This document shows positions 1-64,000 of a DNA stretch of 64,000 nucleotides, piece by piece. The stretch is from a candidate division SR1 bacterium. Its GTDB lineage: Bacteria > Patescibacteriota > Gracilibacteria > Absconditabacterales > Absconditicoccaceae. The notes under the pieces were generated by a model. It searched no databases, was not told the origin of the DNA, and saw only the letters and a program-made list of their open reading frames with translations. Made by a program: the position numbers and the translations under genes. The stretch covers positions 1-64,000 of the forward strand of contig JAPLUV010000024.1 in NCBI GenBank assembly GCA_026397395.1, given 5' to 3'. Each line of letters opens with the position of its first letter. Within the stretch, counting starts at the first letter, position 1.

Positions 1-208
1 TATAGGACCTGCCTACCGGCAGGCAGGCTCGAACCTAATTGTTAGATTCGTTCTCTTTGTGAGAGATAGATACATTATCGACTCATCAATTTTATGGTGG
101 GTGATATAGGACCTGCCTACCGGCAGGCAGGCTCGAACCTAATTGTTAGATTCGTTCTCTTTGTGAGAGATAGATACATTATCGACTCATCAATTTTATG
201 GTGGGTGA
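1..208 (-). pseudogene. Two tandem 104-bp partial copies of tRNA-Val
   Basis: Two direct repeats of 104 bp (1-104 and 105-208) lead straight into the intact tRNA-Val. Each copy keeps the CCA end, acceptor strand and start of the T arm, then carries the palindrome CCTGCCTACCGGCAGGCAGG (8-27 and 112-131) inside the T loop region and loses the rest of the tRNA. They cannot fold as full tRNAs. The second copy overlaps the CCA end of the real gene. Confidence 0.8.
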
Positions 209-275
209 TATAGGACTCGAACCTATGACCCCCTGCTTGTAAGGCAGATGCTCTAACCAACTGAGCTAATCACCC
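199..275 (-). tRNA. tRNA-Val (TAC), CCA encoded
   Basis: A complete cloverleaf is read on the minus strand: acceptor GGGTGAT pairs with ATCACCC, the anticodon loop is CTTACAA giving anticodon TAC, the T arm is intact, and the genome encodes the CCA end. Confidence 0.93.
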
Positions 276-285
276 ATTAATTATT

Positions 286-483
286 CGGTCCCACGGGGAA
301 TCCAATGCGAAGTATAGTCCCGCTTTAGCGGGGAACCCCCAATTACATAGATATATTAACCGTTAGATCGTATAGTTTTTAATCGGTCCCACGGGGAATC
401 CAATGCGAAGCGAAGTCCAGCGAAGCTGGGGAACCCCAATGTTCTACATTGATATATTAACCGTTAGATCGTATAATTTTAAT
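286..483 (-). pseudogene. Two degenerate copies of tRNA-Glu
   Basis: Copies begin at 286 and 384, spaced about 100 bp from each other and from the true gene. Both keep the acceptor and 5' T-arm sequence and the D-arm-like end, but the T-loop to anticodon part is replaced. The replacement contains a short hairpin, CCCGC-ttt-AGCGGG type in the first copy and CCAGC-gaa-GCTGG in the second. Confidence 0.7.
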
Positions 484-555
484 CGGTCCCACGGGGAATC
501 GAACCCCGATTGGAGGATTGAAAGTCCTCTGTCCTAACCGTTAGACGATGAGACC
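484..555 (-). tRNA. tRNA-Glu (TTC)
   Basis: Cloverleaf with acceptor GGTCTCA/TGGGACC and anticodon stem GAGGA/TCCTC around loop CTTTCAA (anticodon TTC). CCA is not encoded. Confidence 0.93.
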
Positions 556-654
556 ACACCTAGAACTTAGAATTTAGTCGGGAGAACTTAGTTTTAGGGA
601 GTCTTTTTATTCTTAATCTAAGGTCTAAGGACTGCTATCTAAAGTCTATAAATT

Positions 655-728
655 CGGAATGGAAGGGACTCGAACCCTCGACCTTCCGCGTGACAGGCGG
701 ACGTTCTAACCAGCTGAACTACCACTCC
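655..728 (-). tRNA. tRNA-Asp (GTC)
   Basis: Cloverleaf with acceptor GGAGTGG/CCATTCC and anticodon loop CTGTCAC (anticodon GTC). CCA is not encoded. The spacer before it (557-650) is made of repeats of the word cttagaact/tctaaggtct. Confidence 0.93.
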
Positions 729-759
729 ATAAGGAGTTTATTTTTTATTTAATTTTTTA

Positions 760-835
<76 letters not shown>

Positions 836-859
836 ACAAAACAAGACCAGGCTTGTTTG

Positions 860-1123
860 TTACTTTTTCTTTGCAGTAAATAAGCGAGCAACTCTTGCTT
901 TCTTTCTTGCCGCAGTTTTTTTCTTCAAGACACCAACCTTAGCACACTTATCAACATATTTATATATTTTGTTGAGATCTTCTTGTGTAACGGTTTCTCC
1001 TTTGGTAACATTCTTGAGAAATTTTTTGATCGCCATTTTCATTCTGAGTTTAAATTCAGTGTTCCTCTTGTTGAGTACGATCGATCTTTTCATCGCTTTC
1101 TTAGCTGACTTGATGATTGGCAT
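860..1123 (-). CDS. rpsT: Small ribosomal subunit protein S20
   Basis: An 87-residue, very basic helical protein with the S20 pattern: N-terminal MPIIKSAKKAMKRS, central VDKCAKVGVLKKKTAARKKARV and a lysine-rich tail. S20 binds the 5' domain of 16S rRNA and helps early 30S assembly. Length is normal for the family. It has no in-frame UGA. It sits alone inside the tRNA array, between tRNA-Thr and tRNA-Asn on the same strand, and its AT-rich leader has no Shine-Dalgarno sequence. Confidence 0.93.
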   Translation of the reverse strand: MPIIKSAKKAMKRSIVLNKRNTEFKLRMKMAIKKFLKNVTKGETVTQEDLNKIYKYVDKCAKVGVLKKKTAARKKARVARLFTAKKK

Positions 1124-1161
1124 TTGTGTGTATTGAGTAAGTTAAAAATAATAATTTTGAT

Positions 1162-1234
<73 letters not shown>

Positions 1235-1297
1235 TCGTATATAAATGGAAATAACTGAGCCTGTATAGTTATTCGCAGATGATTTTCAATATATTTT

Positions 1298-1395
1298 TGG
1301 TTGCGGGGGATGGAGTCGAACCACCTACCTGTCCGGTTCACCGGACCGAGATACCGGGTAAAGAATGCCGATACTCTAAATGTATACTAATAATT
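1298..1395 (-). pseudogene. Degenerate tRNA-fMet copy (downstream side)
   Basis: Starts with the same CCA, acceptor and T-arm sequence as the real fMet gene 98 bp away, then has the hairpin gtccggttcaccggac where the anticodon arm should be, and degenerates after the variable region. Confidence 0.7.
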
Positions 1396-1470
1396 TGGTT
1401 GCGGGGGATGGAGTCGAACCACCTACCTTCGGGTTATGAGCCCGACGAGATACCGTTTCTCTACCCCGCA
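1396..1470 (-). tRNA. Initiator tRNA-fMet (CAT), CCA encoded
   Basis: The anticodon stem TCGGG/CCCGA has the three consecutive G-C pairs typical of initiator tRNAs, with loop CTCATAA (anticodon CAT). It starts TGCGGGGTAGAG, close to the usual bacterial initiator 5' end, and CCA is encoded. Confidence 0.9.
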
Positions 1471-1539
1471 ATGTCAGGGTATATATTTTATCTGTTTTTT
1501 ATTCCTTGGATAACCACTTATTCGCTAACTCCACATTTT

Positions 1540-1624
1540 CATATTGATCGAGTCAAACTCATCTACCTAGCCGGTTTTGACCGGCTCGAGATACCGTTTC
1601 TCTACCCCGCAATGTCAGGGTATA
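1540..1624 (-). pseudogene. Degenerate tRNA-fMet copy (upstream side)
   Basis: The end of this copy (1593-1624) is almost identical to 1453-1484 in and beside the intact fMet gene. The anticodon arm is replaced by the hairpin agccggttttgaccggct and the T arm is degraded. Confidence 0.7.
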
Positions 1625-1629
1625 TTATC

Positions 1630-1700
1630 TTGGGACGCTAGGACTCGAACCTAGATAAACGGAGTCAGAGTCCGTTGTCCTACCATTAGACGACATCCCA
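1630..1700 (-). tRNA. tRNA-Gln (CTG)
   Basis: Acceptor TGGGATG/CGTCCCA, anticodon stem ACGGA/TCCGT with loop CTCTGAC (anticodon CTG). A tRNA-Gln (TTG) of similar sequence lies at 2266-2336. Confidence 0.9.
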
Positions 1701-1730
1701 TTATGTGGGAACAATGATAAGCAGTGAATT

Positions 1731-1811
1731 TACCGGGGACAGGGATCGAACCTGCACACCTCACGGCACTTGGTTCTAAGCCAAGCATGTCTACCATTCC
1801 ATCACCCCGGC
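1731..1811 (-). tRNA. tRNA-Leu (TAG)
   Basis: Acceptor GCCGGGG/CCCCGGT, anticodon stem CTTGG/CCAAG with loop CTTAGAA (anticodon TAG), and a long class II variable arm. Confidence 0.9.
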
Positions 1812-1847
1812 AGGTGTCTTTATGATTGTAAACATACCTTACTTACG

Positions 1848-1893
1848 GCATCCCGACTAGTCGGGACATGTTTACCATTCTATCACCGCAGCT
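1848..1893 (-). pseudogene. tRNA-Leu fragment with a swapped anticodon arm, copy A
   Basis: Reads cggca, then palindrome tcccgactagtcggga, then catgtttaccattctatcacc. The flanks match the tRNA-Leu (TAG) sequence around its anticodon arm, and the palindrome replaces that arm. Confidence 0.7.
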
Positions 1894-1899
1894 GGTGTA

Positions 1900-2148
1900 T
1901 TACAATCATTGATTCATAAATTTTTCTGTATAACTTCTACTTTTTCATTTCTTTAATTTTATTTCGATATGTATGGCCTCTTTGATTGTTGTATATTCTT
2001 TAACACAAAGAAGCTTTACTGGCAAATGTTTTTTAGTCGTTCTATCTTCTCAATTTTGATGTTCATGTAATCTATTCTCAATATTTCTTGTACTTCCTAT
2101 ATAATACTGACCATTATTCATTTCTAAAACATAAACAAATCACTTCAT
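1900..2148 (-). CDS. GIY-YIG domain endonuclease-like protein
   Basis: An 82-residue protein that needs UGA=Gly at four places. It opens MKGFVYVLEMNNGQYYIGST, giving the VYVL and YYIGST strands of the GIY-YIG nuclease fold, with Arg at RNIENRLHEH and Glu in KEAIHIEIKLKKGKSRSYTE. That is the layout of the short stand-alone UPF0213/GIY-YIG proteins, whose role is poorly known but which probably cut DNA. It lies between two tRNA-Leu-derived fragments that both carry the palindrome tcccgactagtcggga. A mobile or homing-type origin is possible but unproven. Confidence 0.75.
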
Positions 2149-2175
2149 GATATACCATTAATAGATAAGATAAGT

Positions 2176-2245
2176 CACGGCATCCCGACTAGTCGGGACA
2201 TGTCTACCATTCCATTTTACGCGCCTTTTTGGCGTGCACCCCGGC
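2176..2245 (-). pseudogene. tRNA-Leu fragment with swapped arms, copy B
   Basis: Matches tRNA-Leu (TAG) from the anticodon region to the 5' acceptor end (caccccggc). Palindrome tcccgactagtcggga sits at the anticodon arm, and a second hairpin (gcgcctttttggcg) is inserted near the D arm/acceptor junction. Confidence 0.7.
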
Positions 2246-2265
2246 TGAGCGATAATGTTGTTTTC

Positions 2266-2336
2266 TTGGGGAACTAGGATTCGAACCTAGACTGACGGAG
2301 TCAAAGTCCGCTGTCCTACCATTAGACGATTCCCCA
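2266..2336 (-). tRNA. tRNA-Gln (TTG)
   Basis: Acceptor TGGGGAA/TTCCCCA, anticodon stem GCGGA/TCCGT with loop CTTTGAC (anticodon TTG). Last tRNA of the array. Confidence 0.9.
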
Positions 2337-2556
2337 ACCTAATGTGATTTTTTAATTTTCATAAAATAAAATAATCCTGACTTGCCAGGAAGTTGTCTAC
2401 TATATATATATTTACTTTCCTATTGCAAGAGAAAATTACCCTATTGTAGCTTCGAATTCTCACCAAAACGTACACCAGTAAAAATACAACGAAAAAAAGC
2501 AAAACCACAGAAAGGATTCAGCTTTTTCTCTACGTATATAATAAGAAAGAAAGTTG

Positions 2557-3048
2557 TTATTGTGTTTTTTCCAAAGTTTCCAAAGGTTGTGTAGCAGCTG
2601 GAGCAGGAGTAGTTGGTGCAACAGGAGTTGTCGCCTCAATATCTGCTTTAACATCTTTCACTCCTTCTACTGCTTGATTAACAGTGGATGTAGTAACTTC
2701 TACTGCTTTAGCAGTAACCGTGTTGGCAGTATCTACAGCTTTTGTAGCAACAGTGGTGGCTGTATCTACGGCTTTATTTGCTGCTGACCACATTTTATCC
2801 ACAAAATTTCCTGCTGTAGCCGCTGGTGTAGCTGGCGTTGTTGGAGCAGTTGTGAGTGGTTGTCCTGTAATAGGATCTGGTTTACCAAGAAGTTTAGCAA
2901 AAAATCTAGTAAGAGATTTTACTATACGATCCAAAGTTCACTCTGTAGGAACTGCTGGAGCAGCAGAAACAGGAGCAGCTGATGTAGCGACTAGATTTGG
3001 ATTCACTCATGTTGGAATTCATTCTGGGATTTTTACGTCTGGTGTCAT
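2557..3048 (-). CDS. Ala/Thr-rich helical protein of unknown function
   Basis: A 163-residue protein if UGA is Gly. The start at 3048 adds about 38 residues, including three recoded glycines, before the part that is open in the standard code. Residues about 40-65 are basic and hydrophobic (RIVKSLTRFFAKLLGK). Residues 85-130 are imperfect 11-12 residue repeats of the type KAVDTATTVAT, predicting a long amphipathic helix like those of apolipoprotein or LEA-type proteins. The tail is Pro/Thr-rich. I do not recognise a family. No signal peptide is evident. Confidence 0.65.
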
Positions 3049-3300
3049 TTGGATTGATAAAGTGGTAAAATGATGAAATGATAAAGTGTATATTTGGATA
3101 CAGCATTCGAATGAAAGTTTTTATCATTTTATCGCGAACGCAGTGAGCTTTTATCAATTTATCATCATATAATAAGTATACCCGCAAATTCGTATTTTGC
3201 AACAAAACAAAGAAAAAACACAGATTACAACGACATAAAGACTTGCTTTTTACGAAAAATAGGTTAAATATGGGGTATATTTACCATATCGACGGCAAAC

Positions 3301-4218
3301 ATGAATGAATTAATATATAAAGATACCGGGAGCCTGCCTGCCGGTAGGCAGGAAAGGATAGATACATGGCTTGTGAAGCAGTTTCCTTATACAAGGAGCT
3401 TTTTTCATCATATTATCACCAGAGCTGGTATTTTGGTCAATGAAAAGCCCGTAAAAAAGTCTTATCAGCTCAAAAACGATGATAAAGTGAAGGTAGACGA
3501 TCTCCAGAGGTATCTCGGAAGTGAAATCTTGGAAGAAACGCCAAAGATAGATATCCCTATTATTTTGGAGAAAGATGATTATCTCGTCATCAATAAACCC
3601 AAATGAGTCCTTTCTCATCCCAAAAATCTCCGAGAACTCAGCGAACCATCCGTCGTAGGATTTCTCTATCATAGATACAAAGAGTTACCATCAGTCGGAA
3701 ATTTTATTAGAGCGTGATTGTTACATAGATTAGATAAAGAAACAGACGGACTCATGATTATTGCAAAGACAGAAAAATGACTCGCCCATTTCAAAAACCT
3801 CTTCGACGAAAAGACCCTCGCAGAAGAACATGCAGACAAAGAAAAAGTTCAGTTAAAAAAATTTTATAGAGCAACAAGTCATCTCACACTTGAAGGAGAA
3901 AAATTTTTGGATGATATCAAAGAATTCCCATTCACTATCAGCGAACCCGTCATCGCAAAAGTTCCTTTTACTATGGCAAAACTCGGCATTACTAAAATCT
4001 TACACATAAAAAAGTCTGATCAAACCGTCGCGTTGGAGTTGGAAATTTTGACGGGCAGAACGCATCAAATACGTTATCACCTGTCTCATCACGGATTGCC
4101 AATTATCTGAGATTATTTATATGGGAAAGATGAATGAGTGTCTATGCAACTCACGGCATATAAGTTAATGTTTCAAGATCCCGATGGAGAAATGCAGACA
4201 ATAGAAATTTTAAAATAA
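3301..4218 (+). CDS. RluA/RluD-family pseudouridine synthase
   Basis: A 305-residue enzyme that converts rRNA uridines to pseudouridine. An S4 RNA-binding domain (about 18-75) is followed by the catalytic domain with INKPKG (KPxG motif, Gly is UGA), HRLDKETDG with the catalytic Asp near 144, and GRTHQIRYHL near 250. Five glycines are UGA. At codons 11-17 a 20-bp palindrome (3333-3352) is inserted in frame and encodes LPAGRQ just before the S4 domain; this stretch is absent from normal family members. Length and order otherwise fit. Which uridine it modifies cannot be read from the sequence. Confidence 0.88.
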
Positions 4219-4221
4219 AGG

Positions 4222-4272
4222 AAAATCCGGCTAGCGGACTTCCTTAGATAAAGAAAGTAAGAACCGGATTTT
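4222..4272. terminator. Bidirectional terminator
   Basis: Inverted repeat AAAATCCGG ... CCGGATTTT between the convergent pseudouridine synthase gene and the next minus-strand gene. It overlaps the stop codon of the latter. Confidence 0.6.
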
Positions 4273-5197
4273 AGATAAATAAATTAGGATTTATAGTCTG
4301 ATATCCATCCACGAAACGCCTAATGTAAGAATCAGATATTTTTCCTATTTGTGTTAGAATAGCATTTTCCCAGGAGCACAATTCTTCATTCGAAATAGCT
4401 CCGTATGAAGTTAATCCTCCAAGACTAGCATATGAATCAGCTAGTTTTGGTAAAGGCAAACCTATATCTTTGAGATAAGCGAATAAAATTTTCCGATCTG
4501 CTTTATAATCTGTCGATGTAAGAGTCGATTCTGGTCCTGTAAAATCAAGATGAGTTTTGAATCCATACATAGGAGTAATATAAGGCTGATCATCAGCCCC
4601 ACGCAGAGGCGGAAAATGTTTACTAAAGAGAAAGAGAATCATATCTCTATTCTTCTCATTGTAAAGACTCCATTGCAGACTAAACTTTCCAAAGAAGTAG
4701 TCTACCTTAATAGATTTTGGATGGAGGTAGTATTCGTAAGCCAGGACACCAAGACCAATCCAAACCGCTTGTAATGCATCTTCTTGGTTCTTTGCAGTTT
4801 TGTTCACCACAGAACGACCCAATTCAATCGTCACAGGAAGAATCTTGCTTACAAATTCCTGGGACAAATTAAAATACTTAGCAGTTGATAAATGAATATC
4901 AAGAGGGTTGTGAATAGCGTCTTTACATAAAATAAATCTATAAAAAGAAACTATTTCACCATTTTTCCTGTCATAGGCAACAATGTAGCTATATGTCTCG
5001 TCAAAGACATCACCATCCATTGTTTTCAAATTGAACATCACTGTGCTAATACGATTCACTTCGAGAATCGTAAATGGAGCAGATTGTTTTTTTACAAAAT
5101 GAATTTCCAAACCTCGCCATAGTCTAGCTAATGTATGCGGACCCATTTCCGTATTCAAAAGCTTCCTAGCAACTTGTTGCGTAAAATTGTTTTTCAT
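4271..5197 (-). CDS. Hypothetical protein, 308 residues
   Basis: Open over 308 codons with no UGA. Mixed alpha/beta composition, no signal peptide and no clear membrane segment. The sequence MKNNFTQQVARKLLNTEMGP, a central FDETYSYIVAYDRKNGEIVS and a C-terminal YIRRFVDGYQTINPNLFI do not match a family I know. It has its own promoter (TTGACT, 16 bp, TATAAG at 5246-5273). Confidence 0.75.
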   Translation of the reverse strand: MKNNFTQQVARKLLNTEMGPHTLARLWRGLEIHFVKKQSAPFTILEVNRISTVMFNLKTMDGDVFDETYSYIVAYDRKNGEIVSFYRFILCKDAIHNPLDIHLSTAKYFNLSQEFVSKILPVTIELGRSVVNKTAKNQEDALQAVWIGLGVLAYEYYLHPKSIKVDYFFGKFSLQWSLYNEKNRDMILFLFSKHFPPLRGADDQPYITPMYGFKTHLDFTGPESTLTSTDYKADRKILFAYLKDIGLPLPKLADSYASLGGLTSYGAISNEELCSWENAILTQIGKISDSYIRRFVDGYQTINPNLFI

Positions 5198-5245
5198 AGG
5201 ATTCTGTTTTTATAATTATTAATTTTTTGTTTTTTTTAGACTACA

Positions 5246-5273
5246 CTTATATCCATTTGCCAAAAAAAGTCAA
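5246..5273 (-). promoter_or_regulatory. Sigma70-type promoter
   Basis: TTGACT, 16-bp spacer, TATAAG on the minus strand, about 50 bp before the start of the 308-residue hypothetical gene. Confidence 0.6.
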
Positions 5274-5330
5274 TTACAAAAAATGCCGCAGATATTGCTA
5301 TCTACGACACTCTTTGCATAAGAAATATGA

Positions 5331-6746
5331 TTATTTCTTAGTAGTTTTCTTAGCAGCTGGTTTCTTCTCAGCTTTTTCTTCTTTTTCTACTGTCTTCTTA
5401 GCAGCTGGTTTCTTTTCAGCTTTCTCTTCTTTTTCTACGACTTTCTTTTCTATTGTCTTCTTGACTACACCATCTTTTTTATCTGGGTTCTTATCAAGTT
5501 TTTCTGACATTTGCTTAGCCTTTTCTGTGATCTCTTCTTTAGAAAGTTTTTTAGCGATACCCGCTAATCCCTTTCCTTCAAACTTAGCTGGTTCTTTGAT
5601 TTCTACATTGCCAGCTGGAGCTGATGCCTTTGGAGCAACAGGAGTAGATGTTGGTTTGGTCTCTGGAGCAGTGTCTCATTCAAGTAATCATTTCATACTC
5701 AAACCAATCTTTCTATTTTTAGGATCAAGTAAGATAATTTTTGTCTTAACGATTTGTCCAAGTTTAACTACTTCGTTTGGATTATTGATAGATTTCTGTG
5801 ATAATTCACTCAAGTGAACCAATCCATTGATATCATCAAATACTCTAACGAATACTCCGTAAGGCACAAATCTGATAACTTCTCCTTCAAGAATATCTCC
5901 GATTTTGTGTTCTCTTGGTAAGACTGTCCATGGATCTTCTTTCAATTTCTTACTAGAAAGTGATATCTTTCCATTTTCCAATCCAATAACTTTGACTTTC
6001 ATTTGTTCTCCAATTCTACCAAGTCTTTCGATGTTGTTAACGTGACCGTAGGTAATTTCAGAGATATGAACCAATCCTTCGACCGTACCACCAATAGTGA
6101 CGAAAAGTCCGTAAGAAGATAATCCAGAGACAACTCCATCATAAATCTTTCCAACTTCCAAGTCAGCCAAGATAGCTTCTCTCTCTTCCTTCAATGCTTC
6201 TCTTTCTGAGAGCACAATTCTCTTTTCTTCTTCATCGATATTGATAATTCTTACCTTCAAATCTTTGCCGATAAGTTCAAGAAGTTTTTCAAAAATAATT
6301 TCTTGATCTCCATCCTCTACTCTAGGATAGTGAATAGGAGCCAATTGAGACAATGGGACAAATCACTTGATACCATGCATATCTACAAGCAAACCTCCAA
6401 GGTTAGCTTCGGTAGGACAGACAGTAATAATTTCATCTGCTTCAAATTTCTTGATAATAGATTTCCAGATATCGTATTGCAAAAGTTTGGTAATAGAAAC
6501 GATATAATGTCCATCTTCATGTCTGATATTTGTATTAACGATTTCCAATTCGATTTCTCTTCCTGGCTCTAAGTCATACCCAGATCTTTCAAGTTCTTTC
6601 ACTTCCTTAGAGAGGATAACTCCTGTAAATGCACCATCAGCACAATCTACAAGGACACCATTTTCAATTCTTTTGAGTACAATTCCTTTTACCTTCTGTC
6701 ATTCCTTGATGACGGGAATCGTATATTGACTAGTTTTTTCAGTCAT
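5331..6746 (-). CDS. rpsA: Small ribosomal subunit protein S1
   Basis: A 471-residue protein made of four S1 (OB-fold) RNA-binding domains at about 10-80, 95-175, 190-260 and 275-345. They carry the usual signatures, such as GLFVTIGGTVEGLVHISEI and GVFVRVFDDINGLVHLSEL. S1 helps mRNAs lacking strong ribosome binding sites onto the 30S subunit, which suits this genome's lack of Shine-Dalgarno sequences. The last 110 residues are a Lys/Ala/Glu-rich tail with the repeat VEKEEKAEKKPAAKK. Four UGA glycines join what would otherwise be three fragments. Minus-strand neighbour of rpsO. Confidence 0.92.
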
Positions 6747-6821
6747 TACTAAATAAAACGTTAATAAAATAAAAAATAATCTGAAAGTGTTTCGGCGGAT
6801 TGCCTAACATCTCAGCGTTTA

Positions 6822-7085
6822 TTATACTTTCACATTTACTTGCTTTGATAACGCATTGTAGGTAGAAAGTTTTTTGGTTTTAAGATACTTGAGCAAAGCT
6901 CTTCTTCTTGCAACCTTTTTGAGGAGACTTCTCTTGGCATCAGCATCATACTTGTTAGCAGCTAGATGTCCTTGAAGTGTTGTAATTTCATCAGTCAATA
7001 GACCAATCTGTACCTCGATAGAACCAGTGTCTTTGTCATGTCTTTTGAAAGACGCCTGTTCTTCTGTTGTTGTTTTTTTTGGCAT
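6822..7085 (-). CDS. rpsO: Small ribosomal subunit protein S15
   Basis: An 87-residue protein with the S15 core: HDKDTGSIEVQIGLLTDEI, HLAANKYDADAKRSLLKKVARRRALLKYL. S15 binds the central domain of 16S rRNA early in assembly. I start at MPKKTTTEEQ (7085) because that gives the family length; the frame stays open for 15 more codons upstream. Upstream DNA (7140-7230) has paired segments that could be a regulatory leader. Confidence 0.93.
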   Translation of the reverse strand: MPKKTTTEEQASFKRHDKDTGSIEVQIGLLTDEITTLQGHLAANKYDADAKRSLLKKVARRRALLKYLKTKKLSTYNALSKQVNVKV

Positions 7086-7139
7086 GAAAGTTAGTAAATA
7101 AAGAAATAAAAGATCTAAAACAAACAACACCTACAGTAA

Positions 7140-7240
7140 AGCCAACCGTTCGCACCGAATAGATTCGGTACAGTTCTCACATCCAAAAAAGTCTTTACAG
7201 ATTTTTTGGTGGTCGAACTGGTATGTCTGCTGCTTAAATT
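7140..7240 (-). other. Possible structured leader upstream of rpsO
   Basis: Contains two inverted repeats: ACCGAATctATTCGGT, and an AAAAAATC/GACTTTTTT pair with a small loop. The position between tRNA-Arg and rpsO would suit an S15 autoregulatory leader, but the fold is not a known rfam type that I can recognise. Confidence 0.25.
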
Positions 7241-7364
7241 TTGAATAATTCAAATTTAAGAATATTCCAAACAATATAAACTATCTAGAATATTATTAAA
7301 CTTATCTATCAAAAAGACTCCATCATTCTGCATTATGAATTCTACATTATACATTCGGTTAAGT

Positions 7365-7437
7365 TACCCCCGACAGGAGTCGAACCTGTGTTTACTCCTT
7401 AGGAGAGAGTCGTTCTATCCATCTGAACTACGGGAGC
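7365..7437 (-). tRNA. tRNA-Arg (CCT)
   Basis: Acceptor GCTCCCG/CGGGGGT, anticodon stem ACTCT/GGAGT with loop CTCCTAA (anticodon CCT). CCA is not encoded. Confidence 0.9.
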
Positions 7438-7585
7438 TAAGCAATGGGAAGCAATACTGCTACCAGCTACAACAAAAAATGCTCCCATTAGAGCACAGTA
7501 TATATATCATTTGGGGGACTAAAATCAAGGGAAAATGCTTTGGAGTAGTAAGCGATAAGTATTTGTTTAGCTAAACAAAGAAAGA

Positions 7586-7613
7586 TTGACTTATACAAGT
7601 AAATATGTAATAT
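7586..7613 (+). promoter_or_regulatory. Sigma70-type promoter
   Basis: TTGACT, 16-bp spacer, TAATAT, 22 bp before the small membrane protein gene; supports that short gene being real. Confidence 0.55.
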
Positions 7614-7635
7614 ATATAAAAAAATATATAAAATT

Positions 7636-7839
7636 ATGGTGCTAACACTTACAACAGGAACAAAGAAAAGAAGGTCTGGCTTCTATATCATGGGGGCTAT
7701 ACTATTCTTTTTCATTACCATCATGGCAATAGGAATGCAAATAGAAATTTGTGGTTCAAATATTTGGACCTTCATAATTGCAGTTATTGGATTCACACCA
7801 GGATTTATCTGTGAAGTCCTATGCTTACGGGTTTGGTAA
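7636..7839 (+). CDS. Small membrane protein, 67 residues
   Basis: Two hydrophobic segments (about 18-36 and 42-62) after a basic N-terminus (TTGTKKRRSGFYIMG). No family recognised. Evidence for expression is positional: a good promoter just upstream and a hairpin with a T run just downstream (7851-7899). Confidence 0.5.
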   Translation: MVLTLTTGTKKRRSGFYIMGAILFFFITIMAIGMQIEICGSNIWTFIIAVIGFTPGFICEVLCLRVW

Positions 7840-7850
7840 TTATCTCTTTA

Positions 7851-7899
7851 CGGGCAATACTCTTCTATTCTTTGGATACAGAGCACTCCCGTTTTTTTT
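7851..7899 (+). terminator. Rho-independent terminator
   Basis: ACGGG ... CCCGT arms enclosing a further CTCT/AGAG pairing, followed by eight T residues. Confidence 0.55.
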
Positions 7900-7953
7900 A
7901 TAAAAAAAGATTGCATGCTCTGCAACCTTCTGGAAAAATATGGAACAATTTGA

Positions 7954-8922
7954 TTATGCAAATTCATTAAAGATCTGATACGTAATCAACAAAAACATAA
8001 ATACCACAGCAGCCACAATGACAATGTTGACAATCAAACCGGTGGCCTTCTTCATTGCATCTTCTTTACCAGATGAAGTAATAAGCAGGAATCCTGCATA
8101 GAAAATTGCAGCAACAAGCATGGCACCCAAAACATATCACATAACCGTAGCAACACTCACAATGAGATCTCCTGCCTTACTTGCAAAAGATGGAGACTGA
8201 GCAATATAATAGACGTAATCAATTATTTTGATAAGCACTAATGCAATAATAATATTCATGATTCATTTTTTAGCTGTCTTGAGCTTGTCTGATTGATCCA
8301 TTGCTCACATAATTTTGAATCCAGTAACCACCATCATCACAATAGCAAGAAAGAATCCTAGCACCTTGAAGAACGATAATATTTGTAAGAATAATCCATT
8401 CTGGACACGATCAACCAATTGAGTCGTTCCTTGAATATTTGGTAGATTTAATACTGTTCACAAAATTCGGATCACCCCAAAGATAAGGAATGCTCCATAC
8501 GCAATATACATTAATGAACTGAATGATTTCTTTGGCCCATCGGCATCTTTTGCTTTCATAATGAGATTTACTCCAGCTAAGACAAGGAAGATAAACATTA
8601 CAACAATAGAAAGATCTCTAATAAGAATCCAAAGTTGTCCTCAGCCCTGATTGACACAAGCTGGATTACCATTGGTAACGGTAGAGACTACGGTACTAGG
8701 AAAAAATAAATTTTGAACATTTTGCATAAGCGTAAGATTTCTATCAACACAGAGAGAAAATACCGTCTCTACTCTGCCATAGGCATCAGGTGTCGCATTG
8801 GTAAGATAGTTGGCAAAGTTGGTATCAAAAGATGGTGCAGCAGCAAAACTTGTTCCAGAAAAAGCTATTCCCACGAAGGAAATCGTCAATATTCCAAGAA
8901 CTAATTTTTTCATGCTGAACAT
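7954..8922 (-). CDS. VirB6/TrbL-like polytopic membrane protein with signal peptide
   Basis: A 322-residue protein with an N-terminal signal (MKKLVLGILTISFVGIAFSG, then AAAP), an exported region with two Cys, and about seven hydrophobic segments. Five recoded glycines lie in the membrane half. The sequence is not diagnostic. The layout, and the neighbours (VirB2-like and PrgI-like proteins on the same strand), resemble the type IV secretion or pilus membrane component of candidate phyla genomes. It could be an unrelated membrane protein. Start could be MFSMKK (8922) or MKKL (8913). Confidence 0.65.
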
Positions 8923-8978
8923 ACACGAGAGATATATAATCTAAAATTTTCCATCTTCCATTTTCAATTTTCCATTTT

Positions 8979-9473
8979 TTAGAATCCAGTGCTTCCTCCA
9001 TATCATCCAAATATTGAGTTAATTATCGCGACAGCAATCTTAATCACAAAATAGAATCCCGTCAGTAACAATACTCAGATAACAATATAGATAAATCTTT
9101 TTTTGATTTTGGACATATCTCATTCTCCATGAATAGAGTTAGTCACCATAAGCAATCCGTTATAGATCAGCAAGATAACTGCGACAGACAATCAGATATA
9201 AATCATTCGTTGAAGATAAGGATTGATATTATTTCTCAGCCAATCCAAAGTATTTGCAATCTTATATTGTTTCGCATAGGCTCATTGTTGATCAGTGACT
9301 CCATCTAGAGCGGTTTGTTGAATTTTGGTATCTGCATTAGCATCTTGCACTACTTTGTCCAAGATAGAAATCGGATCACTTCCATAGGTTCCCCAAGATC
9401 ACTGTTGAGCAAAACCAAAAGATGATACAAAGAACGTACCCAGGATAAAGAGAGATAAATACAATTTTTTCAT
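8979..9473 (-). CDS. VirB2/pilin-like small membrane protein
   Basis: 164 residues with a signal peptide (MKKLYLSLFILGTFFVSS), a short exported part and two C-terminal membrane helices around residues 98-118 and 135-158, joined by a short charged loop (HGEGDMSKIKKRF). This two-helix layout is that of TrbC/VirB2-type pilin proteins widely seen in these lineages. It needs several UGA glycines. It probably forms one unit with the VirB6-like gene 56 bp downstream. The function is inferred from layout only. Confidence 0.65.
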
Positions 9474-9554
9474 CAAAGCTGTGGATGATTAAAACTACAA
9501 CTCGTTAACTCATAAACTCGTTAACTTTTTAACACAAGCTAAGTATAATCAATT

Positions 9555-10514
9555 TTATTTATTTTTCAAATATTGGGACAAGATAATAACCTGCATGAAA
9601 CCTAGTACCAAGAGGCTGATAAAAAGAAAAATAAGTAAAAATTCATCCAGATACCGATATTGTGAGCTAATATGAGAGATTTCATTGGCTTTGACTGCCG
9701 AGAGAAAGGAAGCAAAAAATGGTTGTAAATCACCCGTATTGATAACGTTCAAAAAAGTTCCTGACGTTTGCTGAGCAATAGTTTGTAATAAGGGAATATT
9801 TAGCGAGGTAACAATCGGCTGCTGATATTGATCATACCCGATTAAATAATCAGTCTGTCAAATAGCCAAGACTCGAACTGCTATATGTTGTTTTTGTAAT
9901 AAAGAAAAAATATCTGCTGGATCATATCCCTTGTTGTTATCGCCATCGGTGATGAGGAGCACCATTCACGGTTGGTCTGCTGACAGACGATGAATATTCG
10001 CGGCGCCCAAGACTAACGCGTCGCCAAGTGCAGTACCGAGAAACTCAGGCGCCGCTGGAAAATCAGCCAAAGACATGGTTTGCAACGATTGTACTATCGC
10101 TGGGGTATCGTGAGAAAAGGGAAGAGAAATAAATGGTATTCCAGAAAAGGTAATGAGTGAAACATCATATCCCTGCAAATGATGAACTGCATCAACCAAA
10201 TAGGATTTCGCTACGGAAAATCTACTTGGAGGAATATCAGTTGCTGCCATAGAAAGCGAAACGTCGAGCATAATTTGTACTGGCGTAGATTTTTGAATCT
10301 GCAAAGTTTTACCACTCACGAAGCCAAGATGCAGAGGAAGTAAGATAATACAAACAAGAACCATTCCGACCGAGATGGTAGTCAGCCAATATTTGGTTGG
10401 AGAGAGTTTAGTAGAGGGGAGAATAAATTTGGGTTTGAAATTTCTATAACGCAAAAAAATACATAATGCAATGAGCACAAGAGAAATACATATTCACCAG
10501 GGATTATATATCAT
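9555..10514 (-). CDS. von Willebrand factor A domain membrane protein (BatA/BatB-like)
   Basis: 319 residues: two N-terminal membrane helices (about 8-22, 44-64), a VWA domain (about 75-270) and a C-terminal helix (about 292-312). The metal-ion-dependent adhesion site is visible as DVSLSM near residue 80, with a later ITDGDNN. Such proteins sit in the cytoplasmic membrane with the VWA domain exposed, and often accompany MoxR ATPases; none is present here. A start at 10514 (MIYNPWG) adds 12 residues, one of them a UGA glycine, and completes the first helix. Confidence 0.82.
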
Positions 10515-10549
10515 ATCTTTGAAACAGAGACCTAAAGTAAATGTTCAAA

Positions 10550-10569
10550 CCTGCCTGCCGGTAGGCTGG
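10550..10569. repeat. 20-bp palindrome family, one-base variant
   Basis: CCTGCCTGCCGGTAGGCTGG in the spacer between the VWA and PrgI-like genes; one mismatch from the window consensus. It is followed by ttccgaattgttccaaatta word repeats. Confidence 0.8.
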
Positions 10570-10629
10570 TTATTCCGAATTGTTCCAAATTATTCCAAAA
10601 TAATTTTACAATTTACAAATTTGTGAATT

Positions 10630-11073
10630 TTATACCAGTCCTCACTTCTCAATTTCACTAATCCTCTCTTTGCTCAATCATCAAATTTTCTGCTCAATGA
10701 CTTGCTTTTCTTCTGTTGCTTTATTTTCTTTGATTAAAATATCTACAGGGCTTTCTCTTGTATAATTTTCTTGAAACTTTTTCTTGGTATCAAAAAAATT
10801 ATTTCTAATCATCTTCGCTGCGAAAGGAACAAGAGACAATTCAGATATTTTGAAAAATGCAATCGCTACAAATATCAACAAAATAAATACTGCCAACACG
10901 ATACCGATCAATTTAGATCATGATTTTGCAAAGCTATTGAAGATGGCCAAAGCCATAGCAATACCAGCAGCCAAGAGAAATAATTGCAGAATAGAAACCG
11001 TAATAGGTCATATATTAAAGGTCATACCTGCAAATAATCATTTTCTAATATTTTTGGGATAGACAACTTTCAT
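10630..11073 (-). CDS. PrgI-like two-helix membrane protein
   Basis: 147 residues. The N-terminus MKVVYPKNIRKGLFAGMTF is followed by two membrane helices (about 25-47 and 52-75) and a hydrophilic tail (KKKFQENYTRESPVDILIKE). The short N-terminal strand, two helices, then the motif ELSLVPFAAKMIRNNFF resembles PrgI/VirB3-type proteins of conjugation and secretion systems. Five or six UGA glycines. The similarity is by layout, so it should be treated as a hypothesis. Confidence 0.55.
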
Positions 11074-11200
11074 GAGAGAATCAATGAAAAATAAATACGA
11101 TTATTTTTTAATTTTTTGATGAGCCAATACAAGCCAATCCTTGCATAAACAAAAAAGTCCTGCCAAAAATAGACAGAACTCTTTTCATGAAATAATGTTT

Positions 11201-11614
11201 TTACCAGCTTGCAAATTCCTTTGGGTAAATATTCCCTGGGGAAAGAGCAAACTTTTCTTTAAGTATCGAACAAACAATCTTTTTGTTGTTGTTGATCCTC
11301 ATGTGTCGAGGATAAGGAGAATAAATGGTGCAAACAGAATCAATAGCAACCAAGCCAAAGAGTCTTGCTCCTTTTTCCCTAAAAGGGAATTCTCTATCAG
11401 AATAAAAATGGAAGAAGTTTGTCGCCTGAAGATACTCTGATAGCATATCAACAAGCAGCAGACGATCCAAGAGATGGCGAGAGGAAATAAATTCTCTTAC
11501 ATCTTCAGGAAGATCTTCAAGTGACAAAGTATGAAATTGTTCTTTTTTATATCCATTTGCAGATGGATATTGGCCTGTAACAATCAACAGACATAATTTC
11601 AACGTTGGTTTCAT
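11201..11614 (-). CDS. Hypothetical protein, 137 residues
   Basis: Has a possible short signal-like N-terminus (MKPTLKLCLLIVTGQYPSAN) and an otherwise soluble alpha/beta body. No UGA and no family recognised. A partly paired, T-rich segment at about 11140-11185 may terminate it. Confidence 0.5.
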   Translation of the reverse strand: MKPTLKLCLLIVTGQYPSANGYKKEQFHTLSLEDLPEDVREFISSRHLLDRLLLVDMLSEYLQATNFFHFYSDREFPFREKGARLFGLVAIDSVCTIYSPYPRHMRINNNKKIVCSILKEKFALSPGNIYPKEFASW

Positions 11615-11673
11615 AAGATATTGGCATTAATAATTTTATATTTCAGAGCTTTAATATACACATTTTCCAACTA

Positions 11674-11701
11674 TTTACAAGTAGAATTTTTGTGGTATAG
11701 T
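11674..11701 (+). promoter_or_regulatory. Promoter ahead of trxB
   Basis: TTTACA, 16-bp spacer, TATAGT. It lies about 190 bp before the trxB start, so it predicts a long leader (11702-11893). That leader contains an imperfect pairing GTGGGTTCT/AGAGTAATCCCAC and ttacacactataaactac-type word repeats. Confidence 0.45.
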
Positions 11702-11887
11702 CACTACTAAACAACAAATACTGATTTTAGGGCATCAATTATCGTGGGTTCTAGTTGAAAATGAGACAAGGATTGTTATAGAGTAATCCCACAGTGTAAA
11801 GTGTAGAGTTAAGAGTTTTGTGAAATTATATAAAGACAGTAAAACTATACACTATAAACTACACACTCCGACATTTATTATTAATAG

Positions 11888-12829
<942 letters not shown>

Positions 12830-12840
12830 TTGACCGTAGG

Positions 12841-12903
12841 CCTGCCTGCCGGTAGGCAGGGGCGAATATCATTCGCCCGGGCGTTTACTAAACGCCCCTA
12901 CAA
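12841..12903. repeat. 20-bp palindrome joined to a double-hairpin element
   Basis: CCTGCCTGCCGGTAGGCAGG (12841-12860) runs into a 46-bp element (12858-12903) made of two adjacent hairpins, GGGCGAATatcATTCGCCC and GGGCGTTtactAAACGCCC. The 46-bp element recurs base for base at 39778-39823. Both lie between genes. Confidence 0.9.
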
Positions 12904-12930
12904 ACTTTTTTACATTTAACCTATAAAACA

Positions 12931-13287
12931 ATGGCAGTAGTACACATTGAAAGTACCGAAGAATTTAAGACAGAAGTGTTAGAATTTGACGGCGTATGTA
13001 TCGTAGATTTCCGAGCTGAATGGTGTGGACCATGTAGAATGCTTGGGCCAATTATGGAAGAATTAGCAGAAGACAATGCTGATAAAAATGCGAAGATTAT
13101 CAAAGTAAATGTCGACAACAATCCAGAACTTTCACAAACATTTCAAATCTCATCAATTCCTGCAGTATTTGTGATGAAAGGTGGTAAGCCCGTAGAAACT
13201 ATCGTTGGTGCGAATCCCAAGAGTGTCTATCAAGAAAGGATTGATCAATATCTCGCAGCTGATATGGAAGTAAAAGCGGCAGCATAA
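12931..13287 (+). CDS. trxA: Thioredoxin
   Basis: 118 residues with the thioredoxin fold and active site WCGPC at residues 31-35, followed by RMLGPIMEEL. The cis-Pro motif is SSIPAV. It reduces cytoplasmic disulfides with electrons from the upstream trxB product. No UGA codons. Slightly longer than the E. coli protein because of an alanine-rich tail. Confidence 0.95.
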   Translation: MAVVHIESTEEFKTEVLEFDGVCIVDFRAEWCGPCRMLGPIMEELAEDNADKNAKIIKVNVDNNPELSQTFQISSIPAVFVMKGGKPVETIVGANPKSVYQERIDQYLAADMEVKAAA

Positions 13288-13303
13288 ATAATTTTTCATA
13301 GTG

Positions 13304-13337
13304 AAAAAGCTGAGTCGAAAATATCGCCAGCTTTTTT
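13304..13337 (+). terminator. Terminator after trxA
   Basis: AAAAAGCTG ... CAGCTTTTTT stem with a T run, 17 bp after the trxA stop. It can also serve the convergent gene. Confidence 0.65.
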
Positions 13338-13356
13338 CTATTACATACATAATTTC

Positions 13357-13809
13357 TTACTGACAATGACAGGCTCCTACTCTGTTACAACTAGGCTGAG
13401 GAGCTTCCACTTTGGGCTCTTCTTTTGGAATAACCTTTGGTGATGGTTTCTTAGGAACAACTTTCAGTGTGTCAACTGGTTTAGAAACAGAAATAACTGA
13501 ATCCTTCTTAGGTTGAGCTGAAGTTGTTGTAGTACTATCAGTTTTGTGATGATTAAATAAGTTCTTATTAAAGAATCCAGCTCCCCAATAAAATAGTCCC
13601 CAAAGAACGAAGACAGTTAGACTAACAAAGAGTACACGCTTTATATTGCGTTTGGACTTTGTTGAAATTTCTTGCTTCGTCACGGATTTTTTTGGTGGTT
13701 GTACTTTTTTGACATATCCATCAACCATCACATTTTTCTGAACAGGTTGTGCAGGAGTGCTTGGACCACCAGGTCCTGTCTTTTTCTTTTTTTTGGATTG
13801 TTTACTCAT
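13357..13809 (-). CDS. Single-pass membrane protein, Pro/Lys-rich
   Basis: 150 residues: a Lys/Pro-rich cytoplasmic N-terminus (SKQSKKKKKTGPGGP), one membrane helix at about 58-76 and a Pro/Lys/Val-rich outer region ending in SCNRVGACHCQ with three Cys. The periplasmic stalk plus a Cys-rich tip suggests a TonB-like or anchored structural role, but no family is recognised. It has its own promoter at 13865-13892. Confidence 0.6.
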   Translation of the reverse strand: MSKQSKKKKKTGPGGPSTPAQPVQKNVMVDGYVKKVQPPKKSVTKQEISTKSKRNIKRVLFVSLTVFVLWGLFYWGAGFFNKNLFNHHKTDSTTTTSAQPKKDSVISVSKPVDTLKVVPKKPSPKVIPKEEPKVEAPQPSCNRVGACHCQ

Positions 13810-13864
13810 AATGCTATTAGTTTTAATTTGGATTTGGATTTTAATTTTATTTTTTTAGACTCAG

Positions 13865-13892
13865 ACAATACACAAATCCACGAGAAAGTCAA
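13865..13892 (-). promoter_or_regulatory. Sigma70-type promoter
   Basis: TTGACT, 16-bp spacer, TATTGT on the minus strand, 56 bp before the single-pass membrane protein start. Confidence 0.6.
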
Positions 13893-13901
13893 GATTTTAA
13901 G

Positions 13902-13939
13902 AAAAATCCAAGCCAATCCGTGAAAGAGCTCAGGTTTTA
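13902..13939 (-). terminator. Terminator, CCTGAGC/GCTTGG family
   Basis: Minus-strand hairpin ACCTGAGCT ... GGCTTGGAT followed by TTTTT. The same sequence type recurs at 14445-14482. Confidence 0.6.
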
Positions 13940-13942
13940 TAT

Positions 13943-14380
13943 CTAAGTAATATGTAACAGTTCTAATATTTTCTCTTTTATGCTAGACACAGCAACAGTT
14001 CACTTCTCCAGATAAGCGTGATGATAAAGTCATTGATTAGAAACAGAATCTGAAGTAAGTATTGAATGAAGAATAACTGGAATATCTGGTTTTTCTTTTT
14101 GTAGATAAGAGATAAGAGGGAGAAATGAATCATCAGAACGATAATGAATATCAACAGTACCTAATTCCGTAACCACAACATCAATATCGGCTAATTCCAC
14201 TGCTTTAAGTGCTGTAGACAAGTCATTTGTCGTAGTTACCAAAAAGTCATTTAAAAAACATCTCGCAAACATCGCCAAAAGATCTTGATTAGTGTCAACA
14301 AACAAAACATGTATATCATATGTGTTTTTCTGCTGATTTTGATCGCCAGTACCTTCAGGAGTAAATCTATATTTTCCCAT
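13943..14380 (-). CDS. Divergent response-regulator receiver protein
   Basis: 145 residues. After a short N-terminal tail the REC-like fold is HVLFVDTNQDLLAMFARCF, IDVVVTELG, IPVILHSILTS and a C-terminal helix. One acidic residue of the metal pocket is present in FVDTN. The strand where the phosphoacceptor Asp should lie reads DVVVTELG, so Thr replaces Asp and classical phosphorylation is unlikely. Two UGA glycines extend it past residue 116. No partner kinase is nearby. Start is MGKYRFTP (14380). Confidence 0.6.
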
Positions 14381-14410
14381 AGTAAAATAAAAAGGGAATA
14401 AAACAAAAAC

Positions 14411-14438
14411 AGCATACTCATAAGAGTACAAAAGTCAA
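14411..14438 (-). promoter_or_regulatory. Sigma70-type promoter
   Basis: TTGACT, 16-bp spacer, TATGCT on the minus strand, 31 bp before the receiver-like gene. Confidence 0.5.
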
Positions 14439-14444
14439 TTTAAG

Positions 14445-14482
14445 AAAAACCCAAGCCAATAGGTGAGAAGCTCAGGTTTTTT
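14445..14482 (-). terminator. Terminator, CCTGAGC/GCTTGG family
   Basis: Minus-strand AACCTGAGC ... GCTTGGGTT stem (nine pairs counting G-U) followed by TTTTT, just downstream of the 486-residue gene. Confidence 0.65.
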
Positions 14483-14502
14483 ATTTTAAGACCTTAATAA
14501 AT

Positions 14503-15963
14503 TTATTGGATAGTTATATTACTAGCAAAATCTTTCCAAGCGCCATCCATAATCTCGATGACAAAGACTCTACCATCAGACAATTTAGTCTGCAAGAAGG
14601 CATTGCTTGGTAAGGTGATATCTTTCTTCGCTGTACATTCAAAAATCTTGACTGTTGGATTAGTAGATAAGTTTGCTTCATCAGCATATTTGATAACATT
14701 CGTTTGAGATGAACATTTCAATCCTGCAATAGTGAAATCTGGATTGAACCCTACCCCAGCATAAGAAATATTACTTGAAGGCAAGACAATTGTATATCCT
14801 TTGCTACTCGTATAGGTAAGCGCTTTCGCTATGTTGACAGGAAACTGTTTGACAGAAAAATCTAAGCTACTTGGCGTCGTAGATGTATTTGTAGTAGGAT
14901 TTGTAGTTGGTGTCGTAGCTGTTAAGGCAGGTGTAAAGCTAAGCTTCTGTCATCATACAGACAACGATGGATCCAAGAGAACTTTACACACAGCAGTTCA
15001 TCCAGCAACTGGTCACATAAGTTGGACATATAATCCATTGAGATCTTTGCCTAAATTTTGAGAGCTAACACTTTGTAAGCTTACAGTTCCATCTGTACAT
15101 AAGGACATCATTTTGGATACAAGCGTTTCTTTTACATATGATGGATTCATAATAATAACTGCATTTGCTAGATCTTTCACTTCTTGATCAGGCACATCAT
15201 TGATAAAGTAACCGATGAATGTATTGGTCGAGAACCAAGAATTTACTCACTCTAATTTATAAAATTTATCGCCATTGCTATTGGTGAACGTCGCCTGCGC
15301 TGAGCTTGAAAAGGTTTTGACGAGTTTTGTACAGTCTTTGCTTTCATCGCTTGTTGTACAGGTGAAATAAGAAAGAGAAATTGCCTGATTATTACTTGTA
15401 CGGATGACCTTGATTTCATTGCCCTCGCCTTTGTTTTGGAGTGTATACCTATTACCAAAATTATATGGCAAATACACACCAGCAGGAGCAATATAGCTTC
15501 CTTCTTGTGTCATGGTATTGGCTACAGCGCCTGTCGCTATCGCTCATGAGCCACTTGCCGACGTTACTTCTACAATGAATAGACCATTTGATTGCTTTTG
15601 GACAATTCATTGAATCAAGACAAGTCCAGCATAACTATTGAGGTCTACGGTACTACTTTTGAGCCCAACAACACTGGCATCAGCTAAAGTAAGTGTATGA
15701 GTATAGGCTACATAATCACCATTTTGCAAAATAGTTCCAGAAAGGGAAACACTTTGCCCTATACTAAAGCTAGAAGATTGTCCTGTTGTAGGAGTTCCAG
15801 AAAACCAACCACCAATATTGCCAAGATTTTTGAACAACAAGAAAGCAAACAAAAACGTGATAATAATAATCAATACGAGCAACCAAACTGATACACCATT
15901 TTTTTTCTGTGTGGGAGCTTTGTAAGGAGTATTGTATTGAAGGTTTTCATGTATCATATCCAT
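14503..15963 (-). CDS. Anchored extracellular protein of unknown function
   Basis: 486 residues with UGA=Gly at about seven sites. One N-terminal membrane helix at about 23-45 (VSVWLLVLIIIITFLFAF) anchors a large outer domain rich in Ser, Thr, Gly and beta-prone segments. There is a Thr/Pro linker (TTPTTNPTTNTSTTPSS) near residue 345 and a C-terminal domain. Two Cys in CTTSDESKDC may form a disulfide. No enzyme motif seen. Start at MDMIHENL (15963); the frame is open 12 codons further. Confidence 0.65.
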
Positions 15964-16338
15964 TGATTTAAAGAAAAAGAGATAAAAGAGAATAATCATT
16001 ATATGGTAATGCGTTGTAATGCATCGTAATGTATAGTTATGTATTGTAAACGATACATTACTCCAGCTAAAGCTGGAACATTACTATCCATTACTTCCGC
16101 CAAAGCGGAAACACTACTATTTTAATATCATTTTCCCAGAGCTTTGCAACATGAGAAACCATATTATATATCATTTTGGGTATTTTGGTTAGTATTCAGA
16201 TCTCCAAAGCCCTCTTTCCTTGTCAAAAATGAGCTTCTGGAATATAATTAACGTAGAACTTAGATGGGAGAAATTAGACATTAGACTTTAAAACTTCTTC
16301 TACTTACTACTTACTACTTTATACTTTATACTAACAAG
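15964..16338. other. Spacer with hairpin and word repeats
   Basis: Holds gtaatg/cattac word repeats (16006-16130) that include the hairpins TCCAGCtaaAGCTGGA and TTCCGCcaaAGCGGAA, then a promoter, then cttagac and ctactttatactt words up to the mscS start. Confidence 0.6.
16220..16248 (+). promoter_or_regulatory. Sigma70-type promoter for the MscS pair
   Basis: TTGTCA, 17-bp spacer, TATAAT, about 90 bp before the first MscS gene. Confidence 0.6.
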
Positions 16339-17232
16339 ATGCCCGTTACTCAAGCAGTCGCTACACCATCAGCATTTCAAACATTTTTGGATAGTGCATT
16401 CGTAACCTATTCACTCAAAATTATCGGAGCAGTTATTGCTATCGTGATTTTGCTGATGATTTCCAAAGTTATCGCGAATATTATCCAGAGGAAAATATTG
16501 AAATGAGCAGCACCAGAAGATAAACATATTGATAAAGTGGGAAAATTGATTCACGATATCACCTTCTACATTCTTGTTATCTTCTCTTTCTTCGTAGGAT
16601 TTGAAATGGTAGGATTTGATGTCTGACTTATTCTCGGAGGTATTTCTTTCGGAGTCTGACTTGCATTCAAAGAAATATTGTGAAACATGGTTGCAGGAAT
16701 AATGATCCTCTACACCAAAGAATTTAGACTTGGCGATATTATAGAAATCAATGCTGACCAAGTGTATTTCGGAAGAATTGAAGAGATTGAAATTAGATAC
16801 ACCATCATCAGAACACTCGATCTCAGACAGGTCGTGATACCAAATACCACCATGATTAGTAGCACCGTCAAAACATTTAGTGCCGAACCAATGATTAAAC
16901 TAACCGTCAGCGTTTGCTGAGGCTATGATGCAGATACCAGTAAATGTGTAGAAGTCATGAAAGCAGCAGTCAACGAGTGTGATTTCGTCAAAAATAAAGA
17001 AACGATGAAAGTATTTCTTTCTGCATTTTTAGCTTCCAGCATAGAATATAAAGCTATCTTTGATTTTGATCCAAATTGTGGCATCTTACAGGAGATTGCT
17101 ATTGGAATGGCAACACAGAAGATCGGTAATGCATTCAATCAAAATAAAATTAGCATGCCATTTGACACGACAACGATCAATTTCGATTCACCAAAGACCA
17201 AAGAAGCCATACAAGCAAATATTTCTGCATAA
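16339..17232 (+). CDS. MscS-family mechanosensitive channel
   Basis: 297 residues. Three membrane helices are followed by the MscS core: the pore helix region GLILGGISFGVGLAFKEILGNMVAGI, then the beta domain FRLGDIIEINADQVYFGRIEEIEIRYT and VVIPNTTMISSTV. The Gly-rich pore helix uses several UGA codons. The channel opens under membrane tension and releases solutes during osmotic downshock. Followed 19 bp later by a second MscS gene. Confidence 0.9.
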
Positions 17233-17251
17233 TTTTATTTAGATAAAAGAT

Positions 17252-18085
17252 ATGATAAACAAGATTACACCAGAAATAATCAAAAATCTGACCCAAAATC
17301 GGGGAAGTATTCTTGGCAAAGCAGCTCTTGCTATTGGCGTTTTTCTTGTAATCTACTTCATTAGTAATTATATTGTACAAAGAGTAAGAAAAAGAATCAT
17401 CGACAATTCATTACAGACAGAATGATACACAGAAAAAATTGCAAAACTTTCTGGCAATATTGTACGAGTATTTTTCCTTGTATTCAATATCCTTGCAGTC
17501 TTTCAAATCATAGGCTTCGATACAGCTTTAATTATGTGAGGAATTTCACTTAGTATTGGATTTGCTATGCAAACGACGATAGAAAACATGGTCGCCGGCG
17601 TCATGTTTATTACTAATAAAAAAATTAAATTATGAGACTTTGTCGAATTTCTTGGCTCCATAAATACGAAATGAACCATAGAAGAAATTAATATCAAGTA
17701 TACCATCATCAGAAGCTTCGACAAAAGAAGATTAATCATTCCAAATAGCATCATGGCCAGCACGCCCATCAAGACATTCAAAACTGAGCCACTCATGAGA
17801 GGCGAATTTACAATCAAAGTACCTCGTCATGTTGATATCGAACAAGTAAAACAATTACTCAACGACGCCATCAACGCAAATAAATATGTAGTACAAAAAG
17901 AATATACCAACACGATCATCACAGGATTTGATAGCTTTGGAATTGGGCTAAAATCATTTTTCTATTCTAGTCCAGCCAAAAAATCTCCGGCCATCATCGC
18001 CAGAGACATCAAACCTATTGTCTTGGAAGCATTTAAAAAATATGGAATCAGTATTCCATTCAATCATATGACTATTACCACCTAA
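17252..18085 (+). CDS. Second MscS-family mechanosensitive channel
   Basis: 277 residues with the same architecture: helices, pore segment GGISLSIGFAMQTTIENMVAG, then LGDFVEFLGSINTKGTIEEINIKYTIIRS and LIIPNSIMAS. It shares only moderate identity with the upstream copy, so the pair is an old duplication. The two may form separate channels with different thresholds. Four UGA glycines. Same operon as the first. Confidence 0.9.
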
Positions 18086-18200
18086 CAGAATGTACAAATA
18101 TTTTTCGAATTATTCCCAATTACCGAAACAATTTTAAAATTTTAAAATTCAAAAATTATTTGGGAATAATTTGGAGTAATTCGGTATAATTTGGAATAAT

Positions 18201-18980
18201 TTATTCTCCACTAATCTCCTTAATCTGATCTCTAATCACGGCCGCCTTCTCAAATTCTCGGAGCTTGATTGCCTCGTCCAACTGCCCTTTCAAGTCTTTC
18301 AAAATTATTTCTTTTTCTACTTTGGTCATTCTCTTTAATTTTTTCACTTTACCTCTGGTCAGACTAGAGAATCCTTGGGCTAAATTCTCATCCGTTTTTA
18401 CCGTTTCCAAATCTTTGACATTGGACGTCGCAGATGATGGAGTAATCTTATTCTTCTTATTATAGGTTTCTTGAATGCGTCTGCGACGATAGGTCTCTCG
18501 TAATGATTTTACAATAGATTCAGTGAAATGATCTGCATACAAGATCACTTCTCCCTTAGGATTTCTTGATGCACGTCAAATGATTTGAATAAGTGAAGTC
18601 GTAGAACGAAGAAATCACTCCTTATCTGCATCTAAAATTGCAAGCAAAGTAACTTCAGGAAGATCAATCCCCTCTCTCAATAAATTTACTCCGACAATAA
18701 TATCTATCGTACCAGTTTTTAATTTTTTAATAATCTCCCAGCGATCCATCGTAGCGATTTCGCTGTGTAAATAGAACGCCTTGTATCATTTACTGACGAG
18801 AAAATTAGTCACTTCTTCAGATGATTTTTTGGTTAAGGTCAAAATAAGTGCTCTGCCGCCATCCTTGATATGAGAATCCAACTTTGCCAAAAGATGCTCA
18901 AGAAATCATGAACCTTCAGGAGTTTCTATCTGGAGCGCTTTGTTGTCTATTTGAGTGAAATCTTTGAGATTGGGATACAT
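18201..18980 (-). pseudogene. uvrB: UvrB C-terminal half (5'-truncated)
   Basis: 259 residues matching only the end of excinuclease subunit UvrB (about 660 residues in full). Helicase motifs [20 protein letters not shown] and IIGRASRNPKGEV are present, then YADHFTESIV and a C-terminal UVR domain (EAIKLREFEKAAVIRDQIKEI). The N-terminal half with Walker A, the beta-hairpin and the damage-binding domain is missing. Upstream is a promoter for the divergent kinase gene, not coding sequence. The frame is intact, with UGA at conserved glycines, so it is either a recent truncation or a retained UvrC-binding/helicase fragment. Confidence 0.8.
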
Positions 18981-19070
18981 AGATAATGAGAAATATAAAC
19001 GTGGTGCAAATGTATCGTTTTGAGAAAATTTTACAAGCTAAGATTAAGATAAATCAGGCATATCTATAAA

Positions 19071-19098
19071 TTGACTTATAGAGTAAATTATATATAAT
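19071..19098 (+). promoter_or_regulatory. Strong sigma70-type promoter
   Basis: TTGACT, 16-bp spacer, TATAAT, 30 bp before the nucleotide kinase start. Confidence 0.65.
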
Positions 19099-19128
19099 TA
19101 TATTATAAGTTTTATATACACTGGTTAT

Positions 19129-19851
19129 ATGAACCAACTAAGACATATTCCCACTATATGATTCTCTGGACTTCACAGATCCGGAAAGTGAACCGAGATT
19201 GATCTTCTCCTAAATTTTTTCATCGAAAACTGATATAATCCTTTTGTACGCAAATGACATGGAACAAGAGAGTGAATAGGAAAAGAAGAACGAGATCCAA
19301 ACAGCGAACGATGGCAAATTAATTCTCCTAAGCTCAAAAATAGAACAACACCAAACTTCGATAAATTACGAATGGAAGCAGCAGAAAGATTACAAACAGA
19401 ACTAAATACTTCCTACAATGCACTGCAAATTGCTCCTGTAGCAAAGCCTGTAATTCTCCTTGATAGGACATTAATATCTCGATATCTTACAGAGAAACAA
19501 TTTGATGATAAGTTTAATTTTGATAGAACACTTCATTTTAACCCAACTCGCGACAGCGAAATAATTGGGATCCAAAAGACGATTATTCCAGATCTTATTT
19601 TCGTGTTCGAATGCAACCTAGATACATTAAAAAATAGATTTACTCCAGAAGAACTGATGACAGAAAAAGGAAAATTTAGACGAAATAATATTGAACGCAC
19701 ATTCGATTTATTTCAGAGTATTATACATAATATTCCTAAACCGATTGAAAACAGAGTTCGCATCATAGATGGCAACAGAAATCGCTATGAAGTCCATGAT
19801 GAAGTCATAGAAATTATCAAGAGAGACCTTCCTACCTATTTTGAAAAATAA
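19129..19851 (+). CDS. Thymidylate/deoxynucleoside kinase-like P-loop protein
   Basis: 240 residues. Walker A is GLHRSGKGT near residue 14, with its last Gly encoded by UGA. Later come ILLDRTLISRYL (the DR motif of the dTMP kinase/deoxynucleoside kinase group) and PDLIFVFECNLDTLKNRF. The P-loop, DR(x) motif and lid-like Arg/Lys-rich region fit a nucleotide monophosphate kinase of the thymidylate kinase superfamily. Overall similarity is loose, so the substrate is uncertain. Six UGA glycines are clustered in the first 50 codons. Confidence 0.7.
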
Positions 19852-20010
19852 TACAATCTCACAATCTCCAATAAATCTCCAAATCTCCCTCAAAAAAGTT
19901 TGACTCCATTACACGAATAGATATAGTGAAAACAACATATTCTTATATAGTATGGTGCAAGTATTTTTTGTTTTTGTATAAATGGGCTTTTTAGACGTTA
20001 ATCCTATACC

Positions 20011-20553
20011 ATGCAAACAGAATTTGAAGCAAAAGTATTAGAAATTAATATTGATGAAGTGGTCTGAAAGCTGAACACACTCTGAGCTGAAAAGATCTGA
20101 GAAAAATTTCAAAAAAGACTGGTCTACGATTTCAATCCCAAGAAAGAAAATTCTTGGATAAGATTAAGGGATGATGGAAAAAAAACTACATTAACAATCA
20201 AAGAAATAAACAATGATCTGATAGACGGAACAGAAGAATTGGAAGTAAAAGTTGAAGATTTTGAAAAAACCAATCTTATTTTGGAAAAGTTATGATATAT
20301 ATCCAAATCATATCAAGAAAACAAACGTATTAGTTATAAGCTAGACGGCATTGAAATAGAAATCGATAGTTGGCCTTTAATCCCTCCCTATATTGAAATA
20401 GAAGCTAAAAGCCTAACTGAAGTAGAGGACATGATTAAAAAATTATGATTTGATCTATCTCAATCAACATCAATAAATACCATTAAAGTGTATAGAAAAT
20501 ATTGAATAGAATTAGAAGCAATCAAAGAATTAAAATTTGATGAATTGACATAA
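20011..20553 (+). CDS. CYTH domain phosphohydrolase / class IV adenylate cyclase-like
   Basis: 180 residues with the CYTH tunnel fold: the N-terminal EFEAKVLEI (ExExK motif), RLRDDGKKTTLTIKE, ELEVKVEDFE, ISYKLDGIEIEIDSWPLIPPYIEIEA and a C-terminal helix region. Members bind triphosphates and a divalent metal, and act as thiamine triphosphatase, inorganic triphosphatase or adenylate cyclase. The sequence does not decide which. Seven UGA glycines. Confidence 0.82.
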
Positions 20554-20614
20554 AAAACAAAGCTTCGTATAATTTCAGAATATAAGATAACTTTAACATA
20601 CTATTCCTCCGTGA

Positions 20615-23449
20615 ATGAACATCTGTACATCTTCCACAAAAAAAATACGAAAAAAAACCTGAATTTTTTCTTTGTTTGGATTCCTCGTCTGAGTACTTTT
20701 TCCTATCCTCGTACAGGCAGACTTCAACCAGAATTTAAAAGATATGAATATTGATGTGGCTGCTACGCAAACTAAGAAATCAGTTTCTCGTTACGAATTA
20801 GCCAAGCTCTTAAACGCCAGTGAATGTAAAGATTGTATTTTACCAAAACAAGATATGATCGATACCTATAAGATAACATTTCGAGATACCTTTACCAAAC
20901 AGCCAGGAAATTATTTTTCTGATATCGGATACTTATGATGAATATACAATCAGCAGAATTATTATTACTGTGTCGCTTATGTAGGCGATAACGAATATAT
21001 GAATGGATATCCAGCCAGTACAAGTCCCATCTGTGCAGGTAAATTTTGTGGAGCACAAAATACGACGAAAGCCGAATTCTTACAAGTGGTGATAAATTTA
21101 TTGGCAAAATATATTTATCCAAACATACAAATTGATTGGAAACAAGCTCAGAATCGAGTAACTAAGCTCAAGCCAGACAGCTACGAAAGCAGAACACTTA
21201 CGACCGATGATAAGCAAATCATTCTCGACAATAGTAAAAGTTGTAAGGAAACAAATTGTTATCTCACAGAAGCAAAGCAAGTAGCTACCTATTTAAAATA
21301 TTGTATGTTTAATCTTGCCATCTGTGGCATGCAACCATTAGGAAATATCAAACAAGGCGCGTGGCCAGTAGCCGAGCTCAATCTCCTCAATAGTCAAAAT
21401 ATCATTACCCGAGATGCATCACAACGAAAAGACATTGGTACCAGCGTCGATGGACAAACAGTAATAGATATTCTGGAAAAAGTAAACGGGAAAATTCAAT
21501 GTCAGATGAATAATGATTACGATTGTGATGGTTTAGACAATCCTCAAGATAGTTGTCCAAATGCCTATAATCCTTCTCAGACCGATACGGATCACGATGG
21601 GATTGGCGATGTCTGTGATGATGATATTGATGGAGATGGAATAAAAAATCCCGTCGGCATTGTAGATGATCATGGAAGGATAAATAGTAGATTACGAACA
21701 GGCTCGATGGACAATTGTTTATTTATTCCCAATGCGAATCAGATTGATAGTAATGGCAATTATATAGGCGATGCCTGCGATACTGCGCTGAGTCAAAATG
21801 CACTGGGCATATATATTACAACCAAAGAAATAGCAAGCAGTGCTCCCGTAACCGTAACCTTTGATGCGATTACGCAGGGCAAAGTAGATAGAGTGCTTCG
21901 AAATTTTGGTGATGGAAATAGCGTTGTCTGACAACAAGTAAGCTATACCTTTAGTGAGCCAGGTATCTATCGTGTACAAGCAGTAGCAGAAAATACAAGC
22001 CAGCAAGCGAGCGCACAATTAGTCATCAAGGTTTGAGGGATAAGCGAAATGCAATCTGCGCTCCAAGCTAAAGCCAATAAACTAGGTAGTTACAACGCTG
22101 GAGAATTTAGTCTGCAAAGCTCTACACTCGGCAATGCTGACAGCATAGAATGGATTATTGATAAAGCAACGCCGATAAAAAAAACCATTACAGAAAATCT
22201 CTCAACAATTCTCAACAAAACTGGCACTCATACCATCTTACTCAAAGCATATAGCAACAATCAATTATTAGCAGTGAGTATGTTCAATATTGGCGTAGGA
22301 GAATTTCCATGAGCAATGTTTAAGGCAGATATGCTCAATCCAGAGCTTAATCAAGAAGTGACATTTCAGACAACAACCTTCGCCATCAAACCGGCAGATA
22401 TTTCTTACATCTATCGAGATTTTGGCGATGGAACAACAACACAAAACAGATCACTGAGTACAACACATACCTTTAGCACAGCAGGCAAGAAGGCAGCAAT
22501 CCAAAAAATTATGCTCATCAACGGAACAACATTGACCAATATGATTACCTTGTTTGTAGTAGATAAAAGTCTCTTACGTTCATATGCATTGATGCTAACG
22601 CCTAGCAAATTAAGTGCAAGTATTGGAGAAAAAATCTCATTCACTAGTTACAAAGTTGGAGATTCCCGAGAGAACATTCAATGATATATGATGAAATACA
22701 ATGATGAGAAAAGCCAGAATCTAAGCTGAACGATACCACTGCCACTTACTACAAACTATAGTTACACAAACAATGGGAATGCATCTCCATCTATAAGTGC
22801 ATTTCTCAATCAATGTACCTATGTACAAGCACAAGCAACAATACATATTCAAGGAATTGATGCTTGCCTCCAAGCAAAAATTAACGGGACAGTAAACAAA
22901 GTATTCAAATGTGACTTGGATAAAGATGGTATTCCTGATATGTGTGATGACGATATCGATGGTGATGGCAAACCCAATCTTATCTGACTACTAAAATATG
23001 AAAACAAAGATTGTTCATTTACTAATGATAATATAAATTTAGATCTTCTCAACGAGCACTTCAAGAGTGTATGTACACTTGATAACGCACCATTTAGCGC
23101 GAACCAAGATCAGCTAGATTTGAATGGAGACGGAATCGGAGACGCGGATACAAGATTTACCGGAACACAAACTACCACAGATACAGATACTGACGGAGAC
23201 GGCGTTTTGGATACCCAAGATCTCTGCCCCCTCATCAACGGTATGTGAGCTACCAACGGCTGTCCAGAAGTAGGAAATTGTGCACCAAATGATCCAGCAA
23301 CTATCCAAGCTACCTGTAATCAATGTCCCTGCCAATATACCGACTTCGTCGCTGACTTAGCAAATGGAGATCAAGTACAAGCCATCCTTCGAGATAAACA
23401 AAAAACCATCATCTACAATTATTCTCAACCTTGGATTATTAATTTCTAA
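20615..23449 (+). CDS. Large exported protein with TSP3-type calcium repeats and PKD-like domains
   Basis: 944 residues. The signal peptide (KKTGIFSLFGFLVGVLFPILVQA) has two UGA glycines. Residues 40-290 are Cys-containing with SLH-like stretches (RYELAKLLNAS, TTKAEFLQVVINLLAKYI). Residues about 300-385 and 765-870 carry Asp-rich calcium motifs such as DTDHDGIGDVCDDDIDGDGI and DTDTDGDGVLDTQDLCP. Between them are PKD-like beta domains with FGDGNSV and FGDGTTT. The whole suggests a long, calcium-stiffened surface or secreted adhesin. About a dozen UGA glycines. Confidence 0.85.
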
Positions 23450-23782
23450 TCATTTTACCATAAATAAACCATAAGTCAGATACTCACAAAGGTGTCGACA
23501 TTAATCTACCAACAAGAAAAGAAGTCCGAGTAGGCTAATGGAAAGCAAAACATGAAACAAGAAATCCCCAGATATTGCCTAATGGCGACGAGGGGTTTTT
23601 GGTTACTTTTTGACCCGGAAGCAAAAAGTGACACCCCGTAGGGCCCCCGCCGGGAGGCACCAGTAAAACAGCATGGTAAAAGTAAGTCTCCAAAAAGCTT
23701 CCACCAGGAAAAACAAAAAAATAAGAATTAAAAAAACAATCCAATTGGATTGCCTCTTTTTGTGTATATTTTTTACTAAGAT
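23450..23782. other. Spacer with a dispersed element and a terminator
   Basis: Contains ggttactttttgacc ... aaaaagtgacaccccgtaggg (about 23598-23655), a copy of an element also seen at about 31046-31080 and 52651-52703. The bidirectional terminator at 23735-23763 follows. No gene seen. Confidence 0.6.
23735..23763. terminator. Bidirectional terminator
   Basis: Palindrome CAATCCAATTGGATTG flanked by an A run on the left and a CTCTTTTT run on the right, between convergent genes. Confidence 0.7.
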
Positions 23783-24055
23783 CTATTCAGCTACAGGAGC
23801 TACTGGTTCTTCTATTACGATAGGAGCTTCCCCTATTATTGGCGTTTCTACTGGAGTTGATTCCTCTACTACAATATTAGAAATAGCGCCTACAGGACAG
23901 TTATCAATTGCTTCCTGCACGGTAGCTTTTTCTTCATCAGTGCTAACTTGTTTGATTGCTTTTGCTTTACCATCAGTATCTAGCACAAAAAAATCTGGAT
24001 GCGTACTAAAGCAAAGCCCACAAGCAATACATAAATCTTGGTCTACTTGTACCAT
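23783..24055 (-). CDS. 4Fe-4S ferredoxin
   Basis: 90 residues. DLCIACGLCFSTHPDFF gives Cys 9, 12 and 15, and DNCPVGAI gives the fourth ligand at Cys 53. This is one [4Fe-4S] cluster of the single-cluster ferredoxin type, a soluble one-electron carrier. A Pro/Val/Glu-rich tail of about 30 residues (ESTPVETPIIGEAPIVIEEP) is unusual. No UGA. Confidence 0.92.
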   Translation of the reverse strand: MVQVDQDLCIACGLCFSTHPDFFVLDTDGKAKAIKQVSTDEEKATVQEAIDNCPVGAISNIVVEESTPVETPIIGEAPIVIEEPVAPVAE

Positions 24056-24082
24056 TAGTATACTTTATAAATAGATAAAATA

Positions 24083-24730
24083 TTAATTATCAACTTCTTC
24101 TATATCATGATGATGTTCGTGATGCTCATGATGTGAAGCAACATGTTCTTCTTCAAAAAGTCATTTGATAGATTGTTTATTGTGAATATCTCTGATTGCT
24201 TCTTCATCGACTACATTGACAATCTTTGTCTTGCTTCCATTTTCTTTGGCATGCTTGATAACAGACAACAAAGTCAAAATAAGTCCCAACAAAAGGAATA
24301 TTTGGATAAAGTAATACCCAAAGTTAGTTACTTTAATTGTTTGTGTAGACGTACCAATAACATTTATAGTATCGCTAATACTCAGAAACGAGGTAGCGAT
24401 AAGAAACAAAAATCCAAAGTTTACCAATGCATCATTTTCTTTGAATCAGAAATATCCTATAACAAAATTTTTGAATTTGAAGCTAATATTCCACGCTACC
24501 AAGACAGCCAAACATACAGCTACAATAAGCAGTGTTTTGAAAAGATGGATATTAAAAAGTCGTACAGAATGAGACGCCGCGTTAAAAGGAGAAATCCTAA
24601 TAATAGGCAAAAACACCATACAGATAATCAGCAAGAAAAGGTACAAAACAAATACTTTTTGTTGTTTAGTAAATCTTGTAAACTTTTGAAGCAATCTTTT
24701 GATCTCTTCGGAAAGATGATGTTTTCTCAT
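24083..24730 (-). CDS. Four-helix membrane protein with His-rich tail
   Basis: 215 residues. A UGA glycine at residue 96 joins what would be two pieces. Basic N-terminus, then about four membrane helices (about 26-43, 64-85, 102-120, 133-153), and a C-terminus ending HVASHHEHHEHHHDIEEVDN. The eight or so His residues in the tail suggest metal binding. No known family. Confidence 0.65.
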
Positions 24731-24801
24731 GAGAACGATTAGAGAAGAAATAAAATACTTATAGGTATGTAATCATTTTGGCTAATCTTGCAACCAAAGA
24801 T

Positions 24802-25233
24802 TTACAACTGATATCCAGCAGAAGATGGTTGTTGTACGGCTGGCGTAGTATTATAATACATATTTCCATTATACTGATTATTAAGCTGACTTTTTTGGAG
24901 AACATTTCCAAGCTTAAAGACTGAATTAAGAAGCTCTCAGGCCTTACCAAAAATATTTTTGGGAGAATAGACTGTATAATCAGGAACATTCATCCATCTC
25001 AGAACTGTAGGTACGAGCAAAAGGAGCACAACCGTTAAGATGACTCCAATAAGCATAAATCTAATACTACTCCATCACTTTTTTTTATTTTCATCCTTAG
25101 CTCCAGAAAAAATGAAGAAAAAAATAGCACGAATAAACGTATAAAGACATCAGACAAATACTGCCAATACTACACAAGCCAATACTGTCAGAACGACATT
25201 TTGAAAATCAGCATTACTATAAATAGCAGACAT
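24802..25233 (-). CDS. Two-helix membrane protein
   Basis: 143 residues: helices at about 12-45 and 55-75, then a hydrophilic tail with YTVYSPKNIFGKAGELLNSV and Asn/Gln/Tyr-rich repeats at the end (NNQYNGNMYYNTTPAVQQ). Three UGA glycines. It lies 71 bp downstream of the previous gene's promoter side and 23 bp after rpsP on the same strand. Function unknown. Confidence 0.6.
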
Positions 25234-25256
25234 ATACGTTAGACAAGAAGTAAAAA

Positions 25257-25556
25257 TTATTTCTTTTCTTCTTTCTTAGTCGTAGCTGTTCTTGTTCTTT
25301 CTACAAAACATGTTTTGAAAAATTCATCTTTGGTTTGTTGAAAAAGAAGTTTTGCAACTCTTTCTGAAAGTTTAGCTCCTTTGGACATTCGTTCCTTGAT
25401 AGCAGGAACATTTACTTCCAAAATATGCTTCATAGGATCATAATGACCCAATACTTCCTTGTATCCCGCCTTAACTGGTTTGGTATGTTCAGTCAAAACC
25501 ACTCTATAAAAGGGAAGTTTTGTTCTTCCGTGTCTAGATAATCTGATAGCTAACAT
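25257..25556 (-). CDS. rpsP: Small ribosomal subunit protein S16
   Basis: 99 residues beginning MLAIRLSRHGRTKLPFYRVV, the classical S16 N-terminus, followed by LGHYDPMKHILEVNVPAIKERMSKGAKLSERVAKLL. Needed for 30S assembly. Usually followed by rimM/trmD/rplS; here a membrane protein gene follows instead. Confidence 0.95.
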   Translation of the reverse strand: MLAIRLSRHGRTKLPFYRVVLTEHTKPVKAGYKEVLGHYDPMKHILEVNVPAIKERMSKGAKLSERVAKLLFQQTKDEFFKTCFVERTRTATTKKEEKK

Positions 25557-25582
25557 TGATCAAAAAATTAATAAGGTAAAAA

Positions 25583-25759
25583 TTACTTAAGTTTTTTTTT
25601 AGAAACATGTACTGTTCTTTTCTTATCCTTTTTGCAGTACTTTTGCAATTCCAATTTACCTGTTGTAGCTTTGTTGATGTTGGTATGATAGCCAGTCACG
25701 CCACATTCTTTACATTGCATAGCAACAGTAATTCTTCATGTTTTTTTCTTAGCAGCCAT
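25583..25759 (-). CDS. rpmG: Large ribosomal subunit protein L33
   Basis: 58 residues: MAAKKKTGRITVAMQCKECG, then TTGKLELQKYCKKDKKRTVHV. The first CxxC of the zinc ribbon is present (CKEC); the second pair is reduced to a single Cys (YCKKD). One UGA glycine near the start. It is followed 26 bp later by rpsP on the same strand. Confidence 0.9.
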
Positions 25760-25814
25760 TGCACCAAAATAATAGATTAAAAGATATAATTATGATAATT
25801 GACGGCATTATACT

Positions 25815-25903
25815 TGGCTCCAAGGAGACTGAACCACGTAGTCCTACGTGGCGGGCTCTTGACCTCGCCCCTATAATTCATCTTGAGCACATTATTGTAT
25901 ACT
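25815..25903 (-). pseudogene. Degenerate copy of the adjacent tRNA-Met
   Basis: Repeats the acceptor and first half of the T arm (ttggctccaaggagact), then has the palindrome ccacgtagtcctacgtgg where the T loop should be, then gacctcgccc and degenerate sequence. Period to the true gene is 89 bp. The same palindrome, with one base changed, is at about 50042-50060. Confidence 0.75.
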
Positions 25904-25977
25904 TGGCTCCAAGGAGACTCGAACTCCTGACCTCGCCCTTATGAGAGGCGCGCTCTAACCACCTGAGCTACAGAGCC
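25904..25977 (-). tRNA. tRNA with anticodon CAT (elongator Met, or Ile2)
   Basis: Acceptor GGCTCTG/TGGAGCC, anticodon stem CGCCT/GGGCG with loop CTCATAA. It lacks the three G-C pairs of an initiator. Met and lysidine-modified Ile tRNAs both carry CAT, and I cannot separate them with certainty. Confidence 0.88.
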
Positions 25978-25983
25978 AAAGAT

Positions 25984-26070
25984 CGGTGAGGGCGGGATTC
26001 GAACCCGCGGTTCCTGTTACGGAACGACTCGTTAGCAGTGAGCTGACTTCGACCACTCATCCACCTCACC
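25984..26070 (-). tRNA. tRNA-Ser (GCT)
   Basis: Class II tRNA with a long variable arm (TCGTTCCGTAACAGGAAC), acceptor GGTGAGG/CCTCACC, and anticodon loop CTGCTAA (GCT). Confidence 0.9.
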
Positions 26071-26209
26071 TCTTTATCCTAATACAAAAAAATGAGAACG
26101 AGGATGTATATACGTAATTGATGTTGAATTTCAAGCACAAAACACTACCTTACTCACAAATAGGAACAACTTTGAGACTTTTGAACATTTTAACATTTTA
26201 ACGTTTTGT

Positions 26210-26809
26210 ATGGCAAACGAAATTGGACCAAGCATAGATGGGGTAGAAGCTGGCGGATGAGTCAGAGAAGATGTAAATAAAGTCACTGAAGAAGCAGTAA
26301 GACGCGTGCAAGATAATCAGAAAAAAGCAAAACAAGCCCAGCAACAGATTCAGCAAGACAAGCAAAATAATGCTAAATTTGCACATTTTCTGACATTTCT
26401 CCTCAAAACTATAAAAAATGAAAAACTCATTACTTCACTGTACGAAGTATTTTTCAAAACCAAACATCCCAAGACAGAAATAACTTATTTGAGAAAAAAT
26501 ATCAATACCATAGTGATTGTAGGCATGTTTGCTCCATTTTTTCCGACAGAGATAGAAGAATTGGGACTAAAGTCGTTTTTTGACACTATACTAAGTGCAG
26601 AAAGCAAGCCAAATATCACAGAATATTTAGCATATCTCAAACAACTTTCCAAGACCTATCACGATAATGTTCCCATGGACAAAACAGCGTTTATTAAGTT
26701 TCTAACTGAGCTGTTGATGGAATTTGATCTCGTAAATAGAGAAGCAATGACAGAGGATCAAACCGAGGAACTTCAGAGATGATTACAGAAAGAATTGTAC
26801 GGGAAATAA
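26210..26809 (+). CDS. Hypothetical soluble helical protein
   Basis: 199 residues. An N-terminal coiled-coil (EEAVRRVQDNQKKAKQAQQQ, about 25-55) leads to an all-helical domain with VGMFAPFFPTEIEELGLKSF. Two UGA glycines, at residues 17 and 192. No family recognised. It may be co-transcribed with nothing: a terminator (26853-26884) and a new promoter (26899-26927) follow. Confidence 0.6.
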
Positions 26810-26852
26810 AGTCCAAAAGCAGATATACAAGACAAAACACAAACAAAACAAC

Positions 26853-26884
26853 AAAACAGACATCTGTCAACCTGTTTTTTTTGT
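26853..26884 (+). terminator. Rho-independent terminator
   Basis: AAACAG ... CTGTTT pairing followed by eight T residues, after the 199-residue gene. Confidence 0.55.
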
Positions 26885-26898
26885 TTATCACGTATTTT

Positions 26899-26927
26899 TT
26901 GGTAAATACGGCCTGTTCGGGTATAAT
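26899..26927 (+). promoter_or_regulatory. Sigma70-type promoter
   Basis: TTGGTA, 17-bp spacer, TATAAT, 45 bp before the 887-residue gene. Confidence 0.6.
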
Positions 26928-26971
26928 AAAGTGTACAAAAACTTTAGTAATTTATCTATTTCGATAGTATC

Positions 26972-29635
26972 ATGAGTCCAGAAAATCAAGGAAGAGAACT
27001 ACCAATAGAGAACAAAAAGGACCTTACAGATAAGGGAATGATTATCGAATCATTAAGCGATAATCCCAAGGTTACCTCAGAAAATGATTTTGATATCGCT
27101 TATAATAAGTGACTCAAACAAAAAGGGGTAGGTCTCTATGATTCCAACATAAGTATCGTAAATGACGGTAATCAATTTCTTATTGGACCAAAAGATGGCA
27201 CAAGCTTCAAAGAATATATCAGAGTAGATAATATCAACCTGCTCAAAGGATTTATCCGTTATACGACAGATCACTACTATAGAGATTTATTTACTAGCGT
27301 ACACAATAATTTCAACCTAGATATTTCTAGTAGAACAGTTACTAAAGAACTCAGCCCAGGAATCAAAACAACCCAAGAAGTTCTTACCGTAGTATTCAAA
27401 GAAGAATTAGACCAACTCAAGGAAGCTATCTCTTTCCAACAAGTCATAGATGGCTGTAAGGCACTAACCACTTGAGGAACAATCACTTTGCCAAATGGGA
27501 CTAAAGAATATTATGCACAAGGACAATATCAAGAGCTCCGCGATCTTATCAATACATCTAAGCCAAAAGCTGATGATATCATTTTCAAAAACAATCTGGA
27601 AATCTTCAAGAGAATTACTGACGAACAAAAGGAAAAAGTAATACTTATTGAAAGACAAGCCAGAGAAACAAGAAACGACAAAAATACACAGAACAATGCA
27701 GACATGCTCCATACATGGAAACAATCATTAGATACTATCAACGCAGAATATACACAGATCAAAAGATATATCACTGATCCAACTATGATGAATAAACCAT
27801 TTGATCCTAGTCTTTATGGAACAGATATTGCTGTATATTCATCTGAAGATATTAGGAAATTACAGAAATTTCTCTGAGCACAAGATATCGAAACCAATAA
27901 GATCGATGAAGCAATGTTTAATGCTGCGTTACTTAAACTAGATACAGCTGATAGACAGGAATTTAGAGTATATCTCAACGAAGTAATTGCTGGTAGAAAA
28001 GATCCTAGTAAAGATAAATATATCCCAAAAAATAAAGATAAATTTGATGAAATAGTTCGCCAATATCCAGCACTTACAGGATACATTAATTTTTACGTAG
28101 ATAAAAGTAAATTTAGACCAGACGTACAAAACAATCTTGTCAATCCAAGCACTAATGGACCAAGCCAAGAAGTAATGAATACCATACAAAATGATCCTCA
28201 CTATGCAGATTGGAAAGAAGCATTAGCTAAAGGTGGAATCGCAGGATTAGCATGATATGGATTAGACAAAACGAATATGACCAAAGAACAAAAGCAAATG
28301 CGATGAGGAGTTGGACAGCTTGCCATGACTGGCGCTGCAATTTATGTAGGGTGGAAGATGCTTTCTAGCGCATTTAATCTTATTACATGAGCGCACAAAG
28401 GTAAAGAGAAATTAGCAGAAAGAAAAAAAGATCGACAATGGATACTTGGCCCAGCGGCTATCGTCTTTGGATTGCAAGCAGCTACGGGTGAATGAGTAGC
28501 TGGCATCCTTCATGGAGGAAAAGGAACAGACCGATTGGCAAATATCTTTGGAGGCAGCAAAGATAAGACTCCTAATCAAGAGAAAAAGACGCAAGAATTC
28601 CAAACAAAATATGGAGAAAATATGGTGGGAAGCATGTCCATATTTAGTGAGATGAACTATGGTCAACTCAAAAAAGTACTTGAAATGAAAGATGGCAAGA
28701 TGAAACTTAAGCCAGAATCACGCAAAGCTTTCTTAGAAAAATTTGGAACAGGAAATACCAATAGCGCAGAACAAAATCCTGCTGGTTACAAATTTCTTAA
28801 TGATGTGGTAGGAGCAAATGACGATAATGGACTTATTGATCTTTCCCTCAAAGCCACAGGAACTACACGAGATGAAATCCAAAAAGATGACAACGCAAAC
28901 ATATGAATGAAAGAAAAATATGCTAAAGTTTCAGTTAAACTAGCAAGTATATCTGCCTTTTTGGAAGAAAAATGATACAGTAGAATCAATCCTGATAGAA
29001 TGGATAAATTGGAAGAATATCTCAGCAATCCTGATGCAACAGACAAAGATTTGGATAAACTAGAAAAAGATTATACCGATATGTTTATCAAAGGAGATAT
29101 CAAAAACGAAACAGGAGATCCTACCCTTGAAGACAAGATCAAAGCAATTGCAGGTACAGATAAACAAAAAGAAGATGCATTGATGATCTGATTAAATAAG
29201 TTCTATCAATATATGCCTAATGCAACCAAAAAAATAGAAATTATTGGCAACTGACCAGAGCTGATTTTCAAGACATATGACAAGGAAACCAAAATCAATA
29301 TAAACAATAAAGAGTTGATTGGTTTTAGTCCAAAAGGATTCGATAGTTACTTCGAACTTTTCAAAGCAGCAAGTTTAACTAACTATATCAAAAAAGTATG
29401 TAAAGATAAAACAGCTATCTCAGCAGATCCATTCACAATTTCCAAACCAGGTGCTGATATCGAGTTTGATGATGCTAAAGTATTTTCAACTAAATTTGAT
29501 ACAGAGATCATAAGTGGAGGTCGAGGATGAGCATTAAGCAATGTATCTCCTACATTAGAGAAGTACAAACAAGATTACTGCGATTATCTAAATAATACAA
29601 CACCTAAGTTCTGGAAAGAAGCTGTCATAGTATAA
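26972..29635 (+). CDS. Large protein of unknown function with two central membrane helices
   Basis: 887 residues, reading through about a dozen UGA glycines. Residues 1-440 are hydrophilic and mostly helical with coiled-coil stretches. Two membrane helices lie at about 446-472 (QLAMTGAAIYVGWKMLSSAF) and 490-512 (ILGPAAIVFGLQAATG). Residues 515-887 are again hydrophilic. The absence of a signal peptide and the hairpin topology suggest two large cytoplasmic halves or two outer halves. I do not recognise it. Confidence 0.75.
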
Positions 29636-29647
29636 AATAAATTTCCA

Positions 29648-29675
29648 TTGCAACTCGCTCAAGGACTGTTATAAT
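29648..29675 (+). promoter_or_regulatory. Sigma70-type promoter
   Basis: TTGCAA, 16-bp spacer, TATAAT, about 80 bp before the pyruvyl transferase gene. Between them are tttatcatt word repeats (29682-29742). Confidence 0.6.
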
Positions 29676-29754
29676 AGTGTTAAAGTGATAAAGTGTCGAA
29701 ATGATAAATTGTACGACTTTATCATTTTATCATTTTATCATTTTAACTGATTGA

Positions 29755-30768
29755 ATGCTAGATTACTTAGACATTAAAGAGAGCAAAATTTTAATAGTAG
29801 GCAATCGATCCTACAAGAATCTCTGAGATGAGCTTATCCTTTTGTGAACAATCAAAGTATTACTCAAAGAACGAAAACATATTCTGATTGTCTCCTACGA
29901 TCCGACTCGACTACAACATTTTCTCTCCCAATTCATAGACACCTCACACATCACGTTTTTGACAGAGATCCCCAAATGACCAAGATCATTACGAACATAT
30001 ATCAAAACAAAAAAGCGAAAAGAGCGAAAGCTCCGAAAAAAAGCCGATGCTATCATTATCGGATGATGAGAAATTTTGACAGAAGAAAATAAAAATGCCT
30101 ATCGATATCGACTGGTCTCCATACTCCCCTGTTTGTTCAAAAAGATCTCAATATATCTCATGGGATGAATTCAAGTTCCAAAAAAATCAATAAATAAATA
30201 TCTTTTCAAGGTATTATTAAACAAAACTAAAAAAATATTCGCAAGAGATTTTGAATCGGTAAACGAACTAAAAGAAGTAGGTTTTGAAAATGCCGAATTT
30301 TTTATGGATACGGCTTTTTTCTCTTATGACCGAAGGAAAATTGAAAATGGAAAACCTCGCCTACCGGCAGGCAGGTTGAAAATGGAAGATAAGAAATACA
30401 TCATCGTTAATATAAATAAAAATGGTGAAAAATTTTTTGATAAAATATTTGCCGACGTTCAAGACTACATCCAGCAAGGATATGAGATCTATTTCGTACC
30501 CGTAAGTATTGGAGCAAACAAAGAATATTCAGATATTTTTTATTATCACGAGTTGAAATATAGACTCAAACAAGATGCGACAAGCTTAAAGCTTTTGAAA
30601 CGAGAAGCCGATTTCAAACACTTCGCAGAAAAAGTAGCCAATGCAGAAATAGTGATTAGCACAAGATTACACTTATTTCTGATCGCAAGTTTTTTGAATG
30701 TAAAAACCAAAGTCTATCCCTATCAGAAGAAAATTTTAAAAATGCAAAAAGTAATTGGAAACCTATAA
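29755..30768 (+). CDS. Polysaccharide pyruvyl transferase family protein (CsaB-like)
   Basis: 337 residues. Family motifs: GNRSYKNLGDELILLGTI (GNxGDE region, two UGA glycines), ADAIIIGGGEIL (two UGA), YLMGGIQVP and ARDFESVNEL. The C-terminal half has EIVISTRLHLFLIAS. Enzymes of this family add pyruvyl groups to cell wall glycans, often to anchor SLH proteins; an SLH protein is encoded at 43485. At residues about 195-208 a palindrome (30355-30374) flanked by two copies of ttgaaaatggaa inserts GKPRLPAGRLKMEDK in frame. Confidence 0.82.
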
Positions 30769-31092
30769 TACAAACAAGTAGCAATGACAAACCACACACG
30801 TTGGTTTCAGCTGGAAGACCATACAACGACTAAGCAAACCCAAAGGCCGAACCAACATGGCGGATGGTGAGCCTGCCTGCCGGTAGGCAGGGCCTAGACT
30901 TTTTTGCCTACTTTTTTTGGCAATGAAAAAAAGTAGGTCCAAGCGAAGCGTCCCGCCAAAAAGCGACCGAACAAGGTGAGGAAGTCCAGCTCAGCTGGAT
31001 AAGTCCTACGGAAACAACCAAAGAAAGAAAGAAGACAACCGGGCAATAGCAAAAAATAACACCCCGTAGGGCCTCCGCCAGGAAGCAAAGAA
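30769..31092. other. Spacer filled with dispersed repeats
   Basis: A mosaic of repeats: a ggccga..caacatggcgga segment ending in CCTGCCTGCCGGTAGGCAGG (30872-30891) and gcctagactttttt, shared with 52585-52655. Then come hairpins around 30920-31010 and an accccgtagggcc segment (about 31060) shared with 23640 and 52686. No gene seen. Confidence 0.65.
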
Positions 31093-31971
31093 TTAGATTT
31101 TACAAAAAGTTCATTTTATAATTGCCCAGATAATTTTCCATCTCGGTCTTCATTTACCAAACAACAAAACTTTCAATCACAATCGCCCAGACTGTCACCA
31201 GATACCAAGCAAAGCAAATTTAATTTTATCGGTCCATGAGGCATATTTTTTCACAAAAATTCTTCTATGTTTTGCCTTTCTATACGCGGCATATTCATTG
31301 CCCACTCGCGCTTGTTGAAGTGTATCTTTATCGCTTTCCATATGATAATTATGGAGATCACGCAAAACAATAATAGGAATGCCTGCCGATGAAATGCCAC
31401 GCGTAAAATCTAAATCTTCAGCAACAAAATCTAATCTTTCATCAAACAGATGTTCCTTAAAAAGATAGGCGGGTGCTAATAATGAATTTCAGGAAAACAT
31501 CTGGACATTAATTCGTTCCTTATCTCACATCTTCGCAGCCTCTGGTCTACTCATCCAATAATTAAAATGTGAGAAACCATAATTCTGGACCTGACCAGTC
31601 TTTCTATACATTAGAGTTGGACAGAGGACGAAATCTTTTCAGATATGTTTCCTGTGTATATCTCGAAACTGGAAATATTTCTCTAAATAATCATTATCAA
31701 ACAGATTATCGTCATCTAAGAGAAGAATAAATTCTCCCTTAGCGGCCTTAATACCATAATTTCTAAGCTGACTTGCATTACCACCTATTTTGGGATCATT
31801 AGCATCACGTTTGGAACGAAAGATGGAATTCAAATTACTAATAAACGATATTCTAGCATCCTTACTTACAAATTCCCCTATTTCAGTCAAATGTTTGTCC
31901 ACCACAAAAATCGCCTCAAAGTCCTTGAATGTTTGACTCTGCAAACAGTCAATGATAATACTAAGCTTCAT
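31093..31971 (-). CDS. Family 2 glycosyltransferase, shortened N-terminus
   Basis: 292 residues. GT-A fold motifs are visible: FEAIFVVDK, GNASQLRNYGIKAAKGEFILLLDDDN with the metal-binding DDD, and DFVAEDLDFTRGI. The usual opening of about 15 residues between MKLSIII and CLQSQTF (PxYN..., first nucleotide-binding segment) is absent, so the protein opens MKLSIIIDCLQSQTFKDF. It could be an internal deletion that disables the enzyme. Several UGA glycines. It transfers a sugar from a nucleotide donor to surface glycan, in keeping with the flanking genes. Confidence 0.8.
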
Positions 31972-32155
31972 AGGCTAGAAGGACAAATAAAACAGCTACC
32001 TTTTATCGATTCTCCCCAATCTTTCAACTTGTTTTTTTCCAGCAAACCAATAAATATATTACAATAAAACCATTCCTAATTCCTAATAGTCGGAGACCCT
32101 AATTCTTCATTCCTGCCTACCGCAGGCAGGCGTGGTTTATTTAAAAAGTGAACAT

Positions 32156-33466
32156 ATGGCAAAATTTATAAAGATATTTCTCATACTTATCGTACTGTAT
32201 CATGTCTTGATTACCGTCATCCAATACGGTATTTTTGGTGGAGCACATCCGAATCTGCCAGCCATACTCAGAGATGGAATACGATTCGTGTTTGTGGTCT
32301 GTATAATTATTTTTTATACGAAAGAGTTTGGATCGTATCTCAAAAAACGGAAACGACCTTGGATCTGCCTTATCGTCTTGGCTGCTTTCTCGGTTGGCGT
32401 ATCGTATCTCAAAGGAAAAGGGATTTCTGACATGCTTATCGGGATCAAATACGGATTTCTCTACCTCCCTATCTTCTTATCGGCTACCTTTCTCTGACAT
32501 ATTCGAAATAATAAGGAAAAGAACTTAAAACATACAACATACAACATGCAACATTTTTTAAAGCGAGTAAAATATTTCTTGATCACAACACTAATTGTCT
32601 GATTTATTCGACAAATAACCAAATTCATCCGACCAAATCGATTTATGACAATAGGATACGGACCATTCCAAGATTTCGTCTTTGGAGCTAAGCCACCAAT
32701 CTATTATTTAACAGGGTTTCACGGCACTTCTAGACGACAATGAATTTTCTCATGACCGAATAATTATGGTTATTTCATCATCGCATTCTTACCAGCAATC
32801 ATCGTTTTGTGTAAAGTAAAACGACAATGAATCAAGCTCCGAATGAGCAATAAACAAGCTATACGAAATACACTTTTTATCGCATTACGAATCGCAGCGA
32901 TCATAGCTACACTTTCCAGAACTGCTGCTATTGGCTGAATTATCGGGCTTGCGATAATGAACTTCCAATGGATAAAAAAACATAAAAAAATTGCCCGATG
33001 ACTTGGCGTGATTGTGCTTTTATGAATTTTAGGATTGAGTGCATTGAAATGAGCGTCTACGCTTGGTCATATCCAAGCTAAGTTTGGTAGCATCAAATAC
33101 GTCTTACAAAGCCCAAGCGGTTATGGTCTAGGCACGTCGTGACCAGCAGTTCACCACAACGGAACCATTCTGCCAGAAAATTATTTCATTCAACTCATCT
33201 TAGATATTGGAACAATTTGATTTATTCTTCGAGCATTACTTATTCGACAAATACAACAAATTTGCAACAAAATAAAAAGATATACTGAAGACAAACAAAC
33301 TCTGATCTACCAACTACGAATGGCTTTGACTATCGGTTGGCTGGCCTTGCTCATTATGTGATTATTCCTTCATGTCTTTGAAGATAGCATGGTTAACTAT
33401 ATTTTCTTTATCTTGCGAGGATTGATGAGTGGATGGTTGTTTGCGGAAGTAAAAAGAGAAGTTTAA
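32156..33466 (+). CDS. O-antigen ligase/polymerase family membrane protein
   Basis: 436 residues with about 10-11 membrane helices and a long outer loop containing QDFVFGAKPPIYYLTGFHGTSRRQ, then the Arg-containing segment LSRTAAIGGIIGL typical of the Wzy_C (RfaL/Wzy) family. More than a dozen UGA glycines. It polymerises or ligates lipid-linked glycans at the outer face of the membrane. Residues 125-137 (KHTTYNMQHFL) come from an acatacaacatacaac word repeat inserted in frame. ATG at 32156 is preferred over an upstream GTG at 32132. Confidence 0.82.
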
Positions 33467-33528
33467 AAATTTTTGAATCAGATAATAAAATCTAAACCAT
33501 CAACATTTATTTTTAATTGCACAAAAGA

Positions 33529-34341
33529 ATGAAAATTGCTATAACAAATTTATGTAGTATATGAGATTTTGCAAAACACAGAAATTATCAAGATTCCATG
33601 AATTTTTTGAAAGAGGAGAATATTGAATACATTGATTTTTGCAGTTGAGAAGCAACTATTGAAGGGATGGTAAAAAAATTTAATCAATCACTTGATTCTG
33701 ATGCTGATCTGATTTGGGTCATTAGTGGTGGATTATCCTGTATCAAAACATTAGACAAAATTGACCGGGAAAAGGTAGTTTCTAGCAACAAAAAGTTTTA
33801 TGGGTTAAGTGATTTTACTCATTTCTCTACAAGAGCAGTGTCTTTAGGACTCACCTGCTATTATGGACAAGGTCTAGCAAAAATAAAACAATATTTTCCT
33901 ACAATTGATGATCGTAAATTTATCGTAAATTTTTTAAAGACAGGCAACCCAAATTCGAGTAAGGCAAAATCCTTTTCGACATCAATCGAAGATTTAAATA
34001 TAGATAAAACAAGGATAGTAGGATGACATATGCTTTTGTTTACATTTATACAAAGCCAAGTTAATATCGATTTAAAAGATAGACATTTATTCTTAGAATA
34101 TCATTCTAGTGCCATTGGTGAAGATTTAGAAGAATTGGAATATTACTTGGATCAAGTCCTTTATATTATAAAAAACAATCTTCCCAAGGGATTCATTTTA
34201 TGAAGAAGTGAATTAAAAAATCTTGATGAAACAGAAATAAATATAGATGAAATTAATAATTTTCTCGTTTCTAAGTTATCAACGTATAATCTACCAATCT
34301 ATTATATAGATCACTTTAACAATGTTATAACTTTTTGCTAA
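33529..34341 (+). CDS. LD-carboxypeptidase (S66/MccF-like) family protein
   Basis: 270 residues. DADLIWVISGGLSCIKTLDKID matches the family's first motif, and KKFYGLSDFTHFS carries the nucleophile Ser (near residue 95) of the family's G(Y/F)SDxT motif. A later GHMLLF and LEYHSSAIGEDLEE region holds the candidate Glu and His of the triad. Members cut tetrapeptides in peptidoglycan or inactivate microcin C. Four UGA glycines. It is somewhat short of the usual 300 residues. Confidence 0.72.
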
Positions 34342-34473
34342 ATTTGGGAAATGGCTTTACCTTTAGACAACCAGCAATCTCTTATATCCATTCTTCACAA
34401 AATAAAAAAAAGGCGCCTACTCACGCCCTCTTAAACTCTACATTATAAACTCTACACTCCGCCTTCGGCGGGA

Positions 34474-34827
34474 CTATTTATCATATTCTACTTCCAACGA
34501 TATCTTCTCAGGAACAAGCGCCTTGGGTACAATAATTTGTAAGATATTTTCTGGTGTTAATTTGCTATGAATTTTATCGAAGTAGACCTGTGGAGGTAAA
34601 TCAATGACTTGCCCAATTTCTCCTCGATAACAATCTTCTCTCAATGGGATACAATTATCTTTGACCTTAATTTTAGTCCTCTTACCAGTGATAACGAGCC
34701 TATAGTCTTTGATCTCAAGTTTTAAACTTTTCTTATCCACTCCTCCCAATGGCAAAATAATGACCAATTCTTGTGGTGATTCATAAATGTCGTATGGGAT
34801 ACTTGGAATATCAGTTACTGAATTCAT
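34474..34827 (-). CDS. Hsp20/alpha-crystallin family small heat shock protein
   Basis: 117 residues forming mostly the alpha-crystallin domain: YDIYESPQELVIILPLGGVDKKSLKLEIKDYRLVITGKR, ending KISLEVEYDK. The domain holds unfolding proteins. Start is MNSVTDIP (34827); the frame is open 12 codons further. Confidence 0.82.
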   Translation of the reverse strand: MNSVTDIPSIPYDIYESPQELVIILPLGGVDKKSLKLEIKDYRLVITGKRTKIKVKDNCIPLREDCYRGEIGQVIDLPPQVYFDKIHSKLTPENILQIIVPKALVPEKISLEVEYDK

Positions 34828-34896
34828 GGGAATATTATTATGGTATAAAATTTTTATAAGCAATTCTGAATTCTACACTATAAATTCTACATTCTT

Positions 34897-35472
34897 TTAA
34901 AGTGGATTTTGATTGGCCTGTGAATCTAGTCAGATAACTCTTGCAATTTCATTTCTTCTCTTTTCTGGTTTTGGAATCCAACGAAGTGTCACTTCACCAT
35001 CTCCATGACTATCTCATTCTGTCAGAATAATAATATCTCAATTATCAAAGACACTGTAAAGAAATTTATCCTTTCTGATAGAGATAGTTTTGATGCTTGC
35101 CGAACTAATAGTAATAACGTCTCTCTTGAAGATTCATCATTGGTCATACATCATTATACAACTTGGGATTACAATAATAAAGTCCAACTTATAATCGATA
35201 TATTTTCTAATGATGGGGAAAAGAGAAACAAGTACTATAATCAAGATAACGATAAGTATAGCAACAAAATAATCAGAACCAAATCGACTGGTAAAAAGAA
35301 CCATAATAAGAATCGATATTCCAATCAGGAAAAGTGTAGGCAAAAATGATTTAATCCACCAATATAGTCTACTTCTTCCAAATCACAAAACATTATCAAC
35401 TCAATATTCTTTTTGATATTCAGCAAATTTAGTTTTTCTAAGCTTAGTATCAAAGTTGGAAAAAATTTTCAT
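34897..35472 (-). CDS. Two-helix membrane protein with PH-like tail
   Basis: 191 residues. The N-terminus is MKIFSNFDTKLRKTKFAEYQ, then two adjacent helices at about 42-60 and 68-85, then a beta-rich C-terminal region with KRDVITISSASIKTISIR, like the bacterial PH domain proteins. UGA encodes Gly at about seven sites. Function unknown. It lies 28 bp before the lepB stop on the same strand. Confidence 0.65.
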
Positions 35473-35500
35473 GATTGAAACTAAGAGCTAAAACAGAGAT

Positions 35501-36085
35501 TTAAAACATTTGAAAATTAGGATAGATTCTGCTATATACCTTACCAACAATATTATTAAATGGCACTTCATAACTAGATCCTTGATAACAATCCAATCCA
35601 AAGCAGCAACGAGAATCAGTAGAAAATTCTCTATTGTCTCCCATTACAAAATATCCTCAGGTATCAATAACAAAATTACTTACACCACATCTTGCTTCTG
35701 TTCTTACGTCACCAGAAAGATATTTGGATTCATCTAAAGTCGTGCAATTACTATCCTTACTACAGATAACTACATTGTTATCCTGTAATTTTACCGTCTC
35801 ACCAGGCAATCCAACAATTCTTTTGATATACGGGATTGTCTTCCCAGGAGGCACAAATACAATAACATCACCTCTGTGTAATTGACCAAATCTAGGCGTA
35901 ATCTTATCTACTACGATGAAATCACTCTCATGAAAAGTAGGGAACATACTCGCTCCAACCACGGTATAAGGGTTCATAATAAAAAACCTGATAAACAAAA
36001 CGATTCATCCTACAAATACCAAAAATGATATCATATCAAATAAATCAAAAAACACATGATTAAACCTTTTTCTCCATATCATCAT
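35501..36085 (-). CDS. lepB: Signal peptidase I
   Basis: 194 residues. One N-terminal membrane helix (about 17-37). The catalytic Ser is in GASMFPT (Ser near 46) and the Lys in YIKRIVGLPGE (near 88). The later conserved box is GGYFVMGDNREFSTDSR, with a UGA glycine. It cuts signal peptides from exported proteins, of which several are encoded here. Confidence 0.93.
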
Positions 36086-36167
36086 ACAAAATAACCAGCT
36101 AAATAAATTCTAAACAAACATATATGTCAGTTTTTTATACTACCTAATTTCTACTCAATACTCACTA

Positions 36168-36575
36168 CTAGAAAGGAACATCTTCATCATCTGGCACATC
36201 AATGACTGGTCCATCAACGATATGACCTTCTTCTCCTTCATGACCCTTAGGATCCAAGAAGATGAAATTGTCTACAATAATCTCTGTAGAAAATTTGTCA
36301 TTCCCTTCACTGTCTTGCCATTTTCTTGTTCTCAATCTTCCTTCGATGTAGATTCTCTTTCCCTTAGTAAGATACTTCGTCAATACCTCAGCGCCTTTAC
36401 CGTAGGCCACACATCTGTGGTATTCAGCATCTTCCAACACATTACCTTCTTTGTTCTTAAACTTCCTATTGGTAGCAACGGTAAAGTTGACTACAGGTGT
36501 TCCACTACTTTCAATAGTTTTGACCTGTAAATTGTTCGTTGCTCTCCCAATAATCATCACCTTATTCAAATCCAT
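36168..36575 (-). CDS. ssb: Single-stranded DNA-binding protein
   Basis: 135 residues: the OB-fold MDLNKVMIIGRATNNLQVK, FTVATNRKF, YHRCVAYGKGAEVLTKYLTKGKRIYIEGRL, and the acidic C-terminal tip DDEDVPF used for partner binding. Length is slightly short of E. coli SSB. No UGA. Confidence 0.93.
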   Translation of the reverse strand: MDLNKVMIIGRATNNLQVKTIESSGTPVVNFTVATNRKFKNKEGNVLEDAEYHRCVAYGKGAEVLTKYLTKGKRIYIEGRLRTRKWQDSEGNDKFSTEIIVDNFIFLDPKGHEGEEGHIVDGPVIDVPDDEDVPF

Positions 36576-36712
36576 TGTGCTAACGATTATCGTATAAAAG
36601 AGAGATAGATAACATCTATCACATCATATGTATGTAATTTTCGCACAAAATCAATTGATTTTTGGTCTGGATTATATAAACATTATCTCGTCGATAGACA
36701 TTTTTTTGTTAG

Positions 36713-36818
36713 GCCCAGATGTACCAAGCTTGCCCAAAACACAAGCGCAGCGAAGTGCTTTTGGAAGCAAGATTGAGCATCCCGCATATGACTGCGGGGA
36801 TGGTAAGGAAATAAATAA
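36713..36818 (+). pseudogene. Degenerate tRNA-Leu 5' copy with hairpins
   Basis: Begins with gcccagatg, the 5' end of the tRNA-Leu 106 bp downstream. It then carries hairpins (aagcgcagcgaagtgctt; atcccgcatatgactgcggggat) instead of the D and anticodon arms. Confidence 0.45.
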
Positions 36819-36902
36819 GCCCAGATGATGGAATTGGTAGACATGCTAGACTCAAAATCTGGTGTTCGTAAGGACGTGGGGGTTCAAGTCCCCCTCTGGG
36901 TA
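36819..36902 (+). tRNA. tRNA-Leu (CAA)
   Basis: Class II cloverleaf with acceptor GCCCAGA/TCTGGGT, anticodon stem CTAGA/TCTGG with loop CTCAAAA (CAA), variable arm GTGTTCGTAAGGACGT. A terminator follows. Confidence 0.92.
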
Positions 36903-36918
36903 GTTACAAAACAAAGAT

Positions 36919-36941
36919 CTGAATCCAATTCAGGTTTTTTT
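36919..36941 (+). terminator. Terminator after tRNA-Leu
   Basis: CTGAATccaATTCAG stem followed by GTTTTTTT. Confidence 0.7.
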
Positions 36942-37013
36942 ATTTATTCTTGTTTTCCTCGCCATCTTCCTTACACTTATCACCAATGTTTTATACTCTG
37001 ATAATATCAAGAT

Positions 37014-37289
37014 ATGAAGATATTTATATTGGTCTTGACCTTCGTGTACAGCATTGGAGGTATTGTCACTTTCTTTTGATTTATCCCTACCATGAAAGAT
37101 CTACGACATAAGAAACCAAGTGCAAATAGTATGACCTACTGGATTTGGACATTAACCACATTTTTTACTTCACTCTATGGAATATTTGTTTTACAAAATA
37201 CCATCTTTATCATTGTTATCAATCTCCAATTATTAGCATGCTTAATCGTATTAATCTTGAGACTAAGATTAAACATAAGAAAGAAATAG
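37014..37289 (+). CDS. SemiSWEET/PQ-loop-like small membrane protein
   Basis: 91 residues with three helices. The first helix runs VYSIGGIVTFFGFIPTMKDLRHKK, resembling the xxGxxxxxxxxxPQxxK PQ-loop motif with Gln replaced by Thr. A following SANSMTYWIW matches the KS..MS..fw segment of SemiSWEETs. Such proteins dimerise to move small sugars. The transporter role is plausible but unproven. One UGA glycine. 30 bp before murC, so probably co-transcribed. Confidence 0.62.
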
Positions 37290-37319
37290 ATATCTATTTT
37301 TATAATACTTCTTTACCCA

Positions 37320-38765
<1,446 letters not shown>

Positions 38766-38810
38766 TATATAAGGAGATTTCTCGGCAAAAAATACGCCTC
38801 GAAATGACAA

Positions 38811-39254
38811 TTACAAACTCTTTTGATATAATCCTATAATCTCTGCTTCGGCAACAATATTGCCCTGCATTTTTTCTAATAATCCTTCTTTGGTAAATCA
38901 GGAGGATAGTTCCAATAGATGTTTGATTGCATACACTTTGAAAATATATCTATGGACGCCACTTGGTGGACAAGGAGCTCATCGGCCAAGATCTCACCAA
39001 GAATTTTGTCCAGAAAGTCCTTTAAATAAATCATGTTCTCAGATGTCCATTGTTTGTGCAACGATAGAAATATTCGCTATCAGTAAATGATCCCACGTAC
39101 CACCAGGAGCATCAGGATCGTCTACAATAAGGACTAAACATTGTGCAGACAGGGGAATTTCTTTAATCGTCAAGGTAGGAAAATTTCACACTCATTCACA
39201 GGTATGAGCTTTGGGCAAGTAGTCATTATTATCCCAATCGGCAAGAATTTTCAT
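38811..39254 (-). CDS. YbhB/YbcL-type PEBP (Raf kinase inhibitor-like) protein
   Basis: 147 residues. Signature [18 protein letters not shown] and [18 protein letters not shown] of the phosphatidylethanolamine-binding protein fold, with the conserved ligand-site His and Asp. Six UGA glycines, including GRGAP and WGDLGRG. The bacterial role is not well defined; it may bind small anionic ligands. Confidence 0.87.
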
Positions 39255-39374
39255 TGTTTTACTGTTACCAGATAAAACGCTATAGCAAGAAAACTAATTG
39301 TTTATTGGTTTATTTGGAATTGGTTTATCTGGCCGGCCAAATTCCCGATTCCAAATTCCCGATTCCTATTTTTT

Positions 39375-39542
39375 TTATATTCCACAAGGTTCACTTGGCA
39401 TCAACGATGCTGGATTCCCATGCTTGATCCAACTACCATCCTGACACATCCAGGTATCTTCACCACTCCGCAATCTCAAAAACATCAATACAGCCAAGCC
39501 AAGCAAAACGACAATCATAATAATCCACATACTTCGCTTCAT
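39375..39542 (-). CDS. Small anchored protein, EDTWxCxxGxWxxHGNP type
   Basis: 55 residues: one membrane helix (about 6-24), then SGEDTWMCQDGSWIKHGNPA and an MPSEPC tail. This short exported motif with two Cys is a recurring tail in candidate phyla proteins, from memory. Start at MKRSMW (39542); the frame is open five codons further. Promoter at 39699-39726. Confidence 0.6.
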   Translation of the reverse strand: MKRSMWIIMIVVLLGLAVLMFLRLRSGEDTWMCQDGSWIKHGNPASLMPSEPCGI

Positions 39543-39698
39543 TACATGTAGATACAAAGTAAAACACGAATTAAAAATTAGGAATGAGAAGTTAGAAATA
39601 GTGGAAGATTTTGTGTATTAGAAATTTCTAATTCTTAATAGCGTAGCCTTAATTCCTAATTCGAGACACTTAATATTCTGAGCCCATTATCACAATCC

Positions 39699-39726
39699 AA
39701 TATAGTCACTTCTAGACAGAAGTCAA
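39699..39726 (-). promoter_or_regulatory. Sigma70-type promoter
   Basis: TTGACT, 16-bp spacer, TATATT on the minus strand. It lies 157 bp before the small anchored protein gene, with attcctaattctta word repeats in between. Confidence 0.55.
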
Positions 39727-39777
39727 TTAGCAAAAATCGGACTTTTTTTTGTCAATCTTTTCAATAAAATCATTCGT

Positions 39778-39823
39778 AGGGGCGAATATCATTCGCCCGG
39801 GCGTTTACTAAACGCCCCTACAA
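39778..39823. repeat. Second copy of the 46-bp double hairpin
   Basis: Identical to 12858-12903: GGGCGAATatcATTCGCCC followed by GGGCGTTtactAAACGCCC. It ends four bases before the phosphoesterase start codon. Confidence 0.9.
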
Positions 39824-39826
39824 CAT

Positions 39827-41137
39827 ATGAACATTTATTATTCAATTTCGATTATGCTATTAATATGAGATATTCACATCAATGCTCGTTTCCAAGATAA
39901 AATCATCGAGCAATTAGACTCATATGTACATCAACATCCCGATGAGAAACATATTATTTTTTGTGGAGACTTTGTCTATCATTTTTCCTATGATAGAAAT
40001 GCATTGCTAGCACTATATCACTTCTTTCTAGAACTCTTACAAGAAGGAAAGCATCTCTATATCCTAGCTGGCAATCATGACTGGCTTGGCAACTCGTTTG
40101 TCTTTGAAGAAGCGAGAACACAGACATACAACATCGAAGGTCAGGAAACATTGTTTTTGCCCTACACTATAGATGTGAAAAATATGGAAACCAAGAAAGT
40201 CGAGTTACCCATAAACATCCAATGAACCATCGATTTACTCAGACAATCAACAAATAAGAATGAGTTACTTTCCGCAGCAGTAAATGAATATCTGCGATCA
40301 GCAATCGCTGGCAAAAAAGATCTTCTCGTTATTCATCACTATTATATCAATAATACGAAATTTCCAGGTCAAAAATCTAAATTCAATTATAAGGACGTGG
40401 CTTTACACGAGGACATTTTAAAACAAACAAACATCAAACAAATATCCTGACATCTGCATCAAAGTTTTGCTCACGGAAATTACGTCTGTCTCGGTTCTGT
40501 ACGATCGACTACTCCACTGGAAGCCAATCAAAATAAATTTTTGTTTCAGTACAAAAACGGCACACTAGAAGCCACGCAAAGCGATATCAATCCATACATT
40601 ATCGTTGAACAAGGAAAAGGAAGTTTTTCAGAAGCAGACTTACAAGAAAAAATAAAAACTATTTTAGAAGGAAACAAAAAGAACTTTACTTTCAGCCGCC
40701 AAAAGAGCGAGTGAAACGAAGGTATTTTGGATGACTGAAGTATACCGGCGATTTGAGAAACTGTTAGCACAAACGAAGTGCAGTGATCACAGATTTCGAA
40801 AACAGCCGTGTGAAGAAGTGATTTTCGAAACATAACATTCATAGACAATCCACCAGAGTTGAAAAATATTTCGCTCTCTATCAAAACGGACGCTATTGAT
40901 TATCAAAATATCGATGAATATATTGCTCCTGAACTTCGCGTCCAAATCAAGGACATTAAGCTCAAGAAAGAGTCTATTGAACTGAATGAGCTCTTAGAAA
41001 ATTTTGAAATCTCCGCTAAGAATCTCTCCACTTGATTTGCCGATTGGAAAGATATCTTAAAATCATATTTAATGAAAAAACATGGCGACGAATATGATAA
41101 GTATGAAAAGAAATTGAAAGAATTGAAATTATTGTAA
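39827..41137 (+). CDS. Metallophosphoesterase with C-terminal extension
   Basis: 436 residues. Calcineurin-like motifs: LLIGDIHINARF (GDxH, Gly is UGA), IIFCGDFVYHF (GD), LAGNHDWLG (GNHD), VIHHYYIN and GHLHQSF (GHxH, Gly is UGA). The phosphoesterase domain spans about 1-270. Residues about 298-330 are coded by a 90-bp dispersed repeat whose second copy is at 43305-43393, so that part is probably an insertion. The helical C-terminus ends KKLKELKLL. It may act on nucleotides or nucleic acid; the substrate is not visible. The start could also be the ATG at 39854. Confidence 0.8.
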
Positions 41138-41548
41138 ATTTTCTTCCGTTATTACTTTGATATGATTATCTTTTAATAATTTTGTACATATTCCATCACC
41201 AGCAATTAATGTTTCACTAAATGTTCCATCAAATATTTTTCCACATCCGCATGAAGGAGATTTTGATTTAAAAATAACTTCTCTACATCACATCAGTTTA
41301 GCAAGCTCCAAAACTTTCTGAGCACCAGCAAGGTATTTTTCTGTAACATCATTACCATTAATTGTTTTTACAGATCCATCTTGTTGTATCTCAGCCTGCT
41401 CTCTAGGCGTAGTCAATCATCATAATTCTTCGGGGCACAAAGGAATAGCTTCCTGATTTTCTACTAACTGAAGAATCTGCTGACAAGGTTTCGCCTTACC
41501 ATCCCACCTACAAGGAATGCCAGCCAAACAAGCACTTACTATTTTCAT
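41129..41548 (-). CDS. DUF523 family protein
   Basis: 139 residues beginning MKIVSACLAGIPCRWDGKAK, then IPLCPEELGGLTTPRE and SKSPSCGCGKIFDGTF. These are the conserved Cys-rich motifs of DUF523 (Cys 7, 13, and the SPSCG box). The molecular function is unknown. Ends overlap the phosphoesterase stop by 9 bp on the opposite strand. Two UGA glycines. Confidence 0.87.
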
Positions 41549-41586
41549 TATCTACCAGAGAAAATAAACTCATTCATATTTTCATA

Positions 41587-42213
41587 TTAATATTCCTCTT
41601 CTCTCTCACTTTCCTTCTTATCCAAATATTCCTTCACTACTTCACCTAACGCTTCTGCTAAGATAGATATTTTTTCATCATTAATTTCAATCTCTTCGGT
41701 TCTTGCCGCTTGTACACCAGCAAATTGTTCCTTATATTTCAAAATCTTCGCCATCTGTCTCTGCGGTCTACTAACATTTTCAAAAGGATATTCTATTTCA
41801 TGATCTAGTTTGATCATAATATCTCACTTAGAAAAAACTTTGTCTCGAATACTATTATGAATATAAGAAACCGTTTCTATCGTGGTTCGAGCAAAAAAAT
41901 CTGTCTTGTAACGCAAGATACCATCTCGAGTAAACATGGTCATCCCTTCTTTGGAAAGGATCAGCGTATCCAAATAATCATTAAAAAAATCTAATAAATA
42001 CTTTACGAAGAAGCCGATTCCCAACAAGGCAAAAATTCGTGGAAGAGCATTCCACGCGATATATCTATTCAGCACAAAATATATTCCATACAAGACAACA
42101 AGAAACAGAATAGTTCTCAGCAAAGAACGAAAAAAAATACTACCGTTGTGTCCGATGACATAGAGCACATCGTTTACGGTGACGTATTTTTTTATAATCT
42201 GTTCTCTGAGCAT
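41587..42213 (-). CDS. Membrane protein with PH-like domain
   Basis: 208 residues, joined across a UGA glycine at residue 130. Two membrane helices at about 30-48 and 55-75. Then a PH-like segment with DTLILSKEGMTMFTRDGILRYKTDFFARTTIETVSY. The C-terminal 70 residues are charged (EKISILAEALGEVVKEYLDKKE), with an acidic end. Function unknown. Confidence 0.65.
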
Positions 42214-42293
42214 ATATTGCTATTGCTGATAAAAGCAAATTTTTACTCAATATGGAAAGTGGTAAGTACTCACTACTTTATACTTAATACTTA

Positions 42294-42527
42294 CTACTTC
42301 TTCTTTCCTTTGATTCCTGCCATTTTCTTTTCTTTTTCCAAGAATTTTTCCATTCTACCTTTGATCACTTTCTTGATGACCTTATCTTTGTTGAATGCTG
42401 GATGGCATTGATTGCAAGTTTCAACCTTAATTGGACCAGGAATAGTTGTATTGACAGTGAATGTTGCTCCACAGATACAGTTTACTTGGACATCTTGGAA
42501 ATAATTTCCATGAATTCATGTTTTCAT
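42294..42527 (-). CDS. rpmE: Large ribosomal subunit protein L31
   Basis: 77 residues: MKTGIHGNYFQDVQVNCICGATFTVN with CxC, then VETCNQCHPAF with CxxC, the zinc-binding form of L31. Basic tail (KKMAGIKGKKK). One UGA glycine at position 4. Its TAG stop lies in a ctactttatactta word repeat (42265-42298). Confidence 0.93.
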
Positions 42528-42666
42528 TAGCTTAGTATAAATAAGTTAAAACAATTAATGTGATGGTAATGTCGCTACGCTGTAATGAGGTAATGTTCCT
42601 TCGTTGTTATGTATTGTTTTCGATCCATTACGACACATTACGACACATTACAATCCATTACGTGAA

Positions 42667-42686
42667 CCTGCCTACCGGCAGACAGG
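42667..42686. repeat. 20-bp palindrome family, variant
   Basis: CCTGCCTACCGGCAGACAGG in the spacer just after ndk (minus strand). It follows a run of cattacgacacattacg word repeats (42561-42663). Confidence 0.85.
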
Positions 42687-42700
42687 CGAAATGAAACAAT

Positions 42701-43198
42701 TTAACGAGTATATTTCTGATGTAATGATTGATGTTCGAACATTTCATCTTCTTTGAACCAATGTTTGATTTCAGCAGCAGCTTCTTCTATACTTCCAGAT
42801 GCATGGACAAGATTTGGTAAGCCCATTTCAATGGAATCAGAGTAACCGTAAGACATATGAGCAAAATCTCCTCTAATAGTACCAGGAGCAGCAGATTTTG
42901 GTTCCGTAGCACCAACCATTTTACGGACGATTTCTACAGATCCGACACCTTCCCATATCATGGCAACTACTGGTCAAGTCATCATCATCTTTAAGGTAAT
43001 ATCAAAGACATGTTGTCCGTGTCTAGTAATCATCGTACCTAAAGTTTCATAATGATGATAAAGGAAGTCTTTATCTGGGCGAAGCATTTTCATAGATACA
43101 AGATGGAGTCCTACTCTTTCAAAACGAGAGATAATCTCGCCAACAATACTACGACCTACGCTATCTGGTTTCAATACCACAAGTGTCTTCTGGATCAT
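42701..43198 (-). CDS. ndk: Nucleoside diphosphate kinase
   Basis: 165 residues. [23 protein letters not shown], then [19 protein letters not shown] and the active-site box NLVHASGS with the phosphate-accepting His. One UGA glycine ([14 protein letters not shown]) lies at a conserved position. It balances NTP pools using ATP. Length is slightly above the usual 140-155 residues. Confidence 0.94.
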
Positions 43199-43304
43199 TT
43201 TCTTCTTAATATAAAAAAAATAAAGGTTTTCGGACTAATATTACTTTTTTGCCAATCGTTTTCAAGCCAAATTGCATTCTCCTTCAAAAATATGTTTCAG
43301 TATT

Positions 43305-43393
43305 TTTGATTGAAGAATGTATACCAACGACTTGAGAAACTGTAAGTACGAGAGAAACGAAGTAATTATAGATTTCGAAAGCAGTTCGGTATA
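43305..43393. repeat. 90-bp dispersed repeat, second copy
   Basis: Matches 40726-40815 inside the phosphoesterase gene, with cttgagaaactgtaag, gaaacgaagt and agatttcgaaa(g/a)cag shared. Here it lies between ndk and the SLH gene, outside any recognised gene. Confidence 0.75.
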
Positions 43394-43484
43394 CTACCAT
43401 TTTTATGTTGAAAAGGTCACTACATTGTATATATTGATAAAAAATCCACTTCTTGGAAGAAAAGATTTTATTATATAAACAAAG

Positions 43485-45434
43485 ATGATGAGACAAAAAA
43501 AGGTACTAGGTTTGGTTATTTTAGCTAGTTTTGGACTAATAATATTTGGTGCAAATGCAGATACAACAGGAAGTAACTCCTCTCTCACATGAGCAAACAA
43601 TACAGGAACAAATCTCAGTTGAGCAATACTAACCTGACAGACCTGATGAGTTTCAACCTGACAAACCGGATGAATTTCAACTGGTTCGGTTACGACAGGG
43701 ACAAACACAACCTGAAACACCACCACAGGTTGACTTTCGACCTGACAGACTTGATGACCTTCGACTTGATGACTGTTACAATCAGGGTCTTTTCAAATAG
43801 TTATTGACCCTATTACCAAAAAAATAACCATCATCTATGGTAGCGGAACACAAGCAGCAAATACAGGAAGCAGCATACCTCCTCCTGCAAATACAGGCAC
43901 AGTGCAACCAGGAAGTACAATTGGTACAGAATTTCAACAAGCACTGAGCTGGATGTTTAACAATGGGCTCACAAGATATAGTGATGAAACAGATTATAGA
44001 CCAGACGATAATCTTACCAGAGAAGAAGTGGCTAAAATTATCTGACAAGCATATACCGTTTTGGGATATACCGCTACAGTAAAAAATACAAATTGTAGTT
44101 TTAGTGATATGAATGAAGTAGATCCATCACTTTCTGGATATGTCGTACATGCTTGTCAACGAGGACTATTCAAAGGATCAAATGGTAAGTTTTTACCAAG
44201 AAATACAATATCTAGACCAGAAGCTATCGCTGTACTTATCAGAATGTTTGAAGGAAAAACATCCAATGAAAGCAAAGATCCACGACGAGGAGATTATTAT
44301 CTCAAGGCATGGGCATTGGGACTCACTACGGTAAACAATCAAACAGCATTCAATCAAGAAATTTCTAGAAGAGAGATTGCTATCTATATAGCAAGGATCA
44401 AAAATATAATTCTCGATCCAGCATTAAGAACTTTGAGTTTGGGTAAAATAAGTGATATGTCTGGAGCATCAACTCAAGCAGACACAGGAGTATTGGGAAG
44501 TTTTGAATCATTAAACAACTCTACAAGCGTAAGTAATGATCCAGAATTACAAGAAGCAATTCGTCGGATGAACGATAACGGATTAACAAGCTATACCGGC
44601 ATTGCAGGATACAAACCATTTGAAGTACTCAATAGAGAACAAGCAGCAAAGATTCTTTATCTATTTGGTGGAATATTCAACTTTGTAACAACAACCACTG
44701 ATCCTCTACCAGCTGAATGTAGTTTTAGAGACATAGATACTGCAGACGGATCATTGATGACCTACATAGAAAAAGCCTGCCAAGCAAATATTATGAAGGG
44801 ATCAAATAGCTATTTTTCTCCTAAGGTTACTATGAATAAAGCACAATTTATTACCGCTATGGTAAGAATGTTTCAATGAGGCAAGCTAGACGAATCAGCC
44901 AATCCACGACGAATTAATTATTTTCAAAAAGCGCAGAGTATGGGAATCGTCTCACCGGCAGATTTGGTAACATTTGAAAATTCCATCACAAGATATGAGG
45001 TAGCATTATTCCTCTATAGATTCAAGGTAAAATATCAAATGCTACAAAACATCAACAATACCTGAGTACAAAATGAAATCATCTCTACTGTTCCTGGGTC
45101 CATAACTACAGGAATAAATAATACCAAGGTATGAAATGTATATGTTGATATGAATCTCTTGGAAAATGGTAATTTTGAAATTGGATATATAGAAATATTT
45201 GGGACAAGATACAAAGTAGTCAAAACAAATACAGACAAATATTTCTCAAATAACTTTGTACGATATGGAGATTTATATAGCTTGGATACTGATGAAAAAA
45301 TAGGGACAACAAGTTTCATCGTAAGTAATGGATATGTAGTAGAAGGTGCTGTAAGATTACCAAATAGCGAAACATATCAAGTCTTACAACTCAATGATAC
45401 CAAAGCATATTATCAGATCAAACAGATTAAATAA
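43485..45434 (+). CDS. Surface protein with S-layer homology (SLH) domains
   Basis: 649 residues. Signal peptide (KKVLGLVILASFGLIIFGANA), a Gly/Thr/Ser-rich linker at about 26-110, then six or so SLH-type repeats with cores such as SWMFNNGLTRYS, LTREEVAKII, RPEAIAVLIRMFE, LNREQAAKILYLFG and NKAQFITAMVRMF. A C-terminal beta region ends KAYYQIKQIK. SLH domains tether proteins to pyruvylated wall glycan; a CsaB-like gene lies at 29755. Fourteen UGA glycines are crowded in the linker (43588-43775). First ATG at 43485, second at 43488. Confidence 0.88.
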
Positions 45435-45461
45435 TTTTTATTCTTTCACGTTCAAATCATC

Positions 45462-45884
45462 ATGGCTACTGAAACAACTCAATCAAAATCACACGGGCGA
45501 TCTGTGCTCAGAATCTATTTTCTTCTCATGACCTTAGTCGGAGTGATTTGATCACTTATTACGATGTGAATATTATTATACACCGTTGGCAAGAAAGTAC
45601 TGATTACCAATAATGAATATATTTTAGCGGAAAGATCATACGAGATGGACGCTTGTGCAAATAATCCAATAGCAAAGCCCACGCCAACTAATCCAAACAA
45701 TTACGTACAACCAACTCAAGTACAGATAGACAAATGTAAGGCAGACAAAAAAGTAGAACTCATCTCAAGTAGAAAAGCAATATTCAAGACCGATGTCTTG
45801 TGAGCTAGCATCTGGGCAATATTATTTCTTCTTCTCATGGGAGTTCATTATCCCAAGTTTATGAGAGTGAATAAAAAAGATTAA
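45462..45884 (+). CDS. Two-helix membrane protein, DUF5671-like
   Basis: 140 residues. The N-terminal helix is YFLLMTLVGVIGSLITMGILLYTVGKKV, then an outer segment of about 45 residues (DACANNPIAKPTPTNPNNY), and a second helix (GASIWAILFLLLMGVHY). Resembles small membrane proteins annotated DUF5671 in candidate phyla, from memory. Three UGA glycines. Function unknown. Confidence 0.55.
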
Positions 45885-45905
45885 TTTATTTCTAAGCTAC
45901 GCCGA

Positions 45906-46847
45906 ATGGAAGTCAAAAAGATAAACACCGAGAAGCTCTTGAATATTAGTCAAAACGGGAGACCAGACAGTTTTGAAGATTTTATTGGACAGGAACATAT
46001 CAAGAAGATAGTTCAGACGGCTATCTCAAGTGGGAAAATAAGAAAAGGAAACATGGGTCACATGTTATTTTCTGGACCCAGTGGATTTGGAAAGACGACG
46101 ATGGCGATGATTATTTCCAAGCAAGGCAATGTAAACATCAAGGCCGTCACAGGTTATGCCATTACTAAACCTGCAGAAATTATTAGCATTTTAAATAATC
46201 TGGAAACAGGCGATATTTTATTCATCGATGAGATTCACAGACTGAAACCAAACATTGAAGAAGTTCTCTATATTGCGATGGAAGATTTTGTGATCGATAT
46301 GGTGATGCCTGAAGGAGGAAATGTCAGAATCCCGATTAATCCATTCACCTTAATCGGCGCAACGACCAAAGCTGAATCATTAAGTCAACCAATGAAAAAT
46401 AGATTCGTCTATCATTTCCATTTTATGGAATATACCCAAGCTGAGAAAGAAACACTGATTAAGAAATATTTGAATCATTACAGCATCACGATAGACGAAG
46501 ATTTACTCAAAAAAATAGCTGAGAAAGTTGGCTCTGTACCAAGAGAAATTCACAACCTCTGTATCAAAATTCGTGACTTCGTCATTACGCATTCACCAGA
46601 CAAAAATTTAACTGAACATCTTCGAGGAGAGTTTCTTCATCACAGTCAGATTGAAGAAGGTGGCATGACTCCCCTTCATGCTAAATATTTAGAAATCCTT
46701 CGCAACGCAGATAGACCAATCGGATCCAAAGCCATCGCCGTCCAATTAGGCATCAATGAAAAAGCAGTCGAAGAAGATGTAGAACCCTTATTATTGAAAC
46801 TTGGTAAAATTGAGAAGAGCGGAGCTGGAAGAATTATAGTTGAGTAA
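45906..46847 (+). CDS. ruvB: Holliday junction branch migration helicase RuvB
   Basis: 313 residues. RPDSFEDFIGQEHIKKIV, Walker A MLFSGPSGFGKTTMAM, Walker B ILFIDEIHRLKPNIEE, then IGATTKAESLSQPMKNRF with sensor 1 and the arginine finger. The C-terminal winged-helix domain has PIGSKAIAVQLGINEKAVEEDVEPLL. It drives branch migration with RuvA, which is not in this window. No UGA codons at all. Confidence 0.95.
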   Translation: MEVKKINTEKLLNISQNGRPDSFEDFIGQEHIKKIVQTAISSGKIRKGNMGHMLFSGPSGFGKTTMAMIISKQGNVNIKAVTGYAITKPAEIISILNNLETGDILFIDEIHRLKPNIEEVLYIAMEDFVIDMVMPEGGNVRIPINPFTLIGATTKAESLSQPMKNRFVYHFHFMEYTQAEKETLIKKYLNHYSITIDEDLLKKIAEKVGSVPREIHNLCIKIRDFVITHSPDKNLTEHLRGEFLHHSQIEEGGMTPLHAKYLEILRNADRPIGSKAIAVQLGINEKAVEEDVEPLLLKLGKIEKSGAGRIIVE

Positions 46848-46875
46848 ATTTTTAAATCATTAATCATAGCAATCA

Positions 46876-47298
46876 ATGCCTACCGATTCAACCACACCAT
46901 TAGTTACTATTTCTACGTTCGCGATGCTTATCGGGATTATCCTCATGGTAGGATCTGTCTGGGGAGCACTACTGTTGCTCAAAGATGCAAAGAAGCACAA
47001 AAAATTTGCCAAGATTATCAGAATCATTGCGGCTGTTGTTCAATTAACTGCAATACTTGGATCTATCCTTATCGTCTCTGTGGTATTTAGTAATATCCAA
47101 AGCGTCTGAGCACGATTTGCATGATTGATGACTGTTCTTTTGGTGATTAGTTTTCTTTCTATGATTACCAATGTGCGATGAGCAATGTTACTTTTCATCC
47201 AAGCTGGCAAGATGAAAAAATTTGCTAAATGGATTAGAATTATTTGCTGAGTCTTAATGATTGTATCATTATTTTCATCTGTTATGACTGGACTATAA
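46876..47298 (+). CDS. Four-helix membrane protein
   Basis: 140 residues with helices at about 15-35, 47-70, 80-100 and 115-138. Short basic loops LLKDAKKHKKFAKIIRI and AGKMKKFAKWIRI repeat each other, so the protein looks like a duplicated two-helix unit. Four UGA glycines. Function unknown. Confidence 0.6.
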
Positions 47299-47330
47299 AA
47301 GATAATTTTTATCCATTATCGACAAGAGAC

Positions 47331-47771
47331 ATGGAAAGAAGAACAATTGCAATAGGTTCCGATCATGCTGCCATAGAGATGAAAAATTTCATCAGAGATG
47401 AATTAGAATTCGATGGCTATTCAGTTAAGGACATGTGAACTAATACACCAGAAGCAGTCGATTATCCAGACATAGCTCATCCTTTAGCAGAGTTGATTAG
47501 TAAAAAATCTGCTGATTTAGGAATATTGATATGTGGAACGGGAATTGGCATGTCATTAACAGCAAATCAACATGAATGAGTGAGAGCAGCGGTATGTCGG
47601 AACATAGAAACGGCAGAACTAGCTAGACAACATAATGATGCAAATATTATTTGTATGCCAGGAAGATTTATTGATGAAAAACTCGCTTATGAAATGGTTA
47701 AAATTTTTCTTAGCACAGAATTTGAATGAGGCAGACATGAAAATAGAGTCAACAAAATAAGTAATTTTTAG
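47331..47771 (+). CDS. rpiB: Ribose-5-phosphate isomerase B
   Basis: 146 residues. [54 protein letters not shown] and GRHENRV. The Cys of ICGTGIGMS and the His of SDHA are the catalytic pair of the RpiB/LacAB family. It interconverts ribose-5-phosphate and ribulose-5-phosphate for nucleotide synthesis. Three UGA glycines. Confidence 0.93.
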
Positions 47772-47790
47772 TTTTTAATATATCCAAATC

Positions 47791-48024
47791 ATGACACCAG
47801 AAGCAACTTTGTATGCACAACAAGCATTACCTTATGCTATCGGATGAGGAATGATAACACTTATCATTATTCTAGGAATCCGAGAAATGGTATGGAAAGC
47901 TATCGCACTTCGAAAAGCTGGGACTCAAAAAAAACTTGCCTGGTTCGTTTGCTTGTTCATCTTCAACACCGCAGGTATCCTTCCTATCCTCTACCTTATC
48001 TTCCGACAAAAAAAGGGGAAATAG
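47791..48024 (+). CDS. DUF5652 family small membrane protein
   Basis: 77 residues with two helices. The pattern MVWKAIALRKAGTQKKLAWF then NTAGILPILYLIFRQKK matches DUF5652, a small membrane family seen in candidate phyla and of unknown role. One UGA glycine. Follows rpiB after 19 bp. Confidence 0.7.
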
Positions 48025-48110
48025 ACATAAAATCAGGAGAAAACATAAAAAACAATGAGTAGTTTATGATTGGCCATAATTTTACTATTAGCGCGATTAT
48101 AAATTACTAT

Positions 48111-48191
48111 GCTGAGGTGATGGAATGGTATACATGTACGATTCAGAATCGTATTCCGAAAGGATTGAGGGTTCAAGTCCCTTCCTCAGTA
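48111..48191 (+). tRNA. tRNA-Leu (CAG)
   Basis: Class II cloverleaf with acceptor GCTGAGG/CCTCAGT, anticodon stem TACGA/TCGTA with loop TTCAGAA (CAG). Confidence 0.9.
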
Positions 48192-48244
48192 GTAGAGTAA
48201 AAGAATTACGACATTCAATATTTACTATTTAACATTCGATTAGG

Positions 48245-48976
48245 TTGCACTACAAAACAATCATCGTATCAGACATTCATATACCAAGTCCTGATAATAA
48301 AGGGAAAGAATTTTTGCAACGATTAAAAAATCAAACATTTGATCAATTAATTTTAAACGGAGACATCATTGATGGATGGCATATTACTTTATTCGGTGGA
48401 TGGAAAAGAAGACACGTCAACTGGCGAAAAGACCTTATCGAAGTAGCAGGCAATCAAGGAGTCAGGATACAATATATTATGTGAAATCACGATATCAATA
48501 TACAAAAAATTGCTCCTCGACTTTCCAAAGAGGTAGATATTTTACCAGATATAATCTATGACAACGGGGGAAAAAAATATTATATTTGTCACGGACATCA
48601 ATTTGATAAGCTGGAAGGAAAATTTACTCCACGGTCCAAGATTACCTTCTGCTGAGGGACATTTCTGTACCGATTAAATAGAAATTATAACGACATAAGA
48701 AAAAGATTATGACTAAAACACCAATCAGTTGTTTCGAGCGTCAAACGACGAGTAAAAAATCTTATGGTAGGATGAAGAGCTTCATTTCAGAAGAAACTCG
48801 TCAAAGCATGCCAAAAAAATAAGACGCAGTGAATCATTTGTGGTCATTTACACAAAGCAGAAAAGATTAGAATCGGTAGATATGATTATATGAATTCATG
48901 AGATTGGATAGAGCTTTGTACTGTACTAGTAGAAACTGATGAGGGTAAACGAGAGATAGTAAAGACACGTAAATAA
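48245..48976 (+). CDS. UDP-2,3-diacylglucosamine hydrolase-like metallophosphoesterase
   Basis: 243 residues. IIVSDIHIPSPD, LILNGDIIDGW, MGNHD (Gly is UGA), YICHGHQFD and ICGHLHKAEK are the five metal-binding blocks of LpxH-type calcineurin-like enzymes. Eight UGA glycines. No other lipid A gene is visible, so the real substrate may be a different phosphodiester. It starts at TTG (48245) because no ATG is in frame before the first metal motif. Confidence 0.8.
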
Positions 48977-49942
48977 TTATTCTTTTTTAGATTTTTTGGA
49001 AGTATGTTTGGGAAGTAAGGGTGCTGGAAAGGTGTGTCTATGATCTCAAAGATCCAATGCGGAAAGCACATTACGCAAATCTTCCAGAGAAATTTCTGCC
49101 AGAGAACCATTGGTTCACATCATTAATGATACCTCCTTGCTTATATTTTCAGAAAATATCTTTTCCATCCATAGACTTCTTTGATCATGATCTAAACGAG
49201 AAATGATAGCCATATATTCTATTATTTGATCTTCACAAGCTTCGCCAAGTTTCAATTTAGCAACAATATCTTTTGACTTACGAGATAACACAGATGGAGA
49301 ATCTTTTGTCTGATGGAGATATTTTGTTTGATATAAACTATCAAATTCACTTTTCTTAATATCATCCATTTTTGATAGATCAAATGCAGTGTAAAACTCT
49401 TGATCATGAAAACGTGCATCGACAGTATTATCAGCTTCCAATTTAAGCAAAGCATTTTCATTTCTCCAAGAAGCTAATGATGTTCTAATAGCACAAAGAA
49501 AAACAAGAAAATGATCTAGTTGGATAATAGTATCTGTATGAGGTATTTTTACCTGTCTTCTAGAGAGGAAGCGTTGCAAAGAAGGATATTTCTGCAAAGA
49601 TTCACTAGAAGGTGGAATATTTTTATTGATACGATCATAATGCCAAAAGATATCAATAACTTCTTGTGAACGTAAAACCTGTCCATCAATATTTACGACT
49701 AATTGATACAAGACATCATTCAATCCATCAGAAACATTTTTTCTTTTGATAATAGAATTTAGTGCTAATAATAAAGCTTTTTGTCTCCAAGAAAGTTGCA
49801 CTTGTTTACTAGACAATCCCTGTTGTTTGTTCTGTAAAGACCTAGAAGCAAAAGAGCTAGGAAGAAGAAGTGAACCTGTAGTCATCAAAACTTGGTAAGA
49901 AATAAATCCGGATAATGCTACCCATTTGAATCGCCTTGTCAA
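48977..49942 (-). CDS. Exported or anchored hypothetical protein, 321 residues
   Basis: N-terminal hydrophobic segment (WVALSGFISYQVLMTTGSLLL) after RRFK suggests a signal or anchor. The rest is helical and charged, ending in a Lys-rich KHTSKKSKKE. Two UGA glycines extend it past the 275th residue. Convergent with the phosphoesterase: the two stop codons are adjacent. It apparently starts at TTG. No family recognised. Confidence 0.6.
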
Positions 49943-50110
49943 TCCCCTAATAAAAGAAAAAACAGACCACGAAGGCCAGCTTCTCTATACGGAATCCTAA
50001 TTTTTCTACTATCAAATATTTTATACTAATGTGACCAAACCACGTAGACCTACGTGGCGACCAGCCCTGAAATATTTTCCATACTCACTACTTTATACTT
50101 AATACTAATT

Positions 50111-50182
50111 TGACCTCGCCCGGGATTGAACCGGGATTACAGTCTTCGCAGGACTGTGTCCTATCCATTAAACGACGAGATC
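50111..50182 (-). tRNA. tRNA-Arg (GCG)
   Basis: Acceptor GATCTCG/CGAGGTC, anticodon stem CAGTC/GACTG with loop CTGCGAA (GCG). The more usual bacterial anticodon for these codons is ACG. A possible partial copy with palindrome ccacgtagacctacgtgg lies at 50030-50072. Confidence 0.88.
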
Positions 50183-50279
50183 AAAAACGAATTTTATACT
50201 ACACAAATTTTCAAATATTCAAAACAAATCTCAAATTTTTAAATTTTATTATTGTTTTCTAAATTCTTTAATTTTTGTA

Positions 50280-50299
50280 CCCGCCTACCGGCAGGCAGG
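50280..50299. repeat. 20-bp palindrome touching the gatA stop
   Basis: CCCGCCTACCGGCAGGCAGG ends one base before the gatA stop codon (50301-50303). Confidence 0.85.
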
Positions 50300-50300
50300 T

Positions 50301-51716
50301 TTATAAATTTTCTACCACTTTCCCAAAGGCAAACAGTTTTTCTTCTTCCCATCTCTGCGCCATAAAGTGAATTCATGCAGGCATTTTTTCTCAGTTATCA
50401 TCTATCATACCCATCGGCACTGTCATCGCAGGTCCTCCACAAATATTTGCTGATACGGTATAAAAATCTTCCAAATACATCTGGATAGGATCAGCAGATC
50501 TTTCTCACATTTTCCATGCTACACTTGGTGTAGTGGGACCCAAAATAAAATCATATGTTTCGAATATGGTATCGACATCTTGGATCATCTGTTCTCTAAT
50601 TTTTTGCGCTCTCAGATAATATCATTCATAGTTAGCGCTACTAAGAACAAATGAACTTAATAAAATTCTTCTCTTTGCTTCATCACCAAATCATTCAGAT
50701 CTAATTTTCTGATAATAAGAAGCCAAGTCATCATGCTCTAAACTTTTATTCTGCAAACCAAATTTTATCCCATCAAACCTAGCAAGATTAGTGCCTAATT
50801 CTGCTGGCATAAGAGAATAATATAAGGGAATTCCATACGACAAAACAGGTAAACTTACTTCCTGAACATCACATCATAACGCACGAAGCTGTTCTACTTT
50901 TTGTAATAATAGCTCTTTGATACGAGGGTCCAGTCCTTCTGAGAATACCTCTTTTGGTAATGCTATCTTTAATTTCTTAACATCTAGTTTTTTAGGTTTT
51001 GATGTCAAAAATTCATCCGCTCTTGGATCACTCTGAGAATCCTTCTCATCAAATCCAGCAACAGCTTTCAGTAATATTTCAGCATCTTCTACGGTTTTGG
51101 TAAACACGCCAACCTGGTCGAGACTAGAGGCCATAGATTGGACACCAGAACGTGATACCATTCAGTAGGTTGGTTTCATTCCTACAATACCACAGAGGGC
51201 AGCCGGTTGACGAACACTTCAGGACGTATCTGTTCACAATGCTCCGAGACAACAATCTGAAGCAACAGCCACAGCTGATCATCCACTGGATCATCCAGGG
51301 ACACGACCAGTACCATAGGGATTGTAGGTCACACCAAAATACGATGTTTCCGTAGAAGATCCCATCGCAAACTCATCCATATTTCCTTTGCCTATCATCA
51401 ATCATCCATTTTTTTCTAATGTTTCGAAACAGGTTGCACTATACGGAGCAACATAATTTTCCAACATTTTGGATCAGCAAGAACTAATATATCATTTGGT
51501 AAGAAAGTTGTCTTTGAGCACGATGGGAGCGCCTTTGAGCGTACCTTTTTTGAGTGTATCCAAATTTTGCTGAATATAATCGTCGTGAAATCTGACAATC
51601 ATGTTGTACTTGCTATTCTCCTGTTTAGCTTTTTTCACGTAAAAATCTATCACGGTCTGAGGATCGAGACTTCAATCGCTAACTCCATCAATATATGCGC
51701 GCAAGGTAAGTTGCAT
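50301..51716 (-). CDS. gatA: Aspartyl/glutamyl-tRNA amidotransferase subunit A
   Basis: 471 residues of the amidase signature family. Catalytic Lys in [10 protein letters not shown] (near 68), then VPGGSSGGSAVAVAS (two UGA glycines) and [21 protein letters not shown] with the nucleophile Ser. One DTGGS glycine is replaced by Ser (DTSGS). GatA releases ammonia from glutamine for making Gln-tRNA or Asn-tRNA with GatB and GatC, neither of which is here. Two tRNA-Gln genes are at the left end. Well over ten UGA glycines. Confidence 0.92.
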
Positions 51717-51723
51717 CAGAGAA

Positions 51724-52347
51724 TTATTGGAATAAATTATTTAATAATGAAATATCTTGAGCCGTAATCTGAGATGAAGATGCTTTGGATGGAACAGCAA
51801 CTGTTGTATGTGTAGGCTTTACAACAACGGGAGTTTGTTGGGCAACAACTGGTTTATCTTCCACAACAGGAGCTGATGAAACAATGGTTAGACTTCATCA
51901 TGTCATATCTGACTCTCGTATGGGTGTAGTGTTTTGCTGAGAAATAACAAGAGCTTCCAATGCAAAAAGTCAGCCAGAAGCCAGCGTAGACGAGAAGACA
52001 AGCGCTTCGCCAGTAGAGGGAATAATTTTTGGAGTAAAGAGAAGTGCCTTCAATGCAAAAGTACCTCCAGAAAGTAAACTAGAAGTAAATACATGTACCT
52101 TTCCAGAAGAAACACTTACGTGAGAAATAACTTTTCCCGTAGCAGCGACATCTCCAGACAAAGGAACCTTAGTTCATGAAGAAACTTGTGAGGTAATAAC
52201 TAATTCTCTAGAAATAAATCATAAACGCACAGGAATATTTTTGATATTCGTCAAAAGTTTATCCGCACCAATCGGATTAATCCCACGATAGATAAAAAAT
52301 ACTATCGCTAACAAAACTAAAATAATAAATGTTCTTCTTATCGTCAT
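51724..52347 (-). CDS. Single-pass membrane protein, Ser/Thr/Val-rich
   Basis: 207 residues: an N-terminal helix (RRTFIILVLLAIVFFIYRG), then a beta-prone Ser/Val/Thr-rich body (GKVISHVSVSSGKVHVFTSS), and a low-complexity tail (PVVVKPTHTTVAVPSKASSS). Stop is 7 bp before the gatA start, so they are probably one transcript. Four UGA glycines. Function unknown. Confidence 0.6.
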
Positions 52348-52809
52348 TGTTCAATACTTGACATAACTAAATACTTTGTACTTATATAGATTTTTAGAGA
52401 AAAAACAAGCCTACATAGAACTTAGACTTTAGACTTTATACCACTATCACACTCGTTTAAACAAACCATTCGTGTCGTAGCCGGGAAGGCAGTAATAATT
52501 GCCACAGGGCAACAATAATTTTATTATATTATTTTAAAAAACTGTCTGCCGTGAGGCGGGGCTGCAAGACAGACGACGACCAAACAAACCAACGGCCGAG
52601 CAACATGGCGGACTGCGAGCCTGCCTGCCGGTAGGCAGGGCCTAGACTTTTTTGGTTACTTTTTGGGGCGATGCCAAAAAGTAATACCCCGTAGGGCAGT
52701 GACTAGGGAACAAAAAGATCATAAATATTTTTCGAAAAATTGAGAAGCCTTGCAACTGCAAAGAAATTATATATCAAGGAAGCAAGTATTTCACTCTTAT
52801 TCCAATAGA
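52348..52809. other. Spacer with dispersed repeats
   Basis: Holds tagactttagacttta words, a gaggcggggctgcaagacagac segment, then the composite element 52585-52655 with CCTGCCTGCCGGTAGGCAGG (52620-52639) as at 30834-30907. The ggttactttttgg..ccaaaaagtaataccccgtaggg element (52655-52703) follows. No gene seen before 52810. Confidence 0.6.
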
Positions 52810-53685
52810 ATGTTCAAAGATATTCTTCAAAATTCAATCAAAGCTATGAGTAACGACAATAAGATAATCAGATTAACCTGGGTTACCTCATTTTTTCATT
52901 CTATGATTGCCGTATTATTGATCATTATCAATATCAATAGTTTGATAGTCAAAAACTATAGCAATGGTTTGTATGTAGGAAGAATAACTGAATATTTCAC
53001 ACAACAAATTAATCAAAATCACGTCATAAGCATCATCATCTGGATTACCGTAGGATTATTCTTAGCTTATTCCATTATCTATCCTATTGGGCAAGGAGCA
53101 ATCATTCATTATTTAAATAATAGAAAACAAACAGTCAAAGAAGCATTGAGAGCAGGAAGAAAAGATTTCTTTGCTATGTTTGAAACGAGCTTCATCTCTG
53201 TAGTTACGCATCCCGTAATTCTGATCTTAGCTGCCTTTAAAATTCTGATTATTGAAGGACATATTACCATTATAAATATCGTTTTACTAGGAATATGGTT
53301 AACCGTACTAAACATTATCAATACGCTGAAAGCATATACTAGATATATCGTAGTTATTGAGCAACTACCACTCTACGAAGCACTCAAAAAAAGCGCTAAA
53401 ATGTGCCGTCAAAACATGAATAACAATTACAGATATATGAGAGTACAAACAATGCTTTTGATCAATTTTTCCGTTAATCTAATCATCATAATAGGTGTTC
53501 CAGCCTTACTTATCTACGGAGCGATTAGTCTAAACATCATCCAATATCTAGTTGTGAAAATTTTGGTGTATGTCCTTTTCGTAAGTATGGTCTTATTGGG
53601 ATCATATATTAGCGCAATTATCAGAGCTTTCTTCGCTTATTATCGATATGAAATCTACAAAATAGCCAAAAAACAGACCACATAA
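52810..53685 (+). CDS. Polytopic membrane protein, six helices
   Basis: 291 residues with helices at about 24-42, 75-97, 133-155, 160-180, 216-240 and 245-275. Only charged loops separate them (NRKQTVKEALRAGRKDFF). Layout resembles YciC/DUF975-type or glycerophosphodiester phosphodiesterase membrane domains, without a catalytic domain. No UGA codons. An upstream TTG (52750) in the same frame would add 20 residues; ATG at 52810 is preferred. Confidence 0.7.
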   Translation: MFKDILQNSIKAMSNDNKIIRLTWVTSFFHSMIAVLLIIININSLIVKNYSNGLYVGRITEYFTQQINQNHVISIIIWITVGLFLAYSIIYPIGQGAIIHYLNNRKQTVKEALRAGRKDFFAMFETSFISVVTHPVILILAAFKILIIEGHITIINIVLLGIWLTVLNIINTLKAYTRYIVVIEQLPLYEALKKSAKMCRQNMNNNYRYMRVQTMLLINFSVNLIIIIGVPALLIYGAISLNIIQYLVVKILVYVLFVSMVLLGSYISAIIRAFFAYYRYEIYKIAKKQTT

Positions 53686-53911
53686 TACATATTATATACA
53701 ATAATAGTAAAAATGGTGTATTTTGGAACTACAGAATACCATTTTTTTAGCAAAAGAAAGGAGTTCTGGGTATAATTGGAATAGTTAAAGAGTTAAAAAG
53801 TTAACGTGTTAAAATGGTATTTATTATTTTACTATGATAACCAGTTAACTCGTTAGCCCATTAACCCGTTAACTCGTACAACAAACCGTTTATTCTCTAT
53901 CAAACAATTCA

Positions 53912-56900
53912 ATGAATGTAAGCCAATGTGAACAAGTGCTACAGACACAATACGATAGCAATCCAGGACAGTTAGATAATATTTCTCAGCTAACAAATCT
54001 TGCACGAAGCAAAGATAAATTGTCATGTATGGATCAGATGTGAGGTATTGCTCATATCAAACAATTTTTGACAGACAAACAAAGTTATACAGCATATCAG
54101 TGAAGCAAACCAACTACTACAACAACAGTACAAACAACAACTACGACAGCAACTACCAGCCGACGAACAAGCACACGAAACACAATCGGAAGTCAGAGTA
54201 ATTATTTTTTCCGAGGACTATGAGTAATTGTATGAAGTATTATCATATTTCATCTTCTGAAAAAGTGATTAAGGTTTCTTTATGATGTTGTTAATGCACG
54301 TAGAATAGTTTATCTTAAAATTACCTTACCGAGAAACGATAGTAAACAAGACCGTGACCAAGAAAAAGAAATAGCCAAAGATATGAAAGAAATGATCTGA
54401 CGCATGGCTCAAGTATTTCATAATATGCACAAATTAGGTCAACTAAGCACAAAAGATACCTTTATGAACACCTTCTTTTTCAAACCAAAAGCCACACTTA
54501 TCTATCATTATGAAGATGGGATATTATATTTCATCATGGGAATTTATCCTGAATATCAGAAGATCGTAGAATGATCTATATCCGCCCAGTATTCAGATTG
54601 TTCTATTGAAATCATCGATACACCAAATTTCTTCAAAAAGAAATATCGAGATATTATGCCATTGGTATGTAAGAAACCATCCGTATACAATATCAAAATA
54701 TTCAAGCAGCAACCAGATGATCCAATCAACAATCTCGTAGATGCCATAGGAAAAATATCAAGATATGATACAGCAAGTATTGTCATTCCTATCAAACCTG
54801 TAGGTGATTGGTTCAATAAAAAAGCTCAGAGACGAGCAGAAGGATTGTATAGAAACGACAAAAAATATGTAGATGGAGAGAATATTATTCTAAGAATACT
54901 CAAAGCGATCAATCCATTTAGATTGATAAAATTTCTCATCAGTGGCCCAGCATGACCAAACAACACAGAAGATAAATATAAAGAAGGAGGAAAAGATTTT
55001 GTTCGTATGGTAAAAGCAAAAGAAGATTATCTAAACTCTATGGGTGAGCAAGCATCACTACCATTCTTTGAAGCAGGCATCATGATTACTACATCTTCTG
55101 ATGATAAAAAAACACTGGACAATAATCTCGATATGCTCGTAAGTGCATTCAATATCTATGGAGATGAATATGGAAATGAACTGGATGATCTCAATACCCA
55201 GCACGATGTACTTTGATTCATTTACAAACCGTTTTGGAAATTAGCTATCTTACGAAAGATGACGCATTGGTTTTTCAAGAAAGCTACTTTTGGGGTCAAT
55301 GAATTAGCATCTATATTTCATTTACCAGACAATGCCTACAATCGTTCTCCTATTATTTCATGGATGCAATACAAGGTCTTACCTGCGCCTGAGAATATTC
55401 CAATTCTCAATCAACCAAATGGATATTTCATAAGTGGAAGAGTTGCAGAGTCATACAAAGGAGGTAAAGTAAATGATATTCTACAGGAATATACCTCTCA
55501 TCGAGCAGTAGGAGAGAAACCAGGGTCTACACCAGAAAAGAAGGATATGGGATACAAATTATACAAAGATGGAATTTTACTCGGAGTAAATGTCTATAGA
55601 AATAATTTTAGTCCCGTCTATATCAAGAGAGAAGATAGAACAAGACATCATTACTGTATCGGAAAATCTGGTACTGGTAAATCCGTATTGCTACAAACTA
55701 TGGCAAGACAAGATATCTGGAACGGCGATGGAATCTGTCTGATCGATCCCCATGGAGATCTTGCTGAAGATATTCTAGCCTATATTCCCAAAGATAGAGC
55801 AAAAGATTTAGTATACTTCGATGCAGGAAATGAAGATAGACCTATGGGATTAAATCTCTATGAAATCAATACCATCGACGAAGCCGACAAAGTAGTAAAT
55901 GATGCCACAGAAATATTCTTGAAAATGTTTTGACCTGAAATTTTTTGACCAAGATTGCAGGAGTATTTCAAATATGGAAGTCTGACCTTATTGGAGGATT
56001 TCGAGGATAAGCCTACATTGCTTGACGTTGTAAGACTGTTTACGGATGAAGGATATAGAGAATACAAAGTCAAGAAAGTGACAAATCCTGTAGTAAAAAA
56101 TCGATGGGAAAAAACATTTAATGCAATGGGCCAAAGAGAAAAGGAAGAAATTATCCCATACTTCTCAGCCAAATTTGTATCGTTCAATACCAATAGAATC
56201 ATGAGAAATATCATCGGACAAACGAAATCTGCATTCAACTTTGATGATATTATGAACAATAGAAAGATACTTGTTATCAATCTCAGCAAGGGAAGAATCG
56301 GAGAATTGAACGCTGAGCTTCTTGGTATGGTACTTGTTTCCAAGATCTATAACTGAGCAATGGCAAGGGCAAAAATTCCACAAGAAGAAAGAAAAGACTT
56401 CTATCTCTACGTGGATGAGTTCCAAAACTTCGTCTCCGGAACATTCGCAGATATCCTTTCAGAAGCAAGAAAATATAGACTTTCCCTCATCATGGCGCAT
56501 CAGTATATCGCACAGTTGGAATGAGGCGGAGGAAATAATATCGGACAAGAAAAAGGAGGAAAAGCAGATGTAAAAGCAGCGGTATTTGGTAACGTGGGAA
56601 CGATGCAATCATTCAAAGTCGGTGCACCTGATGCTGAATTTTTGGAAAAAGAATACACCCCACTTCTAGCTGCTGGAGATATCGTCGGTATCGCAAACTT
56701 CAAGGCCTATCTCAAACTCAATATTGATAATGCCACTTCTCGTCCGTTTAGTGTCACTTCAATCTATACACAGGATTATCAAAATGCCAAAATCGTGCCA
56801 ATCCTCAAAGAGTATTCGAGTAAAAAATATGGTAGAAAAAGAGAGTTTGTAGATGCAGAAATCAATGCAAGACTGGGCGTCAACGAAACAACACAAACAA

Positions 56901-57031
56901 ATTTACCTGACCCCAACGCCGTACCACCTGCTTCGACTACGCCTGTAGCAGAATCGACACCTATAGTTCAACCCACATCAACAGCACCAGCAGAAATAGT
57001 TACAACACCAGATACGACAGCTACCGTATAA
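53912..57031 (+). CDS. Type IV secretion/conjugation-type ATPase (VirB4/VirD4, HerA-like)
   Basis: 1039 residues. N-terminal soluble part, one membrane helix near 101-118 (GLGVIVGSIIIFHLL, with UGA glycines), a middle domain, then the P-loop ATPase: Walker A HYCIGKSGTGKSVLLQTMA near 583, Walker B GICLIDPHGDL near 609, and FYLYVDEFQNF near 828. The C-terminus is Pro/Thr/Ala-rich. About ten UGA glycines. Such enzymes pump DNA or protein through a membrane channel, or power pili. Its likely partners (VirB6-like, VirB2-like, PrgI-like) are 43 kb away at 7954-11073. Confidence 0.85.
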
Positions 57032-57059
57032 AGTTTTTTATATCAATACTTTCTAGAAC

Positions 57060-58685
57060 ATGAGCTTGGAAAAAGATTTATTAAAAGAAGAAGAACTCTC
57101 TTTGCAATTCATAAAAACAGAGATCAGCCTTATACAAAATATAGGGATAAAAAAGGAGTTGTCAGATATCTTATCTGACCGGTTAGAAGGAGGCATGTTT
57201 TCTCTTTCATGGAAACAAATTGAAACCATAGAGAAAAGATTAAATAGCATATTTAAAAATCTAGAAGATATTATAGAGGTACATGGAAAATCTATAAAAG
57301 AAACGTTAGAACTCATACCAGACGATCTTATACGTATAGAAAAAATAAAATTAGCCAACGACCTCATCGTAAAAGTAGCAGTAAAAGGAACAATAGAAAT
57401 AGCTATAGGGAGCATACAACAGATGGAAGACGACGTGTCAGAAGAAGAATCAGCAGTAATAATGCTTGCAGACCTTCTCAAAAAGAAGAAATTACGTGAG
57501 ATTAGTAGATTAGTAGATCGAAAAGATAAGGAGTACATTCTTCAAGAAGTAGAATGATATATATCAGGCATTATAGATGCTAAGTATCAAAAAATGAAGA
57601 AAAAGATGTTTGCAAATAAAAAAATGCAGAACGAACTCATAGAAGAATTACAGACAACATTTAATATAGGAAAAAGTAATTTCCAAAAAATTAAATCACA
57701 ACGTACCCAGGATGAAATAGCAAATTTTTTCGAGAAACAAGGCTTGCCTGGGTTAAAAAAAGAAATATTAAGAATAATAGAAGAAAAAATAGACAAATTT
57801 GGAGATGTAGGAGATGTAATACAAACTATAGTAAACATATTAGATTCCGTATTCAAAGACAATGCAAAAACACTAGAAGAAGCATGCAAACACTTTGCAG
57901 GTGCCTATATGAGTCCAGAATTTGAAGCTATTGCAGCTAGAAAAGTAGGATCTAGCAAACCAAAAGAAAAAAAAGATCGAGCTCGAAAAGAAGAAGTAAC
58001 AACTTCCAAAAAAGAAAAGGGTACTATAGAATATGATCCAAAGAAAATAGCATTTTTGGATACATTGTTTGCAACCCACAGCAAAAAAGAAGAGATAAAA
58101 GAATATATACTCAAACTATCACGCAAAGGAAAAAACATACTCATACACGATCTAGCACAAGAATTTGGCATTAATCCAGCAACATTTACTGCCAATATGA
58201 TATGCGAAGCAGGGAAAGTAGGAATATGTTTTGTTAAAAATAACGATAAAACATCAATAGACAAAACCGAAAAAAACAAAGAAGTCCCAAAAGAACCAGA
58301 AATCAAAGTAAATCATATTAAGGAGAAAACAAAAGAAGAAAAACTATTAGAAACTATTGCAGCAGAAATAGATAGCAACAAAGTATTTGAAGCTGAACAA
58401 TGTATTAACGCCTTAGAGATGGGAGGATATACGATTCCCAACAAGAAATCATTTACTACATCGTTCAATATATTATATCCGACTACCGAAGCAAAAAAAT
58501 GATTGGCCGAAGAATTGAAAGTAGGGATATTGATAACTCCAGAAGGACTAAATCAAAAACGCAAAAAGAAATATCGAACAATTGACCTAAAAAAGCTTAA
58601 TAGAATATTATTTTTTGAAAAGAATATCATAGACGGAATTTACAATCATACAGATTACATGAAACGTTTAAATAATCAAAAATAA
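57060..58685 (+). CDS. Helical/coiled-coil protein of unknown function
   Basis: 541 residues in one frame, joining three pieces across UGA codons at residues 166 and 481. The sequence is rich in Lys, Glu and Ile, and strongly helical with coiled-coil stretches (KEEKLLETIAAEIDSNKVF). A small motif RKGKNILIHDLAQEFGINPA looks like a winged-helix or helix-turn-helix fragment. No signal or membrane segment. Starts 28 bp after the secretion ATPase, so probably co-transcribed. No family recognised. Confidence 0.65.
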
Positions 58686-58710
58686 TCATTTTACATATAC
58701 ACAAACAATC

Positions 58711-59280
58711 ATGACTATTCATCATCATTTCATCTACAAACAGCATCCAGAGAGATATCCACAGCAACACGATCACACAGAGTGTTGACTTTTTACGATC
58801 AAAGCGGTGATAGAATCTTATTATCCAGAACTCAATAAAGATCCAATAGAATACACCTCATCTCGATGGCATAGAGTTATGAAACTCTCGACGCCAAAAG
58901 AATTGTCTAAAACATTATCAAAATATAATATTGCTCATATCAGAGGAAAATATCATAGAAAAGATATGCTTTCTAAAATAGACTTTATCAAAAGACACCT
59001 ACAAGATGGACCTATTGTTGTATTAACAGCACATGCTTACAATGCAAGAAACATGTTTAACTTACCAAGAGCAATATTTGCACAGCATTATCTAAGTATA
59101 CGATGATATGACGATAAACTAGAAGTATTTTACTGTTATGACTCTCACACCCCAATCAGAGAAAACGATCTACCAGTTGGCAACATAAAACTAAATTACC
59201 GCGATCTTATCACCTATCGAGACTTTGCCTGCCTAGGATTATTTAATAAGAGATTTATTGCTATCAAAGGGAAAAAATAA
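58711..59280 (+). CDS. C39-like papain-fold peptidase
   Basis: 189 residues. DHTECGLFTIKAVIESYYP gives the nucleophile Cys (near 25; the next Gly is UGA), PIVVLTAHAYN the His (near 107), and FYCYDSHTPI the Asp (near 143). This is the Cys-His-Asp order of C39/BtpA-type peptidases, which cut leader peptides of exported peptides or act on secreted proteins. No membrane segment or ABC domain. It follows the coiled-coil gene by 25 bp. Confidence 0.7.
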
Positions 59281-59300
59281 TTTTTTAGGAAAACTTTCAT

Positions 59301-59328
59301 TTGCAAAAGAGGTTCTGCTAGATATTAT
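59301..59328 (+). promoter_or_regulatory. Sigma70-type promoter
   Basis: TTGCAA, 16-bp spacer, TATTAT, 32 bp before the polysaccharide lyase gene. Confidence 0.5.
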
Positions 59329-59360
59329 AGGAGTGACTTTTTATTTTTTCCAAAAAAATT

Positions 59361-60257
59361 ATGGATATCCAAAAGGCTATCATGACGTATAAACAATCAA
59401 AAGTATTGGGAGAAAATAATGTAGCTAAGCCAGAGATAAAGATAAATGAAACAACATGGCAATGTGATAAATCTGAGCCAGGAAGGATAGAAATCCAAGA
59501 AGAGAATGAAGAAATAATTATTAAAATGCAGACAAAAACATGAGATATATTACAAATAAATGATATACAAGTATATGACGATACATTGAAGAAAGATAAA
59601 ATTAATAATTTAACCGTAGAAGACAAAGCGAGCGAAAGAACTGAAATCCAAGACAAAGAAAAATTTGAATTATGAAAATTATATAGATTTTCATTTGACT
59701 TCAAAATTCCTGAAAATTTTCCAATAATAGACAATAGATTAGTAATTGGTCAGTGGAAACAAAGAGCATCACAAAATTGGGCAAGTAATAATCCGATAAT
59801 TGCTCAAAGATTTAGAAACGGGAAATATTCCATATGATTTAATAATACGGGAGATCCAAAGGGGAAGAAAGGAAATACTTTGGTAGGAGAAAAGATAGAC
59901 GCCGAGAATATTTTAGGAAGACGAATCCATGCAGAATATGAAATTAAATTTTCAGAGCAGAAAGATTGATATATAACAATTAAACACGATGGTAATCTCA
60001 TTTGGGAATTTCATTGAAAAACAAGCTCAAGCAGCCAAGAATATCCTGTATGAACATATTACGAAAACAAATTCTACTTTAAATTTGGATTATACAAGGA
60101 CAACTATAAAAAAAGAGTAATCGAATTAAAAAGCGAAGAAGACAATGAAGATAATAGAAAAAAAATAAAGGCAATTAAAAAAGCTCAAGAAGATGAAAAT
60201 AACGGAAATCCGATGACTATCTATTTCAAAAATTATTCTGCAAATTTTATAGGATAA
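59361..60257 (+). CDS. Polysaccharide lyase family protein (heparin-lyase-like)
   Basis: 298 residues of jelly-roll character. YRFSFDFKIPENFPIIDNRLVIGQWKQ, FNNTGDPKGKKGN, IHAEYEIKFSEQKDGYITIKHDGNLIWEF and FYFKFGLYKDNYKKR match the layout of the Polysacc_lyase (PF14099) group, with the QWK and KFGxY blocks. Six UGA glycines. No signal peptide is visible, so export by a non-classical route or use inside the cell is open. It would depolymerise uronic-acid polysaccharide by beta-elimination. Confidence 0.7.
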
Positions 60258-61437
60258 CTTCAATAATCTCTCCCTTTTTATACTTTGGATCCACCTCAAC
60301 TTTAATATAGTTTTCTGTCCAGCCACTGCCCTTTCCTTCAACTAAGACCTCATGAGTAATTCATGTATTTTGAACAATAAAATCATCGGCTAATGTGTCG
60401 GCGATTTTTTTGAGTTCTTTTTCTCTGCGTTTTTTCGTAGATTGATCTATCTGATCTGATAATGCAGAAGCGGGAATTTTTTCACCGATATGATGATCAG
60501 AAAAAGGAAATGAGTGCACCTTGTTTATTTTAAATTTCTGAATTCATTTTATCGTTTCTTGAAATTCTTCTTCTGTCTCTCCAGGAAATCAAATAATAAT
60601 ATCTGCTCACAAAGAAACAGGAACTGACTTTTTCAACGCACGAAACTTCGTCAACACGTTGGTTAATATTTTGGACGTATAGTTTCTCCTCATACGTTGT
60701 AAAACTCAGTCAGAAAAACTTTGGATAGACAAATGAAAGTGCGGTAATATTCTCTCGTTTTGAATGACGCGAAAAAAATCATCATTCAGATATTCTGGGC
60801 CAAGCGATGAAAGTCTTATTCTTGGAATTGCAGTATTGTCCAACATATATTGTAACAGCTCTGCAACATTGGATTCGTCTGCTTGCGTAGAATTGCTACA
60901 TCACCACGCAGCAATATTCACTCCCGTCAAAACAATTTCTTTTCCTCCATGACGTTCAATGTCTTTGATATCCTCTACTATTTCCTCTTTGTTTCTTGAA
61001 CTATGTTTTCCTCTTTTTTGTACCGTCAGACAAAAACTACAATGATTATCACATCAGTTTTGTATCACAACAAATTCTTTGGTATAAATACCCTTCCTTC
61101 ATCCTCCATTCTCCATTTTCCATTTTCCATTTTCAGGTTCTTCCGGCAACAATGTTATACAATCCGAAAACGAACGTAGATCCGGATACAAGGCGTAGAA
61201 TTTTTCCGTCTGTATTTTATTTCCTTTTTTGAGCGTTCCGCAACCCGTCAGATACAGGTGATGACCGTCAATTAATTTCTTCTTAGCGAGTTTGATCCAT
61301 TTCTGCTTCGCTCTATCAGTCACCTCACACGTTGTAATCAGAAACCCTTTATCAGCAAAAGGATGGCTAGTGAAATAATTAAGCCATTGATTGAGATAAT
61401 ATTTATTGAGTCTGCATCAGAAAATAGAATATTCCAT
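60247..61437 (-). CDS. mtaB: MiaB/MtaB-family tRNA methylthiotransferase
   Basis: 396 residues. N-terminal MEYSIFGCRLN (UGA Gly, first cluster Cys), FLITTCEVTDRAKQ, YLTGCGTL, then the radical-SAM box GCDNHCSFCLTVQKRGKHSSR. Later LTGVNIAAWGC, RIRLSSLGPEYL, GFPGETEEEF and a C-terminal TRAM-like tail GEIIEVIL. Adds methylthio groups to t6A37 (MtaB) or i6A37 (MiaB); the FGCRLN and GVNIAAWG pattern favours MtaB. Residues about 110-118 (NGKWKMENGG) come from a ccattttcc minisatellite. It overlaps the lyase stop by 11 bp. Confidence 0.85.
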
Positions 61438-61488
61438 AGTTTAGAACTTAGTCCTTAGTACTTAGACCTTAGACATTAAAATTAAAAT

Positions 61489-61965
61489 TTAAAATCTACC
61501 GCTTGTTAGTATAAGAGCTATTCGAATAAGATATAAGACACCAGCGAATATAAATTCTTGTTTAGAACAATATCAGATTCGTCATTTTGCATTAACGGAT
61601 TTAATGGGATAGAAAGGATACACATTAGATTTGTCCAGCATATCAAAACTTAAATGTGCCGCATATGCAATAGCGAAGACAAGTCATACAGGGAAATTAA
61701 TCAGCATGACGATGCCAGAAAGAAGAATAAGTGTAAAGACACTATGGAAATAATTTCTATTATCTTCTATTTTACCATCTGCAATAATATCTCCAGGATC
61801 CGTCATAACATGCCAAATTTTTTGGGGCTTAAATAATAAGCCATGCTTAATAATTGGCAAGAGATGATCTGCGTCTACAAGAATTGAACAAGAAACTGCA
61901 GTTACATAATCTCCCGTCAGATGGCCAATAATCAATCACGCAGCCAGGTGTGTTGCTCAGGTCAT
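61489..61965 (-). CDS. YdjM/DUF457-like membrane protein
   Basis: 158 residues. MTGATHLAAGLIIGHLTGDY, DADHLLPIIKHG and NRNYFHSVFTLILL with further HL and DMLDKSNVYPFYP. This is the His/Asp-rich pattern of YdjM-like predicted membrane-bound metal-dependent hydrolases. Five UGA glycines. It probably has three helices. Physiological role unknown. Confidence 0.72.
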
Positions 61966-61984
61966 TGTGTCATAAAAAAATAAA

Positions 61985-62530
61985 TTATTCCAAAATATAT
62001 TCCCATCCAGGTTGCCAAGCTTTTTTCTTTCTCCAATCTTCAGCAAGTGCTTGTTCCCAAGATTTTTTATGTACGAGAACTTCTATAGCAAATTGCGGTG
62101 CTTTATGTCAAACAATAGCGATATGTTTCCCATCATAATTCTTTTTGATATAATCCAGAAAATCAGCTATTCTTGCTTTTACATCCTCATAGCTTTCACC
62201 TTCAGGAAATTTTGTATCAAAATTTGCTTCTTGTAATGGTTCAACAATATCTGATGAAGTGCCATTTAGTGTTCAATAATTACATTCTCTCAATCTTGGA
62301 TCTTGAATCATTGGTACTATATTTTCAAAAGCTAATGTCGCTGAATGCACTGATCTCTGTGCATCAGAACAAAAAACCACAGCAAAATCTGCTAGATTAA
62401 TCTGTTTCTGAAGATCCTTGGACTGTTGGATTCACAGATCAGAAAGCGGAGCATCAGACCAACCAGAGGAGATATGTTTTTCATTATCTACGGTCGTTCA
62501 GTGAGCAAAATACGTAATTTTCACAGACAT
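61985..62530 (-). CDS. Histidine phosphatase superfamily protein, altered active site
   Basis: 181 residues. SVKITYFAHGTTVDNEKHISSGWSDAPLSDLG resembles the RHGxT...N..g..d.pLt..G opening of phosphoglycerate mutase-like enzymes. Later come FCSDAQRSVHSATLAF, LRECNYGTLNG and IAIVGHKA (second His). The first Arg of RHG is Ala here, which would weaken phosphate binding. Four UGA glycines. Located 23 bp after the secA stop on the same strand. Confidence 0.78.
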
Positions 62531-62553
62531 GAGATATATGTAAACAATAAATT

Positions 62554-64000
62554 TTATTCAGCACCATGACATTTTTTATATTTCTTTCCTGAGCCACAAG
62601 GACAGGGATCATTTGGTCTTGGCTTATGGTTAGTATTTGTATCAATTACTTCTGGTGTACCAACAGCTACATCATTATCTCCAACTTCAAATACTTCTAC
62701 TCCTTCACTACTCTCAAAGACAGCTTTTTTGTCTGCAAAAATTTGTTCTGGCGTCATATGCTGAGGAACTACTGATTTTACTTGTTTGCTGACATTAGCA
62801 AGCATCTTGAGGAGAGATGCATCATTGTCCTGACTCAAAGAAACGGTTGCAGCCTGCGCTTGTGCAAGAGAGAAATCAAGTGATGCAATATATGCAGTAA
62901 CATCATATTTCAATCTATATAAGAGATTTTGAAATTTAGTAAATGCTTCTGATTTGTAGATAACCAATGGATCCAATTGTGCATAGCCAACAAGTCCGAC
63001 CTTATCTCTCAATTCTTCCATTTCATCCAAGTGCTTAATCCACAAGGTATCGATATGATATAAGTACACATCTTTGAATACTTTGTATAACTGTTCTGGA
63101 TCTACAGAAGCTAATTTTTCTGATAATTGTTTGGTAATAAACTCTGCGAGTTGTGGAGCTAAGTCATGATAACTAAGCGCGGCAAAGTTTTGTACTTGCG
63201 TGTCATTAAGTGACAATGCAAATTCTTTATTCATTATCGTAAGAAATTCATTGATGGGTTGTTCAAGAGATTGAGCTTCCAAGACTTGCTTTTGGACGAT
63301 GCCTCCAATATTTCAGAGAATATCTCCACGCAATCGTTCGACAAATTTTTGTCTCAGGATTTCATCATGTTCACTCTCCAAAATTTCATCTCTCTTTCTA
63401 TAGACGGTTTGTCTTTGCTTATTGATGACACTATCATAATCAAATAAGTGTTTTCTGGTACCAAAGTGTCGTCATTCCATTTGTTTCTGAGCTCTCACAA
63501 TCGCACTACTAAATTGCTTTTGTGTCAATTCCAAATCTTCCATATCTTTTTTACCAAGCAACATGGCTGCCATATTTTGGATTCTTTCACCTCACATTTT
63601 ACGCATAATCAAATCATCTAATGCAACGAAAAATACGGACACTCCAGGATCACCTTGTCTACCAGCACGTCCTCTGAGCTGATTATCGATTCTTCTAGAT
63701 TCGTGTTTTTCTGTCCCAAGAATAAACAATCCATAATGAATATCCTTAGCAATGATAGTCGCGACGGAACCTTCTACAGGGTACACAGTCAACTCTGCGA
63801 ACCAGTCAGTATTTTGTTTTTTCTGTCCGTTAAATCTAACTTTGAATTTTAAACCTTCATGACTGACCCAACTTTTCTCGGCCTGTCTTACCATCTCATC
63901 ACTAATCTTCCATTGACGCTTCCATCCGTCCATCGTCATTTCAAATTCTGGCTGAGAAAATATTTTTACTTGAACTCAAGTTCAATTTTCAATTTTTGCT
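62554..64000 (-). CDS. secA: Preprotein translocase ATPase SecA (3' part, runs off the window)
   Basis: 482 C-terminal residues are in view; the N-terminus lies beyond 64000. Motifs: [25 protein letters not shown] (helicase motif VI region), [17 protein letters not shown], the helical scaffold/wing region, and the terminal zinc finger [17 protein letters not shown]. SecA drives unfolded proteins through SecYEG and works with the lepB found here. At least four UGA glycines. Last gene on this strand in the window. Confidence 0.95.

Follow-up and report, generated by a model that had tools for sequence, protein, structure and literature searches.

Introns, inteins or a position between genes usually keep homing endonucleases from doing harm. 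Fungal and animal mitochondria contain hairpin elements as well as GIY-YIG elements with GC-rich hairpins, and in the Allomyces case a mitochondrial insert duplicates part of its host gene, which is restored by the carried copy; we know of no mitochondrial example in which two identical hairpins surround a replacement tRNA. In T-even phages, a free-standing gene within a tRNA cluster encodes the GIY-YIG homing endonuclease SegB, which cleaves the tRNA region and favors that region's inheritance (PMC2988022); segB can also produce tandem tRNA-Tyr/segB repeats, with a 718-bp unit carrying a truncated segB (PMC13096335). The rRNA genes of CPR bacteria harbor insertions with LAGLIDADG or GIY-YIG homing endonucleases, many of them at stem-loops, in a study that makes no mention of tRNA (PMC11270868). 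REP/RAYT and Rickettsia palindromic elements are short palindromes scattered through genomes and found within genes too (PMC3733652), and attL/attR tRNA fragments leave one complete and one partial tRNA around an insert (PMC9897764).

Here we analyze a 64,000-nucleotide stretch of DNA (the window) from a candidate division SR1 bacterium (GCA_026397395.1), whose genome comprises 1.25 Mb in 39 contigs; the window is contig C10 (JAPLUV010000024.1), and its base 1 is the contig's first base. The original prediction for this DNA was that a tRNA-Val gene had been partly duplicated, with a 20-bp palindrome placed in the T loop of each copy.

Results

The Val array occupies window positions 1–275. The intact tRNA-Val(UAC) at 199..275 (−), found by ARAGORN and by Rfam RF00005 (74.6 bits), adjoins a 58-bp spacer at 141..198 (−) and then a tRNA-Val 3' fragment (nt 52–77) at 95..140 (−), in which tRNA nt 60–77 are matched 18/18; on the minus strand, from 140 to 95, this fragment reads AGGTTCGAG (tRNA 52–60), the palindrome, and TCCTATATCACCCACCA (tRNA 61–77). 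A second, identical 3' fragment at 1..36 (−) ends at the contig end, and the spacer is repeated at 37–94. Comparison of units 1–104 and 105–208 gives 100% identity over 104 bp each, and the palindrome CCTGCCTGCCGGTAGGCAGG lies exactly at 8–27 and 112–131, in the T loop of the 3' fragment, as originally claimed on both counts. The fragment keeps the outer end of the tRNA and has its hairpin in a loop, features shared with the tRNA-splitting loci described below; its start is in the T stem, whereas most other fragments start in the next loop inward. No target-site duplication surrounds the palindrome in the Val fragments. Neither a GIY-YIG ORF within the Val units nor a tRNA-Val 5' half upstream was found; the array is interrupted by a contig gap. 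Derivation of the spacer from a decayed tRNA or from the native 3' flank was unsupported (z about 0.1 for both).

Two further units of this array, carrying differing SNPs (GTCGGCAGG; CATCCACCA), open contig C30, which continues beyond them to tRNA-Met and tRNA-Gly. The array thus has at least four units across C30 and C10, and the assembly breaks within it. Because the C30 units are SNP variants, the array is real and no simple duplication artefact. Among same-genus relatives, tRNA-Val is empty in six, and one has next to it a lone, ORF-less 3' fragment whose T-loop hairpin is a different one; in one more, the contig ends at tRNA-Val. Elsewhere in the genome, a degenerate tRNA-Gly fragment (L039 350–400) lies beside tRNA-Gly(UCC), and a run of N there shows that the assembly is poor at this locus too.

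Partial copies on the same strand occur within 450 bp of 12 of the genome's 41 tRNAs, with none on the opposite strand. The loop or the entire arm of a fragment is usually taken by a GC-rich hairpin, the sequence of which varies from tRNA to tRNA. In the window, fragments accompany five tRNAs: Val, Glu, Leu(UAG), which has two 5' fragments, initiator Met, which has one on either side, and the Met at 25.9 kb; in all of these a hairpin fills a loop or a whole arm. This makes four tRNAs besides Val, not the five initially counted, and their hairpins differ in sequence from the Val palindrome. The intact tRNA-Glu(UUC) at 483..556 (−; ARAGORN) has two 3' fragments, found by sequence match at 383..440 (−) and 285..342 (−), with T-loop hairpins CCAGCTTCGCTGG and CCCGCTAAAGCGGG, respectively. 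Initiator tRNA-Met at 1396..1470 (−; ARAGORN) is flanked by a 3' fragment (from about nt 16) at 1298..1355 (−), with GTCCGGTGAACCGGAC in place of the anticodon arm, and by a 5' fragment (nt 1 to about 64) at 1549..1611 (−), with AGCCGGTCAAAACCGGCT in that place, so that the locus is two-sided, without an ORF. Beside tRNA-Leu(UAG) at 1730..1812 (−; ARAGORN), sequence matching places a 5' fragment with TCCCGACTAGTCGGGA for its anticodon arm at 1844..1892 (−) and an outer 5' fragment with the same hairpin at 2176..2240 (−); between them, at 1900..2148 (−), lies a GIY-YIG endonuclease ORF of 82 aa (UGA read as Gly), co-directional with tRNA-Leu and matching Pfam PF01541 (E 4.8e-15). A further sequence match at 25814..25878 (−) is a tRNA-Met 3' fragment (parent 25903–25978) with T-loop hairpin CCACGTAGGACTACGTGG. 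A search near the palindrome at 50280, beside tRNA-Arg(GCG), found no tRNA fragment.

Tandem units occur in this genome at Val, Glu, Ala, and Cys. At the last of these (L226 400–1140), tandem 3' fragments with hairpin CCACGGAGTACTCCGTGG follow tRNA-Cys with a period of about 146 bp and no ORF. As RNA, six window fragments show no folding advantage over shuffles (z 0.5 to −1.9), and an Rfam scan of six loci for group I/II introns returned tRNAs only, with no catalytic intron RNA; Rfam still recognizes some of the hairpin-bearing fragments as tRNA.

The palindrome itself is abundant, with 19 matches in the window (allowing up to 3 mismatches) vs. 0 expected by shuffling. A preference of CCTGCC-type palindromes for pre-existing hairpin loops was rejected, the mean flanking stem of 34 copies genome-wide being 3.3 vs. 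3.7 at random, and insertions of this type have no target-site duplication. The original idea of a single 20-bp palindrome as the agent is not supported: these copies show no such preference, and each tRNA has its own hairpin. Hairpin families found at tRNAs are also present away from them; this includes the CCNCGNAGTNCTNCGNGG family, which sits at T loops and also far from tRNAs, leaving loop-specific families merely suggestive. One palindrome copy (window 3333–3352) falls in the reading frame of a pseudouridine-synthase-like ORF (3301–4218), close to its start, where it contributes to the peptide SLPAGRQ; the LPAGRQ motif had no match in the openly licensed PMC literature. A longer repeat, GGC-palindrome-CTCGCAGTCCGCCATGTTGCTCGGCC, recurs at window 30872 and 52620 and in L242 and L251, and one copy of it on C30 lacks the palindrome, which marks a clean 20-bp insertion with no target duplication. 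At window 12841 and in L241, L243, and L247, the palindrome follows a hairpin of the GGCGAA...TTCGCC type and is followed by CCTAC, forming a composite repeat. Three Y1-type (IS200/RAYT-like) transposases are encoded in the genome (L220–L222); one has a CCCCGTAG-type hairpin nearby. No CCTGCC-type hairpin was found in the flanking stretches analyzed for the three genes, that is, no REP/RAYT arrangement, and a stem of at least 7 is nearby in one Y1 gene only, from another hairpin family. For one of the three genes, the distance to a CCCCGTAGTTCTACGGGG hairpin is about 230 bp.

A Pfam search of the genome found eight GIY-YIG genes, one of which is UvrC, and all seven GIY-YIG proteins of this genome match PF01541. 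Their invariant columns Y6, Y16, R26, H30, and E62 correspond to the family's Tyr, Tyr, Arg, His, and Glu; the closest solved relatives are UPF0213 proteins, followed by SLX1 and I-TevI. Four of the ORFs lie 10–91 bp from an intact tRNA and have a hairpin-bearing fragment on the other side. In-frame UGA codons (in the window ORF at 1900–2148 and in the genome) and an anticodon-UCA tRNA at G000:C36:56842 fit the Gracilibacteria/SR1 code and so point to UGA as glycine (code 25). Away from tRNAs, two GIY-YIG genes of this genome (L041 1441–1728 and L045 1492–1782) are bracketed by GTCATTCTGA / GTCATCCCGG-type inverted repeats and form a separate group of GIY-YIG elements.

To this genome we added 59 related genomes, many of them fragmented, and an independent scan of named genomes. 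Among 148 loci with a GIY-YIG ORF, 53 have it within 120 bp of a tRNA; because the presence of a GIY-YIG gene or of a tRNA was the basis on which loci were selected, this number, like the short-fragment and fragment-end counts below, is no estimate of prevalence. All 53 of these selected ORFs are co-directional with the tRNA, 44/53 have, on the side away from the tRNA, a significant partial copy of it, and their hosts include many Patescibacteria lineages, Bacteroidota, and a member of the Lentisphaerae (Lentisphaerota). On the protein tree, labels change 6 times vs. 42 for shuffled labels, and a single clade with support 94/98 holds 48 of 51 tRNA-abutting GIY-YIG proteins. The amino-acid type of the tRNA requires 24 changes vs. 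36.6 when shuffled (shuffle minimum 31); nuclease lineages thus tend to keep one tRNA type across distant hosts, as a homing element would.

The best-preserved loci have the order host tRNA 5' half, hairpin, short tRNA piece, GIY-YIG ORF and intact tRNA, short tRNA piece, the same hairpin, and host 3' half; examples are Leu(UAG) of G008, Tyr of G006, Glu of G014, Leu(GAG) of G002, and Gln of G040. The break in such full copies is at a tRNA loop, usually of the anticodon arm, with a GC-rich hairpin on both sides, and the ORF encodes a GIY-YIG protein of 80–130 aa, again co-directional with the tRNA. By script, 9/22 two-sided loci have an exactly identical hairpin on both sides vs. 1/426 mismatched locus pairs; leaving out L196, where the match is the T arm, 8 remain. 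The outer halves retain the host flanks, the 5' half the 5' flank and the 3' half the 3' flank. In G008, the 5' half of Leu(UAG) is 10 bp from tRNA-Gln, as is the whole tRNA in three relatives with empty sites, and the sequence following the G008 3' half matches their flank; orthologous tRNA-Leu(UAG) sites are thus both empty and filled among relatives, as is characteristic of homing elements. In the selected loci, 5' fragments reach nt 1 in 44/53 cases and the 3' end in 2/53, while 3' fragments reach the tRNA 3' end in 35/46 and nt 1 in 0/46. A young insertion at tRNA-Lys of G002, with a flanking repeat 90/90 identical, already has its hairpin, which is thus no product of later decay.

Inserts measure about 60–400 bp (under 0.5 kb), and GIY-YIG is the only ORF seen in those inspected. 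The shorter forms include 61 fragments, again from selected loci, that are no more than 200 bp from their tRNA and in most cases 70–120 bp from it. Clean units occur at Asp, Gly, and Ala of the single-contig genome G033; Gly and Ala share a hairpin that was not found elsewhere in G033. The complete same-family genome G013 has no fragments among 32 tRNAs checked, so the element is not universal. At a Bacteroidetes tRNA-His (L162), at least three 5' fragments with hairpin CTCCGATTGAAATCGGAG stand in tandem, and arrays therefore also occur outside Patescibacteria.

These comparisons bear out the derivation of the fragments from the neighboring tRNA, with a hairpin at a loop, and the recurrence of the pattern at other tRNAs and in related genomes, including the orthologous tRNA-Val of one relative with its single 3' fragment. 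The first reading was thus right about the fragments and their loop site; it overlooked the GIY-YIG genes, the two-sided layout, and the intact tRNA within an interrupted host tRNA.

Discussion

At the level of sequence, the loci establish insertion inside tRNA genes, two hairpins, a replacement tRNA, a dedicated GIY-YIG clade, and presence or absence among relatives. From this we infer a homing-type element that would split a tRNA gene and carry the replacement. The Val array keeps neither an ORF nor a 5' half, so its place in this tRNA-splitting family is argued by analogy with the better-preserved loci; it probably descends from such a tRNA-gene mobile element by decay and tandem amplification, as a one-sided copy that lacks the ORF.

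In the mechanism that we envisage, the GIY-YIG nuclease would cut uninterrupted tRNA genes and the break would be repaired from the element copy; the hairpins would remove the cut site from the split tRNA halves, and the carried intact tRNA would keep the cell alive. Recombination between tRNA copies could later delete one half or the ORF, and could amplify short units of about 70–120 bp, of which the Val array, at 104 bp per unit, may be a product. Such amplification is plausible because a GIY-YIG gene beside a tRNA, phage segB, can generate tandem tRNA repeats (PMC13096335). We offer tentatively, and with somewhat more doubt than confidence, the further reading that this is a natural cleave-and-rescue system, in which a putative nuclease destroys essential tRNA genes and spreads by means of its own replacement tRNA while junction hairpins make the halves uncuttable, and which would be widespread in Patescibacteria and present also in Bacteroidota and Lentisphaerota. 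One difficulty is self-immunity, since the carried tRNA retains the loop predicted as the nuclease target, and one carried sequence equals that of an empty relative. No description of such a tRNA-splitting element or its parts was found in openly licensed PMC papers, which is weak evidence of absence.

Alternatively, two independent processes may be at work: short tandem duplications would make spare tRNA copies, REP/RPE-like mobile hairpins would land there because only spare copies tolerate insertion, and the GIY-YIG genes would be passengers. The presence of the same hairpin families away from tRNAs, the lack of target-site duplications at CCTGCC-type insertions, and the three Y1 (RAYT-like) transposases, one near a CCCCGTAG-type hairpin, are all consistent with this account; however, it does not lead one to expect an identical hairpin on both sides of an intact tRNA, a hairpin already present in a young insertion, a tRNA-specific and always co-directional GIY-YIG clade, or such strict fragment ends, and CCTGCC hairpins lack a loop preference genome-wide. 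We consider it unlikely, though worth keeping in view. It is improbable that the fragments are functional RNAs under selection (tRNA-like processing signals, decoys, or regulators): the layout makes co-transcription with the tRNA likely, some hairpin-bearing fragments score as tRNA in Rfam, and hairpin pairing is kept while the sequence differs between species, but presence at orthologous loci is patchy, the six folded window fragments resemble shuffles, and the tRNA half retained varies among fragments. Already disfavored, and very improbable, is the view that the fragments are attR scars of lost tyrosine-recombinase elements at tRNA 3' ends; a partial beside an intact tRNA is indeed the usual signature of such integrations (PMC9897764), but the 53 5' fragments stand against 46 3' fragments rather than 3' ends only, the hairpins go unexplained, and the small inserts show by inspection a GIY-YIG ORF and no integrase. 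That the Val array is an assembly artefact, as its position at a contig end and its two identical visible units might suggest, is scarcely credible, since units on the adjoining contig differ by SNPs and the same pattern lies within contigs at many tRNAs and in other genomes, one of them a single-contig relative with clean units at three tRNAs.

If the homing-type reading is true, splitting an essential tRNA gene and returning a working copy would be a further solution for homing endonucleases, and the element would parallel in nature the rescue-type gene drives that have been designed. The many tRNA fragments of these reduced genomes, which annotation programs can mistake for tRNAs, would also be accounted for, and the element would offer a testable reason for tandem tRNA arrays.

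The proposed element resembles the mitochondrial elements in its GC-rich hairpins, its GIY-YIG genes, and the restoration of a host gene by a carried copy; those elements, however, are mitochondrial and lie in protein genes or intergenic DNA. It differs from attL/attR pairs in size, the inserts being under 0.5 kb here and about 9–23 kb of viral DNA in PMC9897764, and in having both 5' and 3' fragments as well as hairpins. The palindrome copy at window 3333–3352 lies within a gene, as do Rickettsia palindromic elements; in contrast to these and to REP/RAYT systems, various hairpins are here tied to tRNA halves and a GIY-YIG gene. With the CPR rRNA insertions it shares homing-type insertion into conserved noncoding RNA genes in the same broad bacterial group, but those are largely introns removed from RNA, whereas here the gene would be permanently split and replaced. 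SegB is similar in that a GIY-YIG nuclease gene adjoins tRNA genes; it is, however, phage-borne, and the passages on SegB cited here describe no split host tRNA and no junction hairpins.

Follow-up and report, generated by a model that had tools for sequence, protein, structure and literature searches.

Broken tRNA copies in a tRNA cluster at the contig start

The window (the whole 64-kb stretch of DNA analysed here) is the start of a contig in a 1.25-Mb draft genome, hereafter the source genome, of which 409 kb were used. In this genome TGA encodes glycine, as indicated by trxB and other genes that are open only under translation table 25. A tRNA cluster extends from 199 to 2337 on the minus strand, and all tRNA genes, tRNA copies and the nuclease gene located in this section lie on this strand. 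The intact tRNA-Glu(TTC) gene (483-556) is accompanied by two degraded copies, a distal one at 281-378 and a proximal one at 379-478, and hairpin-bearing half-copies also flank tRNA-Val, tRNA-Met and tRNA-Leu within the same 2.3 kb.

Next to intact tRNA-Val(TAC) (199-275) there are two broken copies of the 3' type. Unit 1 (105-208) carries the hairpin CCTGCCTACCGGCAGGCAGG at 112-131, a pure insertion between tRNA positions 60 and 61, while unit 2 (1-104), an exact 104-nt tandem repeat of unit 1, has its 20-nt T-loop hairpin insert at 8-27. Tandem repetition at a period of about 104 nt (window 1-140; L063:1-140; L156) is seen in these Val copies, across a contig break (C10/C30), in the Ala copies of the source genome (105 nt) and in five Ala-type units of another genome (G006 C12:32568-33000).

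Intact tRNA-Met(CAT) (1396-1470) is flanked on both sides. In the downstream copy (1299-1370), the 3' half (tRNA 43-75) is 100% identical, the anticodon arm has given way to a hairpin at 1331-1346 and the 5' half is degenerate; in the upstream copy (1543-1611), it is the 5' half (1-25) that is 100% identical, with a hairpin at 1569-1586 in place of the anticodon arm and a 3' half matching at 22/33 positions. For tRNA-Leu(TAG) (intact gene, 1730-1812), the hairpin TCCCGACTAGTCGGGA stands instead of the anticodon arm in a broken copy at 1845-1895 (hairpin 1851-1866) and exactly replaces this arm (between tRNA positions 27 and 45) in an upstream broken copy at 2177-2230 (hairpin 2183-2198). Between broken and intact tRNA-Leu lies the gene of a solo GIY-YIG nuclease of 82 aa (1900-2148; table 25 ORF with TGA as Gly; PF01541, E 4.8e-15). 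Further into the window, the downstream broken copy of a tRNA-Met/Ile2(CAT) gene (copy, 25790-25865; intact gene, 25903-25978) has a T arm with the hairpin CCACGTAGTCCTACGTGG (25834-25851).

The two tRNA-Glu inserts point to a single insertion

A first-pass annotation of this locus had reported two degraded tRNA-Glu copies beside the intact gene, repeated at about 100 bp and each with its own hairpin in the same place. Both observations are real: the period is 98-101, the copies are 81% identical over 59 nt, and the hairpins, CCCGCTTTAGCGGG at 319-332 and CCAGCGAAGCTGG at 417-429, both lie in T-loop inserts. They also belong to a class of sequence that is above chance, with 26 GC-rich perfect hairpins in the 64-kb window versus 1-7 in shuffled sequence.

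The annotation had further described the part from the T arm to the anticodon as replaced by hairpins. Mapping the junctions base by base revealed that the T arm is instead interrupted: each of the two copies has its T-loop split at an identical point by a 30-nt insert (303-332 and 401-430), and on the tRNA strand this point falls between GGGGTTC and GATTCCCC. The 5' acceptor strand is gone from both copies and the anticodon arm has decayed into AT-rich sequence.

The inserts have in common the tail ACT(TCG/ATA)CTTCGCATTG and differ in the hairpin core, which is changed en bloc (CCAGC-TTC-GCTGG versus CCCGCT-AA-AGCGGG). Two independent insertions, as originally proposed, do not fit with a shared insertion point and a common tail; these features indicate that both hairpins descend from a single insertion event, later duplicated with the core altered as a block. 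When the locus was compared with that of sisters, as the annotation had suggested, here at species level, orthologous Glu copies were found in none of the sampled congeners. The possibility that the insert tail is a phylum-wide element was rejected, since its pattern occurs in 1 of 192 genomes, the source genome itself; a near copy is present in genome G008, at Lys-CTT.

Half-copies in the genus are polar and carry hairpins

The search for partial copies covered the flanking sequence of 298 tRNA genes from 18 genomes. The window's genus contributes 210 of these genes, and 44 of the 210 have a partial copy nearby (controls: 1 for the reversed query, 6 when the flank came from a different tRNA and 0 in antisense). 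Relatives sampled outside the genus have few copies, 9 in 230 tRNAs, so the copy density in the window's genus is unusual. An assembly artefact was rejected, since numerous genomes, that of a named isolate among them, show the same pattern.

The position of a copy determines which end of the tRNA it retains. The 5' end is kept in 27 of the 35 upstream copies and the 3' end in none, whereas among the 29 downstream copies the 3' end is kept in 19 and the 5' end in none (Fisher p 2e-13). Of the two halves of a copy, the outer one, directed away from the intact gene, usually matches that gene at 100% identity, and the inner one, which faces it, is much diverged (e.g., 28/28 versus 23/40); two Leu copies of the source genome, with 22/27 and 20/27, are exceptions.

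Hairpins are present in 54 of the 64 copies. In about 20 copies, representing ten tRNA kinds, the anticodon arm is swapped exactly at the stem base for a hairpin of 14-18 nt; in other copies, the T arm or the D loop bears the hairpin. The T-arm hairpins covary, with three pairs changed on both sides, a score reached by 0 of 500 shuffles. Moreover, sister species carry different hairpins at the same position, both in Leu-TAG (TCCCGACTAGTCGGGA, TCCCGATAGAATCGGGA and TCCGCCTAGGCGGA) and in tRNA-Met (AGCCGGTCAAAACCGGCT, GTCCGGTGAACCGGAC and GTCCGGTTAACCGGAC). Hairpin exchange at preferred tRNA sites, which the annotation had deduced from the Glu pair, is thus supported as an event that occurred many times; independent insertion of the two Glu hairpins is not supported.

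Could these copies result from plain tandem duplication and decay, that is, from unequal exchange with a breakpoint inside the tRNA, selection for the intact copy and hairpins formed by template switching? Any such duplication yields polarity, and plain tandem duplications do occur among the copies (G031 Met, in which the upstream flank is repeated, G002 Arg, and the Ala arrays of the source genome); the 104-nt Val array of the source genome likewise has repeated flanks. However, duplication predicts flank sequence at the break, not a hairpin followed by a degenerate other half; the same hairpin families recur at different tRNAs and in different species; and both the exact anticodon-arm boundaries and the association with a nuclease gene (see below) would be left unexplained. 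We regard this explanation as very unlikely.

It is hardly credible, moreover, that the fold of the broken copies is maintained because they function as tRNA-like RNAs, either as decoys or as regulators. The covarying stems of the replacement hairpins, the frequent retention of D arms and the location of the copies in tRNA operons, on the same strand, would suit such a role; yet every copy is without one acceptor-stem strand, the copies are species-specific and missing at most sister loci, and the hairpin sequences are not conserved.

A solo GIY-YIG nuclease gene lies between broken and intact tRNA

In Patescibacteria and Bacteroidota, solo GIY-YIG genes are frequent, most of them unassigned. 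In the window's genus, 16 such genes (~80 aa) are adjacent to a tRNA gene, all on the tRNA strand, and 15 of them have the intact tRNA on one side and, on the other, a broken copy of the same tRNA, an arrangement that we refer to as a cassette. Three cassette proteins match PF01541 over the curated cut-off, with E values of 3e-11 to 6e-16 and along nearly the whole domain; the protein consists of the catalytic domain only, without a DNA-binding part. The nearest solved structures are those of UPF0213 proteins and of the structure-specific endonuclease SLX1 (a single-sequence structure model, with a pLDDT of 68, was too poor for use). An Rfam scan of the window at gathering scores gives only tRNAs, and a group I intron around the GIY-YIG gene was thus rejected. 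About half of the solo GIY-YIG genes of the source genome are not at tRNAs, and a general tie of such genes to hairpins away from tRNAs was seen in only 2 of 9 cases and is not supported. Most broken copies, including those of tRNA-Glu, are without a nuclease gene.

The nuclease lineages follow tRNA identity, not genome. In the tree of catalytic domains, the tRNA isoacceptor changes 7 times for 8 classes, which is the minimum possible and is attained by 0.0002 of shuffles, while the genome changes 10 times (0.66 of shuffles). For example, the Lys-tRNA nucleases of four species form a single clade in which upstream and downstream positions are mixed. By this tree, the genes have moved between genomes into the homologous site instead of descending with the host, as free-standing homing endonuclease genes do.

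Relatives of the nuclease lie beside tRNA genes in many phyla

Using the alignment of Lys-clade nucleases as query, we scanned 84,980 public species genomes and took the 80 best loci, a set that is drawn with these nucleases and is not a random sample. Of these 80 best relatives, 70 have a tRNA no more than 600 bp away, in most cases no more than 150, and 69 of the 70 share its orientation. A broken copy is present on the far side in 45 of the 68 relatives that have a co-oriented tRNA within 250 bp. The polarity seen in the genus recurs: where the gene is upstream and the copy extends to an end of the tRNA, this is the 5' end in all 20 cases, and where the gene is downstream, it is the 3' end in 20 out of 20. 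The tRNA-linked carriers among these best relatives include 36 Patescibacteria and 20 Bacteroidota, in addition to Verrucomicrobiota, Acidobacteriota, Omnitrophica and one alphaproteobacterium.

Two tRNA-Pro loci illustrate the architecture outside Patescibacteria. In a member of the Bacteroidetes (L248), the nuclease gene starts two bases after the tRNA and ends just before TGCG-[TCCCGATTCAATCGGGA]-tRNA 46-76. In the isolate Sediminicola luteus HQA918 (L236), the broken copy has hairpins in the D-loop and in the anticodon arm. Carriage by phages was rejected, as 50,697 phage records gave no match and none of the 69 loci of relatives on viral contigs has a tRNA.

GC-rich hairpins occur throughout the source genome

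Another explanation is that mobile palindromes of the RPE or REP type prefer tRNA arms: a redundant, tandem-duplicated tRNA would be invaded from a genome-wide pool of hairpins, with the nucleases as incidental settlers. In its favour, GC-rich hairpins are found genome-wide with a bias for a first C (93 C-first versus 19 G-first in 409 kb). Hairpins of the CCTGCC family occur as pure insertions in copies of the Val, Leu and Gly tRNAs and also inside an RluA-like gene, and the absence of a nuclease gene from most copies points in the same direction. What this explanation does not account for is the flanking of 15 of the 16 nuclease genes by one broken and one intact copy, their co-orientation, the tRNA-specific nuclease lineages and the exact arm-for-arm replacement. 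The CCTGCC family is found in tRNA copies and in a coding ORF, as might be expected of dispersed RPE-type elements, whereas GTCCGG hairpins are mostly tRNA-linked (3 of 16 loci examined are without a tRNA), and the RAYT-like Y1 transposases of the source genome are flanked by other palindromes. We therefore consider mobile palindromes an unlikely cause of the half-copies. Half-copy polarity and the nuclease gene, both absent from the first-pass annotation, explain more than a palindrome preference for tRNAs.

The C-first bias holds near and far from tRNAs. In the RluA-like ORF (3301-4218, TGA as Gly), the palindrome CCTGCCTGCCGGTAGGCAGG lies at 3333-3352, near the N-terminus, and translates as SLPAGRQ.

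A homing-like cassette as the probable origin of the half-copies

Taken as a whole, the Glu copies are rather probably scars left by a mobile cassette that acts in a homing-like way, invading tRNA genes and keeping one intact copy. The active cassette measures ~250-350 bp and consists of a solo single-domain GIY-YIG gene (~75-95 aa, on the tRNA strand) and a partial tRNA duplication, in one of two layouts: 5' half of the tRNA, hairpin, nuclease gene and intact tRNA, or intact tRNA, nuclease gene, hairpin and 3' half of the tRNA. One arm of the broken copy is replaced or split by a new hairpin, free in sequence and with pairing kept; this is mostly the anticodon arm, in other cases the T arm or the D loop. 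As one intact tRNA always survives, insertion of the cassette would be harmless.

We infer from this architecture that the nuclease may cut an arm of a naive tRNA allele or recognise the arm as a DNA hairpin, its relatives including the structure-specific SLX1, and that repair after the cut would copy the cassette in. The outer half of the broken copy would then be the recipient's, which would be why it is identical to the intact tRNA, and the inner half and the hairpin would arrive with the cassette. The swapped hairpin would spoil the target and make the broken copy uncuttable. The intact tRNA, though the cassette lies in the tRNA gene with an arm-swapped half-copy, retains the presumed target, so immunity must rest either on its new flank, through which we suppose it to be spared, or on a factor not seen here. 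Those copies of Glu, Val, Met and Ala that have no nuclease gene beside them would be leftovers of such cassettes, some of them amplified by tandem duplication.

It is also conceivable, although we lean against it, that the single-domain GIY-YIG nuclease reads DNA hairpins by shape (folded tRNA arms), cuts at the stem base and exchanges hairpins. Shape reading would explain both the exact arm-for-arm swaps and the hairpins that vary freely in sequence yet still pair; some of the hairpin load seen across the genomes of Patescibacteria and Bacteroidota might have the same cause. If true, this would be a new mode of DNA movement and the cassette a categorically new mobile element.

The cassette would give a large subset of solo GIY-YIG genes a life style, that of selfish tRNA-homing units sparing the intact copy, and would account for the numerous broken tRNA copies and odd hairpins. 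It also makes a precise prediction, namely that cleavage falls at the base of either the anticodon arm or the T arm. We know of no homing-like unit smaller than ~250 bp. In the mainly open literature that our search covered, we found no description of the combination of nuclease, hairpin half-copy and intact tRNA.

Comparison with known systems

Among tested analogues, SegB of phage T6 is the closest to the cassettes. SegB, a GIY-YIG enzyme, cleaves inside tRNA genes (motif RAWTSGAAC) and drives tandem amplification of tRNA segments (PMC13096335). This motif matches the T-loop. As with SegB and the other free-standing GIY-YIG homing endonucleases of T-even phages (Seg), the cassette nuclease gene lies beside tRNA genes; cleavage inside tRNA genes and tandem tRNA amplification are features of SegB, whereas for the cassette we only infer cleavage. 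Unlike Seg genes, the cassettes are in bacterial chromosomes, encode the catalytic domain only, form lineages specific for a tRNA kind and include a broken tRNA copy in which a hairpin has taken the place of an arm.

Prophages and islands that integrate in tRNA genes likewise insert in a tRNA gene, restore one intact gene and leave a fragment over. They differ from the cassette, which is 250-350 bp long without an integrase (the only ORF in the unit is the ~80-aa GIY-YIG gene), has an arm replaced by a hairpin, and has 5'-half copies as commonly as 3'-half copies.

Short hairpins that look mobile and lie in structured RNA genes as well as in coding genes are also a feature of Rickettsia palindromic elements and of the double-hairpin or palindromic repeats of organelle genomes. 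In the cassettes, by contrast, the hairpins go together with a nuclease gene and with half-copies that are polar. With REP/RAYT systems (Y1 transposase) the cassettes share short GC palindromes and a nearby single-domain nuclease. The source genome has three Y1 genes, two of them RAYT-like, and these carry their own palindromes, CACCCGGGTG and CTCCCCGGGG, rather than the tRNA hairpins. A Y1 transposase/REP origin of the tRNA hairpins was rejected because both RAYT-like genes are flanked by other palindromes. Around one of them (L094, C37:13711) there are ~8 copies of CACCCGGGTG, and around the other (L095, C29:9690) CTCCCCGGGG palindromes.

Two further repeated structures were noted. A tandem hairpin pair, GGGCGAATATCATTCGCCC-GGGCGTTTACTAAACGCCC, is identical at 12860-12897 and 39780-39817. 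Moreover, a structured element of ~95 nt (CCAAGCTTGCCCAAAA...TTTTGGAAGCAAGCTTGAGCATCCCGCA...TGCGGG) lies at 36712-36805 of the window and at L064:4335-4440, where it follows the initial 9 nt of a copy of tRNA-Leu; its position is upstream of Leu-CAA and Leu-TAA.
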